Shown piece after piece: positions 1 to 64,000 of a DNA stretch of 64,000 nt. The translations under genes and the position numbers were made by a program. Under the pieces are notes generated by a model, which was not told the DNA's origin, ran no database searches, and saw only the letters and a program-made list of their open reading frames with translations. The stretch's first letter is position 1. Each line of letters begins with the position of its first letter. The DNA comes from an uncultured Flavobacteriaceae bacterium. Lineage in GTDB: Bacteria; Bacteroidota; Bacteroidia; Flavobacteriales; Flavobacteriaceae. The stretch is from NCBI GenBank assembly GCA_947503005.1, contig CANNCA010000002.1:124001-188000 (forward strand), in the 5' to 3' direction.

Positions 1-201
1 TTGGCGTATTGTATCGTAATACCTTTTTTATGGGTTCTCAACTATAATACAACTAGTTTTCCTTGGGCAATATTTCCTACCTTGGGTTGGGGTTTCGGCG
101 TCGCAGCCCATGCAATGGAGGCGTATGGATATAACCCTATATGGGGCAAACGTTGGGAAGAGAAAAAAATGCGAGAGTTGATGGAAGACGATGATTTTTA
201 A
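1..201 (+). CDS. 2TM-domain membrane protein, 5'-truncated (2TM-1)
   Basis: The reading frame is open at the window edge, so the first base is not the true start and the N-terminal part lies upstream. What remains is a hydrophobic segment, a short loop with NTTSFPW, a second hydrophobic segment (FPTLGWGFGVAAHAM) and a charged tail with the hallmark N-P-x-W-G-K-x-W-E-x-K of the Bacteroidota 2TM domain (Pfam family of unknown function: two helices joined by a short linker). It is the first of seven such genes in a row. It ends just before a strong hairpin terminator at 224-249, so it probably belongs to an upstream transcript, possibly with the missing sensor kinase. Confidence 0.78.
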   Translation: MAYCIVIPFLWVLNYNTTSFPWAIFPTLGWGFGVAAHAMEAYGYNPIWGKRWEEKKMRELMEDDDF

Positions 202-223
202 TCGATCATCAACCGAGTTTATC

Positions 224-249
224 AGGCTTCCTATTGGGAAGCCTTTTTT
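224..249 (+). terminator. Intrinsic terminator after 2TM-1
   Basis: An 8-bp perfect stem (AGGCTTCC at 224-231 with GGAAGCCT at 237-244) closes a 5-nt loop and runs into a T tract at 244-249. It lies 23 bases after the stop of the first 2TM gene and suggests the next 2TM gene has its own promoter, or is reached only by read-through. Confidence 0.75.
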
Positions 250-375
250 ATTGAGATAGTATTCCAAGTAATCCCGGTCTGAATTAGGTACGGTATTTTA
301 CAGTTCGGTATCAAAAAATAACAATTGAGCAAGCTTCCTTTTTAATTGCCTCACAATCTGTAGATATTTGAAGAG

Positions 376-393
376 TACTTAAAAAACAACCTA
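376..393 (+). repeat. Leader repeat copy 1, before 2TM-2
   Basis: TACTTAAAAAACAACCTA lies 10 bases upstream of the ATG at 404. A copy one A shorter occurs at 701-717, upstream of the next 2TM gene. The match suggests the leader was duplicated with the gene. Its function (RNA leader, translation element or just recent ancestry) is not shown by the sequence. Confidence 0.55.
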
Positions 394-403
394 AAAATAT
401 ATC

Positions 404-682
404 ATGCAAAATCTGAACGAATACAAATACAAGAAAGCAAAAAAACGTGTAGGTGAGATCAAGTCTTTTTACTCGCATGTGATCGTCTATGTTGCAGTAA
501 TTTCAATACTGGTTTTACTGAACTATAAGACTACGAATTTCCCATGGGTTTTGTTTCCGGCTTTGGGCTGGGGTTTAGGCTTATTAGGTCATGGGTTAGG
601 TACATTTGGACACAATCTTGTTCTCGGTAAAAACTGGGAAGAACGAAAGATCAAAGAGCTCATGGAAAACAATGAACTCTAA
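404..682 (+). CDS. 2TM-domain membrane protein (2TM-2)
   Basis: This 92-residue protein has a basic N-terminus (KYKKAKKRVGEIKSFYSHV), a first membrane helix at about residues 25-42, the short loop NYKTTNFPW, a second helix at about 49-70, and a charged tail with LGKNWEERKIKELMENNEL. That is the full 2TM domain with nothing else attached. It resembles the partial gene at 1-201 in loop and tail and forms with it and the next gene a short-loop subgroup. The start ATG at 404 is preceded by an A-rich leader rather than a Shine-Dalgarno site, as is common in Bacteroidota. Both ends probably face the cytoplasm. Function unknown; a membrane partner of a LytS/LytTR-type sensor system is inferred from the cluster. 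Confidence 0.85.
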   Translation: MQNLNEYKYKKAKKRVGEIKSFYSHVIVYVAVISILVLLNYKTTNFPWVLFPALGWGLGLLGHGLGTFGHNLVLGKNWEERKIKELMENNEL

Positions 683-700
683 GATTCCTTATCTTTAGAA

Positions 701-717
701 TACTTAAAAACAACCTA
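701..717 (+). repeat. Leader repeat copy 2, before 2TM-3
   Basis: TACTTAAAAACAACCTA is nearly identical to 376-393 and lies 16 bases upstream of the ATG at 734. A TATCTTTA at 690-697 resembles the -7 promoter element TAnnTTTG, but no TTG is at the right distance upstream, so I do not call a promoter here. Confidence 0.5.
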
Positions 718-733
718 TTAAAAAAGAATATTC

Positions 734-1033
734 ATGTATAAAATAGAAGATGAAAAATATATACGAGCCAAAGAAAAAGTAGCCGAACTTCGCAAGTTTT
801 ATGGCAGCTTGGTGTCTTATGTGATAGTGATTTCGTTTTTAGCCGCTTTGAATTATTACACCAATGAATGGCGCTATGCATGGTTTTTATGGGCTGCTTT
901 TGGTTGGGGAATCGGACTTGTATTTCAAGCAATTAAAGCGTTTAGTGTCAATCCTTTTTTCGGAAAGAATTGGGAAAAGCGAAAAATACAAGAGTTCATG
1001 CAAGAAGAAGAACAAAAGGACCGTTGGGAGTAG
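734..1033 (+). CDS. 2TM-domain membrane protein (2TM-3)
   Basis: This 99-residue 2TM protein has the motif AREKVAELRKFY-like N-terminus (here RAKEKVAELRKFYGSLVSYV), a first helix at about 24-41, a short loop containing NYYTNEWRYAW, a second helix at about 50-70, and the tail NPFFGKNWEKRKIQEFMQEEE. The tail is rich in acidic and basic residues and probably cytoplasmic. It is the third consecutive paralog and the last of the short-loop subgroup. It is followed after 36 bases by the next paralog, so co-transcription is likely. The biochemical role is unknown. Confidence 0.85.
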   Translation: MYKIEDEKYIRAKEKVAELRKFYGSLVSYVIVISFLAALNYYTNEWRYAWFLWAAFGWGIGLVFQAIKAFSVNPFFGKNWEKRKIQEFMQEEEQKDRWE

Positions 1034-1069
1034 CGGTTAACGTAGAAAATAAAATTGAAATCAATTATT

Positions 1070-1423
1070 ATGGAAACAAGTCATATTGATAAGAAAACAA
1101 GGGCCAAACAAAGAGTAGAAGAATTGAAAGGGTTTTATTGGCATTTGGCAGTTTATTTGATAGTTAACTCCTTCATTACCATAAGCAAAATAATACGGAA
1201 CACTTTCAACGGAGAAAGTTTCGGTGAGGCCTTCTGGGATTTTGGAACCTTCGCAGTATGGTTCTTTTGGGGAATAGGTCTCGCGTTTCATGCCGTAAAA
1301 GTATTTAACATCAATCCATTCTTCGGGAAGGATTGGGAGAAAAGACAGATCCAAAAGTATATGGATGAAAGTCGAGAAGAGGCTGAGAAATATAAAAGAA
1401 TAAGAAGTAACGATGAAAAATAA
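1070..1423 (+). CDS. 2TM-domain membrane protein, type A (2TM-4)
   Basis: I chose the ATG at 1070 (117 residues); a TTG 15 bases upstream would add five residues. The protein shows KKTRAKQRVEELKGFYWHL, helix 1, a loop of roughly 20 residues with FNGESFGEAFWDFG, helix 2 (WFFWGIGLAFHAVKVF), then NPFFGKDWEKRQIQKYMDE and a longer charged tail. It is much closer to 2TM-6 (1836-2189) than to its direct neighbours: both share RQIQKYM, the long polar tail and the same loop. Its last 11 bases overlap the start of 2TM-5, indicating translational coupling. Function unknown; part of the array in front of the LytTR regulator. Confidence 0.85.
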   Translation: METSHIDKKTRAKQRVEELKGFYWHLAVYLIVNSFITISKIIRNTFNGESFGEAFWDFGTFAVWFFWGIGLAFHAVKVFNINPFFGKDWEKRQIQKYMDESREEAEKYKRIRSNDEK

Positions 1424-1754
1424 CGAACAATTGTCAAAATACGAACGAGCACAAAAAAAAGTGGCTCAAATACGTGGATTTTATAATCATTTGGCCGCCT
1501 ATATCATTGTGAACATCGTATTGTTATTGGCCAGGGATAAATTTACCTTTATTCTGTTGAGTAAAAAGGCTATCGGAAACCCTGAGTTTTTGGAATGGAT
1601 TGACTGGAATGTCTTTGGAACGGCCATCGTTTGGGGAATAGCCTTGGGTGTACATGCCATTAAAGTTTTTGGAAATATTTCTTTTTTTGGAAAGAAATGG
1701 GAAGAACGCAAGATGCAGCAATTTATGGACGAAGAAATTGAAAATAGGCCGTAG
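1413..1754 (+). CDS. 2TM-domain membrane protein, type B (2TM-5)
   Basis: This 113-residue protein starts inside the end of 2TM-4. It has the N-terminal RAQKKVAQIRGFYNHLAAYI, helix 1, an extended loop with a GNPEFLEWIDWN segment, helix 2 (GTAIVWGIALGVHAIKVFG) and the tail SFFGKKWEERKMQQFMDEE. The extended loop with its EW-x-W pattern recurs in 2TM-7 (MSWVEWNLY) and is absent from the other five. Types A and B therefore alternate A-B-A-B, which points to duplication of a two-gene unit. The overlapping start suggests that A and B are made in fixed ratio and may form a heteromer. No enzymatic motif is visible. Confidence 0.85.
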   Translation: MKNNEQLSKYERAQKKVAQIRGFYNHLAAYIIVNIVLLLARDKFTFILLSKKAIGNPEFLEWIDWNVFGTAIVWGIALGVHAIKVFGNISFFGKKWEERKMQQFMDEEIENRP

Positions 1755-1835
1755 ATTTCAATGTAAACCTAAAAAAAGTAAATCATTACTATTTGCTAAA
1801 CCGCTTACAAAACACGATGGTGTGAGATTTTAATT

Positions 1836-2189
1836 ATGGATGCTACAAAAACGGACAAAAGTACTAAAGCCAAAAATCGAGTTAAAGAATTGAAGGGTTT
1901 TTATACTCATTTAATGGTTTACATCATGATTAATACCATGCTTACGGTGGTCAAGCTAATTGGCACGTACTATTACGGAGAAACATTCATGGGGCCTTTA
2001 TGGCACTTTAGCACCTTTGCAACATGGCTTTTTTGGGGTATTGGGCTGGGGTTTCATGCGATAAAGGTTTTTCGAATGAACCCTTTTTTCAATAAGGATT
2101 GGGAAGAGCGTCAGATACAGAAATATATGGAGGAAGACCGAAAAGAAGTTGAAAAATATACGCATACAAGCGATGGCAACAAAAAATAA
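1836..2189 (+). CDS. 2TM-domain membrane protein, type A (2TM-6)
   Basis: This 117-residue paralog matches 2TM-4 along its length: STKAKNRVKELKGFYTHL, helix 1 with TVVKLIG, a loop with YYGETFMGPLWHFSTFA, helix 2 (WLFWGIGLGFHAIKVF) and NPFFNKDWEERQIQKYMEE plus a polar tail. The 81-base gap after 2TM-5 contains an AACCTAAAAA stretch similar to the leaders of 2TM-2 and 2TM-3, so an extra promoter is possible. The end overlaps the next gene by 17 bases, in the same frame relationship as the 2TM-4/2TM-5 junction. Function unknown. Confidence 0.85.
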   Translation: MDATKTDKSTKAKNRVKELKGFYTHLMVYIMINTMLTVVKLIGTYYYGETFMGPLWHFSTFATWLFWGIGLGFHAIKVFRMNPFFNKDWEERQIQKYMEEDRKEVEKYTHTSDGNKK

Positions 2190-2499
2190 TAGGCAAAGCA
2201 AAATTGAACGTGCACGGTCCAGAGTGGCGAAAATCAAAGGGTATTATAGGCATATAGCTATCTTTATCATCATCAATGGGTTTCTATTGCTTTCAAAAAA
2301 AAGTATTGCAATCGCTTTATTCGGAGAAGGAAACCCAGTAAATTCTAAAGCCATGAGTTGGGTCGAATGGAATCTATACATATGGTTGGCGATACTCGCC
2401 ATTCATACTATTTTGGTATTTGGTAAAGCACCCCTTTTTATGAAGAAATGGGAAGACCGTCAAATAGACAAGTTTATTGAAGAAGAACGAAAAAGATAG
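2173..2499 (+). CDS. 2TM-domain membrane protein, type B (2TM-7)
   Basis: I place the start at the ATG at 2173 (108 residues) because it mirrors the overlap seen between 2TM-4 and 2TM-5; a start at 2149 would lengthen the overlap without adding conserved sequence. The protein has IERARSRVAKIKGYYRHIAIFI, helix 1, the long type-B loop with NSKAMSWVEWNLY, helix 2 (IWLAILAIHTILVFG) and KAPLFMKKWEDRQIDKFIEEE. It is the most divergent tail of the set: N-P-F-F-G-K is replaced by APLFMKK. The LytTR regulator starts 32 bases later, so the two are probably co-transcribed. Confidence 0.82.
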   Translation: MATKNNRQSKIERARSRVAKIKGYYRHIAIFIIINGFLLLSKKSIAIALFGEGNPVNSKAMSWVEWNLYIWLAILAIHTILVFGKAPLFMKKWEDRQIDKFIEEERKR

Positions 2500-2531
2500 C
2501 ACCAACAAATTAATAAATAGAATTAGATAAC

Positions 2532-3287
2532 ATGAATGTTATAATCATTGAAGATGAAAAACCCGCAGCAAGAAGACTCTCAAGACTATTGGCGGAGTTT
2601 GAGGTAGAAGTATCCATAATGCTTCATTCCGTTGAGGAAGCGATCAATTGGTTTCAGAACAACGAACATCCAGATTTAATATTCTTGGATATTCAGCTTT
2701 CTGACGGACTCTCTTTTGAAATTTTTGATGAAGTTGAAGTCAAGAGTGCTATTATTTTCACAACGGCCTATGATGAATATGCATTACAGGCTTTTAAATT
2801 GAACAGCATTGACTACCTTTTGAAACCTATTGATGACGAAGAATTGGAAAGTGCTGTGAAAAAATATCGTTCCTTAAAACCTCAATCGCAAAAATTAGCA
2901 TTGGATTTCGAGGATATCAAAAAATTGTTGGTCAATCCGCTGGAACGGGAACACAAAAAAAGATTTACGGTCAAAGTAGGGCAGCACCTAAAAATTATAA
3001 ATGCAGATGAAGTGGAGAGTTTTTATAGCGAAAATAAAGGCACTTATGCCGCCACTTCAGATGGCAGAAATTATTTGTTGGACACTACTTTGGAAAATCT
3101 CGAAACTGAATTAGATCCTAAAATATTCTTTCGGGTAAGCCGAAAATTCTATGTCAATATTAACCATATCAAAGACATCATTTCATACACCAATTCAAGG
3201 CTTCAAATCAAGCTAAACAACTTTTCTGAGCAAGAAATTATAGTAAGTAGGGAAAAAGTTCGAAATTTTAAGTTATGGTTAGAGTAA
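2532..3287 (+). CDS. LytTR-family response regulator
   Basis: The 251-residue protein is a two-domain transcription regulator. Residues 1-120 form a CheY-like receiver: acidic pair E7-D8, phospho-acceptor D53 in LIFLDIQLSDG, T77/T78 in IIFTTAYDEYA and K98 in DYLLKPID. Residues about 145-250 form a LytTR DNA-binding domain (RFTVKVGQHLKIINADEV-like opening, RVSRKFYVNINHI, and RLQIKLNNFSE). Such regulators are usually paired with a LytS-type His_kinase (PF06580) kinase. None is encoded in this window, so the partner either lies upstream of position 1 or is elsewhere. Being last in the 2TM array implies that the 2TM proteins and this regulator work in one signalling pathway. Confidence 0.92.
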   Translation: MNVIIIEDEKPAARRLSRLLAEFEVEVSIMLHSVEEAINWFQNNEHPDLIFLDIQLSDGLSFEIFDEVEVKSAIIFTTAYDEYALQAFKLNSIDYLLKPIDDEELESAVKKYRSLKPQSQKLALDFEDIKKLLVNPLEREHKKRFTVKVGQHLKIINADEVESFYSENKGTYAATSDGRNYLLDTTLENLETELDPKIFFRVSRKFYVNINHIKDIISYTNSRLQIKLNNFSEQEIIVSREKVRNFKLWLE

Positions 3288-3348
3288 ATAGATTTAAAAC
3301 ACTGATTATTAGAATATTAAACACAACGATAGATTTTTCTTATATTAC

Positions 3349-4557
3349 CTATTTTTGACCTTTTTGCGTCTTTTTGTCAACTCTATTTTCATCAAAGGAT
3401 GATGGTAGTAACTTCGGTACCAATTTAATAAAAATTGGTAGTAAAACTGCCCCGCCTGGTAAAATAAAAATCGCCAACGAAGGAATACTTTTGAAAATAT
3501 CAATCAGCTGATTTTGTACTTTTTTCTTTTCTTCCGCATTCAAATCACGCAAGGTTGATTTTGAAAGTAAGGCGACAAGTTCCGCACTCTCCGATAATTC
3601 TTTCTGAAGCCTTTTACTGTTTCGTAGAATTAATTTATTGACCGCTTTTGACATGCTTTCATAAAACTGCATGGCCATATTGTTATCTTTTAAAAAAGGA
3701 ACGTCTGTTGCATTCTTGTCAAAAAAGGCTGTTATTTCTTCTAGGGATCGTGAAATTTGTTTTTCCTCAAACCCTAGGTCTTTACCTAGTCCGAAAATGA
3801 AATCAGATTCTTTGTAATCCAATGAATGATCTTCCCAAACACTTAGGCATGCAATATCCAAAAAGTAGTGGTTCTCCCAAATCGCAGAATTTTGTAATAT
3901 TTTCTCTCTATACGATCCGTCAAAACTTTGCCCATTGTTCTCGATAAATGTAAGGGATGCCCCGAATAGCTGTGCCAATCGCTCATCGTTTCGTTCTTTT
4001 TCCTTTGAATTTAACGCGTGATAGGTAACATTGATCACAATATATTCGAGGTTTTGGGCGTATTTTCGAATTGCTTTGGGTTGGCGCAAGTATCTTACAA
4101 AAACTAATATATCAATAAACAAAAGTGAATTCGTGATGATGCTATTGAAAGTTTTGCTAATTAAATTGTCTTCAAGATATACCCGTGAATCAATCAATTT
4201 TTCAAGTTGATCCGAGGTTTTCGAACCAGTCAGGATTTTGTTCAAAAATGAAATTTGGTGTACATCTAAATCGTTGTAAAAAGTAAATATGCTATCAACG
4301 AATATTTCAAAATCCGACTTTGGTCTTTCCAAAAGATAGGCATGATATAGGCCGATGAGTAAATTGATTTTAGCTTTTTCATCTTCAGAAAGCTTATGCT
4401 CAGCTTCAATATATTCTGGAACTTTAGTATTAATACCATAAATGAACCCCGTTTCTTTTAACCCGCTATAGAGGTCTTGAAAACTATCATACCTGTTTGG
4501 ACCTTTACTTACAAGTTGCCCGAATTTATTGATCCAGCCTGCTGCAGATGGGTTCAT
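3349..4557 (-). CDS. LETM1-related protein (biofilm-associated family)
   Basis: This 402-residue protein is mostly helical and soluble until its C-terminus, where residues about 340-390 carry LRDLNAEEKKKVQNQLIDIFKSIPSLAIFILPGGAVLLPIFIKLVPKL-type sequence (read in parts), the LETM1-like ribosome-binding/membrane segment with the characteristic PGG and P-K-L-L-P. The N-terminal 300 residues resemble the family annotated in Flavobacteriia as LETM1-related biofilm-associated protein. In mitochondria LETM1 supports cation/proton exchange; the bacterial role is not established. It is convergent with the LytTR gene and separated from the next minus-strand gene by a 390-base gap, so it is probably monocistronic. 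Confidence 0.72.
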   Translation of the reverse strand: MNPSAAGWINKFGQLVSKGPNRYDSFQDLYSGLKETGFIYGINTKVPEYIEAEHKLSEDEKAKINLLIGLYHAYLLERPKSDFEIFVDSIFTFYNDLDVHQISFLNKILTGSKTSDQLEKLIDSRVYLEDNLISKTFNSIITNSLLFIDILVFVRYLRQPKAIRKYAQNLEYIVINVTYHALNSKEKERNDERLAQLFGASLTFIENNGQSFDGSYREKILQNSAIWENHYFLDIACLSVWEDHSLDYKESDFIFGLGKDLGFEEKQISRSLEEITAFFDKNATDVPFLKDNNMAMQFYESMSKAVNKLILRNSKRLQKELSESAELVALLSKSTLRDLNAEEKKKVQNQLIDIFKSIPSLAIFILPGGAVLLPIFIKLVPKLLPSSFDENRVDKKTQKGQK

Positions 4558-4668
4558 TGATTGATGATTTGAGGCGCTAAATTAAGTGAAAATAGCGACT
4601 TTTCAGTCGTTCCGAACCTTTTTCAATCATTAAGCTCAAAATACCCTTTGGTCGATTTTAGCTTTTTT

Positions 4669-4702
4669 TTGTAGGAATAAATGCATGTTTTGTATACATT
4701 TA
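4669..4702 (+). promoter_or_regulatory. Candidate promoter for the small peptide gene
   Basis: TTG at 4669-4671 is followed after 23 bases by TACATTTA at 4695-4702, one mismatch from the Bacteroidota -7 consensus TAnnTTTG. It would give a leader of about 90 bases before the ATG at 4797. The spacing is at the upper limit, so this is weak evidence. Confidence 0.28.
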
Positions 4703-4796
4703 ATGCCCTAATTATTTTTTGCTTTCTGAAATGCCCCAAGTGTTGCAGAAACTGCTAATGAATTTAACCGAACAGTTCCCCTAAAACTAGAGTGTT

Positions 4797-4916
4797 ATGG
4801 AATACTTCCTTTTTTTTATCTGGATTTCTATTATGTCGGTATTGATGTATTTTGTCTTGAATGCACGTAAACAATTACGCAAAACCCTCCGGGGAAGGAA
4901 ATACAGGCTCAAATAG
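4797..4916 (+). CDS. Possible 39-residue single-span membrane peptide
   Basis: The frame from the ATG at 4797 to TAG at 4916 encodes 39 residues: a hydrophobic N-terminal helix (about residues 3-22, MEYFLFFIWISIMSVLMYFV) followed by a strongly basic tail with RKQLRK and RGRKYRLK. This is the layout of many real small membrane proteins, and it occupies an otherwise empty 390-base gap on the strand opposite to its neighbours. There is no clear ribosome-binding site, which is not informative in Bacteroidota. I do not recognise the family; conservation in related genomes would decide whether it is real. Confidence 0.35.
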   Translation: MEYFLFFIWISIMSVLMYFVLNARKQLRKTLRGRKYRLK

Positions 4917-4947
4917 CTCTTTCACGATAATTCTTTAGCCCTTGCTG

Positions 4948-7188
4948 CTATAAGAACTTTCTGATCAGTACGGGTAACAAAAAAAGGTCGAGCACTAATG
5001 CCGTCAAAAGTGTTACGCTTACCAGAAGACCTATGGTGATACTTGGTGTATGTACTGAAAACAGTAGTACCAAAAAACCAAAGAAGAGAATTAATGTAGT
5101 GATGATCAAGGCTCTACCCGTTTCGGCGAAAGTGATTTGAAGTGCTTCTTCTTTATTTAACCCTTTCGAAAGGCCGATTTTGTACCTTCCCAAGAAATGA
5201 ATGGTATCATCCACTGCAATACCGAAAACCACGGCAAAAACTACTGAAATAGTTGCCTCTAAGGGAATTTCTAAAAATCCTAAAAGGGCGGCCGCAAACA
5301 AAAGCGGTAATAAATTGGGAAGCAACGAAATGAACAGTAGTTTTAGATTTTTGAATAGTAGGGCCATTATAATTGCCACCAATAGCAATCCCATGAGCAG
5401 TCCTTGAATAAGGCTGTCTTTGACGTAATAGGCATTTTTATCAAGTAAAATGCCAGTGCCGGTCAACCTGAGTTTGACCATATTCGAATCAATTTCCGTA
5501 CGTGCAAATTCGTTGAATTTATGATAGACCTTGTTTAGGGTGTCCAGTCCAACATCGAGTACTTTTGCAGTTATTCGAGATTTTGTCTCCTCGGTATTTA
5601 CAAATTTACCATAAGGTCGTCGTATTAGTTTTTTTATTTCCTTTTTATAAGATTCATAAGTTTCTTCTCTTTCAGGCAATACATAATATTCAGATTTATT
5701 CAAGTTATTCGCTTTATGTAAACCTTTGTAGAAGGTATTCACAGACTGAACGTTTCTGATGGGATCAAGTTGTTTTAATTCTTGTACTGCTTTCTCGATT
5801 TCTTTTGTTACCTCAAAATCCGTGACTTTGTAGGCACCTTGAGCCGTTATAGCAACCTCTAAAGGCCTAAATCCTCCATAGTTGTTTTGAAAGAATTCAA
5901 AATCCTCTGCTATGGCACTTCCTGTGGGGAGACTTTCCTTAATTTGATAATTCGTATTGATTTTTGATAGGCCCCAAAGGCAAATTCCAGCGAAAACCAA
6001 GCTCAGCACTAAAATACGATTCGGAAATTTTTGAGTGAAAAGATTTATCTGTGTAAGGCCTGTCATCCACTTTATGGAAACGGCCTTCTTTGGCAGGATG
6101 TACTTTTTATCGATCAATAGAAGAAGGGAACATGAAAAACCCACAATCGTCACAAAGGCGATCAATACACCGAGAGCGGAATTGATTCCAAATCCACTTA
6201 CAACACTTGATTTGGAGGTCAATAAGGAGGCAAAGCCAATCGCGGTGGTCACCGAAGTGAGTAAGGTAGATATGCCAACCTCTTTCAGGGTATGCAACAT
6301 CGCCTTATTCTTTTCAAGGCCGCCTCGCAGCTTGGCGAGATAATCGTCCATGATATGAATGACATCCGAAGTGCCCACAATCAATAACAAGATGGGATAA
6401 AAAGAGGATAGTGTATTCAGTTCTTTGCCCAATAATGATAATACTCCTAAAAATAGTATCAAGGCCAGTATTATTGAAGACAAGGCAATGGCAACTACAG
6501 CAGCTCTTCGATATACCAAGAAAAGTATCAGTAGAACCAGTAAGGTGGCATAAATCGTGGTTCGAATCAGCTCTTGTTTTTGCATATTCACCAAAGCTTC
6601 ATAGAAGAAACTACGCCCAAGAAGATGATACTCGTGAAAACCGTGCTCTTTTAACATGGTTCTTAGGGCAGTCAACAATTCTTTACTTTGGTTATAATCC
6701 AACGCATCTTCAGTCTCAAGTGAGACTACCAAAGAACTCGAGTTTTCATCGATTAAGGTATTGATGAAGAGATTATCAGCTTTTATTTTTTTCCAATCGG
6801 AGGCGTATTTTGTGGAATCTTTTAAATGTATTATGGGCAAACGGTTATAACCAAAAGAGGTTTTTAGGGGATAATATAAAGTGGTTATCGATTGGTTTTC
6901 AATTACATAGGGAAGTTTTTTTGATTGCTTTGAAAATGTAGCGAACCGCTCTAGAAAGTCCTCTTCAAAAACGGTATCCTCATTTTCAATCGCAATTAAA
7001 AGAAAACTGTCGTCCACACCGAACTCCTCAATGAAAGCTTGATAAAAAACGAGATCCTCATCTCCTTCCGGAAAAAATTGACTAAAATCAAAGGAGAACT
7101 TTAGATTAAATAGCGAAAAACATGAAACGATTCCAAGTAGAATGAAAAGCCCAAGTATTGATTTTTTAAAAGCAAATAGTTTTTGCAT
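4948..7188 (-). CDS. MMPL/RND-family exporter (HAE3-like permease)
   Basis: The 746-residue protein has the RND-type fold of the MMPL/HAE3 group: one N-terminal helix (about 10-30), a large extracytoplasmic domain (about 35-200), a five- to six-helix bundle (about 205-365), another single helix (about 388-405), a second extracytoplasmic domain (about 410-585) and a second helix bundle (about 590-745). The pattern FGIAVDDTIHFLGRY in the second bundle and GTSDVIHIMDDYL in the first are the paired helix-4 motifs typical of the family, with acidic residues in the proton-relay position. It probably moves lipids or hydrophobic compounds through the inner membrane using proton motive force. No adaptor protein or outer-membrane channel gene is adjacent. 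Confidence 0.88.
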   Translation of the reverse strand: MQKLFAFKKSILGLFILLGIVSCFSLFNLKFSFDFSQFFPEGDEDLVFYQAFIEEFGVDDSFLLIAIENEDTVFEEDFLERFATFSKQSKKLPYVIENQSITTLYYPLKTSFGYNRLPIIHLKDSTKYASDWKKIKADNLFINTLIDENSSSLVVSLETEDALDYNQSKELLTALRTMLKEHGFHEYHLLGRSFFYEALVNMQKQELIRTTIYATLLVLLILFLVYRRAAVVAIALSSIILALILFLGVLSLLGKELNTLSSFYPILLLIVGTSDVIHIMDDYLAKLRGGLEKNKAMLHTLKEVGISTLLTSVTTAIGFASLLTSKSSVVSGFGINSALGVLIAFVTIVGFSCSLLLLIDKKYILPKKAVSIKWMTGLTQINLFTQKFPNRILVLSLVFAGICLWGLSKINTNYQIKESLPTGSAIAEDFEFFQNNYGGFRPLEVAITAQGAYKVTDFEVTKEIEKAVQELKQLDPIRNVQSVNTFYKGLHKANNLNKSEYYVLPEREETYESYKKEIKKLIRRPYGKFVNTEETKSRITAKVLDVGLDTLNKVYHKFNEFARTEIDSNMVKLRLTGTGILLDKNAYYVKDSLIQGLLMGLLLVAIIMALLFKNLKLLFISLLPNLLPLLFAAALLGFLEIPLEATISVVFAVVFGIAVDDTIHFLGRYKIGLSKGLNKEEALQITFAETGRALIITTLILFFGFLVLLFSVHTPSITIGLLVSVTLLTALVLDLFLLPVLIRKFL

Positions 7189-7232
7189 TTGATGCCTTGA
7201 GGAACGGAGCGTCTTTGAACAGTTGCCAACTG

Positions 7233-7240
7233 CAAATTTA
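7233..7240 (-). promoter_or_regulatory. Possible -7 element of the exporter gene
   Basis: Read on the minus strand these bases are TAAATTTG, a perfect match to TAnnTTTG, 45 bases upstream of the exporter's ATG at 7188. No TTG is found 17-23 bases further upstream, so only half of the promoter is visible. Confidence 0.28.
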
Positions 7241-7393
7241 AGGAAATGCGAGAGTTTTATACTTTTTAAAAAGGGAATAATGAAGTGCTATTTTGATTTT
7301 TTTAAAAACATTGCTTCAGTGGACATATTTAGTAGATTTCTTCAAGTTTGCGTTTAGCTACTTTAGGCATTCAAGCTACCAAAGACTTATTGC

Positions 7394-8179
7394 CTAAAGT
7401 TCTGTCCAATTATCGAGGTCAAGGGTCCAATCGTAATTTTTGAATTCTAGTTCAATATCTTTGGTTGGTATAAGCCCTTGTTCTTTCAAAATTTTCTTAG
7501 TACCACTTTTGCCGTCGAAATCTCCCCTGAACCAACTGAATAGGGAGGTTACCGCTACAGTTTTTGTCTTATCGTCGTATTCGGAGGTCCTCTTTAAGTA
7601 AGCGGCGGTCCGCTTGTCAAATTGCTCGTTTACACGGTCAGCTTCATAAATTGCCACGGGAGGACAGTCCTTCGCACCACAATTTAAGGCAAAATGAATA
7701 CGATAATCACGTTTGTTAACACGTAATTTTCGCTCAAACTTATTTGGAAACCATTTACGAATTTTGCCTAATCCCAAAGGCCATTGTGATTTACGAATAA
7801 TACCATGTTCAATTTTTGAGAACGACCGTTTTTCACCTGCGATTCGAATGCGCTCGTCATTAAAAAAAGCCTGCCTGTCATCATAAAGCTCAGGGTTATT
7901 CGATAAAAAGACTTGTATATAAGCATTGTAGATGTTAACCCAAAAAGCTAGTTTTTGTTCGTCAGTTTGTAACCCTTCCTCCAAAGACTCGAGGGTGGTA
8001 TTTGCGAGCTGATCTTGATAGACCTTGGTATCCTTACCAATCCTAATATCTTCTAGAAACTGTTCCGATAACAGATTGAAATCTGAAATATTTGAATGGG
8101 GTGTTTGAGCTTTGTTACTGGTACAGCCCAAAATAATGAAAATGAGTAAAAAGCAGGATTTTGAAAAATGTGATTTCAT
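7394..8179 (-). CDS. DUF547 lipoprotein
   Basis: The 261-residue product begins with a signal peptide ending in a lipobox (LIFIILGC, Cys19), so it should be a lipid-anchored envelope protein. The rest is a DUF547 domain: NIYNAYIQVFL near residue 85, IEHGIIRKS, then the conserved HFALNCGAKDCPP block with two cysteines (about residues 167-179), and LFSWFRGDF near the C-terminus. The cysteine-containing block and the fold's distant likeness to papain/transglutaminase-type enzymes suggest an enzyme, but no activity is established for the family. It is divergently arranged with the glycosyltransferase at 8341, with a 160-base shared promoter region. Confidence 0.85.
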   Translation of the reverse strand: MKSHFSKSCFLLIFIILGCTSNKAQTPHSNISDFNLLSEQFLEDIRIGKDTKVYQDQLANTTLESLEEGLQTDEQKLAFWVNIYNAYIQVFLSNNPELYDDRQAFFNDERIRIAGEKRSFSKIEHGIIRKSQWPLGLGKIRKWFPNKFERKLRVNKRDYRIHFALNCGAKDCPPVAIYEADRVNEQFDKRTAAYLKRTSEYDDKTKTVAVTSLFSWFRGDFDGKSGTKKILKEQGLIPTKDIELEFKNYDWTLDLDNWTEL

Positions 8180-8271
8180 AAAATTAAATGTAGATTCGTA
8201 GTATACTACTTACGGAATAAAGTGCCTAAGGTTTGTCGAATTTTTAAAAAAACCTTTCAGCCAAATATACG

Positions 8272-8279
8272 TAGGTAAT
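8272..8279 (-). promoter_or_regulatory. Possible -7 element of the DUF547 gene
   Basis: On the minus strand these bases read TATATTTG, a perfect TAnnTTTG match, 92 bases upstream of the start at 8179. The matching TTG (-33) is not visible at 17-23 bases, so the call is tentative. Confidence 0.27.
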
Positions 8280-8340
8280 ACAGACGATGTATTTTACAGG
8301 TCGTTGAACTCTTAAAACAAAAAACGAAGTCTGTTTCCTT

Positions 8341-9039
8341 ATGGTATCCTTAATAATCCCAACGCACAACGAGCGAGAAAACCTTACGCGTTTACTTCCT
8401 AAATTAAATAATTTGGCGGCTCCGATACCTTTTGAAATCATTGTCGCACTATCTTGTGAAAATAACGATGGATCTGAGGATGTTGTTACGACCACTCCAG
8501 TTAAAATATTCAAGTGCAGCCAAAAGGGTAGGGCAACGCAAATGAATGCTGCCGTAAAAGAATCGGTAGGAGAAATTTTGGTTTTCCTACATGCCGATGT
8601 AACACCGCCTGATACATTTTTACAAGATATCTGTGCTACATTGAATGGGAATAATGACGCAGGTTTCTTTTCCTATAAATTCGATTCTAACAATTTTCTT
8701 TTAAAAATCAATGCCAGTTTTACAGCTAAGGATGGAATTTTCACAGGAGGCGGGGATCAATGCCTTTTCATTAATAGAAACGTATTCTTGAAGCTTGGTG
8801 GTTTTAATGAACAACAGGTTTTGATGGAAGATTTTGAATTCTTCGACCGTATGAAAAGAAACAAAATACGTTATACGATTGTCAAAAATGACCTGATTGT
8901 GTCATCAAGAAAATACAGGAGTAATTCTTATTTTCGTGTTAATCTTTCGAACCTTCTCCTGCTAGTTCTCTTTAGGTTTGGGTATCCGCCTGTAAAACTG
9001 AAGAAACTTCACAACCGTTTACTGCGCTCTTCCCTTTAG
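8341..9039 (+). CDS. Family 2 glycosyltransferase, TIGR04283-like
   Basis: The 232-residue protein has a GT-A fold: SLIIPTHNERENL at the N-terminus, CENNDGSEDV, GRATQMNAAVKES, the metal-binding region LVFLHADVTPP (about residues 79-86) and, later, GGGDQCLFINRNVFLKLGGF and MEDFEFFDRMKR. The sequence HADV followed by the GGGDQ and (M)ED blocks and the C-terminal SSRKYRSNSYFRVNL is typical of TIGR04283, a glycosyltransferase group found with rSAM/selenodomain genes and annotated by some pipelines as arsenosugar biosynthesis. No partner radical-SAM or ars gene is present here, so the substrate is open. It has no membrane helix of its own beyond a weak hydrophobic stretch near residues 200-212. 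Confidence 0.85.
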   Translation: MVSLIIPTHNERENLTRLLPKLNNLAAPIPFEIIVALSCENNDGSEDVVTTTPVKIFKCSQKGRATQMNAAVKESVGEILVFLHADVTPPDTFLQDICATLNGNNDAGFFSYKFDSNNFLLKINASFTAKDGIFTGGGDQCLFINRNVFLKLGGFNEQQVLMEDFEFFDRMKRNKIRYTIVKNDLIVSSRKYRSNSYFRVNLSNLLLLVLFRFGYPPVKLKKLHNRLLRSSL

Positions 9040-9070
9040 TAACATTTTTGCTATAGGTCTTTCAAAGCGC

Positions 9071-9442
9071 TCAAACATGCTGGTCGATCAATATCGCATT
9101 CCCATCGGGATCCATAATGACGATACTACCGGGTCCAGTGGTACTTTCATCAACCGCTCGTTCCAATTTCATATCCTTAGCTTTTAGTTCTGCTTGAATT
9201 TCGCGAACATCGTCAAAGGCTTCCAGCGTACTTGCATTTTCATCCCAACCGGGGTTGAAAGTCAAAATGTTATTTTCAAACATACCTTGAAACAGGCCTA
9301 CCAAAGCATTCTCGTTTTTCATAATGAGATAGTTCTTTTCCATATCACCCGCAAAAACGGTAAACCCAAGATTGCTATAAAATTGTTTTGAAGCCTCGAG
9401 GTCTTTAACGGCAAGGCTTACTGAAAATGCCCCTAATTTCAT
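9071..9442 (-). CDS. VOC-family (glyoxalase/bleomycin-resistance fold) protein
   Basis: The 123-residue protein starts with KLGAFSVSLAVKDLEASKQFYSNLGF and ends with PGSIVIMDPDGNAILIDQHV, the paired beta-alpha-beta-beta-beta modules of the vicinal oxygen chelate superfamily. A His-equivalent metal ligand at the beginning is replaced by Ser in FSVSLAV, while the C-terminal ligands are not obvious, so it may bind a small molecule without catalysis. VOC proteins of this size dimerise to form the active site. It is convergent with the glycosyltransferase and shares its upstream region with the DUF4331 gene. The specific substrate cannot be told. Confidence 0.85.
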   Translation of the reverse strand: MKLGAFSVSLAVKDLEASKQFYSNLGFTVFAGDMEKNYLIMKNENALVGLFQGMFENNILTFNPGWDENASTLEAFDDVREIQAELKAKDMKLERAVDESTTGPGSIVIMDPDGNAILIDQHV

Positions 9443-9664
9443 AATACTTCTTTTTTAGTGTGCTTTCTAAAGTTAAGAATTTAAAAATTTAGCTAGCACG
9501 TATTTACTATTCTAATTCTGATTCTGATTTCATTTCTATACTAGAGAATTGAACAACATAAAAAACAAGACTTTCTCTTTAACATAATTTTAACTTATTA
9601 AACCAAACCCCGCGAACTTAATCCCGTAGGTAAGCATGAATTTAACATATATAAACGAATAACA

Positions 9665-10345
9665 ATGAAACGAACAAAACAAATTTTAGCTTTTGCATTA
9701 CCAGCCTTGATTGGTGTGGTCCTCATAGCCGCTGACCATATTGATGCACCGAGTTCTATGAATACCACAGCTGATATAGCTGATTATTTTGCTTTTGAAC
9801 CTTCAGTTGGTTCAGATAACACTGTTTTCGCAGTTGATCTTCAAACAAACGTCTTACCAGATTTGGCGTATGGTACATTTGATGAAAATGTTTTGACTGA
9901 AATCAACATCGATACCGACGGTGATTTGGTAGAGGATTTGGTAATTCAAGCTATACCAAGAGATGGTAGAATGTATTTTTTTGGTCCCGTAGCCCCTACT
10001 CAAACGGGTCTTAGCAGTGAAGTGCTCGTTGATTCTCCATTGGGAGATGTTGAAATTTCATCTACAACCGCTGTCACGGAAACCACGCCTGAAGACGTAA
10101 AATTATTTGCTGGTCCAAGACAGGATCCATTTTACTTTGATTTCTTTCAATTTAATGCAGTTATAGGAGGTATGGCTCCTGGAGGATTCAAAGTTGCCGC
10201 TGAAGCCACCGATACTTTCGATGGCGCCAATACCATGTCCATCGTGGTTGAGCTGCCAAATGCCATGTTAGGCACACCTACTGCTACTAATGTATTGGGT
10301 ATTCCGGTATATAAGACTTGGGTGACCACAAATATTAAGCAATAA
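9665..10345 (+). CDS. DUF4331 exported protein
   Basis: The 226-residue protein opens with a signal sequence (MKRTKQILAFALPALIGVVLIAA) followed directly by DHIDAPSSMNTTADIADYFAFEPS, which is the signature start of DUF4331 proteins (ADH-D-P, then D-I-x-D-x-Y-x-F). The body continues to DPFYFDFFQFN and GGFKVAAEATDTFDGANTMSIVVELP, ending with GIPVYKTWVTTN. DUF4331 chains in other phyla are commonly about twice as long; here the chain covers only the N-terminal part and the next gene may supply the rest. The 23-base gap to that gene means they are co-transcribed. Function is unknown; an extracytoplasmic location is clear. Confidence 0.85.
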   Translation: MKRTKQILAFALPALIGVVLIAADHIDAPSSMNTTADIADYFAFEPSVGSDNTVFAVDLQTNVLPDLAYGTFDENVLTEINIDTDGDLVEDLVIQAIPRDGRMYFFGPVAPTQTGLSSEVLVDSPLGDVEISSTTAVTETTPEDVKLFAGPRQDPFYFDFFQFNAVIGGMAPGGFKVAAEATDTFDGANTMSIVVELPNAMLGTPTATNVLGIPVYKTWVTTNIKQ

Positions 10346-10368
10346 CATAAACTTTAAATATAAAAAAT

Positions 10369-11172
10369 ATGAAAACTTATAAATTAAAACTTGTTGCAAT
10401 TACATTTTGTAGCGCTTTGTTATTCGCATCATGCTCAAATGATGATAATGTGACCGTAGAACCGATTGCCATGGCAACATGTACAGATGGTGTTATGAAC
10501 GGTGATGAGACGGGTATCGATTGTGGTGGCGCTTGTGATGCTTGCGAAGAGCCTATGATGAGTACCGATTTCTCGGGTAGTTATGCCCAGGCCGATCATA
10601 TGGGAAGACCAGGTGTCAATACCGTTTTAAGCCTCGACTTAGACGGTCAAGCAAGTGTAAAAGATGCTCATAATACAACGATTCCTTCTGAAATGCAGGT
10701 TGCTTTTCAAGCTGGCTTCGAAGCACGGTTAGAACAGTATCACGATGTATATGCCACTTTATTAGGGTTAAACCCGGAAGATGTTAACTATGAACCCAAT
10801 ATTCTAGGGGATATTCTGAATGGCCCTGATAAGGATGGAGCCACGGATAATCCTGTTTCTGCCACCGTCTTGACCAGTGTATTGGCCGATGATGTATTGG
10901 AAGTTGCACCCGATGTTGCTACAACATATTTCAATGGAGGTGCAGGCGCACCTGCTTTCGAAGGTGCCATCGGTTTAACCGGGAGAACGCCCCAAGATGA
11001 TGTCATTGATGTTTCGTTGATTTTATTTTTCGGCGGAGCAACCGGTGATAGGTTTAGTGGTCAAGATATTGATGGTGACGGGAATGCGGATTTGCCAAGG
11101 CTTACCTCTGATGGCGTAGCATTGACCGCCGATATCAGTACGACATTTCCATACCTAGGTGCCCCGGAATAG
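10369..11172 (+). CDS. Lipoprotein resembling the C-terminal part of DUF4331 proteins
   Basis: The 267-residue product has a signal peptide with a lipobox (ALLFASC, Cys22). A Cys-rich stretch follows: TCTDGVMNGDETGIDCGGAC and then DAC, a small disulfide motif common in exported flavobacterial proteins. From about residue 70 the sequence (SYAQADHMGRPGVNTVLS, then DVLEVAPDVATTYFNGG and GRTPQDDVIDVSL) matches the order of motifs I know from the second half of long DUF4331 proteins. I therefore read the two genes as a split pair, one periplasmic and one lipid-anchored. This family assignment is from memory of motifs and is less certain than that of its neighbour. Confidence 0.68.
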   Translation: MKTYKLKLVAITFCSALLFASCSNDDNVTVEPIAMATCTDGVMNGDETGIDCGGACDACEEPMMSTDFSGSYAQADHMGRPGVNTVLSLDLDGQASVKDAHNTTIPSEMQVAFQAGFEARLEQYHDVYATLLGLNPEDVNYEPNILGDILNGPDKDGATDNPVSATVLTSVLADDVLEVAPDVATTYFNGGAGAPAFEGAIGLTGRTPQDDVIDVSLILFFGGATGDRFSGQDIDGDGNADLPRLTSDGVALTADISTTFPYLGAPE

Positions 11173-11198
11173 ATTTCAACACTATGAAAGGGAAAACT

Positions 11199-11234
11199 GG
11201 GGGAGGGTTTTGGTTGGCTTTCCCCCTTATTTTT
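11199..11234 (+). terminator. Possible terminator after the DUF4331-like pair
   Basis: GGGGGA at 11199-11204 pairs with TCCCCC at 11221-11226 across a 16-base loop, followed by TTATTTTT. The stem is short but GC-only next to the T-rich tail. It lies between the lipoprotein gene and the TPR gene, so the latter may be only partly co-transcribed. Confidence 0.45.
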
Positions 11235-11255
11235 AAACTACTTTAAAATAAATCT

Positions 11256-12533
11256 ATGAAATCAATACTATTCTTTGTTTGTATCCTATTCCTATGGTCA
11301 TGTTCTTCAAAGACTGCAACCCAGATTACAGATTCAAGTGATTACAATCAATATTTGACTTCCAAACCAGCTAAAGAAACTTCAAAGTATTTTGAACTTT
11401 GGAATTCCAAAATCAAACCTGACAGTATGCAACTGACTAGTTTTGGAATCGTGGCGAGCGAGTATACGAGGTTTTTCAACGAGACCGGAAATATTACGTA
11501 CTTAAAAAAAGCTGAGAAAGCCTTGAAAAAGGCTGCGACTATCGCTGCTGTGGGTAAATCTGGTTATTATCGTGCACTCTCACGAAATTATATTTCACAA
11601 CATAGATTTAAAGAAGCGTTGGTGTGGGCAGAAAAAGCAGAGCGAATGGGAAGTGGTTTGAGAGCCTCACGTAGCTTGTTATTTGACGTGCATATGGAAT
11701 TGGGCGACTACAACACTGCACATTCATATCTCGATTTGATTTATAACAAGGAAGATTTTGGGTATTTGATTCGAGCTGCAAAATGGCAAGATCATAAAGG
11801 AAACCTTGACCAAGCCATCTTTCTAATGGAAAAGGCAAAACGAAAAGCCGATGCAAGTAACAATCCGGAAACTAAATTATGGGCATACACCAATTTGGCT
11901 GATTTTTACGGACATGCAGGTCGGTTGGAAGAATCGTACCAGCACTATTTAAAGACACTGGCCATTGACGGTGATAATGCCTATGCCAAGAAAGGAATTG
12001 CCTGGATCGTGTTTTCGCACGAGAAAAATCCAGAGCAGGCGCTTCAAATATTAGAGGCGGTGACCGATGTTAATGCAACACCTGACTATCATATTTTAAA
12101 AGCGGAAATAGCATCTTATGCCGAGGAGGATTTGAGAGCTAGTAAATCTTTTGATTCATTCTATCAAAGTGTACAGAATGAAGCTTATGGTAATATGTAC
12201 AACACTCATAAAATTAAGTTTTACATAGAGGTAACTGGTCAATATCACAAGGCGTTGTTTTTGGCTGAGGAGGAAGTCTCGAATAGGCCTACACCTGAAA
12301 CTTATGATTTACTAGCCTATGCACATCTAAAAAACGGAAACCCAACAAAGGCATTTGATTTGGTAATGACTTATGTGGAAGGTAAAACCCACGAACCTGA
12401 AGTTTTATTTCATATGGCCGAAATATATAAGGCAAAAGGCGCTGAAGAAAGGGTAAAGGAATTAAAGGACATGTTGCAAGATGCTAGTTTTGAGATGGGC
12501 CCCGAATTTCCGAAACTATTGGCCTCTCTTTAA
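11256..12533 (+). CDS. TPR-repeat lipoprotein
   Basis: The 425-residue protein begins with a lipobox signal (FVCILFLWSC, Cys16). Most of the rest is alpha-helical with tetratricopeptide-like repeats: YYRALSRNYISQHRFKEAL near residue 108, LLFDVHMELGDYNTAHSYL near 145, LWAYTNLADFYGHAGRLEESYQHY near 208, and YDLLAYAHLKNGNPTKAF near 350. TPR proteins serve as scaffolds for partners, here on the periplasmic face of a membrane. It follows the two DUF4331-type genes on the same strand with an 83-base gap. The conserved grouping would suggest that it helps assemble or display the DUF4331 products; this is inference only. Confidence 0.82.
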   Translation: MKSILFFVCILFLWSCSSKTATQITDSSDYNQYLTSKPAKETSKYFELWNSKIKPDSMQLTSFGIVASEYTRFFNETGNITYLKKAEKALKKAATIAAVGKSGYYRALSRNYISQHRFKEALVWAEKAERMGSGLRASRSLLFDVHMELGDYNTAHSYLDLIYNKEDFGYLIRAAKWQDHKGNLDQAIFLMEKAKRKADASNNPETKLWAYTNLADFYGHAGRLEESYQHYLKTLAIDGDNAYAKKGIAWIVFSHEKNPEQALQILEAVTDVNATPDYHILKAEIASYAEEDLRASKSFDSFYQSVQNEAYGNMYNTHKIKFYIEVTGQYHKALFLAEEEVSNRPTPETYDLLAYAHLKNGNPTKAFDLVMTYVEGKTHEPEVLFHMAEIYKAKGAEERVKELKDMLQDASFEMGPEFPKLLASL

Positions 12534-12624
12534 GTAAACGATTAGGTTGTTAGATTTGTTTCCAGTACTCCATGGTCCCTTAGCTTTGATTTTTCATTGA
12601 TAGGGGACTTTTTTAATAGATGGA

Positions 12625-13449
12625 TTACACTTCTAGCGTACCAAATATTTTTTTATACTTCTTCGGCAGATCGGCTGTTAAATGCAATTGTTCTTGGGTC
12701 AATGGATGTTTGAATTCAAGTGAATACGCATGCAGATACAAGCCTTTGCCTTTAAGCAAGAGGTTTTTCGAACTATAAGTTACATCTCCCAAAATAGGAT
12801 TACCTAGCTGAGAAAGGTGTTTGCGTAATTGATGCCTTCTACCTGTTTGAGGATGCAGTTGTACCAAGTTGAGTGTTTTGAATCTCTCCGAGCTAACCGA
12901 TGCCAGTACCACATATGAAGTATAACTCTCTTTACCATCGATTTTAAAACTGGTTTCGCCTTTGGTCTGCATGGTTCCTATGGTAATTGCATAATAGGTT
13001 TTTTGAACGGCCTTCTTTTCGAAAAGCTGATTCAAATCGCGAATACTTTCCGTAGTCTTACCAATAAGTAGAATACCAGTTGTGGCATAATCTAGTCGAT
13101 GTACTGGTTGAGGGATAGTGGCGTTGGGCAGGCTACTTGGATTTAGATTTTGGCTTAGTGCATTTGAGATGGTTTTGAAATGATTACCACTGACCAAAAT
13201 ACCAGCAGGCTTATGAATCACGGCTAAATAATCGTCTTCAAAAAGTATTTTCAAGGTCAGGTCGAATGTTCGTTTCGGTAAAGTTGGTGTTTCTTCGGCA
13301 AGTTGAATGTATTCACCTCCTTTTATATAGGTAGCGGTTGTGGCGATGGAATAGTCCACGGAAATAAGCTGTTTTTTCAGTGCCTTCTTTAAGGCCGATT
13401 TACTGATAATGGTGTTGAAAATACCTACCCCATAATCTTGAAGCCTCAT
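12625..13449 (-). CDS. RluA-family pseudouridine synthase
   Basis: The 274-residue enzyme should convert a uridine in rRNA or tRNA into pseudouridine. Residues about 1-60 form an S4-like N-terminal part (KKALKKQLISVDYSIATTATYI). The catalytic domain starts at ILFEDDYLAVIHKPAGILVSGN and has the family motif PVHRLDYATTGILLIGKT with catalytic Asp120. Further conserved elements are LHPQTGRRHQLRKHLSQLGNPILGD and LYLHAYSLEFKHPLT near the C-terminus. The exact RNA target cannot be told; the degenerate S4 part and the HRLDYATTG variant (usually HRLDxxTSG) put it in a less studied subgroup. It stands alone on the minus strand. Confidence 0.92.
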   Translation of the reverse strand: MRLQDYGVGIFNTIISKSALKKALKKQLISVDYSIATTATYIKGGEYIQLAEETPTLPKRTFDLTLKILFEDDYLAVIHKPAGILVSGNHFKTISNALSQNLNPSSLPNATIPQPVHRLDYATTGILLIGKTTESIRDLNQLFEKKAVQKTYYAITIGTMQTKGETSFKIDGKESYTSYVVLASVSSERFKTLNLVQLHPQTGRRHQLRKHLSQLGNPILGDVTYSSKNLLLKGKGLYLHAYSLEFKHPLTQEQLHLTADLPKKYKKIFGTLEV

Positions 13450-13692
13450 GGGTTTTTGTAATTCTGGAACGGTATGACTTTCTATTTCTTTTATTATTCG
13501 GTTTTATAGAACTGGACCAGGTTTTTTCATAGGAGGCCCTTGTTTGGGTTATAATTTTGTCCGTATATTAAACAAATCTCGATGTCCTTGAACAATTTAA
13601 ATATGATAAAGCTATGCAATCCTTATACTTAAAAAAAATAGGTACGTTCTTTTTAGCTTTTTCGTGAAAGAATAGTAAATCAGATGTTAATA

Positions 13693-14490
13693 TTAAGAAG
13701 CCGATACAGCTCCTAAAGTATATAACTGCTCCAAATTAGGCGATTCACTACCGCCTGCAGGCTCTAGAGTAATTCCAAATGCCTCTGACTCATTGGTATT
13801 GGTAAGTGTGAAGATTTTGTTTTCGTCTGAAGCAAAATCCTCTAGTAGCCCTAGACTGGTTGGGGTCAACGGCGATAATTTTAAGGACCATACTTGATAT
13901 ACAAAACCATCAGGGGGTTCAGGCAAACCTTGTGCATCGATAAATACCTGTTGTTCGCTTTTGTTCCAGTAGGCTTTGGCATATGAGGTAGGTGAGACCG
14001 CTTGCCCACCAAGTGAGATTACGGCAATGTCTTTATCACGAATGGTGTTCAACAACTCCTCTGACTTCTCTAGGGAAGCATCTGAGTCCGCTATTTGTTG
14101 TTCCAATTGCGCGTTCTCTTCTTCAGCAACCTGAATTTTCGATTTAAGTTCTTGGTTTTGGGTGTACATCCAATAGAATCCAATGGCTAAAAGTAGCGAA
14201 GCGGCCCAACCCAAGTACCAAGACCAGTTGACATCCCGTTTTTTCAAATCGACTACTTTGATTTCTTTGTCAACATCGATTTTTTGTTTTACGATATTAA
14301 AACCAAGTGGCAGACCTGGGGAAACAGTTTTTGATAACGCCAAAATTGAACCTTCTATAGCTTCGATTTCGGATTGAATTTCAGCAGATTCCAAAGCTCG
14401 CTCTTGCACTTCCAGATTTTCTTTTTCCGAAAGCAGACCGGCCACATAGAGCTCTAAAATTCCTGACGCTATGTATTCCTTAACATCCAT
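13693..14490 (-). CDS. RskA-type anti-sigma factor
   Basis: The 265-residue protein has a cytoplasmic N-terminal helix region (about 1-85, DVKEYIASGILELYVAGLLSE, the sigma-binding part), one membrane helix at about 90-110 (WYLGWAASLLLAIGFYWMY), a short coiled coil (about 112-150), and an extracytoplasmic RskA domain (about 165-265) with AYWNKSEQQVFIDAQGLPEPP and ITLEPAGGSESP. There is no HxxxCxxC zinc motif, as in many Bacteroidota anti-sigmas. It starts 4 bases after the sigma gene and is surely co-translated with it. It should hold the sigma factor at the membrane until an envelope signal triggers its release. Confidence 0.88.
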   Translation of the reverse strand: MDVKEYIASGILELYVAGLLSEKENLEVQERALESAEIQSEIEAIEGSILALSKTVSPGLPLGFNIVKQKIDVDKEIKVVDLKKRDVNWSWYLGWAASLLLAIGFYWMYTQNQELKSKIQVAEEENAQLEQQIADSDASLEKSEELLNTIRDKDIAVISLGGQAVSPTSYAKAYWNKSEQQVFIDAQGLPEPPDGFVYQVWSLKLSPLTPTSLGLLEDFASDENKIFTLTNTNESEAFGITLEPAGGSESPNLEQLYTLGAVSAS

Positions 14491-14494
14491 TGTA

Positions 14495-15025
14495 TTACAG
14501 TTTCATTGCATCGCGCAACTGCGATATACAACTCCTGTTTCTTGTTTTTACGGTGCCGATTGGAATATTCAATTCCTCAGCGGCATCTTTTTGTGTCAAT
14601 CCCCTAAAATAAAGTAGTTCAATAATTTCAATACACTTCGCTTTTAGACTTTTAACAAGTTTTCGAAGCCCCTTGAAATCAATTGAATCGCTTACTTCTT
14701 CAGGCCTTTCCAGTATACCTACGAAGTAATCTGCCGATAAGTTTTGTTTTTCCCGTTTGAAGGATTTTGAGCGCACTTTATCGATGGCAGCATTACGAGC
14801 TATGTTTAATATCCATGTAAAGAACCTTCCTTTTGAAGTATTGTAGCTATCCGACTTGTTCCAAACCTTGACGAAAACGTCTTGACAGATTTCTTGTGCA
14901 AGAGCCTCGTTTCTGACAATAACATTGATGACACCACAGATATTTTCGGCGTACATACTGTGCAATTTTTCAAAAGCGGTAATATCCTTCTTTTGAAATT
15001 GTGCAACTAAATCGTCTAACTCCAT
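14495..15025 (-). CDS. ECF-type RNA polymerase sigma factor
   Basis: The 176-residue sigma factor has region 2 at about 20-90 (CGVINVIVRNEALAQEICQDVFVKVWN, then GRFFTWILNIARNAAIDKVRS, with the -10 recognition helix) and region 4 at about 120-174 (IIELLYFRGLTQKDAAEELNIPIGTVKTR, the -35 recognition helix-turn-helix). The length and two-domain layout fit group 4 sigma factors. It is followed directly by its RskA-type anti-sigma and preceded, on the same strand, by the sodC lipoprotein gene and a perfect 17-bp inverted repeat. The targets are not shown by the sequence; an envelope or oxidative stress regulon is a reasonable guess. Confidence 0.95.
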   Translation of the reverse strand: MELDDLVAQFQKKDITAFEKLHSMYAENICGVINVIVRNEALAQEICQDVFVKVWNKSDSYNTSKGRFFTWILNIARNAAIDKVRSKSFKREKQNLSADYFVGILERPEEVSDSIDFKGLRKLVKSLKAKCIEIIELLYFRGLTQKDAAEELNIPIGTVKTRNRSCISQLRDAMKL

Positions 15026-15050
15026 ATTGTGGGGATTGGTCGGCTTGTAA

Positions 15051-15091
15051 TATAGTTATAAAGCTACAAGGAAGGTAGCTTTATAACTATA
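15051..15091. repeat. Perfect 17-bp inverted repeat between sodC and ECF sigma
   Basis: The left arm (15051-15067, TATAGTTATAAAGCTAC) and right arm (15075-15091, GTAGCTTTATAACTATA) are exact reverse complements around the 7-base loop AAGGAAG. Read in the direction of transcription (minus strand) the hairpin is not followed by a T tract (ATTACAAG follows), so it is not a standard terminator for sodC. It ends 26 bases before the sigma ATG at 15025. Options are an operator, an mRNA stability or processing hairpin limiting read-through into the sigma gene, or a solitary repeat element. Confidence 0.9.
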
Positions 15092-15099
15092 ATTTTATC

Positions 15100-15690
15100 T
15101 TATTGGATAATTCCCGTACAGCTCACACGAGCACCGGCCGCTCCACTAGGTTGCGAGGTGAAATCATCGACACCTTGGTGTACGATAACTCCTTTCCCTA
15201 CAATATTTTTGGTCTCGTCATCACAGCCTATACACCACTCATCGGTAGCGAACTCAACGGTCGCATTTCCGTCGGCATCGGCGGTAAAGTTACCGATATC
15301 CCCTTTGTGGTAGCCTTCTGTTGCTCCCCATTTGCCATGTGGGGTATTGGTTGGGTTCCAGTGACCACCAGTAGATTTTCCATCGTCTGAAGAACAATCC
15401 GCCTTATCGTGAAGGTGAATGGCATGTTCGCCAGGTGTTAAACCTGTTAGCACTGCCGTCATTCTTACCTCGCCGTCTTCCTCAGTAAAGGTCACATCAC
15501 CTGTTACCTTACTGTCGCTTTTAGGTTCCATTTTAAATTTGATGGTTTCAACTTCAACCATTTCTTCTTTCATTTCTTCAGCAGCCGCCTCCACATCTTC
15601 TGAAGCTTCCTGTGCCTCCTTTTTAACTTCCTTGCAGTTATACGATAGGGCAACCAAAAGTGCCATTGCCGACAATTTTATTGTTTTCAT
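15100..15690 (-). CDS. sodC: Cu/Zn superoxide dismutase, lipoprotein
   Basis: The 196-residue protein has a signal peptide and lipobox (LVALSYNC, Cys19), a Glu/Lys-rich linker with many acidic residues (about 20-50), then the dismutase domain. Metal ligands are visible: HAIHLHDKADC, GGHWNPTNTPHG, the zinc-loop YHKGDIGN, and VIVHQGVDDF, followed by the conserved GAAGARVSCTGII with the disulfide cysteine. It removes superoxide in the periplasm or at the outer face of the envelope. An additional CIGC pair lies between strands (about residue 156) and may form an extra disulfide. It is upstream of the ECF sigma gene on the same strand with 74 bases between them. Confidence 0.92.
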   Translation of the reverse strand: MKTIKLSAMALLVALSYNCKEVKKEAQEASEDVEAAAEEMKEEMVEVETIKFKMEPKSDSKVTGDVTFTEEDGEVRMTAVLTGLTPGEHAIHLHDKADCSSDDGKSTGGHWNPTNTPHGKWGATEGYHKGDIGNFTADADGNATVEFATDEWCIGCDDETKNIVGKGVIVHQGVDDFTSQPSGAAGARVSCTGIIQ

Positions 15691-15781
15691 AAATATATTT
15701 AGTTTTTATTCCCACGGAAATGGGACTTTATTTGTAACAGCTTGAAAGTTACGTAATATTTAAAGGCATTTCAAGTGGTGT

Positions 15782-16276
15782 TCAAAATGATTTTAACAGT
15801 TCCATAGGATTGCGAATACCTCGTTTTAAGTTTTCACAAATCAAGATGGACTTGTCAATTCTGGTTTGGGAGTTCTTATACCTTGAGATGGCATAGATCA
15901 AACCGCGTTGTTTTCCAGGCGTTAAGGTTTCGAAAATTTGATACGCATCATAATCACTTAGTAATACTGCATCGAACTCTTCTGGCATGTCCACTCCGTA
16001 TTTGGAATCATCTTCAAAAAATTGCAACTGAAAATAGTCGTTGGGAAAAATGCCTAATTCTTTTTGATAACGCTTTCCGAACATCATATAGTAGTTTCCG
16101 TTTCTTTTTTGAAGCGCCCCGTGAAATTCCATTTCTTTTCCTTCAAAAGAAGCTTTTGCCTTTACCCTTTTGATACCCTTATCAAGAAAGGGTTGAATTA
16201 TTTCCATAGGAAGTAAAAGGGAGTAATAGCTTCCGGTAATCGTAATTTCGAAGGGTTTGGATTTGATAAGTTTCAA
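15782..16276 (-). CDS. YdeI/OmpD-associated family protein (DUF1905-type N-terminus)
   Basis: The 164-residue protein starts at a TTG codon only 3 bases after the stop of the hydrolase-OsmC gene, so the two are co-transcribed and perhaps translationally coupled. The first 95 residues form a DUF1905-like beta domain (LLPMEIIQPFLDKGIKRVKA, GNYYMMFGKRYQKELGI, DYFQLQFFEDDS), and the C-terminal part has the YdeI helix pattern (EFDAVLLSDYDAYQIFETLTPGKQRGLIYAISRYK in parts, then RIDKSILICENL). The biochemical role is unknown; in enterobacteria YdeI relatives have been linked to stress and peptide resistance. A second, different YdeI-family gene lies at 29359. Confidence 0.8.
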   Translation of the reverse strand: MKLIKSKPFEITITGSYYSLLLPMEIIQPFLDKGIKRVKAKASFEGKEMEFHGALQKRNGNYYMMFGKRYQKELGIFPNDYFQLQFFEDDSKYGVDMPEEFDAVLLSDYDAYQIFETLTPGKQRGLIYAISRYKNSQTRIDKSILICENLKRGIRNPMELLKSF

Positions 16277-16279
16277 GTT

Positions 16280-17491
16280 TTAAACCAATTTAGTAATAAC
16301 CTGGGTTTCGCTATGCAACGTTTTATGAACAGGACACTTATCCGCTATTTGTAAGATTCGTGCTGTCTGTTTTTCGTCTAAATCGCCCGTGAGTTTTATT
16401 TCCCTGTGAAAGGTATCGATTTTTGCACTATCCAATTCGCAGTCTTCACAATCTTCGGCATGAGACTTTCCATAAGAGGTATGCACTTCGATATTCTCTA
16501 ACGACCATCCTTTTCTTTTGACATACATTTGCACGGTCATTGCAGTACAAGCGGACAAGCCAGCGGAGACATATTCGTATGGGGAAGGACCAAAATCATT
16601 ACCACCAAAAGAGGTAGGTTCATCTGCAATCATATAGTGGTTACCCACCTTCATTGCTGTGGTAAAGGCATCCTCACTATCTAGACTAGCTACCACTTGG
16701 TGTTGTGATTTAAGGTTTGACTCCTCTGGTATATCTACGTAGCGTTGTGCCCAGCCCGCAATAACTTCACCTGCGTAAACCGAATCTTTCTTGTTCATCA
16801 ACAAATGATCAGCTCCATCCAAGGAAACAAAACTTTTTGGATGACGTGCAGAAAGATAGATTTCTTCCGCATTTTTAATACCTACGGTGCCGTCTTGAGG
16901 AGAATGCATCACCAACATAGCTTTACGTAGGTTTTTTGCGGTTTCTGGGAGGGATTTGGTTTCCAGATCATCCAAGAACTGTTTTTTGATGGTAAAATCG
17001 CGCCCACTTAAATTCACTACCGCCTTTCCTGATGTTTTGATTTCTTCGATTCCACTTTTAAGCAATTGTTTTACATGATTGGGGTTGGAAGGAGCTCCGA
17101 TGGTCGCAACCGCCTTGACGGAGTTGATTTCCGCGGCTGCAAATATAACCGCTGAACCTCCCAAAGAATGCCCAACTAATAGGGTAGGGGCTTGGAAATT
17201 ATCCTTTAAATAATCTGACGCTGCGACTAGGTCTTCCACATTTCCTGAAAAATTGGTATCTGCAAAATCACCTTCGCTTTCACCAAGTCCCGTAAAATCA
17301 AAACGGAGAACTCCAAAACCTTTTGAGGTTAGTGCTTTTCCAATATTCTTTACTGCGGATAAATTTTTGTTACAGGTAAAACAGTGCGCGAAAATAGCGT
17401 AGTTGTGAGGATGTCGGTCCACAGGTAATTCTAACCGACCTACTAAGGTTTGGCCCTCTTTATTTTGGAAAGTTACTTTTTGCAAGTTCAT
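16280..17491 (-). CDS. Alpha/beta hydrolase-OsmC fusion protein
   Basis: The 403-residue protein joins two domains. Residues about 1-250 are an alpha/beta hydrolase with the oxyanion region IFAHCFTCNKNLSA, the nucleophile elbow LVGHSLGGSAV (Ser near 110), an acid in MLVMHSPQDGTVG and the catalytic His in DGADHLLMNK. Residues about 265-400 are an OsmC/Ohr-like domain with GLSACTAMTVQMY and ADKCPVHKTLHSET carrying the paired redox cysteines that reduce organic hydroperoxides. The fusion is a known architecture and may couple ester hydrolysis with peroxide reduction. It is followed by a YdeI gene in the same operon. Confidence 0.93.
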   Translation of the reverse strand: MNLQKVTFQNKEGQTLVGRLELPVDRHPHNYAIFAHCFTCNKNLSAVKNIGKALTSKGFGVLRFDFTGLGESEGDFADTNFSGNVEDLVAASDYLKDNFQAPTLLVGHSLGGSAVIFAAAEINSVKAVATIGAPSNPNHVKQLLKSGIEEIKTSGKAVVNLSGRDFTIKKQFLDDLETKSLPETAKNLRKAMLVMHSPQDGTVGIKNAEEIYLSARHPKSFVSLDGADHLLMNKKDSVYAGEVIAGWAQRYVDIPEESNLKSQHQVVASLDSEDAFTTAMKVGNHYMIADEPTSFGGNDFGPSPYEYVSAGLSACTAMTVQMYVKRKGWSLENIEVHTSYGKSHAEDCEDCELDSAKIDTFHREIKLTGDLDEKQTARILQIADKCPVHKTLHSETQVITKLV

Positions 17492-17554
17492 TTTAGTTTG
17501 TATTAGTTAAGGAAAACCAGTTGAAAATCGTGCAATCTGCAACTCTTCACTGAT

Positions 17555-18256
17555 TTACTCTTTTGTCTTCTTTCGTAAGTCGGGATTAAAGAACACTCCT
17601 ATCTGCAAACGGTCGAAATTTGCTGTCGGAAAATGATTTTTTAAAAAACCAATTTGAACACTGGTGTTTTTGAAGACGTTGGCCCCAATTGCTCCGTACA
17701 ATCTGTTTTGTCCATATACATTGTCCTGTAAATTCAAGAAAATCTCATCGTAAAAATTCAAGAAGAATACATCACTTAAGGGGTAGGTTACTTGAATTCG
17801 ATATCTTGCCCGGTGTTGAGTACTTTTTCTAAAAAAAGGACTGTTTGGGTTTTCTACTTCGATAAAACGCTGTTCCAGACGATAGCGATGTTCGAACAGG
17901 AATCGGCCAACTTTATTTTTTAGAATAAACTGCTCAAAAATTCGATGTTCCGAAATATTGTTGATTTGATTTTCGTTACCTTCAAAGCTCGGATCGGTCG
18001 ATATATAAGCGTAGCCACCTGTGACAATGGCATCAGGATTGATGTGATAGTTCAGTCCGGTTCGCAATAATAATTGATTAAAATTTTTACCATTTTCATA
18101 ATACCGTAGCTGCGCCTCGGTATGTATGCTCAGCTTCTCGGAAACTTTGTTTGTGCCAAAATACATATGCCATGAGCCTAGTTTGTTATCGCCTATTTCT
18201 TGGGCAACGTTGGATAAGGTAAAAAATAGGGCAAGCAGTAAAATAGTTTTCTTCAT
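17555..18256 (-). CDS. DUF2490 outer-membrane protein
   Basis: I chose the start at 18256 because MKKTILLLALFFTLSNVAQ is then a clean signal peptide; ATG at 18277 and GTG at 18289 are alternatives, the latter overlapping an inverted repeat. The mature part (about 215 residues) is a beta-rich DUF2490 domain: LGSWHMYFGTNKVSEKLSIHTEAQLRYYE, then TGLNYHINPDAIVTGGYAYI, EHRIFEQFILKNKVGRFLFEHRYRLEQRF and, at the end, NASVQIGFLKNHF-like strands. The alternating pattern and aromatic girdle suggest a small outer-membrane barrel. Its function is unknown. (Quoted strings are partial segments.). Confidence 0.82.
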   Translation of the reverse strand: MKKTILLLALFFTLSNVAQEIGDNKLGSWHMYFGTNKVSEKLSIHTEAQLRYYENGKNFNQLLLRTGLNYHINPDAIVTGGYAYISTDPSFEGNENQINNISEHRIFEQFILKNKVGRFLFEHRYRLEQRFIEVENPNSPFFRKSTQHRARYRIQVTYPLSDVFFLNFYDEIFLNLQDNVYGQNRLYGAIGANVFKNTSVQIGFLKNHFPTANFDRLQIGVFFNPDLRKKTKE

Positions 18257-18284
18257 AAATGAATTGTTTTTTTTCATACAGACC

Positions 18285-18343
18285 GTCACTTAAAGCGCAA
18301 GCTAAACCGACTTCGCCAACTTTTAGACTCTGCTCTAAGTGAC
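18285..18343. repeat. Imperfect nested inverted repeat upstream of the DUF2490 gene
   Basis: GTCACTTA (18285-18292) pairs with TAAGTGAC (18336-18343); inside, AGC/GCT and CTAAA/TTTAG can also pair, giving a long interrupted hairpin of about 59 bases between the BNR gene's stop and the DUF2490 start. No T tract follows on the minus strand, so it is not a typical terminator. It may be an mRNA processing or stability element. Confidence 0.5.
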
Positions 18344-18385
18344 AGTCAGGTAAATTCCATCTTCCAGCACCAGGTTTTCCTTTCC

Positions 18386-21300
18386 CTATTCCAAGTTAAA
18401 CGTTTTTGTCTCCTTGAAAGGCGAAACATTCAAATCTTGTATCGATTTGCGGTACGCTTTCCATTTATCATTGAAAAATGAATTGGTTTTCTCCAGGGCT
18501 TTTTTCAAATCATTTTCGGCATATTTCATCAATTTTCTCTCGGTTTCCGTGATTCCGGTCTGGCGACTACGGGTATAACGAGATGCCGTACCTATGCGTT
18601 GCATCACGGTAATTTCAGGATTACGAGTAATACCTTGTCGCTTGTCTTCTTTGCCGATATACAATGCAATTACCGAGTCAATTTCTTTTATAATACCCTT
18701 AGAGGCTTTGATTTCCTCCTTGTATTTTTCCTCATCGAGTTCTTTCAACTCTTTTGAATATTTGTTAGCGACATCTTTACTTTCTACTAATTGCTTGACC
18801 GCATCCGCTGAGGTTTGTGTCATTGAAGAAATTATATTGGTAGTTACGAAAATTTCGTTGATGGCGTTGGTGTCTACATCAATCCGTGGGTCTGATTTAA
18901 CTTCAATCATTTGCTCATCGGTCACATTACCAAAGCTCATTTTGACTTTGTAGATGCCTGGTTTAACGGAATGACCATTAGGTTCATTTTTTCTTTTACT
19001 AATTTTTCTAGAAGGCCTATCTGGACCTTTAACATTCATCGGCCAGTAAATTCTATGGAAACCAGCTTTTTTAGGAGTTTTATATTTTAAGGTGCGAATC
19101 ACTTTATCCCCATCTAAAAATTCAAATTGAACAGAATCTTTTTTTTGCACTCCGGTTAGTTTCTTTTTTTCCTCTGAACTTTCTTGTGCTGAACTCGTTT
19201 CAGCATCTTTCTCCTCTTCCTTCGAAGCTTTAGCCGAGGGAGATTTCCCCTCCTTCAAATAATAGGTTATCATCGCTCCTTCTTTTCGATTCTCGGCATT
19301 GTACATCGCATCAGCCCCAAACCTACTTCCTGTGGGTTGTTGATATGCTGCCTGATACGCTGTCGGAGGTTCAAATAATTTTGCCTCTTTATTCAAAATC
19401 GTTTTATCCGATGCCAAGGCCCGAAGCGGACGAATATCATCCAAGACCCAAACAGCACGTCCAAAAGTACCGATCACTAAGTCGTGTTCGCGTGGTTGAA
19501 TGACCAAATCTTTGGTGGATACGGTTGGAAAACCTTCCGTCCACTTTTGCCAGTTTGCAGCGCCATCGAAAGAAATATATAGTCCGTCATCCGTACCTAA
19601 AAACAAAAGATTCGGATTTTCGATATCCTCGATAATCGATAATGTATAACTCTGAACATCGTTTGAATCTACAATGCGTTCCCATGTTTTTCCATAATTT
19701 CGTGTACGATAGGCGTAAGGCGTGTAGTTGAACCTTCTGTAGTCATTGGCAATTAACAAAGCTTCTCCTTTATTTTTGTTCGATGCCTTTATTTGTGGAA
19801 TCCAGCTTCCTTGTGGGAGCCCTTTGATGTTTTGGGTCACCTCGACCCAGGTTTCGCCTCCATTTAGAGTATAGTGAACCCGCCCATCGTCAGAACCTGT
19901 CCATAGCATATCCTTTTCTAATGATGAAGGTTCAATAACTAAAAGCGTCGTATGGTTTTCAGCTCCGGTTGCATCCATGGATAGTCCGCCACTTTCACTT
20001 TGCTTTTGTTTTTCAGGATCGTTAGTGGTCAAATCAGGGGAAATTATTTGCCATGTCAACCCCTTGTCGGTACTCTTATGTACAAACTGGCTGCCGAAAT
20101 AGACCGTATTATTATCGAACGGATCTTGAGCGATAGCGGCATTCCAGTTAAACCGTAATTTGGTTTCTGCGTCCGGTGGGGTAGGACGTACGATATAATT
20201 ATTGCCTGTTACATGGTCATAGCGTTGTACAAAACCTTGCTGACTCATGGTATAACCATATCGGGAGTCGTCTGGATCAGGAACAACATCAAAACCATCT
20301 CCAAAACTGATTTCTTGCCAGTAGCTGTTACGAATACCTTGGTCTTTCCAAACATAGGCCGGCCCGCGCCAGGAGCCGTTGTCCTGTAGGCCACCGTACA
20401 CATTATACGGGAATTCATTGTCGGTGTTGATATGATAGAATTGCGCAACAGGAATGTTACCCACAAACCGCCAAGACTTGCCACTGTCTTTGGTGATGTT
20501 CATTCCGCCGTCATTACCATCCATCATAAACTGTCCGTTGTTGGGATGAATCCACCAGGCGTGATGGTCAGGGTGTACGCCATTATCCACCCGATAGGCG
20601 GGCATGAGTTCCTTAAAATTCTTACCACCATCTTCGGAAACGTTTACATAAGTGAAAACCGAATAAACCCGATTTTCATTTTGCGGGTCAACATAGATTT
20701 CCGAGTAGTAAAAAGGACGATTCCCTATATCTGATTTGTCATTGATTTTCTTCCATTTGAACCCTCCGTCTTCAGATTTGTACAGTGCGTTCTTTTTAGC
20801 TTCAACAAGTGCGTAGACAATATTCGGTTTTCCAGCGGCAATAGCGATTCCAATTCTACCGAGGTCTCCTTTGGGCAGGCCGTCTTCTTCGGATAATTGC
20901 TTCCAATTCTTTCCGCCGTCATGCGTCATATATAGTCCGCTACCTTTTCCTCCGGATTTGAAAAACCAAGGATCACGTTTATGTTCCCACATCGCAACTA
21001 GCAGTTTATTCGGGTTGGTAGGGTCCATGACCATATCGGCAACTCCTGTTTTGTTGTTGACAAATAGGATTTTTGTCCAAGTTTCGCCGCCATCGGTAGT
21101 TTTAAATACGCCTCGTTCAGGGTGTTCGCCCCAAGGGGAACCGATAGCACCTATGTACACTGTATTTGGGTCAGATGGGTCGATTTTTATTCTATGGATG
21201 TGACGGGTTTTTTCAAGGCCCATGGATTTCCAGCTTTTACCACCGTCCAACGATTTGTAAACGCCGAAACCACCATTCAAACTGTTTCTCGGATTTCCTT

Positions 21301-21619
21301 CACCAGTACCTACCCAAATTACAGAGGGGTTCGATTGTTGAATCGCCACTGCACCAACGGATGCTGTCAATTCCTTGTCGAAAAGAGGTTCCCATTTGAT
21401 ACCTCCAGAAGTAGATTTCCAGAGTCCGCCAGAAGCGGTACCCACATACATCACATCGGGATTATCATGAACCGCGTCAATGGCCGTAACCCGACCGCTC
21501 ATACCGCCAGGACCTATATTTCTGGGTTTTAGGTCTTGAACCAAATCCATTTTAAATTCTTGTGCTGCTAGGGATAACGATACGAAAAGCATCGCAAAGG
21601 AAAGTAATTGTTTCATCAA
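18386..21619 (-). CDS. Large secreted BNR/VPS10-like beta-propeller protein
   Basis: The 1077-residue protein has a signal peptide (MMKQLLSFAMLFVSLSLAAQ) and then a long series of BNR/Asp-box repeats of the type S-x-D-G-G-x-T-W: GGLWKSTSGGIKW, VYKSLDGGKSW, VFKTTDGGETW, LYMTHDGGKNW, LYKSEDGGFKW and others to about residue 720, as in sortilin-like ten-bladed propellers and the VPS10 family. After a low-complexity Lys/Glu/Ser stretch (about 795-830) comes a C-terminal part with a beta domain (about 835-930) and a helical region. Databases often label such proteins as glycosyl hydrolases, but no catalytic residues can be assigned. It is exported; substrate unknown. Confidence 0.88.
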   Translation of the reverse strand: MMKQLLSFAMLFVSLSLAAQEFKMDLVQDLKPRNIGPGGMSGRVTAIDAVHDNPDVMYVGTASGGLWKSTSGGIKWEPLFDKELTASVGAVAIQQSNPSVIWVGTGEGNPRNSLNGGFGVYKSLDGGKSWKSMGLEKTRHIHRIKIDPSDPNTVYIGAIGSPWGEHPERGVFKTTDGGETWTKILFVNNKTGVADMVMDPTNPNKLLVAMWEHKRDPWFFKSGGKGSGLYMTHDGGKNWKQLSEEDGLPKGDLGRIGIAIAAGKPNIVYALVEAKKNALYKSEDGGFKWKKINDKSDIGNRPFYYSEIYVDPQNENRVYSVFTYVNVSEDGGKNFKELMPAYRVDNGVHPDHHAWWIHPNNGQFMMDGNDGGMNITKDSGKSWRFVGNIPVAQFYHINTDNEFPYNVYGGLQDNGSWRGPAYVWKDQGIRNSYWQEISFGDGFDVVPDPDDSRYGYTMSQQGFVQRYDHVTGNNYIVRPTPPDAETKLRFNWNAAIAQDPFDNNTVYFGSQFVHKSTDKGLTWQIISPDLTTNDPEKQKQSESGGLSMDATGAENHTTLLVIEPSSLEKDMLWTGSDDGRVHYTLNGGETWVEVTQNIKGLPQGSWIPQIKASNKNKGEALLIANDYRRFNYTPYAYRTRNYGKTWERIVDSNDVQSYTLSIIEDIENPNLLFLGTDDGLYISFDGAANWQKWTEGFPTVSTKDLVIQPREHDLVIGTFGRAVWVLDDIRPLRALASDKTILNKEAKLFEPPTAYQAAYQQPTGSRFGADAMYNAENRKEGAMITYYLKEGKSPSAKASKEEEKDAETSSAQESSEEKKKLTGVQKKDSVQFEFLDGDKVIRTLKYKTPKKAGFHRIYWPMNVKGPDRPSRKISKRKNEPNGHSVKPGIYKVKMSFGNVTDEQMIEVKSDPRIDVDTNAINEIFVTTNIISSMTQTSADAVKQLVESKDVANKYSKELKELDEEKYKEEIKASKGIIKEIDSVIALYIGKEDKRQGITRNPEITVMQRIGTASRYTRSRQTGITETERKLMKYAENDLKKALEKTNSFFNDKWKAYRKSIQDLNVSPFKETKTFNLE

Positions 21620-21779
21620 TTTTAGAGTGGTTTTATTAGTCGTCTAAATATAGGGAAATCTTTAAGTAGAATTCTTAAAGCAGTGTTAATGAGGTTATGT
21701 TAAACGCAAAATCCTACCCTACTTCATGTAACAATTCCTTCAAATTCAAGTCTCATAGCTAATCAATCAAACAGCCATC

Positions 21780-22316
21780 TTGAAACTTACACTTAATTTT
21801 CGTCTATTATTTACCCTTTTGGTAACCCTTCTGGTTTGGGGCCATATCATTTGGGACCATTTACACGGGGGTATTCCAACCCATTATCTATTACATGACG
21901 ATAACTTGCCAGGAATTCCAAATTGGTTGGGCGGTATACTGCTTCCATTTTTTACTTGGTTTTTGCTTTATCGAATTCATAAAAGAATAAATGAGCCTAA
22001 AATACCGCTTGCTTCAGAGGGTCTGCGAAGTGTTATTATCCGATTTCTTTTGGCAATGATAGTCGCTATAATTATTTCCGTTTTATTCACCTTCGAAATT
22101 GATGCGATTGAATACATTATGTTAACCATATTCGTTGCGGCATTTATTTTTCCATTGTATAAGTCAGAATACCTTCTCGGATGGGTGTTGGGCTCTGCTT
22201 TTACGTTCGGGGCAATTATACCAATAGGTTTTGGTAGTCTATTTGCGGCTATTTTTTTTATCTGTTATAAAGTTCCCAGGGTTGGCATAGCTTATTTCGG
22301 TTCAATAAAGAGATAG
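21780..22316 (+). CDS. Polytopic membrane protein of unknown function
   Basis: The 178-residue frame starts at a TTG codon; no ATG is available upstream. The protein has about five hydrophobic helices (about residues 7-25, 45-62, 84-105, 110-128 and 140-165), with HIIWDHLHGGIPTHYLLHDDNLPGIPNW between the first two, a His/Asp-rich loop that could bind metal. It resembles no family I can name with confidence. It stands alone between two minus-strand genes. Reading frame length, composition and hydrophobicity profile support that it is real. Confidence 0.7.
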   Translation: MKLTLNFRLLFTLLVTLLVWGHIIWDHLHGGIPTHYLLHDDNLPGIPNWLGGILLPFFTWFLLYRIHKRINEPKIPLASEGLRSVIIRFLLAMIVAIIISVLFTFEIDAIEYIMLTIFVAAFIFPLYKSEYLLGWVLGSAFTFGAIIPIGFGSLFAAIFFICYKVPRVGIAYFGSIKR

Positions 22317-22324
22317 AATTTAGT

Positions 22325-22924
22325 TTAGGATTTTGTAAAAATCCCAAACAATTCATTTCCCATTCTAGGGGGAATCGAATTGTAACATCTTTCAAAAGTA
22401 ATTGTTTCGAAGTGCGACCCTAAATAGTTTATATACAAGTTCTTATTTCCTCCAAAAGGTCTTTTTTCTATATCCCTGGTCAATGGAATATCGAACCAAA
22501 CACCAACTAATTTACCTTTAGGTTTAAGAAGTTTTGCCATATGCTTGGCATAGCGATTTCTGTTCTCATCTGTGGGGACAAAGGAACAGAAAAAGGTCTG
22601 CTCTAAAATTAAGTCGTATTGACCTTCGTGTTTGAAAAAGTCTGCGTGCAATAATTGGGACTTTGGAAAATCGAGATTGCGTTTTTGAAATTGTTTTAAG
22701 GGAATATCCGAAATGTCCATCACACATACATTTCTAAATCCTTGTTGCCAAAGGTATTCTGCTTCGTATGCATTGCCTGCCCCCGGAATTAAGATGGAAA
22801 TGTTTTTATCTTTAAGTTGTTCAATATATTCCTTCAATGGAGTGGAAGGATAGCCTATATCCCAACCCATATTTTCTTTCAAATAGTGTTGCGACCAATA
22901 TTCTTGCTCTTTATTCTTTTTCAT
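22325..22924 (-). CDS. TPMT-family SAM-dependent methyltransferase
   Basis: The 199-residue protein has the opening YWSQHYLKENMGWDIGYPSTPLKEYI, typical of thiopurine methyltransferase-like proteins (W-x-x-x-x-x-x-x-x-W-D-x-G). The SAM-binding motif is ILIPGAGNAYEAEYLW (about 41-56), followed by VCVMDISDIPL, LHADFFKHEGQYDLILEQTFFCS and GVWFDIPL. Typical substrates in bacteria are thiols, selenium or tellurium compounds, or halides. The start overlaps the end of the first amidohydrolase gene by 14 bases, so it is the last gene of a four-gene operon with the amidohydrolases. Confidence 0.85.
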   Translation of the reverse strand: MKKNKEQEYWSQHYLKENMGWDIGYPSTPLKEYIEQLKDKNISILIPGAGNAYEAEYLWQQGFRNVCVMDISDIPLKQFQKRNLDFPKSQLLHADFFKHEGQYDLILEQTFFCSFVPTDENRNRYAKHMAKLLKPKGKLVGVWFDIPLTRDIEKRPFGGNKNLYINYLGSHFETITFERCYNSIPPRMGNELFGIFTKS

Positions 22925-24167
22925 TGTTGAAAATCACGCCATCTTTCATCACAAATTGTACGTTGCTCATATTGGCAATGTCTACTGCCGGATTACCGGT
23001 TACGGCAATGATATCCGCAAGAAACCCCTTCTTTACTCTTCCTAATTCATTTAAATGAAAAACCCTGGCATTCAAAGAAGTAGCTGACCTAAGGGCGGCT
23101 AAAGGCTGCATACCATAATCAACCATCAATTCAAGCTCACGATAGTTTTCACCATGTGAGAAAACCCCAACATCACCGCCGAAAATGATATCCACCTCCG
23201 ATTCCAAAGCTAATTTAAAAGACCATTTTTTTTCCATGATTCTTTCTGGGTCGGGTTCGCTTCCTTTCTTCCACCCGCGATATTGGGTAATAGCATCTCC
23301 GGCAGCAAGTGTAGGGCAAAATGCTACACCTTTTTCTTTCATCAAATTGAAGATTTCCAAAGTGCCCCCGTCACCATGTTCGATGGTTTCCACACCCCCT
23401 TTAATGGCACGCATCATCCCCTCCGGCGTACTTGCATGTGCTACGACATAACTTCCCGCACTGGTGGCTGTGGCCACCATGGCATCAATTTCTTCCTGCA
23501 GAAAAGTGGGCTGGGAAGGAGCTCCGGGTGTCCAGCGATAATCCGCATAAATTTTTATGAAATCCGCCCCATTGCCCAATTGCCTGCGTACCGTTCTGAT
23601 CACTTCAGGTACACCACTTGCGGGTTCCGCACCCAAAGGTACTTGAACACCATCGTGAAAACCTTTAGGCCCATAGGCTCCGGTCGCCACGATAGCCGGA
23701 CCTGCCACTAACATTCGTGGACCGGGAACTATTCCATCATCTATTGTTTTCTTGAGGTATACATCGGTATAGCCTGCTCCTTCTGCACCTAAATCACGAG
23801 TTGTTGTGATACCGGCCATTAACGAGTTTTTAGCATGAACCGTTCCTCGAATGGCACGCTCAACAGGAGACTCTTTTAGTACTTGGTCATTCCATGAGGT
23901 CTCGTTGTACGGATGTAATAATAAGTGCGAATGCCCTTCGATTAGTCCGGGCATCAAGGTCATGCCTTTTAGGTCGATTGTTCTAGTACTTACTGGTAAT
24001 TCTACTCCACTGGCTTCACCTGCATACGAAATCGTGTTTTCCTCAACGAGAACCACCCAATTATCATGCATATCTTCTCCATCAAAAACACGATCGGGAT
24101 GGAGTAGGGTTTGAGCGAAGAAATTGCTGGTGATAAAAAATAAAATGATAGCTAGTTTTTTTTGCAT
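22911..24167 (-). CDS. Amidohydrolase, exported (array member 3)
   Basis: I chose ATG at 24167 (418 residues), which leaves a 4-base gap to the upstream gene and gives the signal peptide MQKKLAIILFFITSNFFAQ. The enzyme belongs to the metal-dependent amidohydrolase superfamily: LMPGLIEGHSHLLLHPY with the HxH pair near residue 85, then DFIKIYAD with a metal-bridging Lys, VVAHAST, IEHGDGG, and the metal-binding Asp in IIFGGDVGVFSHG. The C-terminal KKGFLADIIAVTGNP is also typical. Relatives act on imidazolone, prolyl dipeptides or similar amides. It is closer to the imidazolonepropionase/prolidase group than the two genes upstream. Confidence 0.9.
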   Translation of the reverse strand: MQKKLAIILFFITSNFFAQTLLHPDRVFDGEDMHDNWVVLVEENTISYAGEASGVELPVSTRTIDLKGMTLMPGLIEGHSHLLLHPYNETSWNDQVLKESPVERAIRGTVHAKNSLMAGITTTRDLGAEGAGYTDVYLKKTIDDGIVPGPRMLVAGPAIVATGAYGPKGFHDGVQVPLGAEPASGVPEVIRTVRRQLGNGADFIKIYADYRWTPGAPSQPTFLQEEIDAMVATATSAGSYVVAHASTPEGMMRAIKGGVETIEHGDGGTLEIFNLMKEKGVAFCPTLAAGDAITQYRGWKKGSEPDPERIMEKKWSFKLALESEVDIIFGGDVGVFSHGENYRELELMVDYGMQPLAALRSATSLNARVFHLNELGRVKKGFLADIIAVTGNPAVDIANMSNVQFVMKDGVIFNNEKE

Positions 24168-24171
24168 AGAT

Positions 24172-25545
24172 CTAGTTTTGAGCAGCATGTTTCGCTACAA
24201 TGGCCAGTTTTTCCTCGATTTCTTCTTTGGGTATCCAGCGTCCTCTCAACATCACTCCCGATATTTCCTTCAGTGCTGCCATATTTTCCAAAGGATTTGA
24301 ATCTAACAAAACTATATCCGCATCCAATCCCTCCTTGATTTCACCGAACGTATCTTCCATGTCAAAATATTTTGCTGGATTTATGGTGCCTGACTCAATA
24401 ATTTCAGCTGGGGTCATTCCAGCTCCGAGCATTCCCTGTACTTCATGATGAATCGAAAAACCGGGTACGTTGAATAATTGAGGTGCATCGGAACCCAACA
24501 GCATCCCATGTCCGTCCTTGTTCAATCGAGCGATGAAAAGTTTACGGATACTATCGAATCTAACCCATTGTTCTTCATTGAAACTTGGATCATTAATGGA
24601 TTCATTTTTACGTATTTTCCAATTTTCCAAAGTGGCCGTAGGCATATATTTCATTTCAGGCTGATTAAGCAGTTCCTCCGAAGTAATCGGCGCAAACCAA
24701 CGTTCGAAGAGACTTTGGGTAGGTACGATCCAGACCTTATTTTCTCTGGCTAGACTTACCAGTTCTTCAACTTTTGAAGTATCTGCTAAGGGCGTGAACG
24801 CATAACCGAAAAATCCATTCTCTGTAGGTTTCACATTGGCCGTTTCTGGAACTAGGCCTTCTAAAAATCCGTCAACATGATCAATTGACGCATATTTACT
24901 TTCTAACGCATGACGAATACCAACATCAACAGGTACATGACCTGCAAAGGAAATGCCTACTTCATTAGCGGTTGTAACCACTTGGTCAAATACCTCTTTT
25001 TGAATTCCGGGGTGGATTTTCAAGAAATCATAGCCTTCTTTTTGATAAGCCGTTACTTTTTCAATAGCTTCTTCTTTTGTTTTAACGGAATTGCCATTCA
25101 AGGATGGACTAGAAGTAAAAATACGGGGGCTTATGATTTTACCTTCTTTGGCAACCTCCCGAAGTGTTAAATGCCCAGGGTGACCAAGCATGCCACGGAT
25201 TGTGGTAATTCCGTTGGCTACATAAAGAAAAAGAACTTCTTCTACACGGTCTGAGTGTGTACTTGGTGGTGGAATATGGGCATGCATTTCCGCAAGGCCG
25301 GGAATCAAGTATTTTCCTGTCCCATCGATGGTCTTCGTATACTTATCGGCATCTTGAATTTCTTCGGAAATGCGTTTTATTTTTCCCGAATCGATTACGA
25401 TTTGTTGATTCGCCAAAAGAGAGCCGTTACGAACATCTATGCTATTTACATTGGAAATCAAAATCGCGGTAGGACTAATCTTTTCTTGAGATTGGCCACA
25501 AGATGCTAAGAGGGCCAGAAGTAAAAGGAAAGCTATATTTTTCAT
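24172..25545 (-). CDS. Amidohydrolase lipoprotein (array member 2)
   Basis: The 457-residue product has a lipobox signal (LLLALLASC, Cys16), so it is lipid-anchored in the envelope. The amidohydrolase barrel shows LIPGLAEMHAHIPPPS (HxH near residue 91), YDFLKIHPG (bridging Lys), ISFAGHVPV, ASIDHVDG and LLGSDAPQLF (catalytic Asp), then the C-terminal KEGLDADIVLLDSNPLENM. It is one of three tandem members that share the same motif order but differ in signal type and loops. The substrate is unknown. The gene runs into the next amidohydrolase with 4 bases between stop and start. Confidence 0.9.
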   Translation of the reverse strand: MKNIAFLLLLALLASCGQSQEKISPTAILISNVNSIDVRNGSLLANQQIVIDSGKIKRISEEIQDADKYTKTIDGTGKYLIPGLAEMHAHIPPPSTHSDRVEEVLFLYVANGITTIRGMLGHPGHLTLREVAKEGKIISPRIFTSSPSLNGNSVKTKEEAIEKVTAYQKEGYDFLKIHPGIQKEVFDQVVTTANEVGISFAGHVPVDVGIRHALESKYASIDHVDGFLEGLVPETANVKPTENGFFGYAFTPLADTSKVEELVSLARENKVWIVPTQSLFERWFAPITSEELLNQPEMKYMPTATLENWKIRKNESINDPSFNEEQWVRFDSIRKLFIARLNKDGHGMLLGSDAPQLFNVPGFSIHHEVQGMLGAGMTPAEIIESGTINPAKYFDMEDTFGEIKEGLDADIVLLDSNPLENMAALKEISGVMLRGRWIPKEEIEEKLAIVAKHAAQN

Positions 25546-25654
25546 CGGATGTTGCTCTTTAGGTGGTGTTTAAAGATAATTATTTTAGTTTTTAGTAGTT
25601 TTTTACATCAATAGTTTCCTCTTTTCAGGGGGAATCTGGTTTTTAGAAAAATAG

Positions 25655-27067
25655 TTATCTCACCAAAGCATCATCCAATAACTTCTGAAGTTCCGCTTTA
25701 TCCAAGATAACATTTCCCTTTATGACAGAAAACACTTTTTGCGTATTGCTAATATCCTCCAACGGATTCGCCTCCAACAAAACCAAATCCGATATTTTGC
25801 CCTCTGCTATTGAACCAATATCAGTATCTTTTTTTAAGAATTTTGAGCCATTAAAGGCAGATGTTCGCAATGCTTCTAGAGGGGGAATTCCCTCTTTGAC
25901 CATTTCTTGTAATTCTTTATGCAGTGAAATACCTGGGTAGGTATAGGAGTTGTACGCACCACTGTCGGATCCTGCCAGTAATTGTACACCAGAATCGTTT
26001 AATGATTTAGTCAATATTCCAAAAAAGCGCTGCAATTCTTTTCGGTCTTTTATTTGTTGCTCTGAAGATTGCATTGCCCTATTGATACGACCCAGGTAGG
26101 TTTTTTTAATTCCGTCGGACACGTATTGTAAATAGGTATCGCTAGTGTGGTCCGTTTCATCTAAATAGCTCAAAGTTGCTCCAATATGCAAGGTAGGGAC
26201 GACAAATACGTTATTCTCCTTTAGGTCTTTGAAGGTTTTTTGAGCGGTCGAATCTTGATAGGTAGTCATCAAAACAGGCATTGCATCCCAAAAACCTATT
26301 TTCTTTTCTACGAGTTGTTGTGTTATTTCTTCTTCCGCGCTAGAACAACCCTTCATAATATAATAAAGATGTTCAATAGCATCAATTCCGGCCCCGATGG
26401 TTTCATCCAGTTCAACAGTGAAAGGCATGTGACCTGATGTAATCAAGTTTCGATTTTCAGCTTCTGATATAGTTTTTAAATAGGTATCCCCAGAAATTCT
26501 GCTGTCGTATAATTTCACGAAGTCCGTTGGAATTGATTGGAGTGAATCCAGTGCTCTTATAATATCTTCTTCAGTCTCAACCTCTAAAGAACCGGCCCAA
26601 GTACCATTAGGGCCGTCTATTTTTGGTCCAGAAGTGAAAATTGTTGGTCCAATTAGTTTTTCAGATGCGATTTGTGCTTTCCATTCCATGACGGAGGTAG
26701 TCAAATCTCCGCCAGCATCCCTAACCGTTGTTATTCCATTGGCAATGAAAAGATTCAGGAAATTCTTATTAGCAGCGATTAAACTGTCGCCACCTCGAAA
26801 ATGAACGTGGTTATCCCAAAAACCTGGTAATATGAACTTTTCGGTGGCATCAATCTTTTCCTTCGCTTCAAAAGATAAACCTGCCGTGGAAGGTAGTATT
26901 TTTTTAATCCTTCCATCGGAAATAAAAATATCCTTTGGCTCAATTTTTCCGGTAATTAAATCGATGGTGCTTCCGTTTAAGATGGCAATATCGAAAGTTT
27001 CTTTTTCCTCAGAAGAACAGCCCTGAATGAAAATTAGGTAAAACAGTACGGGATAAATCTTGTGCAT
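25655..27067 (-). CDS. Amidohydrolase lipoprotein (array member 1)
   Basis: The 470-residue protein starts with a lipobox signal (LFYLIFIQGC, Cys17). Amidohydrolase motifs: FILPGFWDNHVHFRGGD (HxH near residue 86), DFVKLYDSR, LITSGHMPF, DAIEHLYYIM and QLLAGSDSGAY, with KISDLVLLEANPLEDI at the end. It resembles array member 2 more than member 3 (shared ITTVRDAGG/ITTIRG block, NPLEN/NPLED). A 109-base gap to member 2 could carry a second promoter. All three should act in the periplasm or at the outer surface, perhaps on amides or peptides from the environment. Confidence 0.9.
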   Translation of the reverse strand: MHKIYPVLFYLIFIQGCSSEEKETFDIAILNGSTIDLITGKIEPKDIFISDGRIKKILPSTAGLSFEAKEKIDATEKFILPGFWDNHVHFRGGDSLIAANKNFLNLFIANGITTVRDAGGDLTTSVMEWKAQIASEKLIGPTIFTSGPKIDGPNGTWAGSLEVETEEDIIRALDSLQSIPTDFVKLYDSRISGDTYLKTISEAENRNLITSGHMPFTVELDETIGAGIDAIEHLYYIMKGCSSAEEEITQQLVEKKIGFWDAMPVLMTTYQDSTAQKTFKDLKENNVFVVPTLHIGATLSYLDETDHTSDTYLQYVSDGIKKTYLGRINRAMQSSEQQIKDRKELQRFFGILTKSLNDSGVQLLAGSDSGAYNSYTYPGISLHKELQEMVKEGIPPLEALRTSAFNGSKFLKKDTDIGSIAEGKISDLVLLEANPLEDISNTQKVFSVIKGNVILDKAELQKLLDDALVR

Positions 27068-27101
27068 AGGATTGGATTGTTCCCCGAAAAATACAGAATA
27101 C

Positions 27102-27869
27102 TTACCGATTTAGCATTCTGCGAATGGCAATAAATACAAGTACAAAAGCGGAATATCCAATGAAGAACGGAATTACGAAATCTGCTAATCCTATCGCTAA
27201 CATTAGCCCAATAAGGAGTAATTGGAAGCCCAAACCAAAGGTTGAAACAACAGTCATAAACCAATTCGGGAGGTTTTTGGCCCGTACGGCATCACGATCT
27301 ATTCGGTAAATAATCCAATCAAATATTCCGTAAAATAAAGTGTACAGACGAAAAAGAACATTGACATTTTTTTGCTTCTCGCCTTTTAAGGCTTTTGGCG
27401 TTTTATTTTCAAAAATGCGACTTGTGGTATCGCCCTTGTATTTATTTCTTAAGATTACGTAATAGTAATTGTAGAGTGTGCCTTGCAATTGAATACCTAA
27501 AAAGGCCAAAACGGTAAGCAACAAGGAGCCATCGGTAACGTACCAAATAGTTACTAAGATCAATAGGTTAAGAATGATGTCGGAGACCGAGTCTAAATAC
27601 CTTCCGGTATGCGAAGGCGTATTTTTAACTCGGGCCAATTCTCCGTCCGCTGCATCCAAAATAGACTTGAGAACCAAGAAAAAAGCAGCTGCCCAGTAAT
27701 AGTGATGTAGTATACAAGCGATTGCTATTAGGCCAGAAATCACAAAGGCTATGGTTACGTGAATCGGTGTAAAAGCGGTGTTCTTTAATGAATTCGCGAT
27801 GATTCTTGCGAAAGGTCTGCCGTAATCGGATAAGTCCAAGAATTGATTCTGCTTGGGTAATTTTGACAT
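27102..27869 (-). CDS. CDP-alcohol phosphatidyltransferase family protein
   Basis: I chose ATG at 27869 (255 residues); the longer frame to 27923 adds 18 residues with no family likeness. The active-site motif is complete: DAADGELARVKNTPSHTGRYLDSVSD fits D-x2-D-G-x2-A-R-x8-G-x3-D-x3-D at about residues 75-100, binding Mg and CDP. Around it are about six membrane helices. The enzyme should transfer a phosphoalcohol from a CDP-linked donor to an alcohol acceptor in phospholipid or related synthesis; the acceptor cannot be told from the sequence. It shares a divergent promoter region with the MFS carrier gene at 28097. Confidence 0.92.
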   Translation of the reverse strand: MSKLPKQNQFLDLSDYGRPFARIIANSLKNTAFTPIHVTIAFVISGLIAIACILHHYYWAAAFFLVLKSILDAADGELARVKNTPSHTGRYLDSVSDIILNLLILVTIWYVTDGSLLLTVLAFLGIQLQGTLYNYYYVILRNKYKGDTTSRIFENKTPKALKGEKQKNVNVLFRLYTLFYGIFDWIIYRIDRDAVRAKNLPNWFMTVVSTFGLGFQLLLIGLMLAIGLADFVIPFFIGYSAFVLVFIAIRRMLNR

Positions 27870-28096
27870 TGAAATCAAGCTTTGGAAGAAAACCGGTAAC
27901 GGAAACACGATGGCCCGGTACACTTCGCAAAACTTTGTGTAAAGATAAGGTTTAATTGATTATTTGTAAACGGTTGAGTTGCTATTTGGTGATTGCTTTG
28001 CGTTCTTTTGGGTAAAGATACAAGTTCTTCGACAAGGTGTATTTTCAAATGTCGCCTCTTTTCAGATTCCATCCGTTCTTAGTACCTTTCGAAAAT

Positions 28097-29353
28097 ATGC
28101 AGAAATCCGCTCCATGGTATTATCTCACGCTGTTGATTTTGGCCGGCGAAGCTGTATTTATATTGCCCTTTATGTTGCCTCGTGTTTTTAGGCCCACCGT
28201 TTTGGATGTTTTTCAAATGACCAATGTGGAGTGGGGTTTAAGTGCTGCTGTATATGGAATTGTTGCTATGATTTCATATCCTTTTGGAGGAATTTTAGCT
28301 GACATTTATCCACCCCGTAAGTTGATGGCGGTAGCACTATGGATGACCGCCCTCGGTGGTCTCGTGTTCGCTTTATTCCCCAGTTTAGAAGTGTTACAAG
28401 TTTTGTTTGGCTACTGGGGCTTTACGACTATTTTTTTGTTTTGGGCTCCAATGATTAAAGCAACCAGAGTCTGGGGAGGCACAACTTCACAAGGAAAAGC
28501 CTTCGGCCTATTGGATGGCGGACGTGGACTTACCGGGGCACTTTTTGGATTGCTCGGGGTATTCATTTATTCACAATTTATTTCTGAAAATGTTGAAACC
28601 GCTTCGCTTTTGGAAAAGCAGGAAGCTTTTAAATATGTTATCTACTGTTCGTCTTTAATTATCGCAACAATTGGGGCTTTGACTTGGTTCTTTCTGAAGT
28701 CGGGGATCGATGAACGGGAAATTATTTTGCAAAAAATATCGGTTAAACAAATTGGTGAAGTACTAAAACTACCATCCGTTTGGTTGTTGATGATCATTAT
28801 TCTCTGCGCCTATGTGGGTTACAAAATCACGGATATCGTATCACAATATGCCAATGAGGTGATGTTGTATGATGAGGTGAAATCGGCACAAGTCGGAACT
28901 TTCTTCCAATTTTTAAGACCTACAACGGGCATTTTGGTAGGGCTGATCGTGGATCGTTACAAAATTACACTATGGTTGATTTTAAGTTTTTTGGCCTGTA
29001 CCATAGGTGGTATTCTTTTCGCCAGTGGTAGTATTGGTCCCTCTTCAACAGCGCTTTTCTTTCTTTCTGTAGTAATAATCGCGACAGGTGTTTATGCGGC
29101 TCGTGCACTGTACTTTGCGGTTATGCAGACAGGACAGATTCCTTTGGTATTAACAGGAACGGCCGTTGGTTTAATTTCTTTAGTAGGATATACTCCTGAT
29201 ATTTTTGCCTCAGCGACCTTTGGATATCTCTTGGATGCAAACCCTGGGGAAAGAGGGCATCAAAATGTTTTTTGGATGTTGACGGGATTTGCCCTAGTTG
29301 GGGGAACCGCTGCCCTGATATATCATCGCTTGTACGGGAAAAGGGAAATGTGA
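28097..29353 (+). CDS. MFS transporter
   Basis: I chose ATG at 28097 (418 residues, MQKSAPWYYLTLLILAGEAVFI); the ORF extends upstream but without conserved sequence. Twelve hydrophobic helices are arranged in two halves, with the cytoplasmic loop-2 signature GGILADIYPPRKLMAVALW and its counterpart VGLIVDRYKITLWL in the second half. The sequence recalls the YihN/organophosphate-type branch of the major facilitator superfamily, but the substrate cannot be assigned. Upstream lies the divergent CDP-alcohol phosphotransferase gene. It ends 5 bases before the convergent YdeI gene. Confidence 0.88.
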   Translation: MQKSAPWYYLTLLILAGEAVFILPFMLPRVFRPTVLDVFQMTNVEWGLSAAVYGIVAMISYPFGGILADIYPPRKLMAVALWMTALGGLVFALFPSLEVLQVLFGYWGFTTIFLFWAPMIKATRVWGGTTSQGKAFGLLDGGRGLTGALFGLLGVFIYSQFISENVETASLLEKQEAFKYVIYCSSLIIATIGALTWFFLKSGIDEREIILQKISVKQIGEVLKLPSVWLLMIIILCAYVGYKITDIVSQYANEVMLYDEVKSAQVGTFFQFLRPTTGILVGLIVDRYKITLWLILSFLACTIGGILFASGSIGPSSTALFFLSVVIIATGVYAARALYFAVMQTGQIPLVLTGTAVGLISLVGYTPDIFASATFGYLLDANPGERGHQNVFWMLTGFALVGGTAALIYHRLYGKREM

Positions 29354-29358
29354 GTCTG

Positions 29359-29937
29359 CTATCGGCCCGTGTATCTAGCCTTGACGTTCCTCGAACAAAG
29401 CTCAACTATTTCCGCAATTCTTTTTTGCCTTGTATCCTCGCGCTTCGCTTGGTTCAAATAGTACAAATAGCTTTTGCGTTGCCCACGCGTAAAGTTTTTA
29501 TAGTTTGAAAATGCTTTTGGATTTTTATCGAATGCCTTTTGCAAATCTTCTGGTATTATTCCGTTTTCAACATCATCCAAAGCAGTCCAAGAACCGTTCT
29601 TTTTGGCAGCGGCAATTGATTTCAATCCGCTTTTATGCATCAATCCGCTTTTATTGAGCTCTTTGATATGGTTCTTATTTACTTTACTCCAAACGCTTTT
29701 TGGTTTTCTCGGGCAGAAGTATTGTCTTCTTTTACCGTTCCCAAGGCTTTTTACGGTACTATCTATCCAGCCATAACAAAGGGCGACTCTTACGGCATCT
29801 TCCCAACGCATACTATCATTTTGGTGTTCGATTTTATAAAAAATAAGATAGATGCCGGTTCCTTGCCCGTGGTTTTCATGGAGCCATTCACGCCATTGCA
29901 AGTCTTTCTTGAAATAATATTCTTGAATTTCGCTCAC
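29359..29937 (-). CDS. YdeI/OmpD-associated family protein
   Basis: The 192-residue protein has the complete pattern of the YdeI/bacteriocin-protection group: YYFKKDLQWREWLHENH at the N-terminus, GIYLIFYKI, SMRWEDAVRVALCYGWIDSTVKSL (about residues 42-65), FCPRKPKSVWSKVNKNHI, and a C-terminal helical stretch with FSNYKNFTRGQRKSYLYYLNQAKREDTRQKRI. No enzyme activity is established; proteins of this type are soluble and associated with stress or antimicrobial tolerance. It is convergent with the MFS gene and unrelated in position to the other YdeI gene at 15782. Confidence 0.88.
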   Translation of the reverse strand: MSEIQEYYFKKDLQWREWLHENHGQGTGIYLIFYKIEHQNDSMRWEDAVRVALCYGWIDSTVKSLGNGKRRQYFCPRKPKSVWSKVNKNHIKELNKSGLMHKSGLKSIAAAKKNGSWTALDDVENGIIPEDLQKAFDKNPKAFSNYKNFTRGQRKSYLYYLNQAKREDTRQKRIAEIVELCSRNVKARYTGR

Positions 29938-29992
29938 GTATTTAGAACTTTCTTTTCAATTTTATTAAAAATAATGTTTTCCAACGGATGTT

Positions 29993-30025
29993 TTTGGCAA
30001 ATTGACAGGCTTTAGTGTATTTTTA
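29993..30025 (+). promoter_or_regulatory. Candidate promoter of the ThuA/sugar dehydrogenase gene
   Basis: TTTG at 29993-29996 is followed after 21 bases by TATTTTTA at 30018-30025, one mismatch from TAnnTTTG. The expected transcription start is about 25 bases upstream of the ATG at 30056, which supports that start over the in-frame codon at 30002. Confidence 0.45.
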
Positions 30026-30055
30026 GAAATTGAACATAACTCAATCTACACATTC

Positions 30056-33000
30056 ATGAAAAAAATATTTTTAACACTAGTTGTCATTTTCGGATTGGTT
30101 TTGACCAGTTGTGGAGACAAGAAAAGAGAGGGCAAACCGAAAGTGTTGGTCTTTTCAAAAACCATGGGTTTTAAACATGCTTCCATTCCCGCGGGTATTG
30201 CAGCTATTGAAAAATTAGGTTCGGAAAATGAATTTGAAGTAGACACGACCAAAAATGCCGACCTATTCAATGAGGAAAACTTACAAAAGTATTCTGCCAT
30301 AGTTTTTCTAAGCACTACGATGAATGTGCTCGACCATAACCAAGAAGCCGCTTTTGAAAGATATATTCAAGCTGGTGGGGGTTACGTTGGTATTCACGCC
30401 GCCGCAGACTGTGAATACGATTGGGGTTGGTATAACAAATTAGTAGGTGCGCAGTTTTTGAGCCATCCTGCCGGAACACCAGAAGCTGATTTTATTATTA
30501 ATGATAATAGCTTTATCGCTACGAAGCATTTTACCGATTCCGTATGGCACCGGTCTGATGAAATCTATAATTACAAAAGAATCAATCCTGATGTGAACGT
30601 GTTGATGACCGTTGACGAATCTACATATGAAGGTGGTGCAAACGGTGATTACCACCCCTTTGCATGGTATCATGAGTTCGATGGGGGTAGGGCTTTTTAT
30701 ACAGGTGCCGGTCATACCGATGAAAGTTATTCCGAAGAACCTTTTTTAAAACACATCTTGGGAGGAATTCAATATGCCATAGGCGAGAACCTGAAATTGG
30801 ATTATGCGAAGGCAACAACTCAAATACCACCTGAAATCGACCGTTTCTCAAAAATTACGCTGACAGAGGGTAAATTCTTTGAGCCAACTGAAATGGCCAT
30901 TCTTCAGAACAATGATGTACTAATTTCACAACGTAGGGGAGAGGTGATGCTTTATAGTGCCGAAACCAATGAGTTGAAAGAGATTGCTAAACTTGATGTG
31001 TACGCAAAAACACTGAACACCCCGGGTGTCAATGCGGAAGAGGGTTTGATGGGATTGCAGAAAGATCCGAATTACGAAACTAATAATTGGATCTATGTTT
31101 ATTACGCCCCATCTGGCGACGAATCTGTGAACCGATTGTCACGCTTTAAATACAAAGATGGTGTTTGGGACATGGATTCTGAACAAAAAATTCTGGATGT
31201 GAACTCAGATCGCGAGATTTGTTGTCATACAGGCGGTTCCATTGCGTTTGGTGGCGACGGACTCCTCTATCTTTCTACTGGTGACAATTCCACTCCTTTC
31301 AACGAGAAGAATGTAAAATATATCAATAGTGGCTATGCGCCATTAAATGATATTCCCGGTCATAGCCAATATGATGCGAGACGGTCTTCGGGAAATACGA
31401 ACGATTTACGAGGAAAAATTCTACGTATAAAAGTGAACGAAGATGGCAGCTATGCTATTCCTGAAGGAAATCTTTTCGCCGAAGGAACGGATAAAACAAG
31501 ACCAGAAATATATACCATGGGTCACCGCAACCCATATCGTATTTCGGTAGATCCAAAGAGAGGATATTTGTATTGGGGCGATGTTGGGCCTGATGCTCGG
31601 GTTGATAGTTTAGAAACCCGAGGGCCACGGGGTTATGATGAAATGAACCAAGCCCGAGAGGCAGGTAACTTTGGCTGGCCGCTGTTTATTGGTGACAACA
31701 AGCCCTATGTGGCCTATAATTATGAAACAGGGGAAAGTGGTGAAGCATTCAATCCTGAAAAACCCATCAATAATTCAAGAAACAATACAGGTTTGACTGA
31801 ATTACCTCCTGCGCAGCCTGCGTATGTATTTTATCCTTATGTGGAAACCTCTGAATTTCCACAAGTAGAAACTGGAGGTCGAAATGCGATGGCTGGCCCA
31901 ACGTACTATTCTGACATGTATCCGAATGGCGGAGGACTACCCTCTTACTATAATGGAAAAGTAATTATTTACGATTGGATGCGTGGATGGATGAAAGCCA
32001 TAACACTATTTGAAGATGGAAGTTTCAATAAAATGGAACCTTTTGCATCGGACATAGAAGTAAACAATCTGATCGATATGGAAATGGGTCCTGATGGCCG
32101 CATATACCTCTTGGAATATGGAAGTGGGTGGTTTCAACAGAATGACAATTCTGGTTTGAGCTATGTGGAATTTAACGGTGGCAATCGTCCACCGGTTATC
32201 GATAATATGATTGTTGACAAGACTTCGGGCAAATTACCTTTGGCTATTACGGCCAAAGTAGAAGCTCACGATAGGGAGAAAGATGCCGTACGTTATGTAT
32301 GGGATTTAGGAGATGGAGAAACCAAGGAAACTACTGAACCGCAAATTTCCCATACCTATGATAAGGCGGGTGAATACAAAGTTTCCGTAGAAGTTATAGA
32401 TGCAGAAGGTAAATCGGCTACCAGTGCTGCCACTGGCGTGGTTGCTGGCAATTCAAGACCTGAGGTGGCAATAACTGTTACGGGCGGAAACACTTCTTTT
32501 TATGTGCCAGGCCAAAATGTGAATTATGAAGTTTCGGTAACCGATGAAGAAGGTGGGGAAATCGACCCGGCCAACATTTATGTTTCCGTCGATTATTTAG
32601 AAGGAATGGACAAAGTCGCCATGTCACTAGGCCATCAACAAGTTTCTGCCGCAGTTACCGGTAAAGCCTTGACTGAATCTATGGATTGCAAGACTTGTCA
32701 TAAAGAAGCTTCCGCATCTATTGGGCCCAATTATATGGATGTTTCGAAGAAATATAAAGGAGACCGCGATGCGATGGCCTATTTACGAAAGAAAATAGTG
32801 GAAGGCGGTACAGGTGTTTGGGGCGAGGTGATGATGCCGGCACACCCCAATGTAACCGCTGATGAATCACGGCAAATTGCTTCCTATATTATATCTCTTG
32901 CAGACGGAGGACAAAGAAGCAAACCTTCGCTGCCTCCGAAAGGCTCGGTCAAGGCAGAGGCAAATTCTCCGGGCAATTTGATGGTCTTGACGGCCAGTTA

Positions 33001-33454
33001 TACCGATAGTGGGGCAGAAGGAGCAATTCCATTAACCGGTTCGAATTCCGTTGCCCTGCAGAGCAACACTGTGCGCTTTTCAGATAAAACCGTTTCTCAA
33101 GATATGATGGCCGTTACTTTCGGAGGTCAAGACCTGCTTGTTCTTAATGGACCGAAAGGATGGTTTCAATTGGATGATATCGATCTCACCGGTGTCAATG
33201 TAGTTGTTTTAGGTGCGGGATGGCAAGAAGCACCGAAAGTAGGTTATAACTTTGATATACGCGTTGGTGGTCCCGATGGAGAGATAATCGGTAAAGGAAC
33301 AATGTCGCCGCCACCTGCGGGTACTCCGGGTACGGCAATTGCAATTCCGTTCACGAAGAAACCCACTGGTAAGCAAACACTATATATCACCGGGGCCGTA
33401 GAGGAAGGAAAAGAGCCTGCAATGGTTGCGTTAATGAACGCTACCTTTAACTAA
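30056..33454 (+). CDS. ThuA-PQQ-type sugar dehydrogenase-PKD-cytochrome c fusion lipoprotein
   Basis: The 1132-residue protein has a lipobox signal (FGLVLTSC, Cys19) and several domains. Residues about 28-250 are ThuA-like (VLVFSKTMGFKHASIPAG, GGYVGIHAAADCEYDW, YTGAGHTDESY). About 260-690 is a six-bladed glucose/sorbosone dehydrogenase-type propeller (GLMGLQKDPNYETNNWIYVYYA, HTGGSIAFGGDGLLYLSTGDN, MGHRNPYRISVDPKRGYLYWGDVGPDA). About 700-790 is a PKD domain (RYVWDLGDGE, SHTYDKAGEYKVSVEV). A haem-binding CKTCH at about 878-882 with MMPAHPN as Met ligand region marks a cytochrome c. A beta-rich carbohydrate-binding-like domain ends the chain. The order suggests that electrons from sugar oxidation pass to the haem. 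It ends at a strong terminator. Confidence 0.92.
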   Translation: MKKIFLTLVVIFGLVLTSCGDKKREGKPKVLVFSKTMGFKHASIPAGIAAIEKLGSENEFEVDTTKNADLFNEENLQKYSAIVFLSTTMNVLDHNQEAAFERYIQAGGGYVGIHAAADCEYDWGWYNKLVGAQFLSHPAGTPEADFIINDNSFIATKHFTDSVWHRSDEIYNYKRINPDVNVLMTVDESTYEGGANGDYHPFAWYHEFDGGRAFYTGAGHTDESYSEEPFLKHILGGIQYAIGENLKLDYAKATTQIPPEIDRFSKITLTEGKFFEPTEMAILQNNDVLISQRRGEVMLYSAETNELKEIAKLDVYAKTLNTPGVNAEEGLMGLQKDPNYETNNWIYVYYAPSGDESVNRLSRFKYKDGVWDMDSEQKILDVNSDREICCHTGGSIAFGGDGLLYLSTGDNSTPFNEKNVKYINSGYAPLNDIPGHSQYDARRSSGNTNDLRGKILRIKVNEDGSYAIPEGNLFAEGTDKTRPEIYTMGHRNPYRISVDPKRGYLYWGDVGPDARVDSLETRGPRGYDEMNQAREAGNFGWPLFIGDNKPYVAYNYETGESGEAFNPEKPINNSRNNTGLTELPPAQPAYVFYPYVETSEFPQVETGGRNAMAGPTYYSDMYPNGGGLPSYYNGKVIIYDWMRGWMKAITLFEDGSFNKMEPFASDIEVNNLIDMEMGPDGRIYLLEYGSGWFQQNDNSGLSYVEFNGGNRPPVIDNMIVDKTSGKLPLAITAKVEAHDREKDAVRYVWDLGDGETKETTEPQISHTYDKAGEYKVSVEVIDAEGKSATSAATGVVAGNSRPEVAITVTGGNTSFYVPGQNVNYEVSVTDEEGGEIDPANIYVSVDYLEGMDKVAMSLGHQQVSAAVTGKALTESMDCKTCHKEASASIGPNYMDVSKKYKGDRDAMAYLRKKIVEGGTGVWGEVMMPAHPNVTADESRQIASYIISLADGGQRSKPSLPPKGSVKAEANSPGNLMVLTASYTDSGAEGAIPLTGSNSVALQSNTVRFSDKTVSQDMMAVTFGGQDLLVLNGPKGWFQLDDIDLTGVNVVVLGAGWQEAPKVGYNFDIRVGGPDGEIIGKGTMSPPPAGTPGTAIAIPFTKKPTGKQTLYITGAVEEGKEPAMVALMNATFN

Positions 33455-33479
33455 TAAAATGATTGATTCAAATTGTAAG

Positions 33480-33508
33480 GCATCCGACAAAAGTCGGATG
33501 CTTTTTTT
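33480..33508 (+). terminator. Strong intrinsic terminator
   Basis: GCATCCGAC (33480-33488) and GTCGGATGC (33493-33501) form a perfect 9-bp stem with an AAAA loop, followed by seven T (33502-33508). It ends the ThuA/dehydrogenase transcript and separates it from the M23 peptidase gene. Confidence 0.9.
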
Positions 33509-33521
33509 ATTTTAGCCCATA

Positions 33522-34100
33522 ATGATTACCAACACCACAAGACGTTTTTGGTATGCGCTCTTAATGTCATTGGCATTTTTAGTCCGCAACCGTAGTTTGA
33601 GAAAATGGTTTTGGGTTCCCTTGGTGCTTGTTGGTCTGGGATTCTTATTGCCTCAGCATATGATTATTCCCGTAAAGGATGCAACCACTAAAAGCTGGAG
33701 TGAAAAATCTTTTTGGGCTTATCCATGGGGAACTTCCATTACGCATAAAGGCATCGATATTTTTGCACCAAGAGGAACAGATGTTATTGCCGCAACTAAT
33801 GGTATTGTTGTGTATACCTATGAAGGTGGAAAAGGAGGGAAGTCCGTTATGGTTTTAGGACCTAAATGGCGTTTTCACTACTATGCACATTTAGATGAGA
33901 TAAAAACTTTTGTTTTCAAACCATTAAAAAGAGGTGCTGTTCTTGGAACGGTAGGGGATACGGGAAACGCCAAGGGTAAGCCAGCGCATTTACATTATGC
34001 GATTACAACACCTTTTCCGTACCCGAAGCTTTATGATGATGTTTCGGTTCAGGGTTGGAAACGTATGTTTTATTTGAACCCGGATATTTGGCTACGGTGA
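33522..34100 (+). CDS. M23-family peptidase, membrane-anchored
   Basis: The 192-residue protein has an N-terminal membrane anchor (about residues 27-45, WFWVPLVLVGLGFLLP) and a LytM/M23 zinc-peptidase domain. The metal site is visible as HKGIDIFAPRGTDV (H-x3-D) and PAHLHYAI (H-x-H), with the central YYAHLDEI. Such domains cut peptidoglycan cross-bridges or act as regulators of cell-wall amidases. The domain is compact and close to the anchor, so it likely works near the outer face of the inner membrane. It is followed by a small gene of unknown function, 25 bases away. Confidence 0.9.
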   Translation: MITNTTRRFWYALLMSLAFLVRNRSLRKWFWVPLVLVGLGFLLPQHMIIPVKDATTKSWSEKSFWAYPWGTSITHKGIDIFAPRGTDVIAATNGIVVYTYEGGKGGKSVMVLGPKWRFHYYAHLDEIKTFVFKPLKRGAVLGTVGDTGNAKGKPAHLHYAITTPFPYPKLYDDVSVQGWKRMFYLNPDIWLR

Positions 34101-34125
34101 TTTAATCGATAAATTCATTTGGAGT

Positions 34126-34416
34126 ATGAACTATACAGAATTTAAAGCAACTTTAAAAAATAATGAACCTCCGAATGATTATTCCGATGCTTTAGTAGCA
34201 CTTTGGTACGATGCGCAAGGAAATTGGCATTCGGCACATGAACTTGTTGACGGAAAAAGTGATTCTAATTCAAAATGGATTCACGCGTACCTACACCGAA
34301 AAGAAGGCGACGATTGGAATGCGGGCTATTGGTATCGCCAAGCAGGAAAGCCTTTTTCCAAATTGACTTTAGAGGAGGAACATCGAGAACTAGTGGAGTT
34401 TATGCTGAATCAATAG
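34126..34416 (+). CDS. Small conserved hypothetical protein
   Basis: The 96-residue protein is soluble and acidic. It has notable aromatic patterns: LVALWYDAQGNWHSAHELVDG (residues about 24-44), KWIHAYLHRKEGDDWNAGYWYRQAGKP (about 50-76), then LEEEHRELVEFML. The repeated W and H residues recall a widespread family of uncharacterised proteins in Bacteroidota and Proteobacteria, which I recognise only as conserved hypothetical. It follows the M23 gene at 25 bases and overlaps the end of the NIPSNAP gene by 7 bases (convergent). No function can be given. Confidence 0.8.
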   Translation: MNYTEFKATLKNNEPPNDYSDALVALWYDAQGNWHSAHELVDGKSDSNSKWIHAYLHRKEGDDWNAGYWYRQAGKPFSKLTLEEEHRELVEFMLNQ

Positions 34417-35183
34417 TCCGAATAATCGGTTGGATACAGAAATGTTTGAATATTACTTGAAACTGTATTTTGATACTTGGGTAATACTTTTAGTTTGGCC
34501 CATACAGGAGAATCTACAAAATTCTTCCAATTGGCGTCACGGGCCTCTTGGTTGGCGTGAGTGGTCATGTACATCAAGTTGGGCATTTGACCGCCGGATA
34601 GTACTTCCGCGTAGAAAACTGCGTTGAAACCTAAGTCATCAAACAGTTTTACCTCCCCACCTGCATTGAACATATCCACTTTTTTCTTGTACAGTTCTTC
34701 AGTAGCAGATTCGTAACTACGTAATTCGTAGATCCGGTCTTTACGAGGGCCATCAAGTTTAGTGGCCATCATTTTGGGCATGTCGACAAAAGCTTTCATC
34801 AAAATGGATTCGATTCGCTCGTAAGGTGCCTTGTCATAAGCAGCGTTTAGGTATGCTTTTCCATTTTCTAGATGGGCTTCATCGGCCATTAACGCATCAT
34901 CTAACAATGCAAATTGAACAACAGAATTAAAAGGAATTAAAACATAGGTCTTTTTGGGTGTGACAGAATCCGTAGGTCTTGACTTAAAAACGCCGATGGG
35001 ACCAATATCCAATTTCTTCAAAGCCGGAATAAAAGCATCCTTCAAATAGGCATCTGTAGTGGCCATTTGGGCATCCGTATCAAAAGAATAGATTTTAAGC
35101 TGGTAATATTCCCGTGCCTGGGAAAAGGAGTTCGTAACCACTAAGAGAAGAAAAAGACAAAAAAAACGATTGATAGTATACAT
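34410..35183 (-). CDS. NIPSNAP-family exported protein
   Basis: The 257-residue product has a signal peptide (MYTINRFFCLFLLLVVTNSFSQ). The remainder contains two NIPSNAP-type ferredoxin-like halves: YYQLKIYSFDTDAQMATTDAYLKDAFIPAL near residues 26-56, and IYELRSYESATEELYKKKVDMF near 147-168 with YMTTHANQEARDANWKNFV after it. The ELR-Y-S start and W-x-x-F end of the second half are the family signature. In bacteria such proteins are periplasmic and of unknown activity. The next minus-strand gene, a GNAT, lies 15 bases upstream of its start. Confidence 0.9.
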   Translation of the reverse strand: MYTINRFFCLFLLLVVTNSFSQAREYYQLKIYSFDTDAQMATTDAYLKDAFIPALKKLDIGPIGVFKSRPTDSVTPKKTYVLIPFNSVVQFALLDDALMADEAHLENGKAYLNAAYDKAPYERIESILMKAFVDMPKMMATKLDGPRKDRIYELRSYESATEELYKKKVDMFNAGGEVKLFDDLGFNAVFYAEVLSGGQMPNLMYMTTHANQEARDANWKNFVDSPVWAKLKVLPKYQNTVSSNIQTFLYPTDYSDY

Positions 35184-35198
35184 GTTCTCGAATTTAGT

Positions 35199-35654
35199 TT
35201 AGAAAGATACATTTTTTTTAAAGCAAACACTGTTTTCTATCCCGATATACTGTCCATAATTGGGTGTTCTTTCATAACCATTTTTTTGGTAGAGCGCGAT
35301 TGCTTCGGGTTGTCTTTTTCCAGTTTCAAGAACGCAATGGGTATAATTCAGTTCTGCAGCCCACTTTTCAAGCTCTTGTAGAATTTTTGTGGCAATACCC
35401 TTTCCTCTTGCTTCCGGCGGCACGTACATGCGCTTTACTTCCATACAATTTGTATCATGTTCTTTTATGGCCCCGCATCCTAAGGGATTTCCGTTTAAAT
35501 AGGCAACAACGGTATGGTTCAAATTGTCAATGCTATTGAATTGATTATAAAATGCATGGTCTTCACCATCACGCTCTCCTAAATCGGCGTCAAGTTTTGC
35601 AACAAGCTGTATGAAATCGTTGTTTTTAGAATTGGTTCTGATTAATCGTAGCAT
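35199..35654 (-). CDS. GNAT-family N-acetyltransferase
   Basis: The 151-residue protein has the GNAT fold: beta-strand 4 with CMEVKRMYVPPEARGKGIATKILQELEKWA, in which the pyrophosphate-binding loop is R-G-K-G-I-A (Q/R-x-x-G-x-G/A), and the C-terminal NYTHCVLETGKRQPEAIALYQKNGYE with its conserved YQKNGY. It transfers an acetyl group from acetyl-CoA to an amine; the substrate is unknown. It is sandwiched between the NIPSNAP and metallophosphatase genes, with gaps of 15 and 11 bases, so the minus-strand genes from 37353 to 34410 form one operon. Confidence 0.92.
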   Translation of the reverse strand: MLRLIRTNSKNNDFIQLVAKLDADLGERDGEDHAFYNQFNSIDNLNHTVVAYLNGNPLGCGAIKEHDTNCMEVKRMYVPPEARGKGIATKILQELEKWAAELNYTHCVLETGKRQPEAIALYQKNGYERTPNYGQYIGIENSVCFKKNVSF

Positions 35655-35665
35655 TGAAAAGTGTT

Positions 35666-36577
35666 TTAAACTTTTATAGATACCCCATTTGCACTAAGAT
35701 TATTCAGGTCGTCAAAATAAAAATCAATACGACCTAAATTAATTCCGTAGCAGCCTACTTGATTGACTAGTATGTTCTTGTCGGTTTTATTTTTCACTAT
35801 GGTTGGTTTGTCCAGAAATGTATGGGTGTGTCCACCGATAATCAAATCGGTATACTCAGTTTTCTGCGCTAACATAAGATCATTCGGTTTGTCTTTATTT
35901 TCATAGTCGTAGCCTAAATGGGAAAGGCAGATGACCAAATCACATTTTTCGTAAACCTTGAGTGCTTTTTCGGCGTCTTGGGCCAGGGCATATGGGTACA
36001 TATACCGAGTTTCTTTGAACAAGGCTTTGTTGACGAGTCCGTTCAATTCGATTCCGATGCCATACACTCCAACTTTGAGTCCATCGACCTTAAAGATTTT
36101 GTGTTTTTTTACGTGCCCATCAAGTACCGTGTTCTTAAAATCATAGTTTGCACTTAACAAATCAAATTTTGCATGGGGTAGTTGAGCGTAAAGGCCATCG
36201 ATACCATTATCGAAATCATGATTGCCAATGGTTGCTGCGTCATAGTTCAGCATACTCATCAATTTGAATTCCAATTCACCTCCATAAAAATTGAAGTAGG
36301 GGGTGCCCTGAAAATAGTCGCCGGCATCTAAAAGCAAGGTGTTCGGGTTTTCTTTTCTAATCGAATCGACCAACGCAGCTCGTCTTGAAAGTCCACCTAA
36401 ATTTGGATACAGCGAGTGATCTTTAGGAAAGGCATCAATATGACTGTGGACATCATTGGTATGCAGAATAGTGACGTGTTTTTGGTTCAAACTTGAACAT
36501 GAGCCGATTGAGATTCCGCCTATGCCGGTTAGTGCCGTCGCCGCTGCCGTATTTTTTAGAAATGCTCTTCTTTTCAT
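35666..36577 (-). CDS. Metallophosphatase half of a split 5'-nucleotidase
   Basis: The 303-residue protein has a twin-arginine-type start (MKRRAFLKNTAAATALTGIGG) with a Cys that could be lipidated (SIGSC, Cys27). The calcineurin-like metal site is complete: ILHTNDVHSHIDAF (D-x-H), LLDAGDYFQG (GDxxQG), TIGNHDFDNG (GNHD/E) and GGHTHTFL (GHxH). This is the N-terminal catalytic half of UshA-type 5'-nucleotidases. The C-terminal substrate-binding half is encoded separately just upstream (36589-37353), with 11 bases between them. Together they should hydrolyse nucleotides in the periplasm. Confidence 0.92.
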   Translation of the reverse strand: MKRRAFLKNTAAATALTGIGGISIGSCSSLNQKHVTILHTNDVHSHIDAFPKDHSLYPNLGGLSRRAALVDSIRKENPNTLLLDAGDYFQGTPYFNFYGGELEFKLMSMLNYDAATIGNHDFDNGIDGLYAQLPHAKFDLLSANYDFKNTVLDGHVKKHKIFKVDGLKVGVYGIGIELNGLVNKALFKETRYMYPYALAQDAEKALKVYEKCDLVICLSHLGYDYENKDKPNDLMLAQKTEYTDLIIGGHTHTFLDKPTIVKNKTDKNILVNQVGCYGINLGRIDFYFDDLNNLSANGVSIKV

Positions 36578-36588
36578 GAACTATGTAA

Positions 36589-37353
36589 TTATTTCAACTT
36601 TACAAAACGGTCATCAACCGAGGCAGTAAGGGTATCAACTTTCTTAAAATAGTCAATCATGGCATTTCGTATGAGATAGTTGATATCTGTGACCGAAAGT
36701 GCATCCTTAAAGAAAACCATATTATCTCCACCTGAAACTAAATAATCCGATGTACCCACATAATAATTTCGATTCAAGTCAAGTAGCTTTCCCTGAATCT
36801 TAATGGATTTTGGATTCCCTGTAGGCGTAAGTGTGATTTGCATTCCCGCAATAGGATGAGCTCTCCCTGATTTTATGAGGAAATCGACAAGCTCAACTAT
36901 AGCGCTTCCGGCCAACTCGACCACGGCAATTGAATTTTCAAAGGGCATCACCTCATAAGCCGTTTGCGCGGAGACGTTACCTTTAGATATGATAGACCTT
37001 ATGCCACCATGGTTCAATAAAACAAAATCAATCTCATTGCCGGTCCGTGTTTTGAAAATAGGGCTAGCCTCGGATAAAATGATGTCGGCCATAAGATTTC
37101 CAGCCGAGGTATTGTACTTGCCATCATCTTTGGTAATCATTTTAGGAGCATACGTCAAGGTACTATCAAGCACTTCCTGAACCCGTTTTCGATAAGGCGC
37201 AACAAAAGAGTCGATGGAATCGACCTGCGCCAAATCAGTATCAATCCGAATCTGTTTTGCCTCAATTTCCGAAACGCCAACGGCCCCTTGCTTGCACGCT
37301 ACTAAAAACAATATTGTTATAAATATAACAAAATGTTGTATTTTTAAATCCAT
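36589..37353 (-). CDS. 5'-nucleotidase C-terminal domain lipoprotein
   Basis: I chose ATG at 37353 (254 residues), where MDLKIQHFVIFITILFLVAC is a lipobox signal; the longer frame upstream is not typical coding sequence and contains the promoter region. The mature part is the C-terminal domain of UshA-type 5'-nucleotidases: TSAGNLMADIILSEA, DFVLLNHGGIRS, the NGGxR-like motif, TAYEVMPFENSIAVVEL and YYVGTSDYLVSGGDNM. It binds the nucleoside, while the partner gene supplies the metals. As separate polypeptides they must assemble as a heterodimer or by membrane proximity. Confidence 0.92.
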   Translation of the reverse strand: MDLKIQHFVIFITILFLVACKQGAVGVSEIEAKQIRIDTDLAQVDSIDSFVAPYRKRVQEVLDSTLTYAPKMITKDDGKYNTSAGNLMADIILSEASPIFKTRTGNEIDFVLLNHGGIRSIISKGNVSAQTAYEVMPFENSIAVVELAGSAIVELVDFLIKSGRAHPIAGMQITLTPTGNPKSIKIQGKLLDLNRNYYVGTSDYLVSGGDNMVFFKDALSVTDINYLIRNAMIDYFKKVDTLTASVDDRFVKLK

Positions 37354-37393
37354 AATTGGTTCTATCTTGCATCTATATTTTGAACGGAGAATC

Positions 37394-37415
37394 TTTACAT
37401 TTGTGTAAATGTAAA
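37394..37415. promoter_or_regulatory. Perfect palindrome in the divergent promoter of DUF6913-dapA and 5'-nucleotidase
   Basis: TTTACATTT (37394-37402) and AAATGTAAA (37407-37415) are exact inverted arms around GTGT. The left arm contains TACATTTG at 37396-37403, a perfect TAnnTTTG -7 element for the plus strand, 17 bases upstream of the ATG at 37421; the opposite strand has TACATTTA. No TTG is 17-23 bases upstream on the plus strand. The layout fits an operator for a dimeric repressor covering the promoter. Confidence 0.6.
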
Positions 37416-37420
37416 AATAC

Positions 37421-37954
37421 ATGTTTAAGGGAATAAAAGATAAATTTAAGTACAAATCAGGACTTAAATTTTTAAGGGAGGAATTAAAAAAACCGTTTCC
37501 CGAAGTAAAGAGGAGCAAGGGTATTACCTCCATTGCTTGTTTGGTAGATTTGGATAATTTTGAGAACGCCAGTCTATTTTATGAATTTGTGGAGGAATTT
37601 TCATTGCGACCAAATGCGGTCAAAATAATTGGGTATAAGAATTATTACGACAAGAATTCACCCTATTCCACACCTGTCTTTTCAGATAAGGATTTGGGTT
37701 GGAACGGAGCGATTGAAAATAGTTATGTGCTTGAATTTTTAAGTAGGGAATACGATATGCTGGTCAACTATTACACGGAGGAAAACTTGCTATTACAGTT
37801 GATGAGTGTTAAAACAAGAGCACGAATAAGGGTCGGGTTCGTAGAAGTTGATGAACAATATAATGATTTGATTCTGAACTCCCCGATGAAGGACTTTAAA
37901 ACGTTTAAACAGGAGCTCAAGAAGTATTTAAGGGTTCTTAACGAAATAAAATGA
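37421..37954 (+). CDS. DUF6913 family protein
   Basis: The 177-residue protein is soluble with a mixed alpha/beta pattern: [20 protein letters not shown] at the N-terminus, the strand-turn [43 protein letters not shown] in the middle and [17 protein letters not shown] at the end. This is the uncharacterised flavobacterial DUF6913 family. Its stop codon overlaps the start of dapA (ATGA), so the two are co-translated. The position beside dapA is conserved in flavobacteria to my knowledge, but no function is shown. Confidence 0.85.
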
Positions 37955-38844
37955 TGGAAAGATTGATGGGTACAGGTGTTGCTTTGGTTACACCATTCAA
38001 TACTGATTTTTCGATTGATACAGAGGCACTTTCGCGCATCGTAGACTATTGTATCGATGGCGGGGTCGATTATCTTGTTGTATTGGGTACTACGGGTGAA
38101 TCCGTTACACTGAACAAAGCGGAGAAACAGCTGGTCATGGAGACTGTAGTGAAAGCCAATGCAGGAAGATTACCCCTAGTTTTAGGCATTGGCGGTAATA
38201 GTACGTATCGTGTGGCACACGAGGTTCAGTCTTTTCAGTCCGATGATTTTGAAGCGATTCTATCAGTATCTCCATATTACAATAAACCAACTCAGGAAGG
38301 TATTTACCAACATTTCAAAGCCCTATCGGAAGTTGCTACCAAACCCATTATTTTGTACAATGTTCCTGGTAGAACTGGCAGCAATATGCTACCGGAAACT
38401 GTTTTACGTTTAGCGAACGACTTCGACAATATTGTGGGAATAAAGGAAGCGATTGGTGACATGCAACAGGTAAAGCAACTCATAAATAACAAACCTTCAG
38501 ATTTTCATGTTGTATCTGGTGACGACATCACAGCTTTGGAAACGGTATTGGCCGGTGGGTCGGGCGTAATCTCTGTTCTAGGACAAGGACTTCCCACTGA
38601 ATTTTCACGAATGATCCGTGCTGGATTAAAAGGGGACAAGACTACCGCTCAAGAATTACATAACCGAATGAGTGAAGGAATGAACTTGATTTTTGAAGAA
38701 GGTAATCCCGCAGGTATCAAATCGATTTTTGAAACACTTGGCCTATCTTCTGCCGTCGTGCGATTACCACTGGTAGAGGCCACCGAAAACCTCAAGAAAA
38801 GAATAGCGACTTTTGTAAAGCCTTTCTTTGAAGTAACTGCGTAG
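37951..38844 (+). CDS. dapA: 4-hydroxy-tetrahydrodipicolinate synthase
   Basis: The 297-residue enzyme condenses pyruvate with aspartate semialdehyde, the first committed step to lysine and diaminopimelate for the cell wall. The TIM-barrel signatures are clear: [11 protein letters not shown] at the N-terminus, [12 protein letters not shown] (pyruvate binding), [18 protein letters not shown], Tyr136 in [10 protein letters not shown] and the Schiff-base Lys165 in VGIKEAIGD. The length is normal. It overlaps the DUF6913 gene and is followed by a 121-base gap with the bamD promoter. Confidence 0.98.
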
Positions 38845-38882
38845 CATTGCTTTTGTAGTACGTTAAATCTTAGCTAAATAAG

Positions 38883-38913
38883 TTGGCGGACCCTTTTCAT
38901 AGGGTTACTTTTG
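38883..38913 (+). promoter_or_regulatory. Promoter of the bamD operon
   Basis: TTG at 38883-38885 and TACTTTTG at 38906-38913 (perfect TAnnTTTG) are separated by 20 bases, the ideal spacing for the main Bacteroidota sigma factor. The predicted transcription start gives a leader of about 45 bases. A second TAATTTTG at 38954-38961, only 4 bases before the ATG, has no matching -33 element. Confidence 0.65.
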
Positions 38914-38965
38914 AGATGGCTTAAAAATGTTTTTTATATCCGCCGTTTATCCGTAATTTTGCAAA

Positions 38966-39808
38966 ATGTTTTTTAGAATACGACTACTTCTACCGATACT
39001 GGTTTTTTTTGTTTTGCTATCCTCTTGTAACGAGTATCAAAAGGTACTAAAGAATACGGATATCAAGGCAAAGTACGATTTGGCTCAAAAATATTATGAA
39101 GCCGAGGATTACAAACGCTCGAATCGGCTGTTTGAACAAATTGCCCCAAAATATGTAGGTAAGCCCCAAGGGGAGCGCGTCATGTTCTTTTTGTCCGACA
39201 CTTATTTTCAGCGAAAGGATTACAATATGGCAGGGTACCAATTTGAACGTTTTATCAAATCCTATCCAAAAAGTGATAAAGTTCCTGAGGCGGCATTCTT
39301 TGGCGCTAAAAGTTACTATGAATTATCGCCAGAATATTCGCTAGATCAAACAGATACAGATAAGGCGCTTGTAAAGCTACAGGGTTTTATCAATACCTAT
39401 CCTGAATCGGAATACTTCAATGAGGCCAATGCAATGGCTAAAGAGTTGACCACAAAAAAGGAGCGTAAAGCATTCGAAATTGCTAAGCAATTTAATAAGT
39501 TAGGTGAGTTCAATTATGACCTTTTGAAATCTGCAGTTGCCGCGGTCGATAATTTCGTATCTGATTTTCCAGGTTCCATTTATCGGGAAGAGGCATTTTT
39601 TGTGAAGCTAGAGGCCACGACAAATTTGGCAATGAACAGTTTCGAAGTATTCAAGAAAGAAAGATTGAACACTGCTAAAGAGGCATACAATACCTTTAAA
39701 AAACAATACCCTGAATCTGAATTTGATAAGAAGGCAGCAGACCTATTGAAGAAAATCGACAGAGAATTAGAAAATTATACTGAGGCAGCCCCTCAAGAAA
39801 CAAAATAA
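38966..39808 (+). CDS. bamD: Outer-membrane assembly lipoprotein BamD
   Basis: The 280-residue lipoprotein has a signal peptide with the lipobox VLLSSC (Cys21). It then shows five TPR-like helical repeats characteristic of BamD/YfiO: YDLAQKYYEAEDYKRSNRLFEQIAPKY, FFLSDTYFQRKDYNMAGYQFERFIKSYP, AAFFGAKSYYEL with a linker, KLQGFINTYPESEYFNEANAM and NTFKKQYPESEFDKKAADLL. It is part of the BAM complex that inserts beta-barrel proteins in the outer membrane. It is the first gene of the bamD-rpoZ-coaBC cluster conserved in this phylum. Confidence 0.95.
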   Translation: MFFRIRLLLPILVFFVLLSSCNEYQKVLKNTDIKAKYDLAQKYYEAEDYKRSNRLFEQIAPKYVGKPQGERVMFFLSDTYFQRKDYNMAGYQFERFIKSYPKSDKVPEAAFFGAKSYYELSPEYSLDQTDTDKALVKLQGFINTYPESEYFNEANAMAKELTTKKERKAFEIAKQFNKLGEFNYDLLKSAVAAVDNFVSDFPGSIYREEAFFVKLEATTNLAMNSFEVFKKERLNTAKEAYNTFKKQYPESEFDKKAADLLKKIDRELENYTEAAPQETK

Positions 39809-39819
39809 ATACAGTCATT

Positions 39820-40152
39820 ATGAACATGAACGACCTTAAGAATTCAAAAGCTCCTGTTTCTACTAAGACCATTAACAGAAATGAATTTGATGCTCCAACT
39901 GAGAATATCTACGAAGCAATTTCGATTGCTTCAAAAAGAGCGATTCAGATAAATTCTGAAATCAAGAAAGAACTTTTGGAGAAATTGGAAGAATTCGCAA
40001 CCTACAGTGATAGTTTAGAAGAGGTTTTCGAAAACAAGGAGCAAATCGAAGTTTCCAAGTTTTACGAGAAATTGCCCAAACCACACGCTTTGGCAGTTGA
40101 AGAGTGGTTGACCGATAAGATTTACTATCGCAATACTGAGAAAGACGCATAG
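39820..40152 (+). CDS. rpoZ: RNA polymerase omega subunit (Bacteroidota type)
   Basis: The 110-residue protein is the flavobacterial omega subunit: STKTINRNEFDAPTENIYEAISIASKRAIQINSEIKKEL (read in two parts), with the IYEAISIASKRA-QI helix typical of RpoZ, followed by a C-terminal extension with KPHALAVEEWLTDKIYY. It binds the beta' subunit and helps assembly of RNA polymerase. Its place between bamD and coaBC is the standard Bacteroidota location. The intergenic gaps are 11 and 3 bases, so all are co-transcribed. Confidence 0.9.
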   Translation: MNMNDLKNSKAPVSTKTINRNEFDAPTENIYEAISIASKRAIQINSEIKKELLEKLEEFATYSDSLEEVFENKEQIEVSKFYEKLPKPHALAVEEWLTDKIYYRNTEKDA

Positions 40153-40155
40153 GCA

Positions 40156-41361
40156 ATGTTAAGCGGCAAAAATGTTCTTTTAGGTATTACCGGAGGAATC
40201 GCTGCTTACAAAACTACCTTTCTCGTACGATTATTGATAAAAGCTGGCGCGAACGTTAAAGTCATTTTAACGGAAAGTGCCAGCTCTTTTGTTTCTCCAC
40301 TCACATTAGCAACACTTTCAAAGAATCCGGTGCTTTCTTCATTTATCAAGGAAGAAGTAAACTCAATCGACTGGAACAACCATGTCGAACTAGGTCTGTG
40401 GGCAGATTTAATGCTGATCGCACCCGCCACTGCGAACACCTTGTCGAAAATGGCGAATGGCACATGTGATAACTTGTTGTTGGCAAGCTATCTTTCAGCA
40501 AAATGCCCTGTATTTTTTGCACCGGCGATGGATTTGGATATGTACAAGCATCCTTCCACAAAAACCTCTTTTGAGAAATTACAATCTTTTGGGAATGTAA
40601 TGATTCCCGCAACTTCTGGTGAATTGGCAAGTGGATTGCATGGCGAAGGTAGAATGGCAGAACCGGAAGACATTCTAAAGTTTATTACCACGCACTTATC
40701 CGAAGGCCTTCCGCTAAGTGGTAAAAAGGTGCTAATTACGGCTGGGCCAACCTATGAAGCCATAGATCCCGTGCGCTTCATTGGCAATCATTCTTCAGGA
40801 ATGATGGGCTACGAGTTAGCAAAATCGGCGGCTGACCTGGGTGCGAAGGTTTTTCTGATTTCCGGACCTTCCTCCTTAGTAATGGAGCACGATAATGTAA
40901 AGTTGATTCGAGTAGTTTCAGCCGCTGAGATGTACGAAAAAGCCCATGCATTTTATGATGAGGTAGATATAGCGATTGCCGCCGCTGCTGTTGCAGACTA
41001 CAGGCCCAAAACCGTTGCTGACCAGAAAATTAAAAAATCTTCTGATGATTTGTCCCTAGAGTTGATTAAGAATAAAGATATTCTTTTATCCCTCGGAGAA
41101 AAAAAGACGAAACAATTTCTTGTCGGCTTTGCGTTAGAGACCGAAAATGAGGTAGAAAACGCCAAAGGAAAGCTTAAAAGAAAGAATTTAGACGCCATTA
41201 TATTGAACTCTTTGAACGACAAGGGCGCAGGTTTTGGAAAGGGCACTAATAAAATCACCTTCATAGATAAGAATTCATCCATAAAAACGTTTGAATTAAA
41301 AACCAAGGCGGCCGTTGCTGCCGATATTTTATCCGAAATCATTTATAGAATCAATGCGTAG
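40156..41361 (+). CDS. coaBC: Bifunctional phosphopantothenoylcysteine decarboxylase/synthetase
   Basis: The 401-residue enzyme makes 4'-phosphopantetheine, a coenzyme A precursor. The N-terminal CoaC half binds FMN: LLGITGGIAAYKTTFLVRLL, active-site His in WNNHVELGLWAD, LMLIAPATANTLSKMANG and PAMDLDMYKHP. The CoaB half follows: KVLITAGPTYEAIDPVRFIGNHSSG (nucleotide-binding), AAAVADYRPK, KIKKSSDDLSLELIKNKDIL with the key Lys, and a NAxx-like ILNSLNDKGAGFG. Length and order are normal. The stop overlaps the start of the next gene by 8 bases. Confidence 0.97.
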   Translation: MLSGKNVLLGITGGIAAYKTTFLVRLLIKAGANVKVILTESASSFVSPLTLATLSKNPVLSSFIKEEVNSIDWNNHVELGLWADLMLIAPATANTLSKMANGTCDNLLLASYLSAKCPVFFAPAMDLDMYKHPSTKTSFEKLQSFGNVMIPATSGELASGLHGEGRMAEPEDILKFITTHLSEGLPLSGKKVLITAGPTYEAIDPVRFIGNHSSGMMGYELAKSAADLGAKVFLISGPSSLVMEHDNVKLIRVVSAAEMYEKAHAFYDEVDIAIAAAAVADYRPKTVADQKIKKSSDDLSLELIKNKDILLSLGEKKTKQFLVGFALETENEVENAKGKLKRKNLDAIILNSLNDKGAGFGKGTNKITFIDKNSSIKTFELKTKAAVAADILSEIIYRINA

Positions 41362-42241
41362 TCTTGTTCTAATCTTTATTTTTTTTACTGGTACCTTCGC
41401 TTTATGCGCTCAAGAATTGAATTGTACGATTACGGTGAATTCCGATCAGTTGTCACAAGGGGACCTGCCCATTTTTAAAACGCTGGAACGTTCATTAAAT
41501 GATTTTGTCAATAAAAGTAAATGGAGCAATCGCGTTTACAAAGAGAACGAACGTGTAAACGCACAAATGTTCATAACGATTACGAAGTACGAGTCCAATC
41601 GATTTGAGGGTAACATTCAGATTCAGTCTTCTAGACCGGTTTACAATACGTCTTACGAGACTTCGGTATTCAATTATAAAGACAATGCCTTGACCTTTGA
41701 GTACATCGAGTTTCAACCTTTGGTATTCAATGAGAACGTATACGAGTCTAATTTGGTCGGCGTAATTGCCTACTACATAAATATTATGTTAGGTATGGAT
41801 GCCGATACGTTTTCTTTGGAAGGCGGTACCGAACATTACCGGATGGCACAACAAATCACCACCCAAGCCCAAGGAACCAATTACAAAGGTTGGGATGCTA
41901 CCGAGAACCGCAGTCGTTTTGTGCTCATCGATGATTTAATGTCGAATACTTATCGCGAGTACCGCGTTGCCATGTACAACTACCATCGCAAGGGCTTGGA
42001 TATTTTAAGCGACAACAATAGTACTGGAAAACAGGTTATCGCTGGTACAATGAAGTTGTTTGAAACCATGCAGAAACGAAGACCCAATGCTTTTTTAACA
42101 CAGACTTTTTTTGATGCTAAGAACGAAGAAATTCGAAATATTTTTTCCGATGGCCCTAAAGTCGACATTGTTAAGTTGAAGGAAACACTTAATCGCGTTG
42201 CACCATATTATTCCAGTACTTGGAATGATATAAAGTATTGA
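41354..42241 (+). CDS. DUF4835 family protein (PorD-like envelope protein)
   Basis: I chose ATG at 41354, overlapping the coaBC stop by 8 bases; it gives the signal peptide MRSLVLIFIFFTGTFALCAQ and 295 residues. The mature part has the family start ELNCTITVNSDQL, then KTLERSLNDFVNKSKWSN, NIQIQSSRPVYNTSYETSVFNYKD, ADTFSLEGGTEHYRMAQQI and GWDATENRSRFVLIDDLMSNTYREYR. This is DUF4835, always beside coaBC and recN in Bacteroidota; some databases list the family as type IX secretion protein PorD, which I cannot verify. It is a periplasmic or outer-membrane-associated protein. Confidence 0.9.
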   Translation: MRSLVLIFIFFTGTFALCAQELNCTITVNSDQLSQGDLPIFKTLERSLNDFVNKSKWSNRVYKENERVNAQMFITITKYESNRFEGNIQIQSSRPVYNTSYETSVFNYKDNALTFEYIEFQPLVFNENVYESNLVGVIAYYINIMLGMDADTFSLEGGTEHYRMAQQITTQAQGTNYKGWDATENRSRFVLIDDLMSNTYREYRVAMYNYHRKGLDILSDNNSTGKQVIAGTMKLFETMQKRRPNAFLTQTFFDAKNEEIRNIFSDGPKVDIVKLKETLNRVAPYYSSTWNDIKY

Positions 42242-42267
42242 ACCCATAAGAATATAATTTATCTTTA
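42238..42267 (+). promoter_or_regulatory. Candidate promoter of recN
   Basis: TTG at 42238-42240 lies across the stop codon of the DUF4835 gene and is followed after 19 bases by TATCTTTA at 42260-42267, one mismatch from TAnnTTTG. The predicted start of transcription is about 20 bases before the TTG start codon at 42290. recN may thus be controlled separately from coaBC. Confidence 0.5.
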
Positions 42268-42289
42268 CGGCAATCTTGAACTCGAAGTA

Positions 42290-43942
42290 TTGCTATCACA
42301 GCTTTCCATAAAGAATTATGCACTCATCGATTCGCTCGATGTCTCTTTTGCATCTGGTTTTACCTGTATCACGGGAGAAACGGGTGCGGGTAAATCTATT
42401 TTGTTAGGTGCTCTTTCATTGGTGCTCGGCAAACGGGCCGACTTGGGAGCATTACAAGACAAGGACTTAAAGTGCATTGTTGAAGCTGAGTTTCTGATAA
42501 AAAAATATGGCCTGAAATCTTTTTTTAAGGAAAATGATTTGGATTATGAGGATTTGACGATCATTCGTCGTGAAATTCTCCCAAGTGGCAAGTCGAGAGC
42601 TTTTATTAATGACACACCCATAACGTTAGATGTTTTGTCCCAACTGGGTAATCGTCTTATCGACGTGCATTCTCAACATCAAACTTTACAATTAGGAAAT
42701 AATGATTTTCAGATGAAAGTTATTGATGCTTTGGCGGATAATAAGAGCCTATTAAACGAGTATTCAGAAGGGTTGGAAGTTTATAGGAACATTACAAAAG
42801 AGCTTCAAGAACTACTTGATTTTCAGTTAAATGCGAACAAAGAACATGATTATAATAGTTTTCTGTTGAAGGAACTTGATGAAGCGCCATTAAAAATCGG
42901 TCTGCAGGAAGAATTGGAAGGTCAGTATGAGCAGTTGAATAATATGGAGAGCATTATCGAACAGCTTGCCAAAGGAGATCAATTGCTGAACGATGAACAA
43001 GTAGGTATTCTGAACTTAATATCAGAACTAAAACAGGTTGCAAATAAACTATCAAACTATGGTACTGATTATGTTGAATTGAATCAAAGGATACAATCCG
43101 TTTTCATTGAAATGGATGATATATCAACAGAGGTGCAATCTCTTCAAGAAGGCGCTGAGGCGAATCCCCAATTGCTCGAAACCATAAGCGGAAAACTACA
43201 GACCTTATTTGATTTGCAAAAAAAGCATGGTGTGAACGATATTTCCGAATTGATCGCCGTGCGGGATGTACTTACGGAGAAGGTAAGTGTGACCGAGAAT
43301 TTAGAATCCAATATTGAAAAAAAGGAGGCCGAACTTAGGGGTCAGGAGGAAAATTTGAATAAACTAACGTCTTCCTTAAATGAACGTAGAACAAAAGTAA
43401 TTCCAGAACTAAAAAAACAGTTAGAAACTAGCCTTTCTAAACTTGGAATGCCAAATGCCACTTTCAAAATAAACCTTAAGCCTTCCGATACTTTTAAGAC
43501 AAACGGAAAGGACGATTTGACCTTTCTCTTTTCCGCAAATAAAGGAACTGATTATGGCGAGTTGAAGAAAGTAGCCTCGGGCGGTGAGTTAAGCCGTATT
43601 ATGTTAACCATAAAGTCTATTTTGGCAAAATATGAGCAGCTTCCTACGATGATGTTCGATGAAATTGATACTGGGGTTTCTGGTGAAATATCGAATCGAA
43701 TGGGTGATATCATGCAAGAGATGAGTAATACAATGCAGGTATTTTCAATAACACATTTGCCGCAAGTGGCTTCCAAAGGAAATCATCACTTTAAAGTATT
43801 TAAGGTAGATGAAGCAAATGCAACCCGTACGAGAATGAAAAAATTAGGCGATGATGAGAGGGTAGTGGAGTTGGCAGAAATGTTAGGAGGTAAAGACCTT
43901 TCTGATTCGGCATTGGCGCATGCCAGACAACTGTTAAATTGA
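42290..43942 (+). CDS. recN: DNA repair protein RecN
   Basis: The 550-residue SMC-like ATPase takes part in double-strand break repair. It starts at TTG: no ATG precedes the conserved N-terminus LSQLSIKNYALIDSLDVSF. The ATP-binding head shows Walker A GETGAGKSILLG (about residues 31-42), two long coiled coils in the middle (about 155-360), and the C-terminal signature FLFSANKGTDYGELKKVASGGELSRIMLTIK and Walker B MMFDEIDTGVSGEI, then FSITHLPQVAS. Length is normal for the family. A terminator follows. Confidence 0.97.
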   Translation: MLSQLSIKNYALIDSLDVSFASGFTCITGETGAGKSILLGALSLVLGKRADLGALQDKDLKCIVEAEFLIKKYGLKSFFKENDLDYEDLTIIRREILPSGKSRAFINDTPITLDVLSQLGNRLIDVHSQHQTLQLGNNDFQMKVIDALADNKSLLNEYSEGLEVYRNITKELQELLDFQLNANKEHDYNSFLLKELDEAPLKIGLQEELEGQYEQLNNMESIIEQLAKGDQLLNDEQVGILNLISELKQVANKLSNYGTDYVELNQRIQSVFIEMDDISTEVQSLQEGAEANPQLLETISGKLQTLFDLQKKHGVNDISELIAVRDVLTEKVSVTENLESNIEKKEAELRGQEENLNKLTSSLNERRTKVIPELKKQLETSLSKLGMPNATFKINLKPSDTFKTNGKDDLTFLFSANKGTDYGELKKVASGGELSRIMLTIKSILAKYEQLPTMMFDEIDTGVSGEISNRMGDIMQEMSNTMQVFSITHLPQVASKGNHHFKVFKVDEANATRTRMKKLGDDERVVELAEMLGGKDLSDSALAHARQLLN

Positions 43943-43961
43943 AATCCTGATATCCAAACCC

Positions 43962-43984
43962 ATAACTCCAGAGGGTTATTTTTT
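43962..43984 (+). terminator. Terminator after recN
   Basis: ATAACTC (43962-43968) pairs with GGGTTAT (43973-43979, one G-T wobble) around CAGA, followed by a T tract to 43984. It is a short stem, but located 20 bases after the recN stop and before the fabI promoter. Confidence 0.6.
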
Positions 43985-44006
43985 GAATTTTAGAAAATCA
44001 ATTAGG

Positions 44007-44040
44007 TTGACTTTTCTGCCGAATATTTTAAATATCTTTG
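44007..44040 (+). promoter_or_regulatory. Promoter of fabI
   Basis: TTG at 44007-44009 and a perfect TATCTTTG (TAnnTTTG) at 44033-44040 are separated by 23 bases. The -7 element overlaps the alternative TTG start at 44038, which therefore cannot be in the mRNA; translation must begin at ATG 44071. Confidence 0.65.
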
Positions 44041-44070
44041 AAACTTCATAAATCCAACAATTCTAAGAAC

Positions 44071-44883
44071 ATGTCATATAACTTACTAAAGGGAAAAAGG
44101 GGAATTATTTTTGGAGCTCTTGATGAAAATTCGATCGCTTGGAAAACAGCCGAACGTGTACATGCCGAAGGTGGAACTTTCGTATTGACCAATGCACCCG
44201 TTGCCATGAGAATGGGTCAAATCAAGGTTTTGGCCAATAAAACCGGTTCTGAGGTAATACCTGCCGACGCTACGAGTCAAGAAGATTTGGAAAACCTGGT
44301 CAGTAAGTCCGTGGAGATTCTAGGTGGTAAGTTAGATTTTGTACTACATTCTATAGGAATGTCGATAAATGTTCGAAAGGGTAGACATTATACCGATGAG
44401 AATTACGATTTTACCACAAAGGGATGGGATATTTCTTCTCTTTCTTTCCATCGGGTAATGCAATCCTTATACAAAGCGGATGCCATGAACGAGTGGGGCA
44501 GTATCGTGGCTTTGACCTATATGGCTGCTCAGCGAACATTCCCCGATTATAATGATATGGCCGACAATAAAGCGTATTTGGAATCGGTAGCACGTAGTTT
44601 TGGTTATTTCTTCGGAAAAGAAAAAAAGGTGCGTGTGAACACCATTTCACAATCTCCTACAGCTACAACCGCTGGTTCTGGCGTAAAAGGCTTTGATGGT
44701 TTCATCAGTTATGCCGAAAAAATGTCGCCGCTAGGCAATGCAACTGCGCAAGACTGTGCTGATTATACGGTATCGTTATTTTCCGATTTGACCAGAAAAG
44801 TAACGATGCAAAACCTTTTTCACGATGGCGGCTTCTCCAATACAGGGGTCAGTCAAGAGGTAATCGAACGTTTTTCCGAATAG
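44071..44883 (+). CDS. fabI: Enoyl-[acyl-carrier-protein] reductase (NADH)
   Basis: The 270-residue protein carries out the last reduction in each fatty acid elongation cycle. The start at 44071 is supported by the promoter position. The atypical SDR features of FabI are present: GIIFGALDENSIAWKTAERV (nucleotide-binding), LDFVLHSIGMSI, and the catalytic Tyr160-x6-Lys167 (YNDMADNK), with VNTISQSPTATTAGSGVKGF after it. Its upstream gene ends with a terminator, and a glycosyltransferase gene follows 47 bases later. This is the target of triclosan-type inhibitors in other bacteria. Confidence 0.97.
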   Translation: MSYNLLKGKRGIIFGALDENSIAWKTAERVHAEGGTFVLTNAPVAMRMGQIKVLANKTGSEVIPADATSQEDLENLVSKSVEILGGKLDFVLHSIGMSINVRKGRHYTDENYDFTTKGWDISSLSFHRVMQSLYKADAMNEWGSIVALTYMAAQRTFPDYNDMADNKAYLESVARSFGYFFGKEKKVRVNTISQSPTATTAGSGVKGFDGFISYAEKMSPLGNATAQDCADYTVSLFSDLTRKVTMQNLFHDGGFSNTGVSQEVIERFSE

Positions 44884-44930
44884 CTAAATAAAGACCTCGA
44901 GTTTTCTTTATTAGGTGTATTTTTAACACA

Positions 44931-45929
44931 ATGGACCTATTCTTTTCTTTTGTCATTCCCGTGTACAACAGACCTGATGAAATCAAGGAGTTGTTACAAA
45001 GTATGACAAATCAGTCGTATTCCAAGCCTTTCGAAGTGGTGATAGTGGAAGATGGCTCAACCATTCCTTCACGAGAGGTTGTGGCTGACTTTCAGAACGA
45101 ACTTTCAATTGCCTATTTTCAAAAATCGAATTCAGGACCCGGTGATTCCAGAAATTATGGAATGCAAAGGGCAAGGGGCAACTATTTCTTGATTCTTGAT
45201 TCCGATTGTGTTCTTCCTCCCGCTTATCTTAACACTGTAGATGAAGCTCTTCAAAAAACATATGTGGATTGCTTTGGTGGCCCTGATGCTGCACATGAAT
45301 CATTTAGTCTGGTACAGAAGGCAATCAATTATGCCATGACATCATTTTTAACAACCGGGGGTATCCGAGGAAACAAAAAGTCGGTAGATAAATTTCAACC
45401 CCGAAGCTTCAACATGGGTATTTCAAAAAAAGCATTTGAAGCCACAGGTGGATTTGGAAAGATACATCCAGGAGAAGATCCTGATTTGAGTATCCGTCTT
45501 TGGAATGAAGGTTTTTCAACCGCATTGATACCTGAAGCATTTGTTTATCATAAGCGTCGAATCGATTGGGGGCGTTTTTTTACACAGGTCTATAAATTCG
45601 GTACCGTAAGACCTATATTGAATAAATGGCATCCCAAAACCGCCAAAGCAACCTATTGGTTTCCAACACTCTTCTGTATTGGTTTTTTGGTAGCGTTGGT
45701 GCTATGGGCGGCTGGTATCGTATTGCCAATTCTTCTCTTTGCTTTTTACTTCGCACTAATCTTTATAGATTCATTCTTCAAAAACAAAAGCATTGCCATC
45801 GCTTTGCTATCTTTACTAGCAGTAGGCATTCAGTTTTTAGGCTACGGATTCGGATTTCTGAAGTCCTTTATGCTACTGGCATTTACGGGAAAGAAACCTC
45901 AAGAGCTCTTTCCTGAAGTTTTTTTTTGA
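44931..45929 (+). CDS. Membrane-linked family 2 glycosyltransferase
   Basis: The 332-residue protein has a GT2 domain (about 1-220): FVIPVYNRPDEIKELLQSM, VVIVEDGSTIPS, the nucleotide-sugar/metal motif ILDSDCVLPPAYL near residue 90, GGPDAAHESF, and the base-binding NMGISKKAFEATGGF with GEDPDLSIRLW. The C-terminal part has three membrane helices (about 240-325). Such enzymes add sugars to lipid-linked or surface polysaccharides. It is placed between fabI and the YbbR gene, possibly by read-through from fabI. The sugar substrate cannot be told. Confidence 0.9.
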   Translation: MDLFFSFVIPVYNRPDEIKELLQSMTNQSYSKPFEVVIVEDGSTIPSREVVADFQNELSIAYFQKSNSGPGDSRNYGMQRARGNYFLILDSDCVLPPAYLNTVDEALQKTYVDCFGGPDAAHESFSLVQKAINYAMTSFLTTGGIRGNKKSVDKFQPRSFNMGISKKAFEATGGFGKIHPGEDPDLSIRLWNEGFSTALIPEAFVYHKRRIDWGRFFTQVYKFGTVRPILNKWHPKTAKATYWFPTLFCIGFLVALVLWAAGIVLPILLFAFYFALIFIDSFFKNKSIAIALLSLLAVGIQFLGYGFGFLKSFMLLAFTGKKPQELFPEVFF

Positions 45930-45984
45930 TTTAGGTTGAACTAATTTAATATTCTGAGATTTGCTAGGGAAAATCCAAAAAGGA

Positions 45985-46923
45985 ATGAAGAAACGAAAAG
46001 TGAAGCTCTTTTTCGTTTTTTTAGTATGCTCGTTCTTTGCTTGGTTTATAAGTAATTTATCCGAATCATTTACGAGCAATACTACCTTTGACCTAAATTT
46101 TATTGGTGTTCCCGAGAACAAAATGCTCCTAAGCGCTTCCAAAGAAAAACTAGATGTAAAACTTGAAGCAGTGGGGTTCCAGTTTCTTCGATTCAATTTT
46201 AATACTAAGACAGTTGATATTGATTTGTCGAAAGTAAATAAGTCAACTGGACGGTATTTTGTCACAAAGAATCAGTATCAGAAACAAATCGAAAAACAGT
46301 TATCAAGCTCTATGCAATTAGTTCAAATTGTCGATGACACTTTATTTTTTGATTTCAGTGAGGTCATAACAAAAGAATTGCCGGTAGAGCCAGTCTTGGA
46401 AATGACTTTTAAGCAGAATTATATACTCGACGGAAAAGTAAAAGTAGATCCCGCTACCATAAGTTTAACGGGGCCTGTTGATGAGGTCGCTTCAGTTTCC
46501 TTGCTAAAAACCCCTAAAATTGAATTGACGGATTTGTCTTCTGATTTCTCACGAACTGCAATGGTCATTACACCAGATACGTTGCTCAATTCGAGTTTTT
46601 CAGGTGAAAGGGTAACCGTAAGTGGTAAGGTCTCAAGATTTTCCGAAAAAATTATTAAGGTACCGGTACAAGTATTGAATCTTCCAAAAAATATGAACAT
46701 CACGACCTTTCCCGAAGAAGTTGAAATATTGTGCAAAGCTAAACTGAGTGATTTGAAAAAAATGAGTAGCGGTGATTTCAAAGTTGTCGCTGATTATAAT
46801 GAGGTCATTAAAGCAAATGAAAAGACCAATAAATTATCGGTCACTTTACAAATGACACCCGAGAACATTTTTGGAGCCAATTTGATTCAGAATCAGGTAG
46901 CGTATATACTAAGAAAAAAGTGA
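45985..46923 (+). CDS. YbbR-domain membrane protein (CdaR-like)
   Basis: I chose ATG at 45985 (312 residues, KKRKVKLFFVFLVCSFFAWFISNL), giving one N-terminal membrane helix; a TTG at 45961 is an alternative. The large extracytoplasmic part has YbbR-type beta repeats (FDLNFIGVPENKMLL, KLEAVGFQFLRFN, KVDPATISLTGPVDEVASVSLLKTPKIEL in parts, and KVPVQVLNLPKNMNITTFPEEVEI). In Firmicutes YbbR proteins (CdaR) regulate the diadenylate cyclase CdaA; no cyclase gene is in this window. The stop overlaps the coaE ATG (TGATG). Confidence 0.88.
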   Translation: MKKRKVKLFFVFLVCSFFAWFISNLSESFTSNTTFDLNFIGVPENKMLLSASKEKLDVKLEAVGFQFLRFNFNTKTVDIDLSKVNKSTGRYFVTKNQYQKQIEKQLSSSMQLVQIVDDTLFFDFSEVITKELPVEPVLEMTFKQNYILDGKVKVDPATISLTGPVDEVASVSLLKTPKIELTDLSSDFSRTAMVITPDTLLNSSFSGERVTVSGKVSRFSEKIIKVPVQVLNLPKNMNITTFPEEVEILCKAKLSDLKKMSSGDFKVVADYNEVIKANEKTNKLSVTLQMTPENIFGANLIQNQVAYILRKK

Positions 46924-47504
46924 TGATAGTTGGTTTAACAGGAGGAATAGGAAGCGGTAAAACTACAGTTGCCCATTTTTTCGTTGAATTGGGAGTACCC
47001 GTATATAATTCCGATGAAGAGGCGAAACAGTTAATGGTAGCCTCTAAACACGTGAAAAAAGCCATAATCGAACTATTGGGTAAAAAAGCGTACAAAGGAA
47101 AAAAGTTAAACAAAAAGTACATTTCAGCACAAATCTTCAATGATGTGTCACTATTGGAAAAAATGAATGAAATCGTACATCCTGCGGTCAAGAAAGATTT
47201 TTTAGCTTGGGCAAAAAGGCAAAAAGCACCATACGTAATTCAGGAAACTGCATTGATATTCGAAAATTCGAAACAAGATTTTTACGATTTCGTTATTTTG
47301 GTCACTGCGCCACTGAGCACGCGTATTGAACGAGTTATTCAGCGTGATGGTTCTTCTAAAAATGATGTTTTGAATAGGTTGCAAAATCAACTCGATGATA
47401 AAGAAAAAATACCACTTTCAGATTATGTGCTCGAGAACATTGAGCTGTCAAAAACGAGATTGAAAGTAGAGGAGATACATAAGGCTCTCCTTGACAATAG
47501 TTAG
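46923..47504 (+). CDS. coaE: Dephospho-CoA kinase
   Basis: The 193-residue enzyme phosphorylates dephospho-CoA, the last step of coenzyme A synthesis. I use ATG at 46923; a GTG directly before it is less likely. The P-loop is GLTGGIGSGKTTVA (residues 4-17), followed by VPVYNSDEEAKQL with the conserved Asp, VHPAVKKDF, QETALIFENS and TAPLSTRIERVIQRDG. The length is normal. It forms an overlapping pair with the YbbR gene. coaBC, the earlier step, lies 5.6 kb upstream. Confidence 0.96.
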   Translation: MIVGLTGGIGSGKTTVAHFFVELGVPVYNSDEEAKQLMVASKHVKKAIIELLGKKAYKGKKLNKKYISAQIFNDVSLLEKMNEIVHPAVKKDFLAWAKRQKAPYVIQETALIFENSKQDFYDFVILVTAPLSTRIERVIQRDGSSKNDVLNRLQNQLDDKEKIPLSDYVLENIELSKTRLKVEEIHKALLDNS

Positions 47505-47588
47505 TGTTTCGGAATTTTTTTAACATTTTTGTTAAGGTTTGGTTAAACGTAGAATGTGCAAGTGCTTTAATCTTTAATTTAGCTACAG

Positions 47589-49169
47589 ATGAATAAGAGG
47601 TTGTTTGTTCTACTAGTGATTTTCATGAGCCTCTCACTTATTGGAATCATCTTCGTTCAGGGCTATTGGTTCAAACAGTCTGTAGAAGACAAAGAAGAAC
47701 AGTTTTCCAATACAGTAACTCAGGTGTTAAATAAGGTCACTGATAAGATCGAAGCACGGGAACGAAAGGACTATTCCGACCGTTATTTAAGTAGAATAGA
47801 TAGTATAGGCGAGTTTAAAGGTTCGAACTTTACTAATTTCTTTTTTGTAAATAGGGATGTAAATTCCGATGAGATTCGTTTGTACGAACACGGAATTCTC
47901 GAAGAAAAATATAACATCGCATCAACGTTCTTTGACAATACGAATACGACTGATAGTACCATAGTCAAAAATTTTACCAGTAAGCGCACCACTACTATTC
48001 TGAAAGAAGATTTTGGTCTCGATGGCAGTTCTTACCGATTGTCTCCAAGCCAAAAACTGGAAAAAGTTGGAGGACTTACCGCCATTGAAAAAGCGCAATT
48101 CGAGGATGTATTTAGTGAGGCAGCAAAAAAACATCCCATTCACCAAAGGGTTTCAAAGCAGGAAATTGAATTACGCTTGAATCAAGAATTGCAAAATCAA
48201 GGAATTGATATTGACTATGAATATGGTATCTACAGTAACGGATTGCCGACTAAGGTTAAATCAAAACGGTTCAAATATGCGAAGACCGGCCTTTTTGAAG
48301 CCCCAATTTTTAAGGATAGTGAGGGTTATTCAGATTTTTCGCTACTGATTTCTTTCCCTAAGAAGAAGAGTTTTTTGATACGTGAGATATTAGTAATGGG
48401 TTTGTTATCGATTTTATTTACCCTGGTCATTGTTGCCTCTTATACAGGAGCGATATATCAACTGATTAGGCAGAAGCAGATTTCAGAGATAAAAACCGAT
48501 TTCATCAATAATATGACACATGAATTCAAAACGCCTATTGCGACAATTAATCTAGCGGTCGAGGCAATTAGAAACCCTAAAGTCATTGGTGACACCGAAA
48601 AAGTACAGCGTTACCTGCAGATGATTCGAGACGAGAACAAAAGAATGCATGCACAAGTTGAGAATGTACTGCGCATTTCAAAGTTGGAAAAGAACCAACT
48701 AGATATCCGTAAGGATAGGGTTGATGTACACGACATAGTTCAAGATGCGATAGCACACATTGAACTAATAGTTGCAGATCGGGGTGGTTATGTAGATTTA
48801 CATCTTGAAGCCGATAGATCGGAGGTTTTGGCGAATGAAATGCATTTTACCAACGTCATTGTAAATATTTTGGACAATGCTATTAAATATTCTCCCGAAG
48901 CACCGAAAATCGATGTTTTTACAGAGTTGGCAAAAAATTATATTATAATTAAAATACAGGATCAAGGAGCTGGAATGAGCAAGGCGGTTCTAAAAAAAGT
49001 TTTTGAGAAGTTTTACCGTGAGCACACGGGGGATATACACAATGTTAAAGGGCATGGTTTAGGCTTGGCCTACGTAAAAAAAATAGTAGATGATCACCAA
49101 GGTGAGGTTTATGCAGAAAGTGAAAAAGGAAAAGGAAGCACTTTCTATATTAAACTGCCTTTAATTTAA
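47589..49169 (+). CDS. Membrane sensor histidine kinase
   Basis: The 526-residue kinase has a first membrane helix at about 5-26, a periplasmic sensor region of about 230 residues without a domain I can name, a second helix at about 267-290 (EILVMGLLSILFTLVIVASY), the DHp domain with phospho-acceptor His in NNMTHEFKTPIATINLAVEAI (about 310-330), and the ATPase domain with VNILDNAIKYSPEAP (N box), IQDQGAGMSK (G1) and GHGLGLAYVKKI (G2). It is followed 5 bases later by its response regulator. The architecture resembles RprX-type kinases of Bacteroides. The signal is unknown. Confidence 0.95.
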   Translation: MNKRLFVLLVIFMSLSLIGIIFVQGYWFKQSVEDKEEQFSNTVTQVLNKVTDKIEARERKDYSDRYLSRIDSIGEFKGSNFTNFFFVNRDVNSDEIRLYEHGILEEKYNIASTFFDNTNTTDSTIVKNFTSKRTTTILKEDFGLDGSSYRLSPSQKLEKVGGLTAIEKAQFEDVFSEAAKKHPIHQRVSKQEIELRLNQELQNQGIDIDYEYGIYSNGLPTKVKSKRFKYAKTGLFEAPIFKDSEGYSDFSLLISFPKKKSFLIREILVMGLLSILFTLVIVASYTGAIYQLIRQKQISEIKTDFINNMTHEFKTPIATINLAVEAIRNPKVIGDTEKVQRYLQMIRDENKRMHAQVENVLRISKLEKNQLDIRKDRVDVHDIVQDAIAHIELIVADRGGYVDLHLEADRSEVLANEMHFTNVIVNILDNAIKYSPEAPKIDVFTELAKNYIIIKIQDQGAGMSKAVLKKVFEKFYREHTGDIHNVKGHGLGLAYVKKIVDDHQGEVYAESEKGKGSTFYIKLPLI

Positions 49170-49174
49170 ATTTT

Positions 49175-49882
49175 ATGGAGACGATAAACAAGAAAATACT
49201 TTTAGTGGAGGATGACCCAAACTTTGGTATCGTGCTAAAGGATTATTTGTCAATGAACGATTTTGATGTAACTCTTGCCAAAAATGGAATGGAAGGTTTT
49301 GAGAAATTCAAGAAGGACAATTATGACATCTGTATATTAGATGTAATGATGCCCTATAAAGATGGTTTCACTCTTGCTAAGGAAATACGTGAAAAGAATG
49401 AGAATGTCCCCATTGTGTTCCTTACTGCTAAAACAATGAAAGAGGATGTTTTAAAGGGATATAAAGCAGGGGCTGATGATTATTTGAATAAACCCTTTGA
49501 TTCTGAGGTACTTTTAATGAAATTGAAAGCCATACTTCAGAGAAAAGCTTCCAATTCATTGGCAGATAGTAGAAAATTCGAGTTTCAAATTGGTGGATTT
49601 CATCTGAATTCCAAGCTTCGCTTTTTGAAATATAAGGATACTGAGGCGATTAAACTTTCTCCTAAAGAAAACGAGCTTTTGCGACTTTTGGCCTTGCATG
49701 AAAATGATTTGATGCCCCGAGAATTGGCACTTACTAAAATATGGAGGGATGATAACTACTTTACTTCAAGAAGTATGGATGTGTACATCGCCAAACTCAG
49801 AAAGTATCTTAAAGTAGATCCTACCGTAGAAATATTGAATATTCATGGAGAAGGATTTAGATTGGTCGTAAAAAACGAGTAA
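49175..49882 (+). CDS. OmpR-family response regulator
   Basis: The 235-residue regulator pairs with the kinase just upstream. The receiver domain (about 1-120) shows ILLVEDDPNFGIVLKDYL, phospho-acceptor D56 in DICILDVMMPYKDGF, VFLTAKTMKEDV and KPFD. The C-terminal winged helix (about 135-235) contains KLSPKENELLRLLALHEN, LALTKIWRDDNYFTSRSMDVYIAKLRKYL (in two parts) and the wing GEGFRLVVK. It binds DNA as a dimer. It ends before a bidirectional terminator. The target genes are not shown by the sequence. Confidence 0.96.
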   Translation: METINKKILLVEDDPNFGIVLKDYLSMNDFDVTLAKNGMEGFEKFKKDNYDICILDVMMPYKDGFTLAKEIREKNENVPIVFLTAKTMKEDVLKGYKAGADDYLNKPFDSEVLLMKLKAILQRKASNSLADSRKFEFQIGGFHLNSKLRFLKYKDTEAIKLSPKENELLRLLALHENDLMPRELALTKIWRDDNYFTSRSMDVYIAKLRKYLKVDPTVEILNIHGEGFRLVVKNE

Positions 49883-49904
49883 ACAAGTTTAAATTAAAAA
49901 TTAT

Positions 49905-49937
49905 AAAAAGCTCTAACTTTATTATTGGGGCTTTTTT
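49905..49937. terminator. Bidirectional terminator between regulator and gluconokinase genes
   Basis: AAAAAGCTC (49905-49913) pairs with GGGCTTTTT (49928-49936, one G-T wobble) around a 14-base loop. T runs follow on both strands, so it can end the regulator transcript and the opposite gluconokinase transcript. The gluconokinase stop codon lies within the hairpin. Confidence 0.78.
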
Positions 49938-50428
49938 ACTTTGAAATCTGCTAAGATTTTAGAAACAATTTGTTCGGGACTTTGTACAATTGATACTGAT
50001 ATGGCATCTAAGGGAACCTCGAGAGCGCAAAACTGTGAGTCCAGTAGGCCAGGCGGCATAAAATGGCCTTTTCGTTTTTCCAGTCTTTTTGAAATTTGTT
50101 CTTTGCTGCCATCTAAAAAAACAAACTCCATTTGAGTTTCAAGATCTTCAATTAGACTATTGCGATATGCCTTTTTTAAAGCGGAGCAAGCAATTACTGC
50201 TCCAAAATCTTTATTTTCCTTGGCTAGTAAATTAAGTCGTTTCAACCAACCCTCGCGATCTGCGTCGTTTAACGGAATTCCATTAGACATTTTTATTACA
50301 TTCTCTTCAGGATGAAAGTCGTCCCCATCAAAAAATGGAAACTTGAACTGTTCCGCGAGTAATTTCCCTATGGTTGATTTTCCGCAACCCGAAACACCCA
50401 TTACAATAAATATCGGAGGTCTTTTCAT
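49922..50428 (-). CDS. gntK: Gluconokinase (GntK family)
   Basis: The 168-residue kinase phosphorylates gluconate to 6-phosphogluconate. The P-loop is VMGVSGCGKSTIGKLLAEQF, then FFDGDDFHPEENVIKMSNGIPLNDADREGWL with the substrate-contact residues, ACSALKKAYR, VFLDGSKEQISKRLEKRKGHFMPPGLLDSQF. These are the signatures of the GntK/IdnK family, and the length is normal. It is the last gene of a long minus-strand operon. It overlaps miaA by 4 bases, so expression is coupled. Confidence 0.93.
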   Translation of the reverse strand: MKRPPIFIVMGVSGCGKSTIGKLLAEQFKFPFFDGDDFHPEENVIKMSNGIPLNDADREGWLKRLNLLAKENKDFGAVIACSALKKAYRNSLIEDLETQMEFVFLDGSKEQISKRLEKRKGHFMPPGLLDSQFCALEVPLDAISVSIVQSPEQIVSKILADFKVKKPQ

Positions 50429-51345
50429 TGGTTGCTGGGTATCATTTGTTCTTCTATCTTTTTTATCACTTGGGGTAAGCCATCATCATAGGCTACCCAA
50501 AGTGTATTTTCATTTTTTCGAAACCAGGTCAGTTGTCGTTTGGCAAATCGTCTAGTGTTCTTTTTGATTTCTGCAATGGCGAATTCAAGTGTCCATTTAC
50601 CATCGAAATATTTGAATAGTTCTTTATATCCCACGGTATTAAGGGCGTTAAGTGCTTTGTGCTGGTAAACAGATTTAGCCTCGTCTATAAGCCCTTGTTC
50701 GATCATTAAATCTACTCTCATATTGATTCGTTCATAAATGATTTCCCGTGGCGCTGTTATACCAATGCTGATTGTTTGAAATGGTCTTTGAGTGTATTCT
50801 TTTTTCAAAAAAGAGGAGTAGGGTTTTCCTGATCCGATACAAACCTCGAGGGCTCTTATCAGCCGGTGCGGGTTACCTAAGTCTACCACCTGGTAATAGG
50901 TTGGGTCATGTTTTTTTAACGCATCCTGCAAATATTGAACCCCCTTTTCTTCATATGCCTTGTTTAATTTTATCCGCATATTTGGGTCGATTTCTGGGAA
51001 TTCGTCTAATCCCTTAACTACAGCATCCATATAAAGTCCGCTTCCGCCAACCATTATAACAAAATTTTTCGTAGCGTAAATAGATTCCAATTTTTTGATG
51101 GCATCTTTCTCAAAATCCCCAACGTTGTACTTTTCGAAGATGCTTTTATGTTGAATGAAATGGTGTTTGGCACTTTTCAATTCTTCTTCAGAAGGTACAG
51201 CCGTACCAATGCACAACTCTTTATAAAATTGTCGCGAATCTGCAGAAATTATCTCGGTATTAAAATGATTTGCAAGGGCAATAGCGAGTGAGGTTTTGCC
51301 AATCGCCGTTGGACCAACTATGGAAACAAGTATATTTGAAGTCAC
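50425..51345 (-). CDS. miaA: tRNA dimethylallyltransferase
   Basis: The 306-residue enzyme adds a dimethylallyl group to A37 of tRNAs that read codons starting with U. The signature is at the N-terminus: VGPTAIGKTSLAIALANHF (P-loop) followed by EIISADSRQFYKELCIGTAVPSEEEL. GGSGLYMDAVVKGL, YKELFKYFDGKWTLEFAIAEIKKNTRRFAKRQLTWFRK (read in parts) close the enzyme with its tRNA-binding helices. Length is normal. Overlaps of 4 bases on both sides tie it to the gluconokinase and ion-channel genes. Confidence 0.97.
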   Translation of the reverse strand: MTSNILVSIVGPTAIGKTSLAIALANHFNTEIISADSRQFYKELCIGTAVPSEEELKSAKHHFIQHKSIFEKYNVGDFEKDAIKKLESIYATKNFVIMVGGSGLYMDAVVKGLDEFPEIDPNMRIKLNKAYEEKGVQYLQDALKKHDPTYYQVVDLGNPHRLIRALEVCIGSGKPYSSFLKKEYTQRPFQTISIGITAPREIIYERINMRVDLMIEQGLIDEAKSVYQHKALNALNTVGYKELFKYFDGKWTLEFAIAEIKKNTRRFAKRQLTWFRKNENTLWVAYDDGLPQVIKKIEEQMIPSNQ

Positions 51346-52181
51346 TCTTCCTCAATTAAATCAAAACCACATTTTCTGCAATAATGTGCATCGGAACGAT
51401 AGATCTCTGCACTACAGCTAGGGCATGATCTGCCCTCGTCAAAATCTTTATCCTTGTTTTTCGATGAGGCATACTCCGCTGAAACGATTCCAGTAGGTAC
51501 TGCAATTATACCATAACCGATAATCATAATAAACGTGGCGATAAATTGGCCTAATGGAGTTTCTGGGGAAATATCACCATAGCCAACTGTGGTCAAAGTT
51601 ACGATAGTCCAATAAACACTATGGGGAATACTATTGAATCCGTGCTCTGGTCCCTCAATAAGATACATGAGTGTACCTAAGAGAACTGAAACTACAAGAA
51701 CAAAAAATACAAAAACGAATATTTTTGTTCTGCTAGCTTTTAGAGACCGAACCAAGTTATTAGATTCTCCTACAAATCGCACCAATTTAAGTATCCTAAA
51801 TACACGAAGTAGTCTCAAAGCCCTAAATGCTGTAAGATATTGAGAACCGACAAATAAGTAAGATAGGTATTTGGGTACCGTTGATAAGAAGTCAATGATG
51901 CCAAAAAAGCTGAAAATATAGCTTTTTGGGCGCTTTATACAAATAATTCGAAGTATGTATTCAATGGAAAAAAGTATGGTGACCACCCATTCAGAGATAT
52001 TTAGAAACTCGTGGTATTTCTCATCGATGCGAGGTACACTCTCGAGCATTACGATGATAATACTGTAAAGTATAAGGATCAGTAAGAGAATATCGAAAAG
52101 TTTTCCGGCAGGGGTATGGGTACCATATATAATTATATGGAGATTTCTCTTCCAACCAGCGCTTGGCCTTTCGTCTTTCAA
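51342..52181 (-). CDS. Voltage-gated-type potassium channel with C-terminal zinc ribbon
   Basis: The 279-residue protein has six membrane helices: S1 near residues 27-45, S2 and S3 near 65-115, the Arg-rich voltage sensor S4 RALRLLRVFRILKLVRF (about 122-138), S5 near 152-172, the pore with the K+ selectivity filter TTVGYGD (about 193-199) and S6 near 205-230. A four-cysteine zinc ribbon ends the protein (CPSC near 252-255 and CRKC near 267-270). It should conduct K+ out of or into the cell as a tetramer. The zinc ribbon may serve as a cytoplasmic assembly or regulatory element. Confidence 0.9.
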   Translation of the reverse strand: MKDERPSAGWKRNLHIIIYGTHTPAGKLFDILLLILILYSIIIVMLESVPRIDEKYHEFLNISEWVVTILFSIEYILRIICIKRPKSYIFSFFGIIDFLSTVPKYLSYLFVGSQYLTAFRALRLLRVFRILKLVRFVGESNNLVRSLKASRTKIFVFVFFVLVVSVLLGTLMYLIEGPEHGFNSIPHSVYWTIVTLTTVGYGDISPETPLGQFIATFIMIIGYGIIAVPTGIVSAEYASSKNKDKDFDEGRSCPSCSAEIYRSDAHYCRKCGFDLIEEE

Positions 52182-53557
52182 TCTGTTGTATTTAATTCTA
52201 CTATTTTGATAACCCTTCTCTTTCTAAGAAAAGTTTCAATGATGTGTTTTGCATTAGCGTCGCCATGCATAGGGGTAATTAATGATTCTAAGATATGAAT
52301 ATTATTTATTTGATGGTTAAGGTCATAAAAAGCAAATCCTTCGAATAAGCCTTTTCGAATTAGAATTGCACAGTATTCGCCTATTGACCTTCCTTTATCA
52401 ACAATAATGATATCCTTCTTATTGAGGGAATATTTTTGAACTGCACCCTGAACCCTTTCGTTATATTCGCTCGGCTCTTCTATTCCTGTACATGCGCCGT
52501 AACACTTTCCTTTATCGTATTTTTTACAGCTGCCCTCAGTTTTGGAAAGTCCGTTGACTGTATCACATAATGCAAATTCATCACACATTTGATTTAGGAG
52601 AATCCGTGCACTTTGCAAGCTATTTAAAGTGGTTATTGGGTTGTCATAAACTTCATTACTCCGGCCAATATTCAATTTTTCATACCCCAACTTATTTGTG
52701 GTTCGGTAAATAGCATGTGAGAACAATTTGGATTTTAAACCTTGATTGTATTTTGGTCTAATTCGTTTCAGTTCAAAATATTCCTTTAAGTGAGCGGTCA
52801 ATTCACTGCCTGTTTTTTCAAAACTTACTTTTTTCGTTTCTTTTTGGAGCCTTCTCGCACGATTGCCACTTTTGGTAAAATGCTGGTTGACTCTTTTTTT
52901 CATATTACTGCTCTTCCCCAAGAAAATAACCTCCCCGTCTTTGTCGTGCATGTAATATACGCCTGTTTCGGAGGGAACGTTTTCGACAATATCCAATTGT
53001 CTAGGTGATAATTCACCTAATGTTTCGGCTTTGACAACAGTTTTGAGGATGTTTTTATCTGAATCTTTATCAAGCAATAATTTGAACAATTTCAAGGTGG
53101 CCAAAGCATCGCCGTTAGCTCTATGACGGTCACTAACTGCTATGCCCAGTGATCTCACTAATTTCCCTAAACTATAAGATTCAGAATCTGGCAGTAGTTT
53201 TTGAGCCAATTCAACCGTGCAAAGTGTTTTTCGTTCAAAATTGTACCCAAGTCTACGGAATTCGGTGCGCAAAATGCGATAATCGAATTGCGCATTATGT
53301 GCAATTAGAACGGTATCTTCTGTGATTTCTACAATGCGCTTGGCTACCTCATGAAATTTAGGGGCGGTACGAAGCATTTTAGAGTTAATGCCTGTGAGCT
53401 TGACCACAAACGGCTGTATTTCCTTTTCAGGGTTTACTAAGGAAATAAATTTATCAACTACTTGATGACCATCGAATCTGTGGATTGCAATTTCGGTAAT
53501 TCCTTCTTCATTGTATTTTCCGCCCGTTGTCTCGATATCCAAAATTGCGTACATCAT
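52178..53557 (-). CDS. DnaQ-type exonuclease fused to GIY-YIG (UvrC-like) nuclease
   Basis: The 459-residue protein has a DEDDh 3'-5' exonuclease domain at about 1-165 (ILDIETTGGKYNEEGITEI, IAHNAQFDYRILRTEFRRLG and a HRANGDALATLKLF). A GIY-YIG domain follows at about 195-275 (GVYYMHDKDGEVIFLGKSSNMKKRVNQHF), and the C-terminal half (about 280-450) resembles the UvrC-adjacent region with a CDTVNGLSKTEGSCKKYDKGKCYGAC Cys-rich segment. Proteins of this type are listed as DNA polymerase III epsilon-like or UvrC-like. It may process damaged or structured DNA. It overlaps the channel gene by 4 bases. Confidence 0.9.
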   Translation of the reverse strand: MMYAILDIETTGGKYNEEGITEIAIHRFDGHQVVDKFISLVNPEKEIQPFVVKLTGINSKMLRTAPKFHEVAKRIVEITEDTVLIAHNAQFDYRILRTEFRRLGYNFERKTLCTVELAQKLLPDSESYSLGKLVRSLGIAVSDRHRANGDALATLKLFKLLLDKDSDKNILKTVVKAETLGELSPRQLDIVENVPSETGVYYMHDKDGEVIFLGKSSNMKKRVNQHFTKSGNRARRLQKETKKVSFEKTGSELTAHLKEYFELKRIRPKYNQGLKSKLFSHAIYRTTNKLGYEKLNIGRSNEVYDNPITTLNSLQSARILLNQMCDEFALCDTVNGLSKTEGSCKKYDKGKCYGACTGIEEPSEYNERVQGAVQKYSLNKKDIIIVDKGRSIGEYCAILIRKGLFEGFAFYDLNHQINNIHILESLITPMHGDANAKHIIETFLRKRRVIKIVELNTTD

Positions 53558-53578
53558 TCTCCTTTCGTGATCTGTGGC

Positions 53579-54238
53579 TTAGTTATAATTTCTTGCCCCA
53601 AAAATACTACTTCCGATACGTACCATTGTACTTCCTTCCTCAATGGCGATTTTATAGTCCCCGCTCATCCCCATAGATAGGATTTTGGCATCTGGAAGTT
53701 TATTTTGAACCGAGTCGAAATAGGATTTCAACTGTTTGAATTCCCTACGCAATTGCTCTTCGTCCTCGGTAAAAGTTGCCATACCCATAAGACCAACAAC
53801 TTTTACATGTTCCAGTTGAAGAAATTCTTCTGAACCTAGTATATCTGACAGTTCATTGGAATCAAGACCGAATTTGGTATCCTCTTCTGCAATATGCATC
53901 TGTAATAGACAATTGATGGTACGCAGGTTTTTTTGAGCCTGTTTGTCAATTTCCTTCAATAACCGAAAACTGTCTACCCCGTGCACTAAGGAGACGTAAG
54001 GTGCCATATATTTTACTTTGTTACGCTGTACGTGTCCGATCATATGCCATTCGATGTCCTTTGGCAACACTTCCCATTTCTGGGTCATCTCTTGAATTTT
54101 GTTCTCACCGAAGACTCTTTGCCCAGCTTTGTAGGCTTCCACTAAATCGGTTATAGGCTTTGTTTTCGATACTGCTACCAGAGTTACATGTTCTGGCAAG
54201 GACTTCTTTATATTTTCTAAATTCGAGACTATAGACAT
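53579..54238 (-). CDS. YggS-family PLP homeostasis protein
   Basis: The 219-residue protein is a single-domain alanine-racemase-like barrel that binds pyridoxal phosphate. Lys25 in LVAVSKTKPITDL is the Schiff-base residue. HMIGHVQRNKVKYM, VHGVDSFRLLKEI, LLQMHIAEEDTKFGL, GLMGMATFTEDEEQLRREF and LSMGMSGDYKIAIEEGSTMVRIGSSIFGAR are the conserved segments of the family. It controls the PLP pool rather than catalysing a reaction. It follows the nuclease gene with a 21-base gap. Confidence 0.95.
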   Translation of the reverse strand: MSIVSNLENIKKSLPEHVTLVAVSKTKPITDLVEAYKAGQRVFGENKIQEMTQKWEVLPKDIEWHMIGHVQRNKVKYMAPYVSLVHGVDSFRLLKEIDKQAQKNLRTINCLLQMHIAEEDTKFGLDSNELSDILGSEEFLQLEHVKVVGLMGMATFTEDEEQLRREFKQLKSYFDSVQNKLPDAKILSMGMSGDYKIAIEEGSTMVRIGSSIFGARNYN

Positions 54239-54258
54239 TTATGCATGATTTATGAAAT

Positions 54259-55494
54259 TTACAATTCGTAAATCGTAATTCCGCTTCTTAACTTGGGTTC
54301 GATATATGTACTTTTTGGGGGCATAACAAGACCGGCATCCGCAATGGATTTTATTTCTGAAATTGTTATAGGAACTAAACTGAAACCAACTGCGAAATTG
54401 CCTTTGTCAATTTCATCCTTCATTTGAATTACATTGTGCTTGCCATAGCCATAGTGAATTCGCTTATCGGTACGGAGGTCGTGAATATCCAAGATAGGCT
54501 CTAATATGGTTTTGAAAAGTATTTGGGTGTCTAGTTTACTAAGGGCATCGGAAAAGGGGTATACTTTTTTTCTTAGATATAGTGAATAAAACTCCCCATC
54601 TAGATACATGCTGAAATGATGCTTTGTGGTGGGTTTATAGAGCATACTGCCTTGATTTTCTATTCTATAAAACTCATCCAGCGAAATCAGGAACTGCTCT
54701 TTTGAAAGGCCGTTTAAATCTTTGACCATGCGATTAAACTCGTAGATACGTATTTCAGATTCAGGAATCAGATAACTCATAAAATGGTTATACGGTTCTT
54801 TTCCCGAGTGTGATTGATTTTTATTTTCAGAAATTGTGGCCAAAAGATTTGAAGAAGCACTTCGGTGATGACCGTCCGCGATGTACAAAGAGTCTATTTT
54901 CTCGAATTCAGTGGAGAGCTTCGTAACAACATCACTATCAGCTATTATCCAAAGTTGATGAGTAACTTTATCCTTTGTCGTAAAATAATAATCTGGTTCG
55001 TTCTTTTTCTGGTCTTTCAATAAAGTCGAGATAGTCGGGCTATTCTCATAAGTCATCAACACCGGTTCGGCATTGAACTCGACGGTTTTCAGATAATCGG
55101 CAAATAATTTTTCACGTTGTTCTATAGTGTCCTCATGTTTTTTAATGACATCATTTCTGTAGTCTTTAACACTCGCAGCGCAAAATAGTCCACAACAACT
55201 AAAATTTCCCTTTTTAATCTGATAGAGGTAAAAACATTCATCTGTATCCTTTATGAAAATACCCTCCTCAAGAAATTCCAAATAGCGATTATGAACAAGC
55301 TTAAAACGCTCAGTACCCGATACCTTTTTATGAAATTTGTATCCTGGATTAATGATATGCAGAAAAGAAAAGGGGTTAAAAGCAAGCTCCGCGTTCAGCT
55401 CCTTTTTTGAATAGTCTTGATAAGAACGGGAAGCTACGAAGGCGACTTTATCTTTTGCTGGCCTAATAGCTTTAAAGGGTTTAATACTCGCCAT
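54259..55494 (-). CDS. DUF1015 family protein
   Basis: I chose ATG at 55494 (411 residues), 4 bases after the dehydrogenase stop; the longer frame from 55518 overlaps it by 20 bases. The protein has the DUF1015 signatures: SIKPFKAIRPAKDKVAFVASRSYQ at the N-terminus, FLHIINPGYKFHKKVSG, HQLWIIADSDV and YIADGHHRSASSNL (a His-His-Arg motif that could bind metal or phosphate), PYNHFMSYLIPESEIRI. A role in serine or phosphate metabolism has been suggested for relatives but is not established. Confidence 0.9.
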   Translation of the reverse strand: MASIKPFKAIRPAKDKVAFVASRSYQDYSKKELNAELAFNPFSFLHIINPGYKFHKKVSGTERFKLVHNRYLEFLEEGIFIKDTDECFYLYQIKKGNFSCCGLFCAASVKDYRNDVIKKHEDTIEQREKLFADYLKTVEFNAEPVLMTYENSPTISTLLKDQKKNEPDYYFTTKDKVTHQLWIIADSDVVTKLSTEFEKIDSLYIADGHHRSASSNLLATISENKNQSHSGKEPYNHFMSYLIPESEIRIYEFNRMVKDLNGLSKEQFLISLDEFYRIENQGSMLYKPTTKHHFSMYLDGEFYSLYLRKKVYPFSDALSKLDTQILFKTILEPILDIHDLRTDKRIHYGYGKHNVIQMKDEIDKGNFAVGFSLVPITISEIKSIADAGLVMPPKSTYIEPKLRSGITIYEL

Positions 55495-55498
55495 ATTT

Positions 55499-56386
55499 CT
55501 ATCTAAATTGAGCGGCAACTTTTTCGGCCTTCTTAGAGTCGGAGTAGTCGTAAAAACCCTCTCCGGACTTCACACCTAATTTTCCTGCCATCACCATATT
55601 GACCAAGAGTGGGCATGGAGCATACTTAGGATTTTTAAATCCGTTATACATTACGTTAAGAATAGAAAAACAAACATCCAATCCTATGAAATCAGCTAAT
55701 TGCAAAGGTCCCATGGGATGTGCCATACCCAGCTTCATCACTGTATCAATTTCGTTAACGCCGGCGACATTGTTATACAGTGTTTCAATGGCTTCATTGA
55801 TCATTGGCATCAAAATACGATTCGCAACAAAACCCGGATAGTCATTTACCTCCGTGGGTGTTTTGCCTAGTTTTTTGGATAAGGACATTACACTTTTGGT
55901 AGTTTCATCAGATGTATTGTAACCTCGAATGATTTCGACCAATTGCATTACTGGTACCGGATTCATAAAATGCATACCGATTACTTTTTCAGGCCTTTCA
56001 GTAGCAGCCGCAATCTGGGTTATGGATATGGAAGATGTATTAGTTGCCAAGATGGTTTTAGCATTACAAATCGCATCTAATTGTTTGAAAATATCGAGTT
56101 TTAGGTTTTGATTTTCGGTTGCGGCTTCCACTACTAAATCCATCCCTTTTGCACCTTCGGCAATGGACGTGAACGTAGTTATTTTTGCAAGAGTTTCCGA
56201 TTTGATTTGCGCTGTAATCTTATCTTTTGCTAACATTCGGTCAAGGTTATTGCCGATAGTCGCAATCGCCTTGTCCAATGACGTTTGAGAAATATCAATA
56301 AGATGAACTTTAAATCCGTTTTGGGCGAAAACGTGGGCAATACCATTGCCCATGGTTCCTGCTCCGATAACCGCTATATTTTGCAT
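55499..56386 (-). CDS. 3-hydroxybutyryl-CoA dehydrogenase family protein
   Basis: The 295-residue protein oxidises or reduces a 3-hydroxyacyl-CoA with NAD(P). The Rossmann motif is AVIGAGTMGNGIAHVFAQNGFKV (GxGxMG), followed by VVEAATENQNLKLDIFKQLD, NTSSISITQIA and MHFMNPVPVMQLVEII with the catalytic His/Asn, GKTPTEVNDYPGFVANRIL and, at the end, KSGEGFYDYSD. The short, single-domain length matches butanoate/PHB-type or beta-oxidation dehydrogenases rather than multifunctional FadB. A hairpin at 56408-56427 lies 22 bases upstream. Confidence 0.95.
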   Translation of the reverse strand: MQNIAVIGAGTMGNGIAHVFAQNGFKVHLIDISQTSLDKAIATIGNNLDRMLAKDKITAQIKSETLAKITTFTSIAEGAKGMDLVVEAATENQNLKLDIFKQLDAICNAKTILATNTSSISITQIAAATERPEKVIGMHFMNPVPVMQLVEIIRGYNTSDETTKSVMSLSKKLGKTPTEVNDYPGFVANRILMPMINEAIETLYNNVAGVNEIDTVMKLGMAHPMGPLQLADFIGLDVCFSILNVMYNGFKNPKYAPCPLLVNMVMAGKLGVKSGEGFYDYSDSKKAEKVAAQFR

Positions 56387-56407
56387 AGCTTTTTATTTTT
56401 TAAATTC

Positions 56408-56427
56408 ATTCCCCTGAGGAGGGGAAT
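56408..56427. repeat. Perfect hairpin upstream of the dehydrogenase gene
   Basis: ATTCCCCT (56408-56415) and AGGGGAAT (56420-56427) form an 8-bp perfect stem with a GAGG loop. No T tract follows on either strand, so it is not a terminator. A related half-sequence, AGGGGGAATCT, occurs at about 25628-25638 between two amidohydrolase genes, so it may be an intergenic palindromic repeat. Confidence 0.6.
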
Positions 56428-56463
56428 CTATTAATTCGTGTCTTGGTGTTGTCAAAAAAACAT

Positions 56464-57429
56464 TTAGTTTTCGAAAGAATCAATGATTTTCAATGCTACG
56501 CGTAAGGCAGCTGTTCCTTGTTTTAAAGTTACGATGGGGGTGGTATCGTTTTCAATGGCATCGGCAAAAGTTTCAAGTTCGTCCTTAATAGCGTTATTGT
56601 TCTTTATTTCTGGATTTTCGAAATAAATCTGTTTCTTCACACCTTCGGCATTCTGTAAAATCATATCGAAATCACCAGCTTGCTCAGGTGCATCCTTCAT
56701 TTTTACCACCTCGACTTTTTTCTCAAGGAAGTCTACGGCGATATAGGCGTCCTTTTGGAAGAAACGTGATTTTCGCATGTTTTTCAGCGAAATTCGGCTT
56801 GCAGTTAAATTCGCGACACATCCGTTTTCAAATTCTATTCGCGCATTGGCGATATCGGGAGAACTGCTAATAACGGAAACACCGCTTGCATTGATTTGTT
56901 TTACTTCAGAATCCATCACGCTTAAAATAGCATCTATATCGTGTATCATTAGATCCAATACTACCGGTACATCAGTACCTCTCGGATTAAATTCCGCTAA
57001 CCGATGTGTTTCGATGAACATTGGGTTTTGAATTTTATCCTTTACGGCAGTAAAAGCAGGATTAAATCGTTCTACATGACCCACTTGTCCTTTAACTTTG
57101 TGATTTTCGGCCAACACCAAAAGTTCTTCTGCTTCTTGTAAGGTATTTGTAATTGGCTTCTCAATGAAAACATGCCGCCCTTTTTCCATTGCTTTTTTGG
57201 CACAATCAAAATGAGAGAGGGTAGGGGTAACGATATCTACCACATCAACGGCATCAATCAAGGTGTTAATATTATCAAAATAGGTATATCCGAATTCATC
57301 AGCTGCCTTTTTCCCATTTATTGCATCAGGGTCGTAAAAACCGATCAAGTCATATTTTTCAGATTCGTTGAGGAGTCGCAAATGGATTTTTCCCAGATGA
57401 CCAGCTCCCAAAACACCAACTTTGAGCAT
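56464..57429 (-). CDS. Gfo/Idh/MocA-family oxidoreductase
   Basis: I use ATG at 57429 (321 residues, LKVGVLGAGHLGKIHL), since MNKRTN upstream is not part of the fold. The Rossmann domain GVLGAGHLGKIHLRLL is followed by GFYDPDAINGKKAADEFG, DVVDIVTPTLSHFDCAKKAMEKGRHVFIEKPITNTLQEAEELL (in parts; the EKP motif binds NAD) and the catalytic-region VLDLMIHDIDAILSVMD. Members reduce or oxidise sugars and cyclitols with NAD(P). The substrate is unknown. It is the first gene of the minus-strand cluster, with a 77-base gap to the dehydrogenase. Confidence 0.94.
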   Translation of the reverse strand: MLKVGVLGAGHLGKIHLRLLNESEKYDLIGFYDPDAINGKKAADEFGYTYFDNINTLIDAVDVVDIVTPTLSHFDCAKKAMEKGRHVFIEKPITNTLQEAEELLVLAENHKVKGQVGHVERFNPAFTAVKDKIQNPMFIETHRLAEFNPRGTDVPVVLDLMIHDIDAILSVMDSEVKQINASGVSVISSSPDIANARIEFENGCVANLTASRISLKNMRKSRFFQKDAYIAVDFLEKKVEVVKMKDAPEQAGDFDMILQNAEGVKKQIYFENPEIKNNNAIKDELETFADAIENDTTPIVTLKQGTAALRVALKIIDSFEN

Positions 57430-57551
57430 GTTCGTTCTTTTGTTCAAAAATAAGGAGATTTGACCAATTAACTTCTTCTCCCTAGAGGAATAAATAGCTT
57501 CGCAAACCCAGATATTTTGCCTAAAATTGTTTAACTCAAAATATTGTAAAA

Positions 57552-58058
57552 ATGAAAAAGTATATCCTGTTAATAACTATGCTTTCATTGGTTTTCGTTC
57601 ATTCTCAGCATAACGAACAAATACAGGGGGAAATCGACCAAAGCCTATGGAAACCTTTCAAACAGGCTTTTGAAGATTTGGATGCCGAAAAATTGAATTC
57701 GTTGTATGCGGAAGAAGTCTTACGTGTCACGCCGAAAGGAATTGATACCGATAACAGTTTTAAAGATGCAAATTTCGAACGGTTGAACGACCACAAAGAA
57801 AATAATACTGATTTGCGATTGGATTTTTGGTTCGATAGTATAAATACCAATGAAAGCACATCGTACGAAGTCGGTTTTTACAGAATGACATTATCGAACG
57901 TAGATGGAGTTGATACAATTTATGGGCAGTTTCATATCGTTTTGAAAAAGATTGATGGTCTTTGGAAGATTACGCAAGATTGGGACACCGGTTCCATAAA
58001 TGGAAGGGTACTTGGCAAGGAAGATTTTGATAAACATAAACCGATTCAGTTTGATTGA
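57552..58058 (+). CDS. NTF2-like (DUF4440-type) exported protein
   Basis: The 168-residue protein has a signal peptide (MKKYILLITMLSLVFVHSQ) and an NTF2-like cone fold: FKQAFEDLDAEKLNSLYAEEVLRVTPKG, NFERLNDHKENNTDLRLDFWFDS, VGFYRMTLSNVDGVDTIYGQFHIVLKKIDGLWKITQDW. Such domains form a pocket for small molecules or are ketosteroid isomerase-like. It is exported, so an envelope role is likely. It is monocistronic and divergent from the Gfo/Idh gene. Confidence 0.85.
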   Translation: MKKYILLITMLSLVFVHSQHNEQIQGEIDQSLWKPFKQAFEDLDAEKLNSLYAEEVLRVTPKGIDTDNSFKDANFERLNDHKENNTDLRLDFWFDSINTNESTSYEVGFYRMTLSNVDGVDTIYGQFHIVLKKIDGLWKITQDWDTGSINGRVLGKEDFDKHKPIQFD

Positions 58059-58135
58059 TATTTATTAAAAAGGCTAAAAAGTAAATTCAAAAACCACTAA
58101 ACTTTTATAACTTCGTTGGTACCAAAACCAGCATA

Positions 58136-58777
58136 TTGAAGGACACCCTTAAACATAGTGGAATGCGCAATAAACTGGCCGATGTGTTAGTCGGCAAGGG
58201 TATTACGGACAAGAAAGTATTGGATGCTATACGTAGTATTCCGAGACATTTATTTATGGACAGTAGTTTTGAAGGTCATGCTTACCAAGACAAGGCCTTT
58301 CCCATTGGTGCGGATCAAACCATTTCACAACCTTATACGGTAGCGTTTCAAACAGAACTTTTAGAAGTTAAACCAGGCCATAAAATCTTGGAAATTGGTA
58401 CAGGAAGTGGTTATCAAACGGCTGTTCTTTTAAAGCTTAAAGCAAAAGTATATACCATTGAACGTCAGCTAGAGCTATTCAAAAAGACCAGCATATTTTT
58501 TAAAAAGATGGGCTATCGACCAAAAAAAATGATTTTTGGCGATGGTTATAAAGGCATTCCAGAGGAGGCACCATTCGATGGGATTATCGTGACCGCTGGC
58601 GCACCTGAAGTGCCAAAAGCATTGATGTCTCAACTTAAGATAGGAGGTAGACTAGTGATCCCGGTTGGTACCGATGAGCAGATTATGACCCTTTTTGTTC
58701 GCACCTCTGCTACAGAATTTGAAAAAAAAGAACTGGGTTCTTTTCGATTTGTACCACTCTTGCAGAATAAAAACTAA
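58136..58777 (+). CDS. pcm: Protein-L-isoaspartate O-methyltransferase
   Basis: The 213-residue enzyme repairs isoaspartyl damage in proteins with SAM. It starts at TTG 58136 (or ATG 58163, nine codons on). Signatures: [38 protein letters not shown] (in parts), SAM motif [56 protein letters not shown], and GGRLVIPVG. Length is as usual. Its end overlaps the end of smpB by 4 bases in a convergent layout. Confidence 0.95.
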
Positions 58778-59238
58778 TTGTTGAAATTTTTTTTGATTCT
58801 ATCCAAGTTTCGCTTGTTGTCACGGTCTTTAATGGTATCTCTCTTGTCGTAAAGTTTTTTCCCCTTTGCCAGGGCAATGTTAAGTTTGGCAAGTCCACGG
58901 TCGTTCAAGAACAGATTGAGGGGAATGATGGTGAGTCCCGAGGCTTTTACCTCCTTAAAAAGTTTTTTCAATTCCCTTTTGTTCAAGAGTAATTTGCGTT
59001 CTGCCCTTGGTAAATGATTGTAATGCGAGCCGTGCGAGTATTCGTCAATATGCATATTGACAATGAAAAGCTCTCCATCGTCATTAAATTCACAAAAACT
59101 CTCTGAAATGGATGCCTTGCCCTCACGTATCGACTTTATTTCGGTTCCACCTAAAACAATGCCTGCGGTGTATTTGTCAAGCAGCTCGTATTCAAAACGA
59201 GCGCGTTTATTTTTAATGTTGATGTTTTTCTGAACCAT
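58774..59238 (-). CDS. smpB: SsrA-binding protein
   Basis: The 154-residue protein binds tmRNA and brings it to stalled ribosomes. Conserved features: [46 protein letters not shown] at the start (in parts), [67 protein letters not shown] with the basic tail. A TATTTTTG at 59243-59250 on the minus strand, a match to TAnnTTTG, is only 4 bases upstream of the ATG, so the mRNA might be leaderless. The tmRNA gene itself is not in the window. Confidence 0.97.
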
Positions 59239-59347
59239 GATACAAAAATAGTTACATTTTTAAGGAAATCCCCAGAGAATGGATAATAAGGTTTTTCTTT
59301 CTGTAAAGAATGGCTCATTTTTGCGAACAGTTTATAAAACAATTCAA

Positions 59348-60100
59348 ATGAATAGAATTTATAGTCTTCTATTAATAATGATCGCGTTAGCTTGTAAGCA
59401 GGAAGTCAAAAAGGAGATGACCGCTCAAGAAATCATTGATAAAAGTATTGAAGCCTGTGGAGGTCAACTTTTTCAGAATAGTGTATTGGAATTTGATTTT
59501 AGGGATAGGCATTATATTTCGGAATTGAAAGGGAAGAAAAAAACGCTGACCCGAATTTTAAAGAACGATACCGTTCACTTGAAGGATGTTAGAACAAGCC
59601 AAGGCCTTCTGCGTTTTAGAAATGACACCTTGGTTACGTTAAACGATTCGTTGGCCAATGTATATGCCAACTCGGTGAATTCGGTACATTATTTTTCGAA
59701 ACTACCCTACGGATTGAATGATCCTGCGGTACAGAAAGAACTTATAGGGGAAATAGAGATGAACGACCAACAATACTACAAAGTAAAAGTCACTTTTGAT
59801 CAACAGGGCGGAGGAGATGACTTTGACGATACCTATATCTACTGGATAAACCAGGAAACCTTCAAGCCTGATTATTTAGGATATAGTTTTCACGTAAATG
59901 GTGGTGGTACAAGATTTAGGGTCGCCTTTAATGAACGAACAGTCAAAGGAATACGATTTGTTGATTATGAGAATCTAAAGCCGAAAGACACAACCGCGAC
60001 AATATTCTCTGCCGACAGTCTTTATTTAAATGGCGGTTTAGAATTGCTTTCAAAAATAGAATTGGAAAATATTTCGGTTAATCTGGACAATTACAATTGA
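59348..60100 (+). CDS. DUF6503 lipoprotein
   Basis: I chose ATG at 59348 (250 residues), which gives the lipobox signal YSLLLIMIALAC (Cys16). The mature protein has the beta-rich DUF6503 pattern: EIIDKSIEACGGQLFQNSVLEFDFRDRHYISELKG, then TLNDSLANVYANSVNSVHYFSKLPYGLNDPAV and VTFDQQGGGDDFDDTYIYWINQETFKPDYLGYSFHVNGGGTRF. The fold is LolA/LolB-like by pattern, with a lipid or hydrophobic cavity suspected. Its end overlaps the phosphatase gene by 23 bases (convergent). Confidence 0.85.
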   Translation: MNRIYSLLLIMIALACKQEVKKEMTAQEIIDKSIEACGGQLFQNSVLEFDFRDRHYISELKGKKKTLTRILKNDTVHLKDVRTSQGLLRFRNDTLVTLNDSLANVYANSVNSVHYFSKLPYGLNDPAVQKELIGEIEMNDQQYYKVKVTFDQQGGGDDFDDTYIYWINQETFKPDYLGYSFHVNGGGTRFRVAFNERTVKGIRFVDYENLKPKDTTATIFSADSLYLNGGLELLSKIELENISVNLDNYN

Positions 60101-60626
60101 AGTGAATTCGTTGCGAAGTAGCATTTCCGTTCACAATTTGTACAATAAACAAACTTCCGTTATCACTATCGTCCATTGCATAGTATTTTTCCTCTCCAAG
60201 CATTTGGTTTACGAATGCTGGTGTGGTATTGCTATGCCCCACTACTAAAACATTTTTGTTCAAATTTTCAGTTTTGAACTCTTCTATGTTTATTATTCTT
60301 GGGTCGTAGTATTGCACATCGATGTTTCTGTTCACCGAAGTAGGAGCCGCCGTCATAGCCGTTCTTTGATAGTCCGTGCTATAGATGGCATCAAGTTCAA
60401 TATCTTTTAAGATTTCATCCCAATGCATTGCCCTTCCCAGACCATCTTGACTTAGCTCAGGATTAGAATTTTCTGGGTCTGAGCGATCTTTCTCCGCATG
60501 TCGGATAAAATAAAAGGTCGAAACCCCCATTTCAATAGGTTCTTCAACTAATTCTTTTTTGTCATCCTTACAACTAAAAATGCTGAAAACAAGAACGAAA
60601 ACTAATACTGTTTTTAAATGTGTCAT
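60078..60626 (-). CDS. Histidine phosphatase-superfamily lipoprotein
   Basis: The 182-residue protein has a lipobox signal (LVFSIFSC, Cys19). The catalytic motif is FYFIRHAEKDRSD (R-H, with the phospho-His near residue 44), followed by LSQDGLGRAMHWDEIL, IYSTDYQRTAMTAAP and the second His in VLVVGHSNTTPAFVNQML. The SixA/phosphoglycerate-mutase-like short form removes phosphate from a small molecule or protein. It should be attached to an envelope membrane. It shares the upstream region with the PorP-like gene. Confidence 0.92.
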   Translation of the reverse strand: MTHLKTVLVFVLVFSIFSCKDDKKELVEEPIEMGVSTFYFIRHAEKDRSDPENSNPELSQDGLGRAMHWDEILKDIELDAIYSTDYQRTAMTAAPTSVNRNIDVQYYDPRIINIEEFKTENLNKNVLVVGHSNTTPAFVNQMLGEEKYYAMDDSDNGSLFIVQIVNGNATSQRIHFNCNCPD

Positions 60627-60722
60627 GGGTAGTTGATAGGGTTGTTGAAAACTTTCTTTTTGTTTTAACTAAAATAAGCGAAAAATAGTATGTAAAACTG
60701 GTGGTTTTTTGTTTTTTTGCAT

Positions 60723-62708
60723 ATGATTGCGAGAACAACCCTAATTTCTTTCCTATTACTGTGCTATGTGGCTATTGCCCAAGAGGTTTCACTTCCGGCT
60801 GACCTTAGGCAACATGCGCTTACCCAGTACAATGCGAGTCTTTTCAACCCTACGTTTTCTTTGGATAGAAACAATCCACAGTCCGTTTCATTTTGGACGA
60901 GGTGGCAATGGCAACAAGTGGATACGGACCCGACTACGCTATTTTTAAATTATTCACGTAAGATTGATGAAAAGTCTGGTTTTGGGGCCGGTTTTTTTCA
61001 GCATAATACAGGAATCTACTTTAATACGGGCGGCGTGGTCAATTATGCGTACCAAATCAAGCTAAATCCGATAATCAAGTTGTCAGTTGGCGCGAACCTA
61101 TTTGGTTTTCAACAACAACTGGCGGACACTCGTTTTCTTCCTGATCCTGATGTTTTACCAATACCTTTGGATGTGAGCGATGATTTCATTCTTCAATTGG
61201 CACCTGGTTTTAATTTGTCAGTTGAGAATTTTTCTTTGAGCATGGCCTCGGAAAACCTTTTTGATTATAATGTCACGGATAAAGGAGCGAATACAGAAAC
61301 GTCAGATAAGATTTTTATGGGGATGGCTTCCTATGATTTTCCCGTTATGGCATCAGATTCCACGGCGTATTTGAGACCTTCAATTTATTTAAGAACGATA
61401 CCTGAACAACAGAATCAAATAGGATTAAATACGCTGTTCAGTACACAAAAATACTGGGCACAGGCAGGCTATAATAATTTTTATGGGATTTCGGTGGGAG
61501 CCGGAGGGACTATTTTCAATAGATTCTCTTTAGGTGCTTTAGTGGAATTCGGAACGAGTGCTTCCTTAAATTCTAAAGATGCATCTTTTGAAATCATTGC
61601 TTCCTACTTCCTAGGAAATCCTCAAAACCGTCGACAATCAGTTGTTAATGTTTTTGATGCTTTGGATGAAGAAGTGGTGCTTTTGACAGAGGAGGAGAAA
61701 GTGGCAAAAATGAAGGAGGAGTTAGAAAATGCTCAGAAAATAGCCTCCGAAGAAAATAACAAAGAAGATGTAGAGGAAAAAGAAGTTTCGGATGATGCCC
61801 CAATAAACGAAGAAGTGGTATCTCCAGTTGAAGAGGAGCTTCAAATAGATAAAAAAGAGGCGAAGCGGCTTGCCGCCGAAGAACGTGCATTAGCCAAAGA
61901 GCGCACAAAAGATTCACTTGATCAGTTAAAAAGGAATAAAGAAGCCCTAGCTCTTGCCGAAAAGGAGAAGCAACAGCAGATAAAGAAAGCTGAGGAAGAG
62001 GCAAAAATAGCCGAGGTAGCCACTAAAAAGAAAAAAGAAGAGGAGGCCATTGCCGCGGCTGAGGAAGCCAAAAGAATTGCCGCGTTGAACGAACAGCAAA
62101 AGGCTCAAGAGGCTGCGGAAGAACTCAAGAAAGCAGAAGCCTTGGCAGAAGCTCAAAGGATTAAGGCGCAGAGACAAAAGGATTCAATTGCCCAAGTCGA
62201 AAAGATGGAAGCTATAGCGGCAGCTGAAAAATTAGAGGCGCAGAAAAAAGCTGATTCCATTGCACAGGTAAAGGCTGAGGTTGCCTTGGCCGAAGCTGAG
62301 AAATTAAAAATACAGCAACAGCAAGATTCGATTCAAAAATCAAAAGAAGCACTTGAATCCGAGGTGACGACAGATGATATTCAAATCACAGAGGCTGAAG
62401 AGGTCAAAGAAAAGGTTACACCGAAGGCCGGTGAGAAATATGAAGAGGTGGTTACGGAAGACGGACTAGAGCCTGGTTTTTATTTGATTGCCAATGTTTT
62501 CGGCACCAAAAAGTATTTTGATGCCTTTATGCAAGACCTAAGAAAGAAGGGAATTGAACCAGGGTCATTCTTGAGAAGTAAGAACAATTACAATTATGCC
62601 TATCTAAAAAGGTACAGTACCATAAGTGAGGCTAGAAGGGCAAGAGATAGTAAGTTTGAGGGGAAATACGAAGGTAAAACTTGGATATTCAGGGTGGTAG
62701 GCCAATAG
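60723..62708 (+). CDS. PorP/SprF-like outer-membrane protein with coiled coil and SPOR-like domain
   Basis: I chose ATG at 60723 (661 residues); TTG at 60717 would add two. A signal peptide (MIARTTLISFLLLCYVAIAQ) leads into a PorP/SprF beta-barrel (about 20-305), with QHALTQYNASLFNPTF and ASYFLGNPQNRRQS near its ends. Residues about 320-575 are an extremely charged coiled coil (Ala/Glu/Lys), with three exact 24-residue repeats. The C-terminus (about 585-661, EPGFYLIANVFGTKKYFDAFMQDLRKKGIEPG and KRYSTISEARRARD in parts) has SPOR-like strand-helix alternation that could bind peptidoglycan. The barrel may be a T9SS partner. It stands alone: no large T9SS cargo gene is next to it. Confidence 0.85.
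   Translation: MIARTTLISFLLLCYVAIAQEVSLPADLRQHALTQYNASLFNPTFSLDRNNPQSVSFWTRWQWQQVDTDPTTLFLNYSRKIDEKSGFGAGFFQHNTGIYFNTGGVVNYAYQIKLNPIIKLSVGANLFGFQQQLADTRFLPDPDVLPIPLDVSDDFILQLAPGFNLSVENFSLSMASENLFDYNVTDKGANTETSDKIFMGMASYDFPVMASDSTAYLRPSIYLRTIPEQQNQIGLNTLFSTQKYWAQAGYNNFYGISVGAGGTIFNRFSLGALVEFGTSASLNSKDASFEIIASYFLGNPQNRRQSVVNVFDALDEEVVLLTEEEKVAKMKEELENAQKIASEENNKEDVEEKEVSDDAPINEEVVSPVEEELQIDKKEAKRLAAEERALAKERTKDSLDQLKRNKEALALAEKEKQQQIKKAEEEAKIAEVATKKKKEEEAIAAAEEAKRIAALNEQQKAQEAAEELKKAEALAEAQRIKAQRQKDSIAQVEKMEAIAAAEKLEAQKKADSIAQVKAEVALAEAEKLKIQQQQDSIQKSKEALESEVTTDDIQITEAEEVKEKVTPKAGEKYEEVVTEDGLEPGFYLIANVFGTKKYFDAFMQDLRKKGIEPGSFLRSKNNYNYAYLKRYSTISEARRARDSKFEGKYEGKTWIFRVVGQ
62181..62340 (+). repeat. 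24-residue repeats in the PorP-like coiled coil
   Basis: The block starting DSIAQV (62181) recurs at 62253 and, as DSIQKS, at 62325, exactly 72 bases apart each time. Each unit contains DSIAQ-x-K/A-x-E-x-I/V-A-x-A-E-K-L. The period is a multiple of seven minus residues only approximately (24 = 3 heptads plus 3), as in coiled-coil rods with hendecad or stutter features. Confidence 0.75.
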
Positions 62709-62715
62709 CAATAGA

Positions 62716-63312
62716 TTATTTACGAAGCTCTTTTTTGACCAACTGATCCAAATAGGCTACCGTATTCATCAAGTACTTACGATCTCGAGTCATGGTAGAC
62801 ATGGCTACAGCGCCTTGCAACATAGTGTACAATTGCTTGGCAAATTGTAGCGGAGTTACAGGTAACTTCAATTCACCTTTGTTTACCCCATTTTCTAGCA
62901 CTAAAGCAATTTTGCCTTCAATAGTTTTTATCGTCTCTTTGGTGGCAGCGCTCAACAATTCGTTATTGTGTTGCGCATCCACACCGATATTGAGAATCGG
63001 ACAGCCACCCATTTCTTGGGTGAAAATATCATAATTACGAAAGAATTTCGTGAGCTCGAAAATTTTGTCAAGTGCCGTTCCCTCAATACTTAATTTTTCA
63101 TCGAGTTTTTCCAATAATAGTTTGCTATTGTATTCGAAAGCGGATAATGCTAATGCTTCCTTGTTTTCAAAATTGCCATAAAGCGCGCCTTTTGTAAGTC
63201 CGGTTGCCTCGGTAAGGTCGCTCATACTGGTCCCGATATAACCGTGTTTGTTGAACACTGGTGCAACGGTTTCTATAATGAAAGCAGAGGTTCTTTCGGC
63301 TTTGGTCGACAT
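62716..63312 (-). CDS. TetR/AcrR-family transcription regulator
   Basis: The 198-residue protein has the N-terminal helix-turn-helix: AFIIETVAPVFNKHGYIGTSMSDLTEATGLTKGALYGNFENKEALAL (in parts; about residues 10-55, with the GLTKGALYGNFENKE recognition helix). The rest is helical and forms the ligand and dimer domain, with GGCPILNIGVDAQHNNELL and LPLQFAKQLYTMLQGAVAMS-type sequence (here LPVTPLQFAKQLYTMLQGAV). It probably represses itself through a palindrome at 63348-63367. No efflux gene is next to it in the window; the ligand is unknown. Confidence 0.93.
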   Translation of the reverse strand: MSTKAERTSAFIIETVAPVFNKHGYIGTSMSDLTEATGLTKGALYGNFENKEALALSAFEYNSKLLLEKLDEKLSIEGTALDKIFELTKFFRNYDIFTQEMGGCPILNIGVDAQHNNELLSAATKETIKTIEGKIALVLENGVNKGELKLPVTPLQFAKQLYTMLQGAVAMSTMTRDRKYLMNTVAYLDQLVKKELRK

Positions 63313-63347
63313 GAATTGTAATCTATTTTACACGAATATAAAAAAAC

Positions 63348-63367
63348 TATATACTGCGTGGTATATA
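63348..63367. promoter_or_regulatory. Candidate TetR operator
   Basis: TATATAC (63348-63354) and GTATATA (63361-63367) are perfect inverted arms around TGCGTG, centred 45 bases upstream of the TetR start at 63312. This size and position are normal for TetR-family operators with autoregulation. Confidence 0.55.
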
Positions 63368-63373
63368 TTGTTG

Positions 63374-63413
63374 AAAAAAAAGGCACCGCTTCCAAAGATT
63401 TTGAAAGGGTGCC
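63374..63413 (-). terminator. Terminator of clpB
   Basis: On the minus strand, GGCACC (63413-63408) and GGTGCC (63387-63382) form a 6-bp stem with a partly paired loop, followed by eight T (63381-63374). It lies 19 bases after the clpB stop at 63432. Confidence 0.75.
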
Positions 63414-63431
63414 CAACTAATAAAAAATTAA

Positions 63432-64000
63432 TTATTTTACCAATTCGTTCTGATTTCGAAACACTAGCTTATCATCAAACGAATCAATCAATACGATACT
63501 CTCTGTTTTGATAGTTCCGCTAAGTAGTTCTTTTGAAAGGTTGTTAAGAATTTCCCTTTGAATTACTCTTTTAATCGGACGTGCCCCGTACTGTGGATCG
63601 TAGCCCTTAGTTGCCAAATGTGCAATGGCTTCCTCCGTCGCATCGATAGTGATGTTCTGTTTTGCCAACATCTTTTTCAATTGCGATAGTTGCAGCTTTA
63701 CAATTTTAGTAATATCCTCCATATTCAGTGGAGTGAACATTATGATATCATCTATTCTATTCAAGAATTCTGGTCGTATGCTGCGTTTCAGTAACCCTAA
63801 AACTTCGACTCTTGCGGCCTCCGTGGCGCTATAGACATCGTTGCTATCATCAAATTTTTCCTGAATGATATGACTTCCCATATTACTAGTCATTATGATA
63901 ATCGTATTCTTAAAGTCCGCAATTCGACCTTTATTATCCGTCAAACGACCTTCATCCAGCACTTGAAGCAAAACATTAAAGGTGTCCGGATGCGCTTTTT
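63432..64000 (-). CDS. clpB: ATP-dependent chaperone ClpB, C-terminal part
   Basis: The frame is open to the window edge; the 5' part is outside. The visible 189 residues begin at KAHPDTFNVLLQVLDEGRLTDNKGR (the Walker-B-proximal strand of the second AAA+ domain), with IIIMTSNMGSHIIQEKF (sensor 1), SIRPEFLNRIDDIIMFTPLNMEDI (sensor/arginine region), YDPQYGARPIKRVIQREI (sensor 2) and the short C-terminus ending with VFRNQNELVK. ClpB untangles protein aggregates with DnaK. The short tail without extra domain fits ClpB rather than ClpA or ClpX. A strong terminator follows. Confidence 0.95.
   Translation of the reverse strand, partial: KAHPDTFNVLLQVLDEGRLTDNKGRIADFKNTIIIMTSNMGSHIIQEKFDDSNDVYSATEAARVEVLGLLKRSIRPEFLNRIDDIIMFTPLNMEDITKIVKLQLSQLKKMLAKQNITIDATEEAIAHLATKGYDPQYGARPIKRVIQREILNNLSKELLSGTIKTESIVLIDSFDDKLVFRNQNELVK

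Follow-up and report, generated by a model that had tools for sequence, protein, structure and literature searches.

The window, a 64,000-nucleotide stretch of a contig from a marine Flavobacteriaceae bacterium, opens within an operon whose gene order is DUF2141, TPR, kinase, six standalone 2TM genes and a REC-LytTR response regulator (Table 1). The kinase, which lies directly upstream of the 2TM genes on the same strand, is a LytS-type histidine kinase of 445 aa (L010:7864-9201) with two Pfam domains: PF06580 at residues 163-241 (90.3 bits against a cut-off of 25.2) and, at the C-terminus, a 2TM domain (PF13239) at residues 363-441. Its H-box LDPHFLFNSLNVL and N-box ENAVKHN are nearly or wholly invariant among 36 relatives. 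The regulator scores 55.4 bits for Response_reg and 77.3 bits for LytTR. A first-pass annotation of this DNA had described seven consecutive 2TM genes followed by a LytTR regulator; the run of PF13239 domains, the REC-LytTR gene and the coordinates were right, but the genes number six, the first of the supposed seven being the tail of the kinase gene. It had also predicted a kinase upstream, and the PF06580 gene is indeed there, itself encoding a 2TM protein.

Table 1. Features of the locus, in window coordinates.
Feature	Position	Strand	Remark
Kinase, C-terminal end, 66 residues + stop	1..201	+	first 1,137 bases of the gene lie upstream of the window
Terminator-like hairpin with T tail	224..244	+	between kinase and 2TM genes
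Predicted LytTR site: ACAGTTCGG - 12 nt - ACAATTGAG	300..329	+	21-bp period
-7-like promoter element GATATTTG (predicted)	363..370	+	TTTG starts 37 nt past the second box
2TM protein, class A, 92 aa	404..682	+	nearest to the kinase's own 2TM domain
2TM protein, class B, 99 aa	734..1033	+	
2TM protein, class C (gene 3), 117 aa from ATG	1070..1423	+	TTG at 1055 possible
2TM protein, class D (gene 4), 113 aa	1413..1754	+	overlaps gene 3
2TM protein, class C2 (gene 5), 117 aa	1836..2189	+	
2TM protein, class D2 (gene 6), 108 aa from ATG	2173..2499	+	overlaps gene 5
Response regulator, REC + LytTR, 251 aa	2532..3287	+	Pfam domains

Sequence classes and structure of the 2TM proteins

PF13239 is a family name without an assigned function, and all seven 2TM domains, the six standalone ones and the one fused to the kinase, belong to it, scoring 67.6-103.8 bits in a genome scan against the Pfam gathering cut-off of 24.8 bits. 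Elsewhere in the phylum, 2TM genes also occur singly. By sequence class, the standalone genes run A, B, C, D, C2, D2, with the C-D pair repeated as genes 5-6. For genes 3 and 6, the choice of ATG (1070 and 2173) over TTG (1055 and 2149, respectively) as the start was a matter of judgement. At the DNA level, a 186-nt repeat with 72% identity links genes 3 and 5, and six in-register 103-nt copies (the kinase's 2TM domain plus A, B, C, D and C2, with D2 not among them) are 62-72% identical to the reference copy. Because of these six copies, the array cannot be attributed to chance. The terminator-like hairpin that precedes the array was dropped as a general kinase/array terminator, with a similar element in only 4/93 kinase-to-2TM gaps.

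Among related kinases, the one from locus L044 (514 aa) has a tandem pair of 2TM domains, and the kinase is thus able to take on a second 2TM unit. The L047 kinase has a weak match to a second, N-terminal 2TM domain (residues 80-152, 2.6e-6). The AlphaFold2 model of the class C protein (pLDDT 82.7, pTM 0.54) contains helices at residues 2-46, 58-78 and 87-116; a fold search with this model returned no significant match (best E 0.75), and the 2TM profile found no relative among solved structures (best E 0.63). An AlphaFold model of the kinase (L071 relative, 36 sequences) gave no confident arrangement (pTM 0.40), and for this reason we read no packing from it.

Conservation of gene order and array size

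The arrangement of a kinase, one or more 2TM genes and a LytTR regulator recurs across related genera. Among the 96 non-redundant loci for which the stretch was fetched, the kinase is present in 95, the regulator in 87 and at least one standalone 2TM gene in 94. Intact loci hold 1-9 standalone 2TM genes, with 3-6 in the window's genus. Just one is found in 17/96 loci (a few cut or unusual), and since one suffices there, the system does not need a complex with a fixed set of subunits. The first copies of classes A, B, C and D keep the same order in every locus that holds them: A precedes B in 19/19 loci, B precedes C in 50/50, B precedes D in 51/51 and C precedes D in 44/44. In 6 loci this strict sequence is interrupted by additional C, D or B copies, and the order of classes E and a is mixed.

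Genes of classes B and C are under purifying selection (dN/dS between orthologs of 0.02-0.24 and 0.03-0.15, respectively). Class D is less constrained (0.02-0.26), and two more D comparisons (0.37 and 0.45) probably do not involve orthologs. The C2 clade is common to 7 loci and the D2 clade to 5, and these duplicates have therefore persisted. A broken copy with one TAG is found in genome G013, and a short frame of 57-64 aa is present in some loci. The first-pass annotation had named the number and order of 2TM genes in relatives as a check, reasoning that a missing kinase combined with random array size would point to simple drift. Of these two properties, order is conserved for the first copies of A-D and number is not. 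The kinase is present, and array size does vary, but this variation is not free drift, because the first-copy A-D order never changes and purifying selection acts on the B and C genes.

At the family level, the kinase is present in 49/60 sampled Flavobacteriaceae genomes (a genera-level sample), and the system is absent from the other 11. Within the window's genus, it is absent from one genome of 14, G010.

Predicted LytTR sites and regulon

Inside the operon, at window positions 300-370, we predict that the 2TM genes have a LytTR promoter of their own, composed of paired repeats and a -7-like element. This predicted promoter, read from the DNA, is what is new here. Paired 9-bp repeats with a 12-nt spacer are found in 59/63 kinase-to-2TM gaps that are 60 bp or longer (1.52 in shuffles), and the period is exactly 21 bp in all 59 pairs. 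In most boxes examined, a -7-like TTT(G/A) stands at a fixed 37 nt from the repeat pair. The share of boxes with TTTG exactly 37 nt further on is 36/37 for the operon's DUF2141/TPR genes, 24/25 for TonB receptors, 18/21 for the second DUF2141 and 18/26 for kinase/2TM genes; of the DUF2807 boxes, only 6/21 have TTTG at the expected place, and the others shown have TTTA. Class-E loci (n=27) mostly have a kinase-2TM gap of 0-24 bp, without a separate promoter.

The 9-nt repeats and 12-nt spacer fit the geometry of published LytTR sites, given as 9-11-nt repeats with 11-13-nt spacers in PMC4847170. According to PMC6193735, repeats in Bacteroides LytTR operons lie 11 bp upstream of TGTA-19 bp-TATCTTTG. 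Summed, this geometry places the TTTG of those LRS-like promoters ~38 nt from the repeats, nearly equal to the 37 nt observed here.

Across the 60 genomes, the site rises above background only in those that bear the kinase, with 185 matches versus 40 control matches in the 49 genomes with it and 9 versus 7 in the 11 without. G010, which lacks the system, has 2 site matches versus 0 for the control, and one of the two has TTT at the 37-nt spacing. Matches inside a reading frame make up 16/175; a site in a long frame on contig 13 and several low-grade matches within frames were taken as chance. In addition to the 2TM genes, the site precedes the operon's own first gene (before DUF2141-TPR-kinase), a TonB receptor/DUF2141 divergon, a Toastrack (DUF2807) gene beside pspC and unannotated tandem genes for 37-aa microproteins. 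The DUF2807 target lies directly behind PadR and HAAS/PspC/LiaI-LiaF-TM/Toast-rack genes. Other LytTR regulators of the genome could share the predicted site.

Comparison with known systems

Like the LytS/LytTR systems YpdAB and BtsSR of E. coli and AgrCA, the locus pairs a PF06580 kinase with conserved H-box and N-box with a REC-LytTR regulator, with paired direct repeats as the predicted target. Unlike in those systems, the kinase here has a 2TM hairpin at its C-terminus, kinase and regulator are separated by 1-9 standalone 2TM genes, a LytTR promoter is predicted inside the operon, and the predicted regulon concerns the envelope rather than one transporter. The LytTR Regulatory Systems (HdrRM/BrsRM and the LRS-like operons of Bacteroides; PMC6193735) likewise encode a LytTR regulator together with small membrane proteins in a single operon; direct repeats with a 12-bp spacer lie ahead of the operon's own promoter and are read there as positive autoregulation. 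In LRS, however, the membrane protein inhibits the LytTR regulator, which acts independently of a kinase, whereas here a kinase and a REC domain are present and the membrane proteins are of the 2TM family.

The PSP/Lia network with HAAS-PadR, PspC and Toastrack, into which DUF2807 has been merged (PMC11237479), is touched through the predicted DUF2807 target. Pfam detects no PspA, PspC, LiaF or Toastrack domain in the kinase, 2TM, regulator, TPR or DUF2141 proteins; unlike in PSP/Lia, Toastrack is here a predicted target and not part of the sensor or regulator, and the link is by predicted regulation only. In the literature searched, which lay mostly outside subscription journals, we found neither a function for 2TM (PF13239) nor a LytTR regulon in Flavobacteria. 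Searches on DUF2807 in Flavobacteria returned nothing relevant, only unrelated genome work, and the 2TM domain, LytTR and a histidine kinase came together only in the PSP study (PMC11237479). A LytTR/kinase pair struck by mutations in Flavobacterium johnsoniae (PMC10197871) has consecutive locus tags, so we took it for a probably separate system.

Discussion

We propose, with a probability of roughly 0.6, that the locus encodes an autoregulated, envelope-related two-component system, with the standalone 2TM proteins acting under feedback control as partners of the 2TM domain in the kinase. In this conserved system of the Flavobacteriaceae, as we picture it, the membrane kinase with its C-terminal 2TM hairpin would respond to a putative signal by phosphorylating the REC-LytTR regulator whose gene closes the array. 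This regulator would bind the paired 9-bp repeats just upstream of promoters and activate its own operon, from promoter 1 before DUF2141-TPR-kinase and promoter 2 before the 2TM genes and regulator, along with a small envelope regulon. As copies of the kinase's membrane domain, the standalone 2TM proteins would most likely pack onto it, either as subunits or as competitors, and would determine how active the kinase is, acting as feedback partners that become more abundant when the system is on; both this contact and the sign of the feedback are what we infer. The promoter evidence favours such feedback-controlled partners over a receptor of fixed stoichiometry. More tentatively, the array may work as a feedback dial, in which ordered 2TM paralogs made from the regulator-driven internal promoter exchange with the kinase domain in a mixed membrane bundle and array length tunes sensitivity, and the same regulator may drive an undescribed envelope regulon that includes the tandem microprotein genes.

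The 2TM proteins might instead be effectors that the active system produces in order, for instance, to stabilise or remodel the membrane; the shared domain would then reflect their origin by duplication. Their own predicted regulator-dependent promoter, like those of the remote targets, would fit this, as would a copy number free to vary and the occurrence of other 2TM proteins away from kinases. We nevertheless consider it rather unlikely, given that 2TM genes are nearly always confined between kinase and regulator with their classes ordered, that the 27 class-E loci mostly leave no gap for a separate promoter and that a kinase with two 2TM domains exists. The kept class order, together with domain lengths that differ by class (medians A 87, B 91, C 100, D 104), is also consistent with the view of the first-pass annotation, a membrane sensor of several subunits whose classes each detect a different signal via their loops. 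This is improbable when one standalone gene is enough in many loci (17/96), genes 5-6 duplicate the C-D pair and the internal predicted promoter would make stoichiometry variable. Neutral tandem duplication, with size and content drifting and no function past one copy, is very unlikely in view of the class order, the low dN/dS of B and C and the shared C2 and D2 clades, even though array size differs between close relatives within the genus and short or broken copies occur.

This sequence evidence would connect the 2TM family with a kinase and a regulator, and also with a DNA site and a small set of targets. If the proposed feedback partnership is true, it would be a case in which duplicates of the sensor's membrane domain tune signalling through their dose, and it would provide a predicted envelope regulon for 49 of the 60 sampled genera-level genomes of the family. 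It would also connect a LytTR system with the PspC/Toastrack network and bring out a family of unannotated microproteins.

Operon organization

The first-pass annotation described seven small 2TM (PF13239) genes ahead of a LytTR regulator and predicted a kinase upstream of position 1. That kinase is present, as a PF06580 kinase gene begins 1,137 bases before the window, while the array shrinks to six standalone genes (A, B, C, D, C2 and D2, in order), the supposed first gene (window 1-201) being the tail of this 445-aa histidine kinase. On the same strand, the kinase is preceded by a DUF2141 gene and a gene for a 207-aa product whose TPR matches are weak and fall below Pfam cut-offs; the gaps are 5 and 9 bp. 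Two more 2TM matches occur in this genome away from the operon. A terminator-like hairpin lies just 3' of the kinase (window 224-244), with a similar one at equal offset in another locus, L019; such hairpins between kinase and 2TM genes are rare in other loci. A second kinase/LytTR-regulator pair, as judged from the sequence of its domains, lies some 2 kb 5' of the operon (L010:2967-5660, in the window's own operon locus) and consists of a TPR-rich 653-aa kinase and a 243-aa regulator.

Coordinates of operon genes, predicted promoter elements and microprotein genes (G000, the window's own genome; L184, a fetched locus)
Feature	Location	Strand	Remarks
Histidine kinase, C-terminal end	window 1-201	+	445 aa; gene starts 1,137 bases before window
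Whole kinase gene	G000 contig 2, 122864-124201	+	
Kinase domains (Pfam)	PF06580, residues 163-241; 2TM, residues 363-441		
Predicted LytTR boxes before 2TM genes	window 300-308 and 321-329		
TTTG promoter element before 2TM genes	window 367-370		
Standalone 2TM gene 1	window 404-682		
Standalone 2TM gene 2	window 734-1033		
Standalone 2TM gene 3	window 1070-1423		
Standalone 2TM gene 4	window 1413-1754		
Standalone 2TM gene 5	window 1836-2189		
Standalone 2TM gene 6	window 2173-2499		
REC-LytTR regulator	window 2532-3287		directly after 2TM array
Tandem 37-aa microprotein genes	L184:133-700; G000 contig 2, about 901433-902100		under predicted LytTR site

Array size, class order and selection

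From 57 operon or operon-fragment stretches and 50 named loci, 12 duplicates were dropped to give 96 non-redundant loci. The kinase is found in 95, the regulator in 87, the TPR gene in 67 and the DUF2141 gene in 29, although the fetched stretches are of unequal length, and thus absence from a locus is no proof of true absence. Standalone 2TM genes number 0 in 2 loci (contig ends), 1 in 17, 2 in 20, 3 in 26, 4 in 13, 5 in 8, 6 in 9 and 9 in 1.

In a tree of 387 2TM domains (SH-aLRT supports), we resolve class B (62 members, support 92), class C (59 members, support 93), which includes C2 (7 members, support 99), and class D (93 members, support 71, with 90 of them at 84), which includes D2 (5 members, support 98). 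Class A falls with the kinase 2TM domains in one clade (88 members, support 97), and the tree does not establish A as a single clade. Two sister 2TM domains stand in tandem in a 514-aa kinase (L044:1685-3229). By eye, we also recognised a 2TM domain followed by dihydrofolate reductase-like sequence in one frame (L024:806-1699 and L026:614-1594), probably a fusion in some Flavobacteriaceae.

Among first copies, A lies ahead of B in every locus holding both (19/19), and the same is true of B ahead of C (50/50), B ahead of D (51/51) and C ahead of D (44/44); because the loci share descent, these counts are not independent trials. When all copies are counted, six loci with extra copies depart from this order: a second C or C-D block follows D in the window's locus and in L011, L018, L098 and L113, and a second B ends the array in L119. 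No constant order is seen for classes E and a, which come from a second set of genera: a stands first in 6 loci and E in 2. Of the number and order that the first-pass annotation proposed to compare, the first-copy A-B-C-D order is conserved, whereas the number varies from 1 to 9 in intact loci.

Among pairs of close relatives, several of which were saturated and yielded no value, dN/dS lies at 0.02-0.24 in class B, at 0.03-0.15 in class C and at 0.02-0.26 for those class D copies that appear orthologous. Two further D comparisons (0.37 and 0.45) involve pairs of only 31-34% identity that are probably not orthologous. Values for A range from 0.03 to 0.48, with the highest at dS 0.06, and those for the kinase and regulator are 0.03-0.18 and 0-0.06.

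Distribution of the kinase

Among named organisms, the kinase has its closest relatives in Maribacter halichondriae (81%, best segment), in a MAG of Maribacter (82%, partial kinase) and in one of Pricia antarctica (73%), in a search from which records very close to the window may be excluded. Judged by sequence, the window's source is a Maribacter-like member of the Flavobacteriaceae. The M. halichondriae kinase frame (L119:5998-7330) is split into two overlapping frames of 179 and 269 aa, which may reflect either a real break or an assembly error.

Kinase and 2TM matches occur in 13/14 genomes of the genus sample, with neither found in the remaining one, G010. In the family sample, 52 genomes match at E 1e-20, including three (G017, G030, G059) with only paralogs of 91-154 bits; leaving these out and counting at ≥335 bits, the kinase is present in 49/60. 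In the phylum sample, 19/80 genomes have a 2TM match, and kinase-sized 2TM frames (445-480 aa, judged by length) are found in six family members, including the window's genome, and once in G083, from another family of the same order.

A predicted LytTR site and its promoter geometry

When dyads were counted in the gaps between kinase and 2TM genes (49 non-redundant loci carrying A or B genes), repeats recurred in up to 19 loci, against a shuffle maximum of 9-12. The predicted site is ACA[AG]TT[CG][AG][GT] twice with a 12-nt spacer. Of 93 kinase-to-2TM gaps, 63 are at least 60 bp long, and 59 of these contain a pair scoring ≥16/18, with a period of 21 in all (shuffles, 1.52). All 27 short-gap class-E loci examined have a site with at most one mismatch at another place in the operon stretch fetched; in this strict form, 22/26 A/B-type loci have it.

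At one mismatch, the 14 genus genomes contain 74 matches versus 10 for a reversed-pattern control. The 49 family genomes with the kinase contain 185 versus 40, and the 11 without it 9 versus 7 (Mann-Whitney p 3e-6, the genomes not being independent). Counting against a link between kinase and site, kinase-less G010 has 2 matches versus 0 in the control; one of the two precedes an alpha/beta-hydrolase-like frame and has TTT at the fixed spacing.

Geometry was assessed in 175 listed matches (63 returned directly, 60 stretches selected among the matches listed, plus operon stretches). The start of TTTG falls exactly 37 nt past the second box at 36/37 sites before the operon's DUF2141/TPR genes, 24/25 before TonB receptors, 18/21 before the second DUF2141, 18/26 before kinase/2TM genes, only 6/21 before DUF2807 genes, 19/31 of the other sites and 3/14 of those within long frames. 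Across the 161 listed matches that lie outside frames, letter frequencies by column are A 97%, T 95%, T 96%, T 96% and G 78% (A 19%). In Bacteroides LytTR operons, 11 bp separate the repeats from TGTA-19 bp-TATCTTTG (PMC6193735), which by summation gives about 38 nt from repeat to TTTG, compared to 37 nt in the Flavobacteriaceae sites.

The predicted regulon

Of the genes 3' of the 175 listed matches, 58 encode DUF2141 or TPR proteins (13 operon DUF2141, 21 second DUF2141 and 24 TPR), 27 belong to the kinase/2TM cluster, 25 encode TonB-dependent receptors and 21 DUF2807 proteins; the remainder form four clusters of 2-3 and 7 singletons, and 27/175 matches lack a 70-aa frame in the 400 nt that follow. 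In the window's genome, a long pattern (boxes plus ANNTTTR, ≤3 mismatches) gives 9 matches versus 3 in the control. The six with 0-1 mismatch precede a DUF2807 gene behind pspC, a DUF2141/TonB-receptor divergon (two sites), the first gene of the operon, the 2TM genes and a microprotein array. The pspC neighbour contains PspC, LiaI-LiaF-TM and Toast-rack domains with a weak HAAS match (below cut-off) and adjoins a PadR regulator; Ravi and colleagues (PMC11237479) subsume DUF2807 under Toastrack and also report on HAAS-PadR systems. A LytTR-domain membrane protein without REC (L245:1494-2300) is encoded at a distance of about 2.6 kb from the divergon. The predicted targets point to the envelope, and we found no earlier description of this regulon in searches of an open-access library.

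The tandem 37-aa frames 3' of the sixth site (MKAS...TESKTGQYFS...SKRAQWAQYRNFNR) are accompanied by one extra copy before the site and a related 36-aa frame after, and have no match in Pfam or NCBIfam. At E 0.01, matches occur in 9/14 genus genomes, with 24 full-length copies (≥78% identity) spread over 7/14 and two partial matches in kinase-less G010. Eight site-bearing loci have this type and two have another; several copies in the genus genome G011 have no site detected nearby. In the two loci with the other type (L139, L188; two genus genomes), tiny tandem frames of 38, 27-28 and 34 aa lie 3' of the site.

Proposed mechanism

Judging from a class C model, the kinase and 2TM proteins have in common a helix hairpin with flanking helices. 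We take these flanking helices to be cytoplasmic by the positive-inside rule. Where the first-pass annotation suggested a multi-subunit sensor, the simplest mechanism would have standalone 2TM proteins pack against the kinase's C-terminal hairpin and alter its activity. With the copies next to the kinase driven by a predicted regulator-dependent promoter, feedback would result, and its strength would rise with array length. This proposal draws on the kinase ending in a hairpin, the presence of two in the L044 kinase and the adjoining standalone copies under that promoter. The main rival, that 2TM proteins are effectors instead of kinase modulators, seems to us rather unlikely. The core proteins are those of ordinary LytS/LytTR signalling, here combined with an unusual ordered array of accessory 2TM proteins and a predicted regulon.
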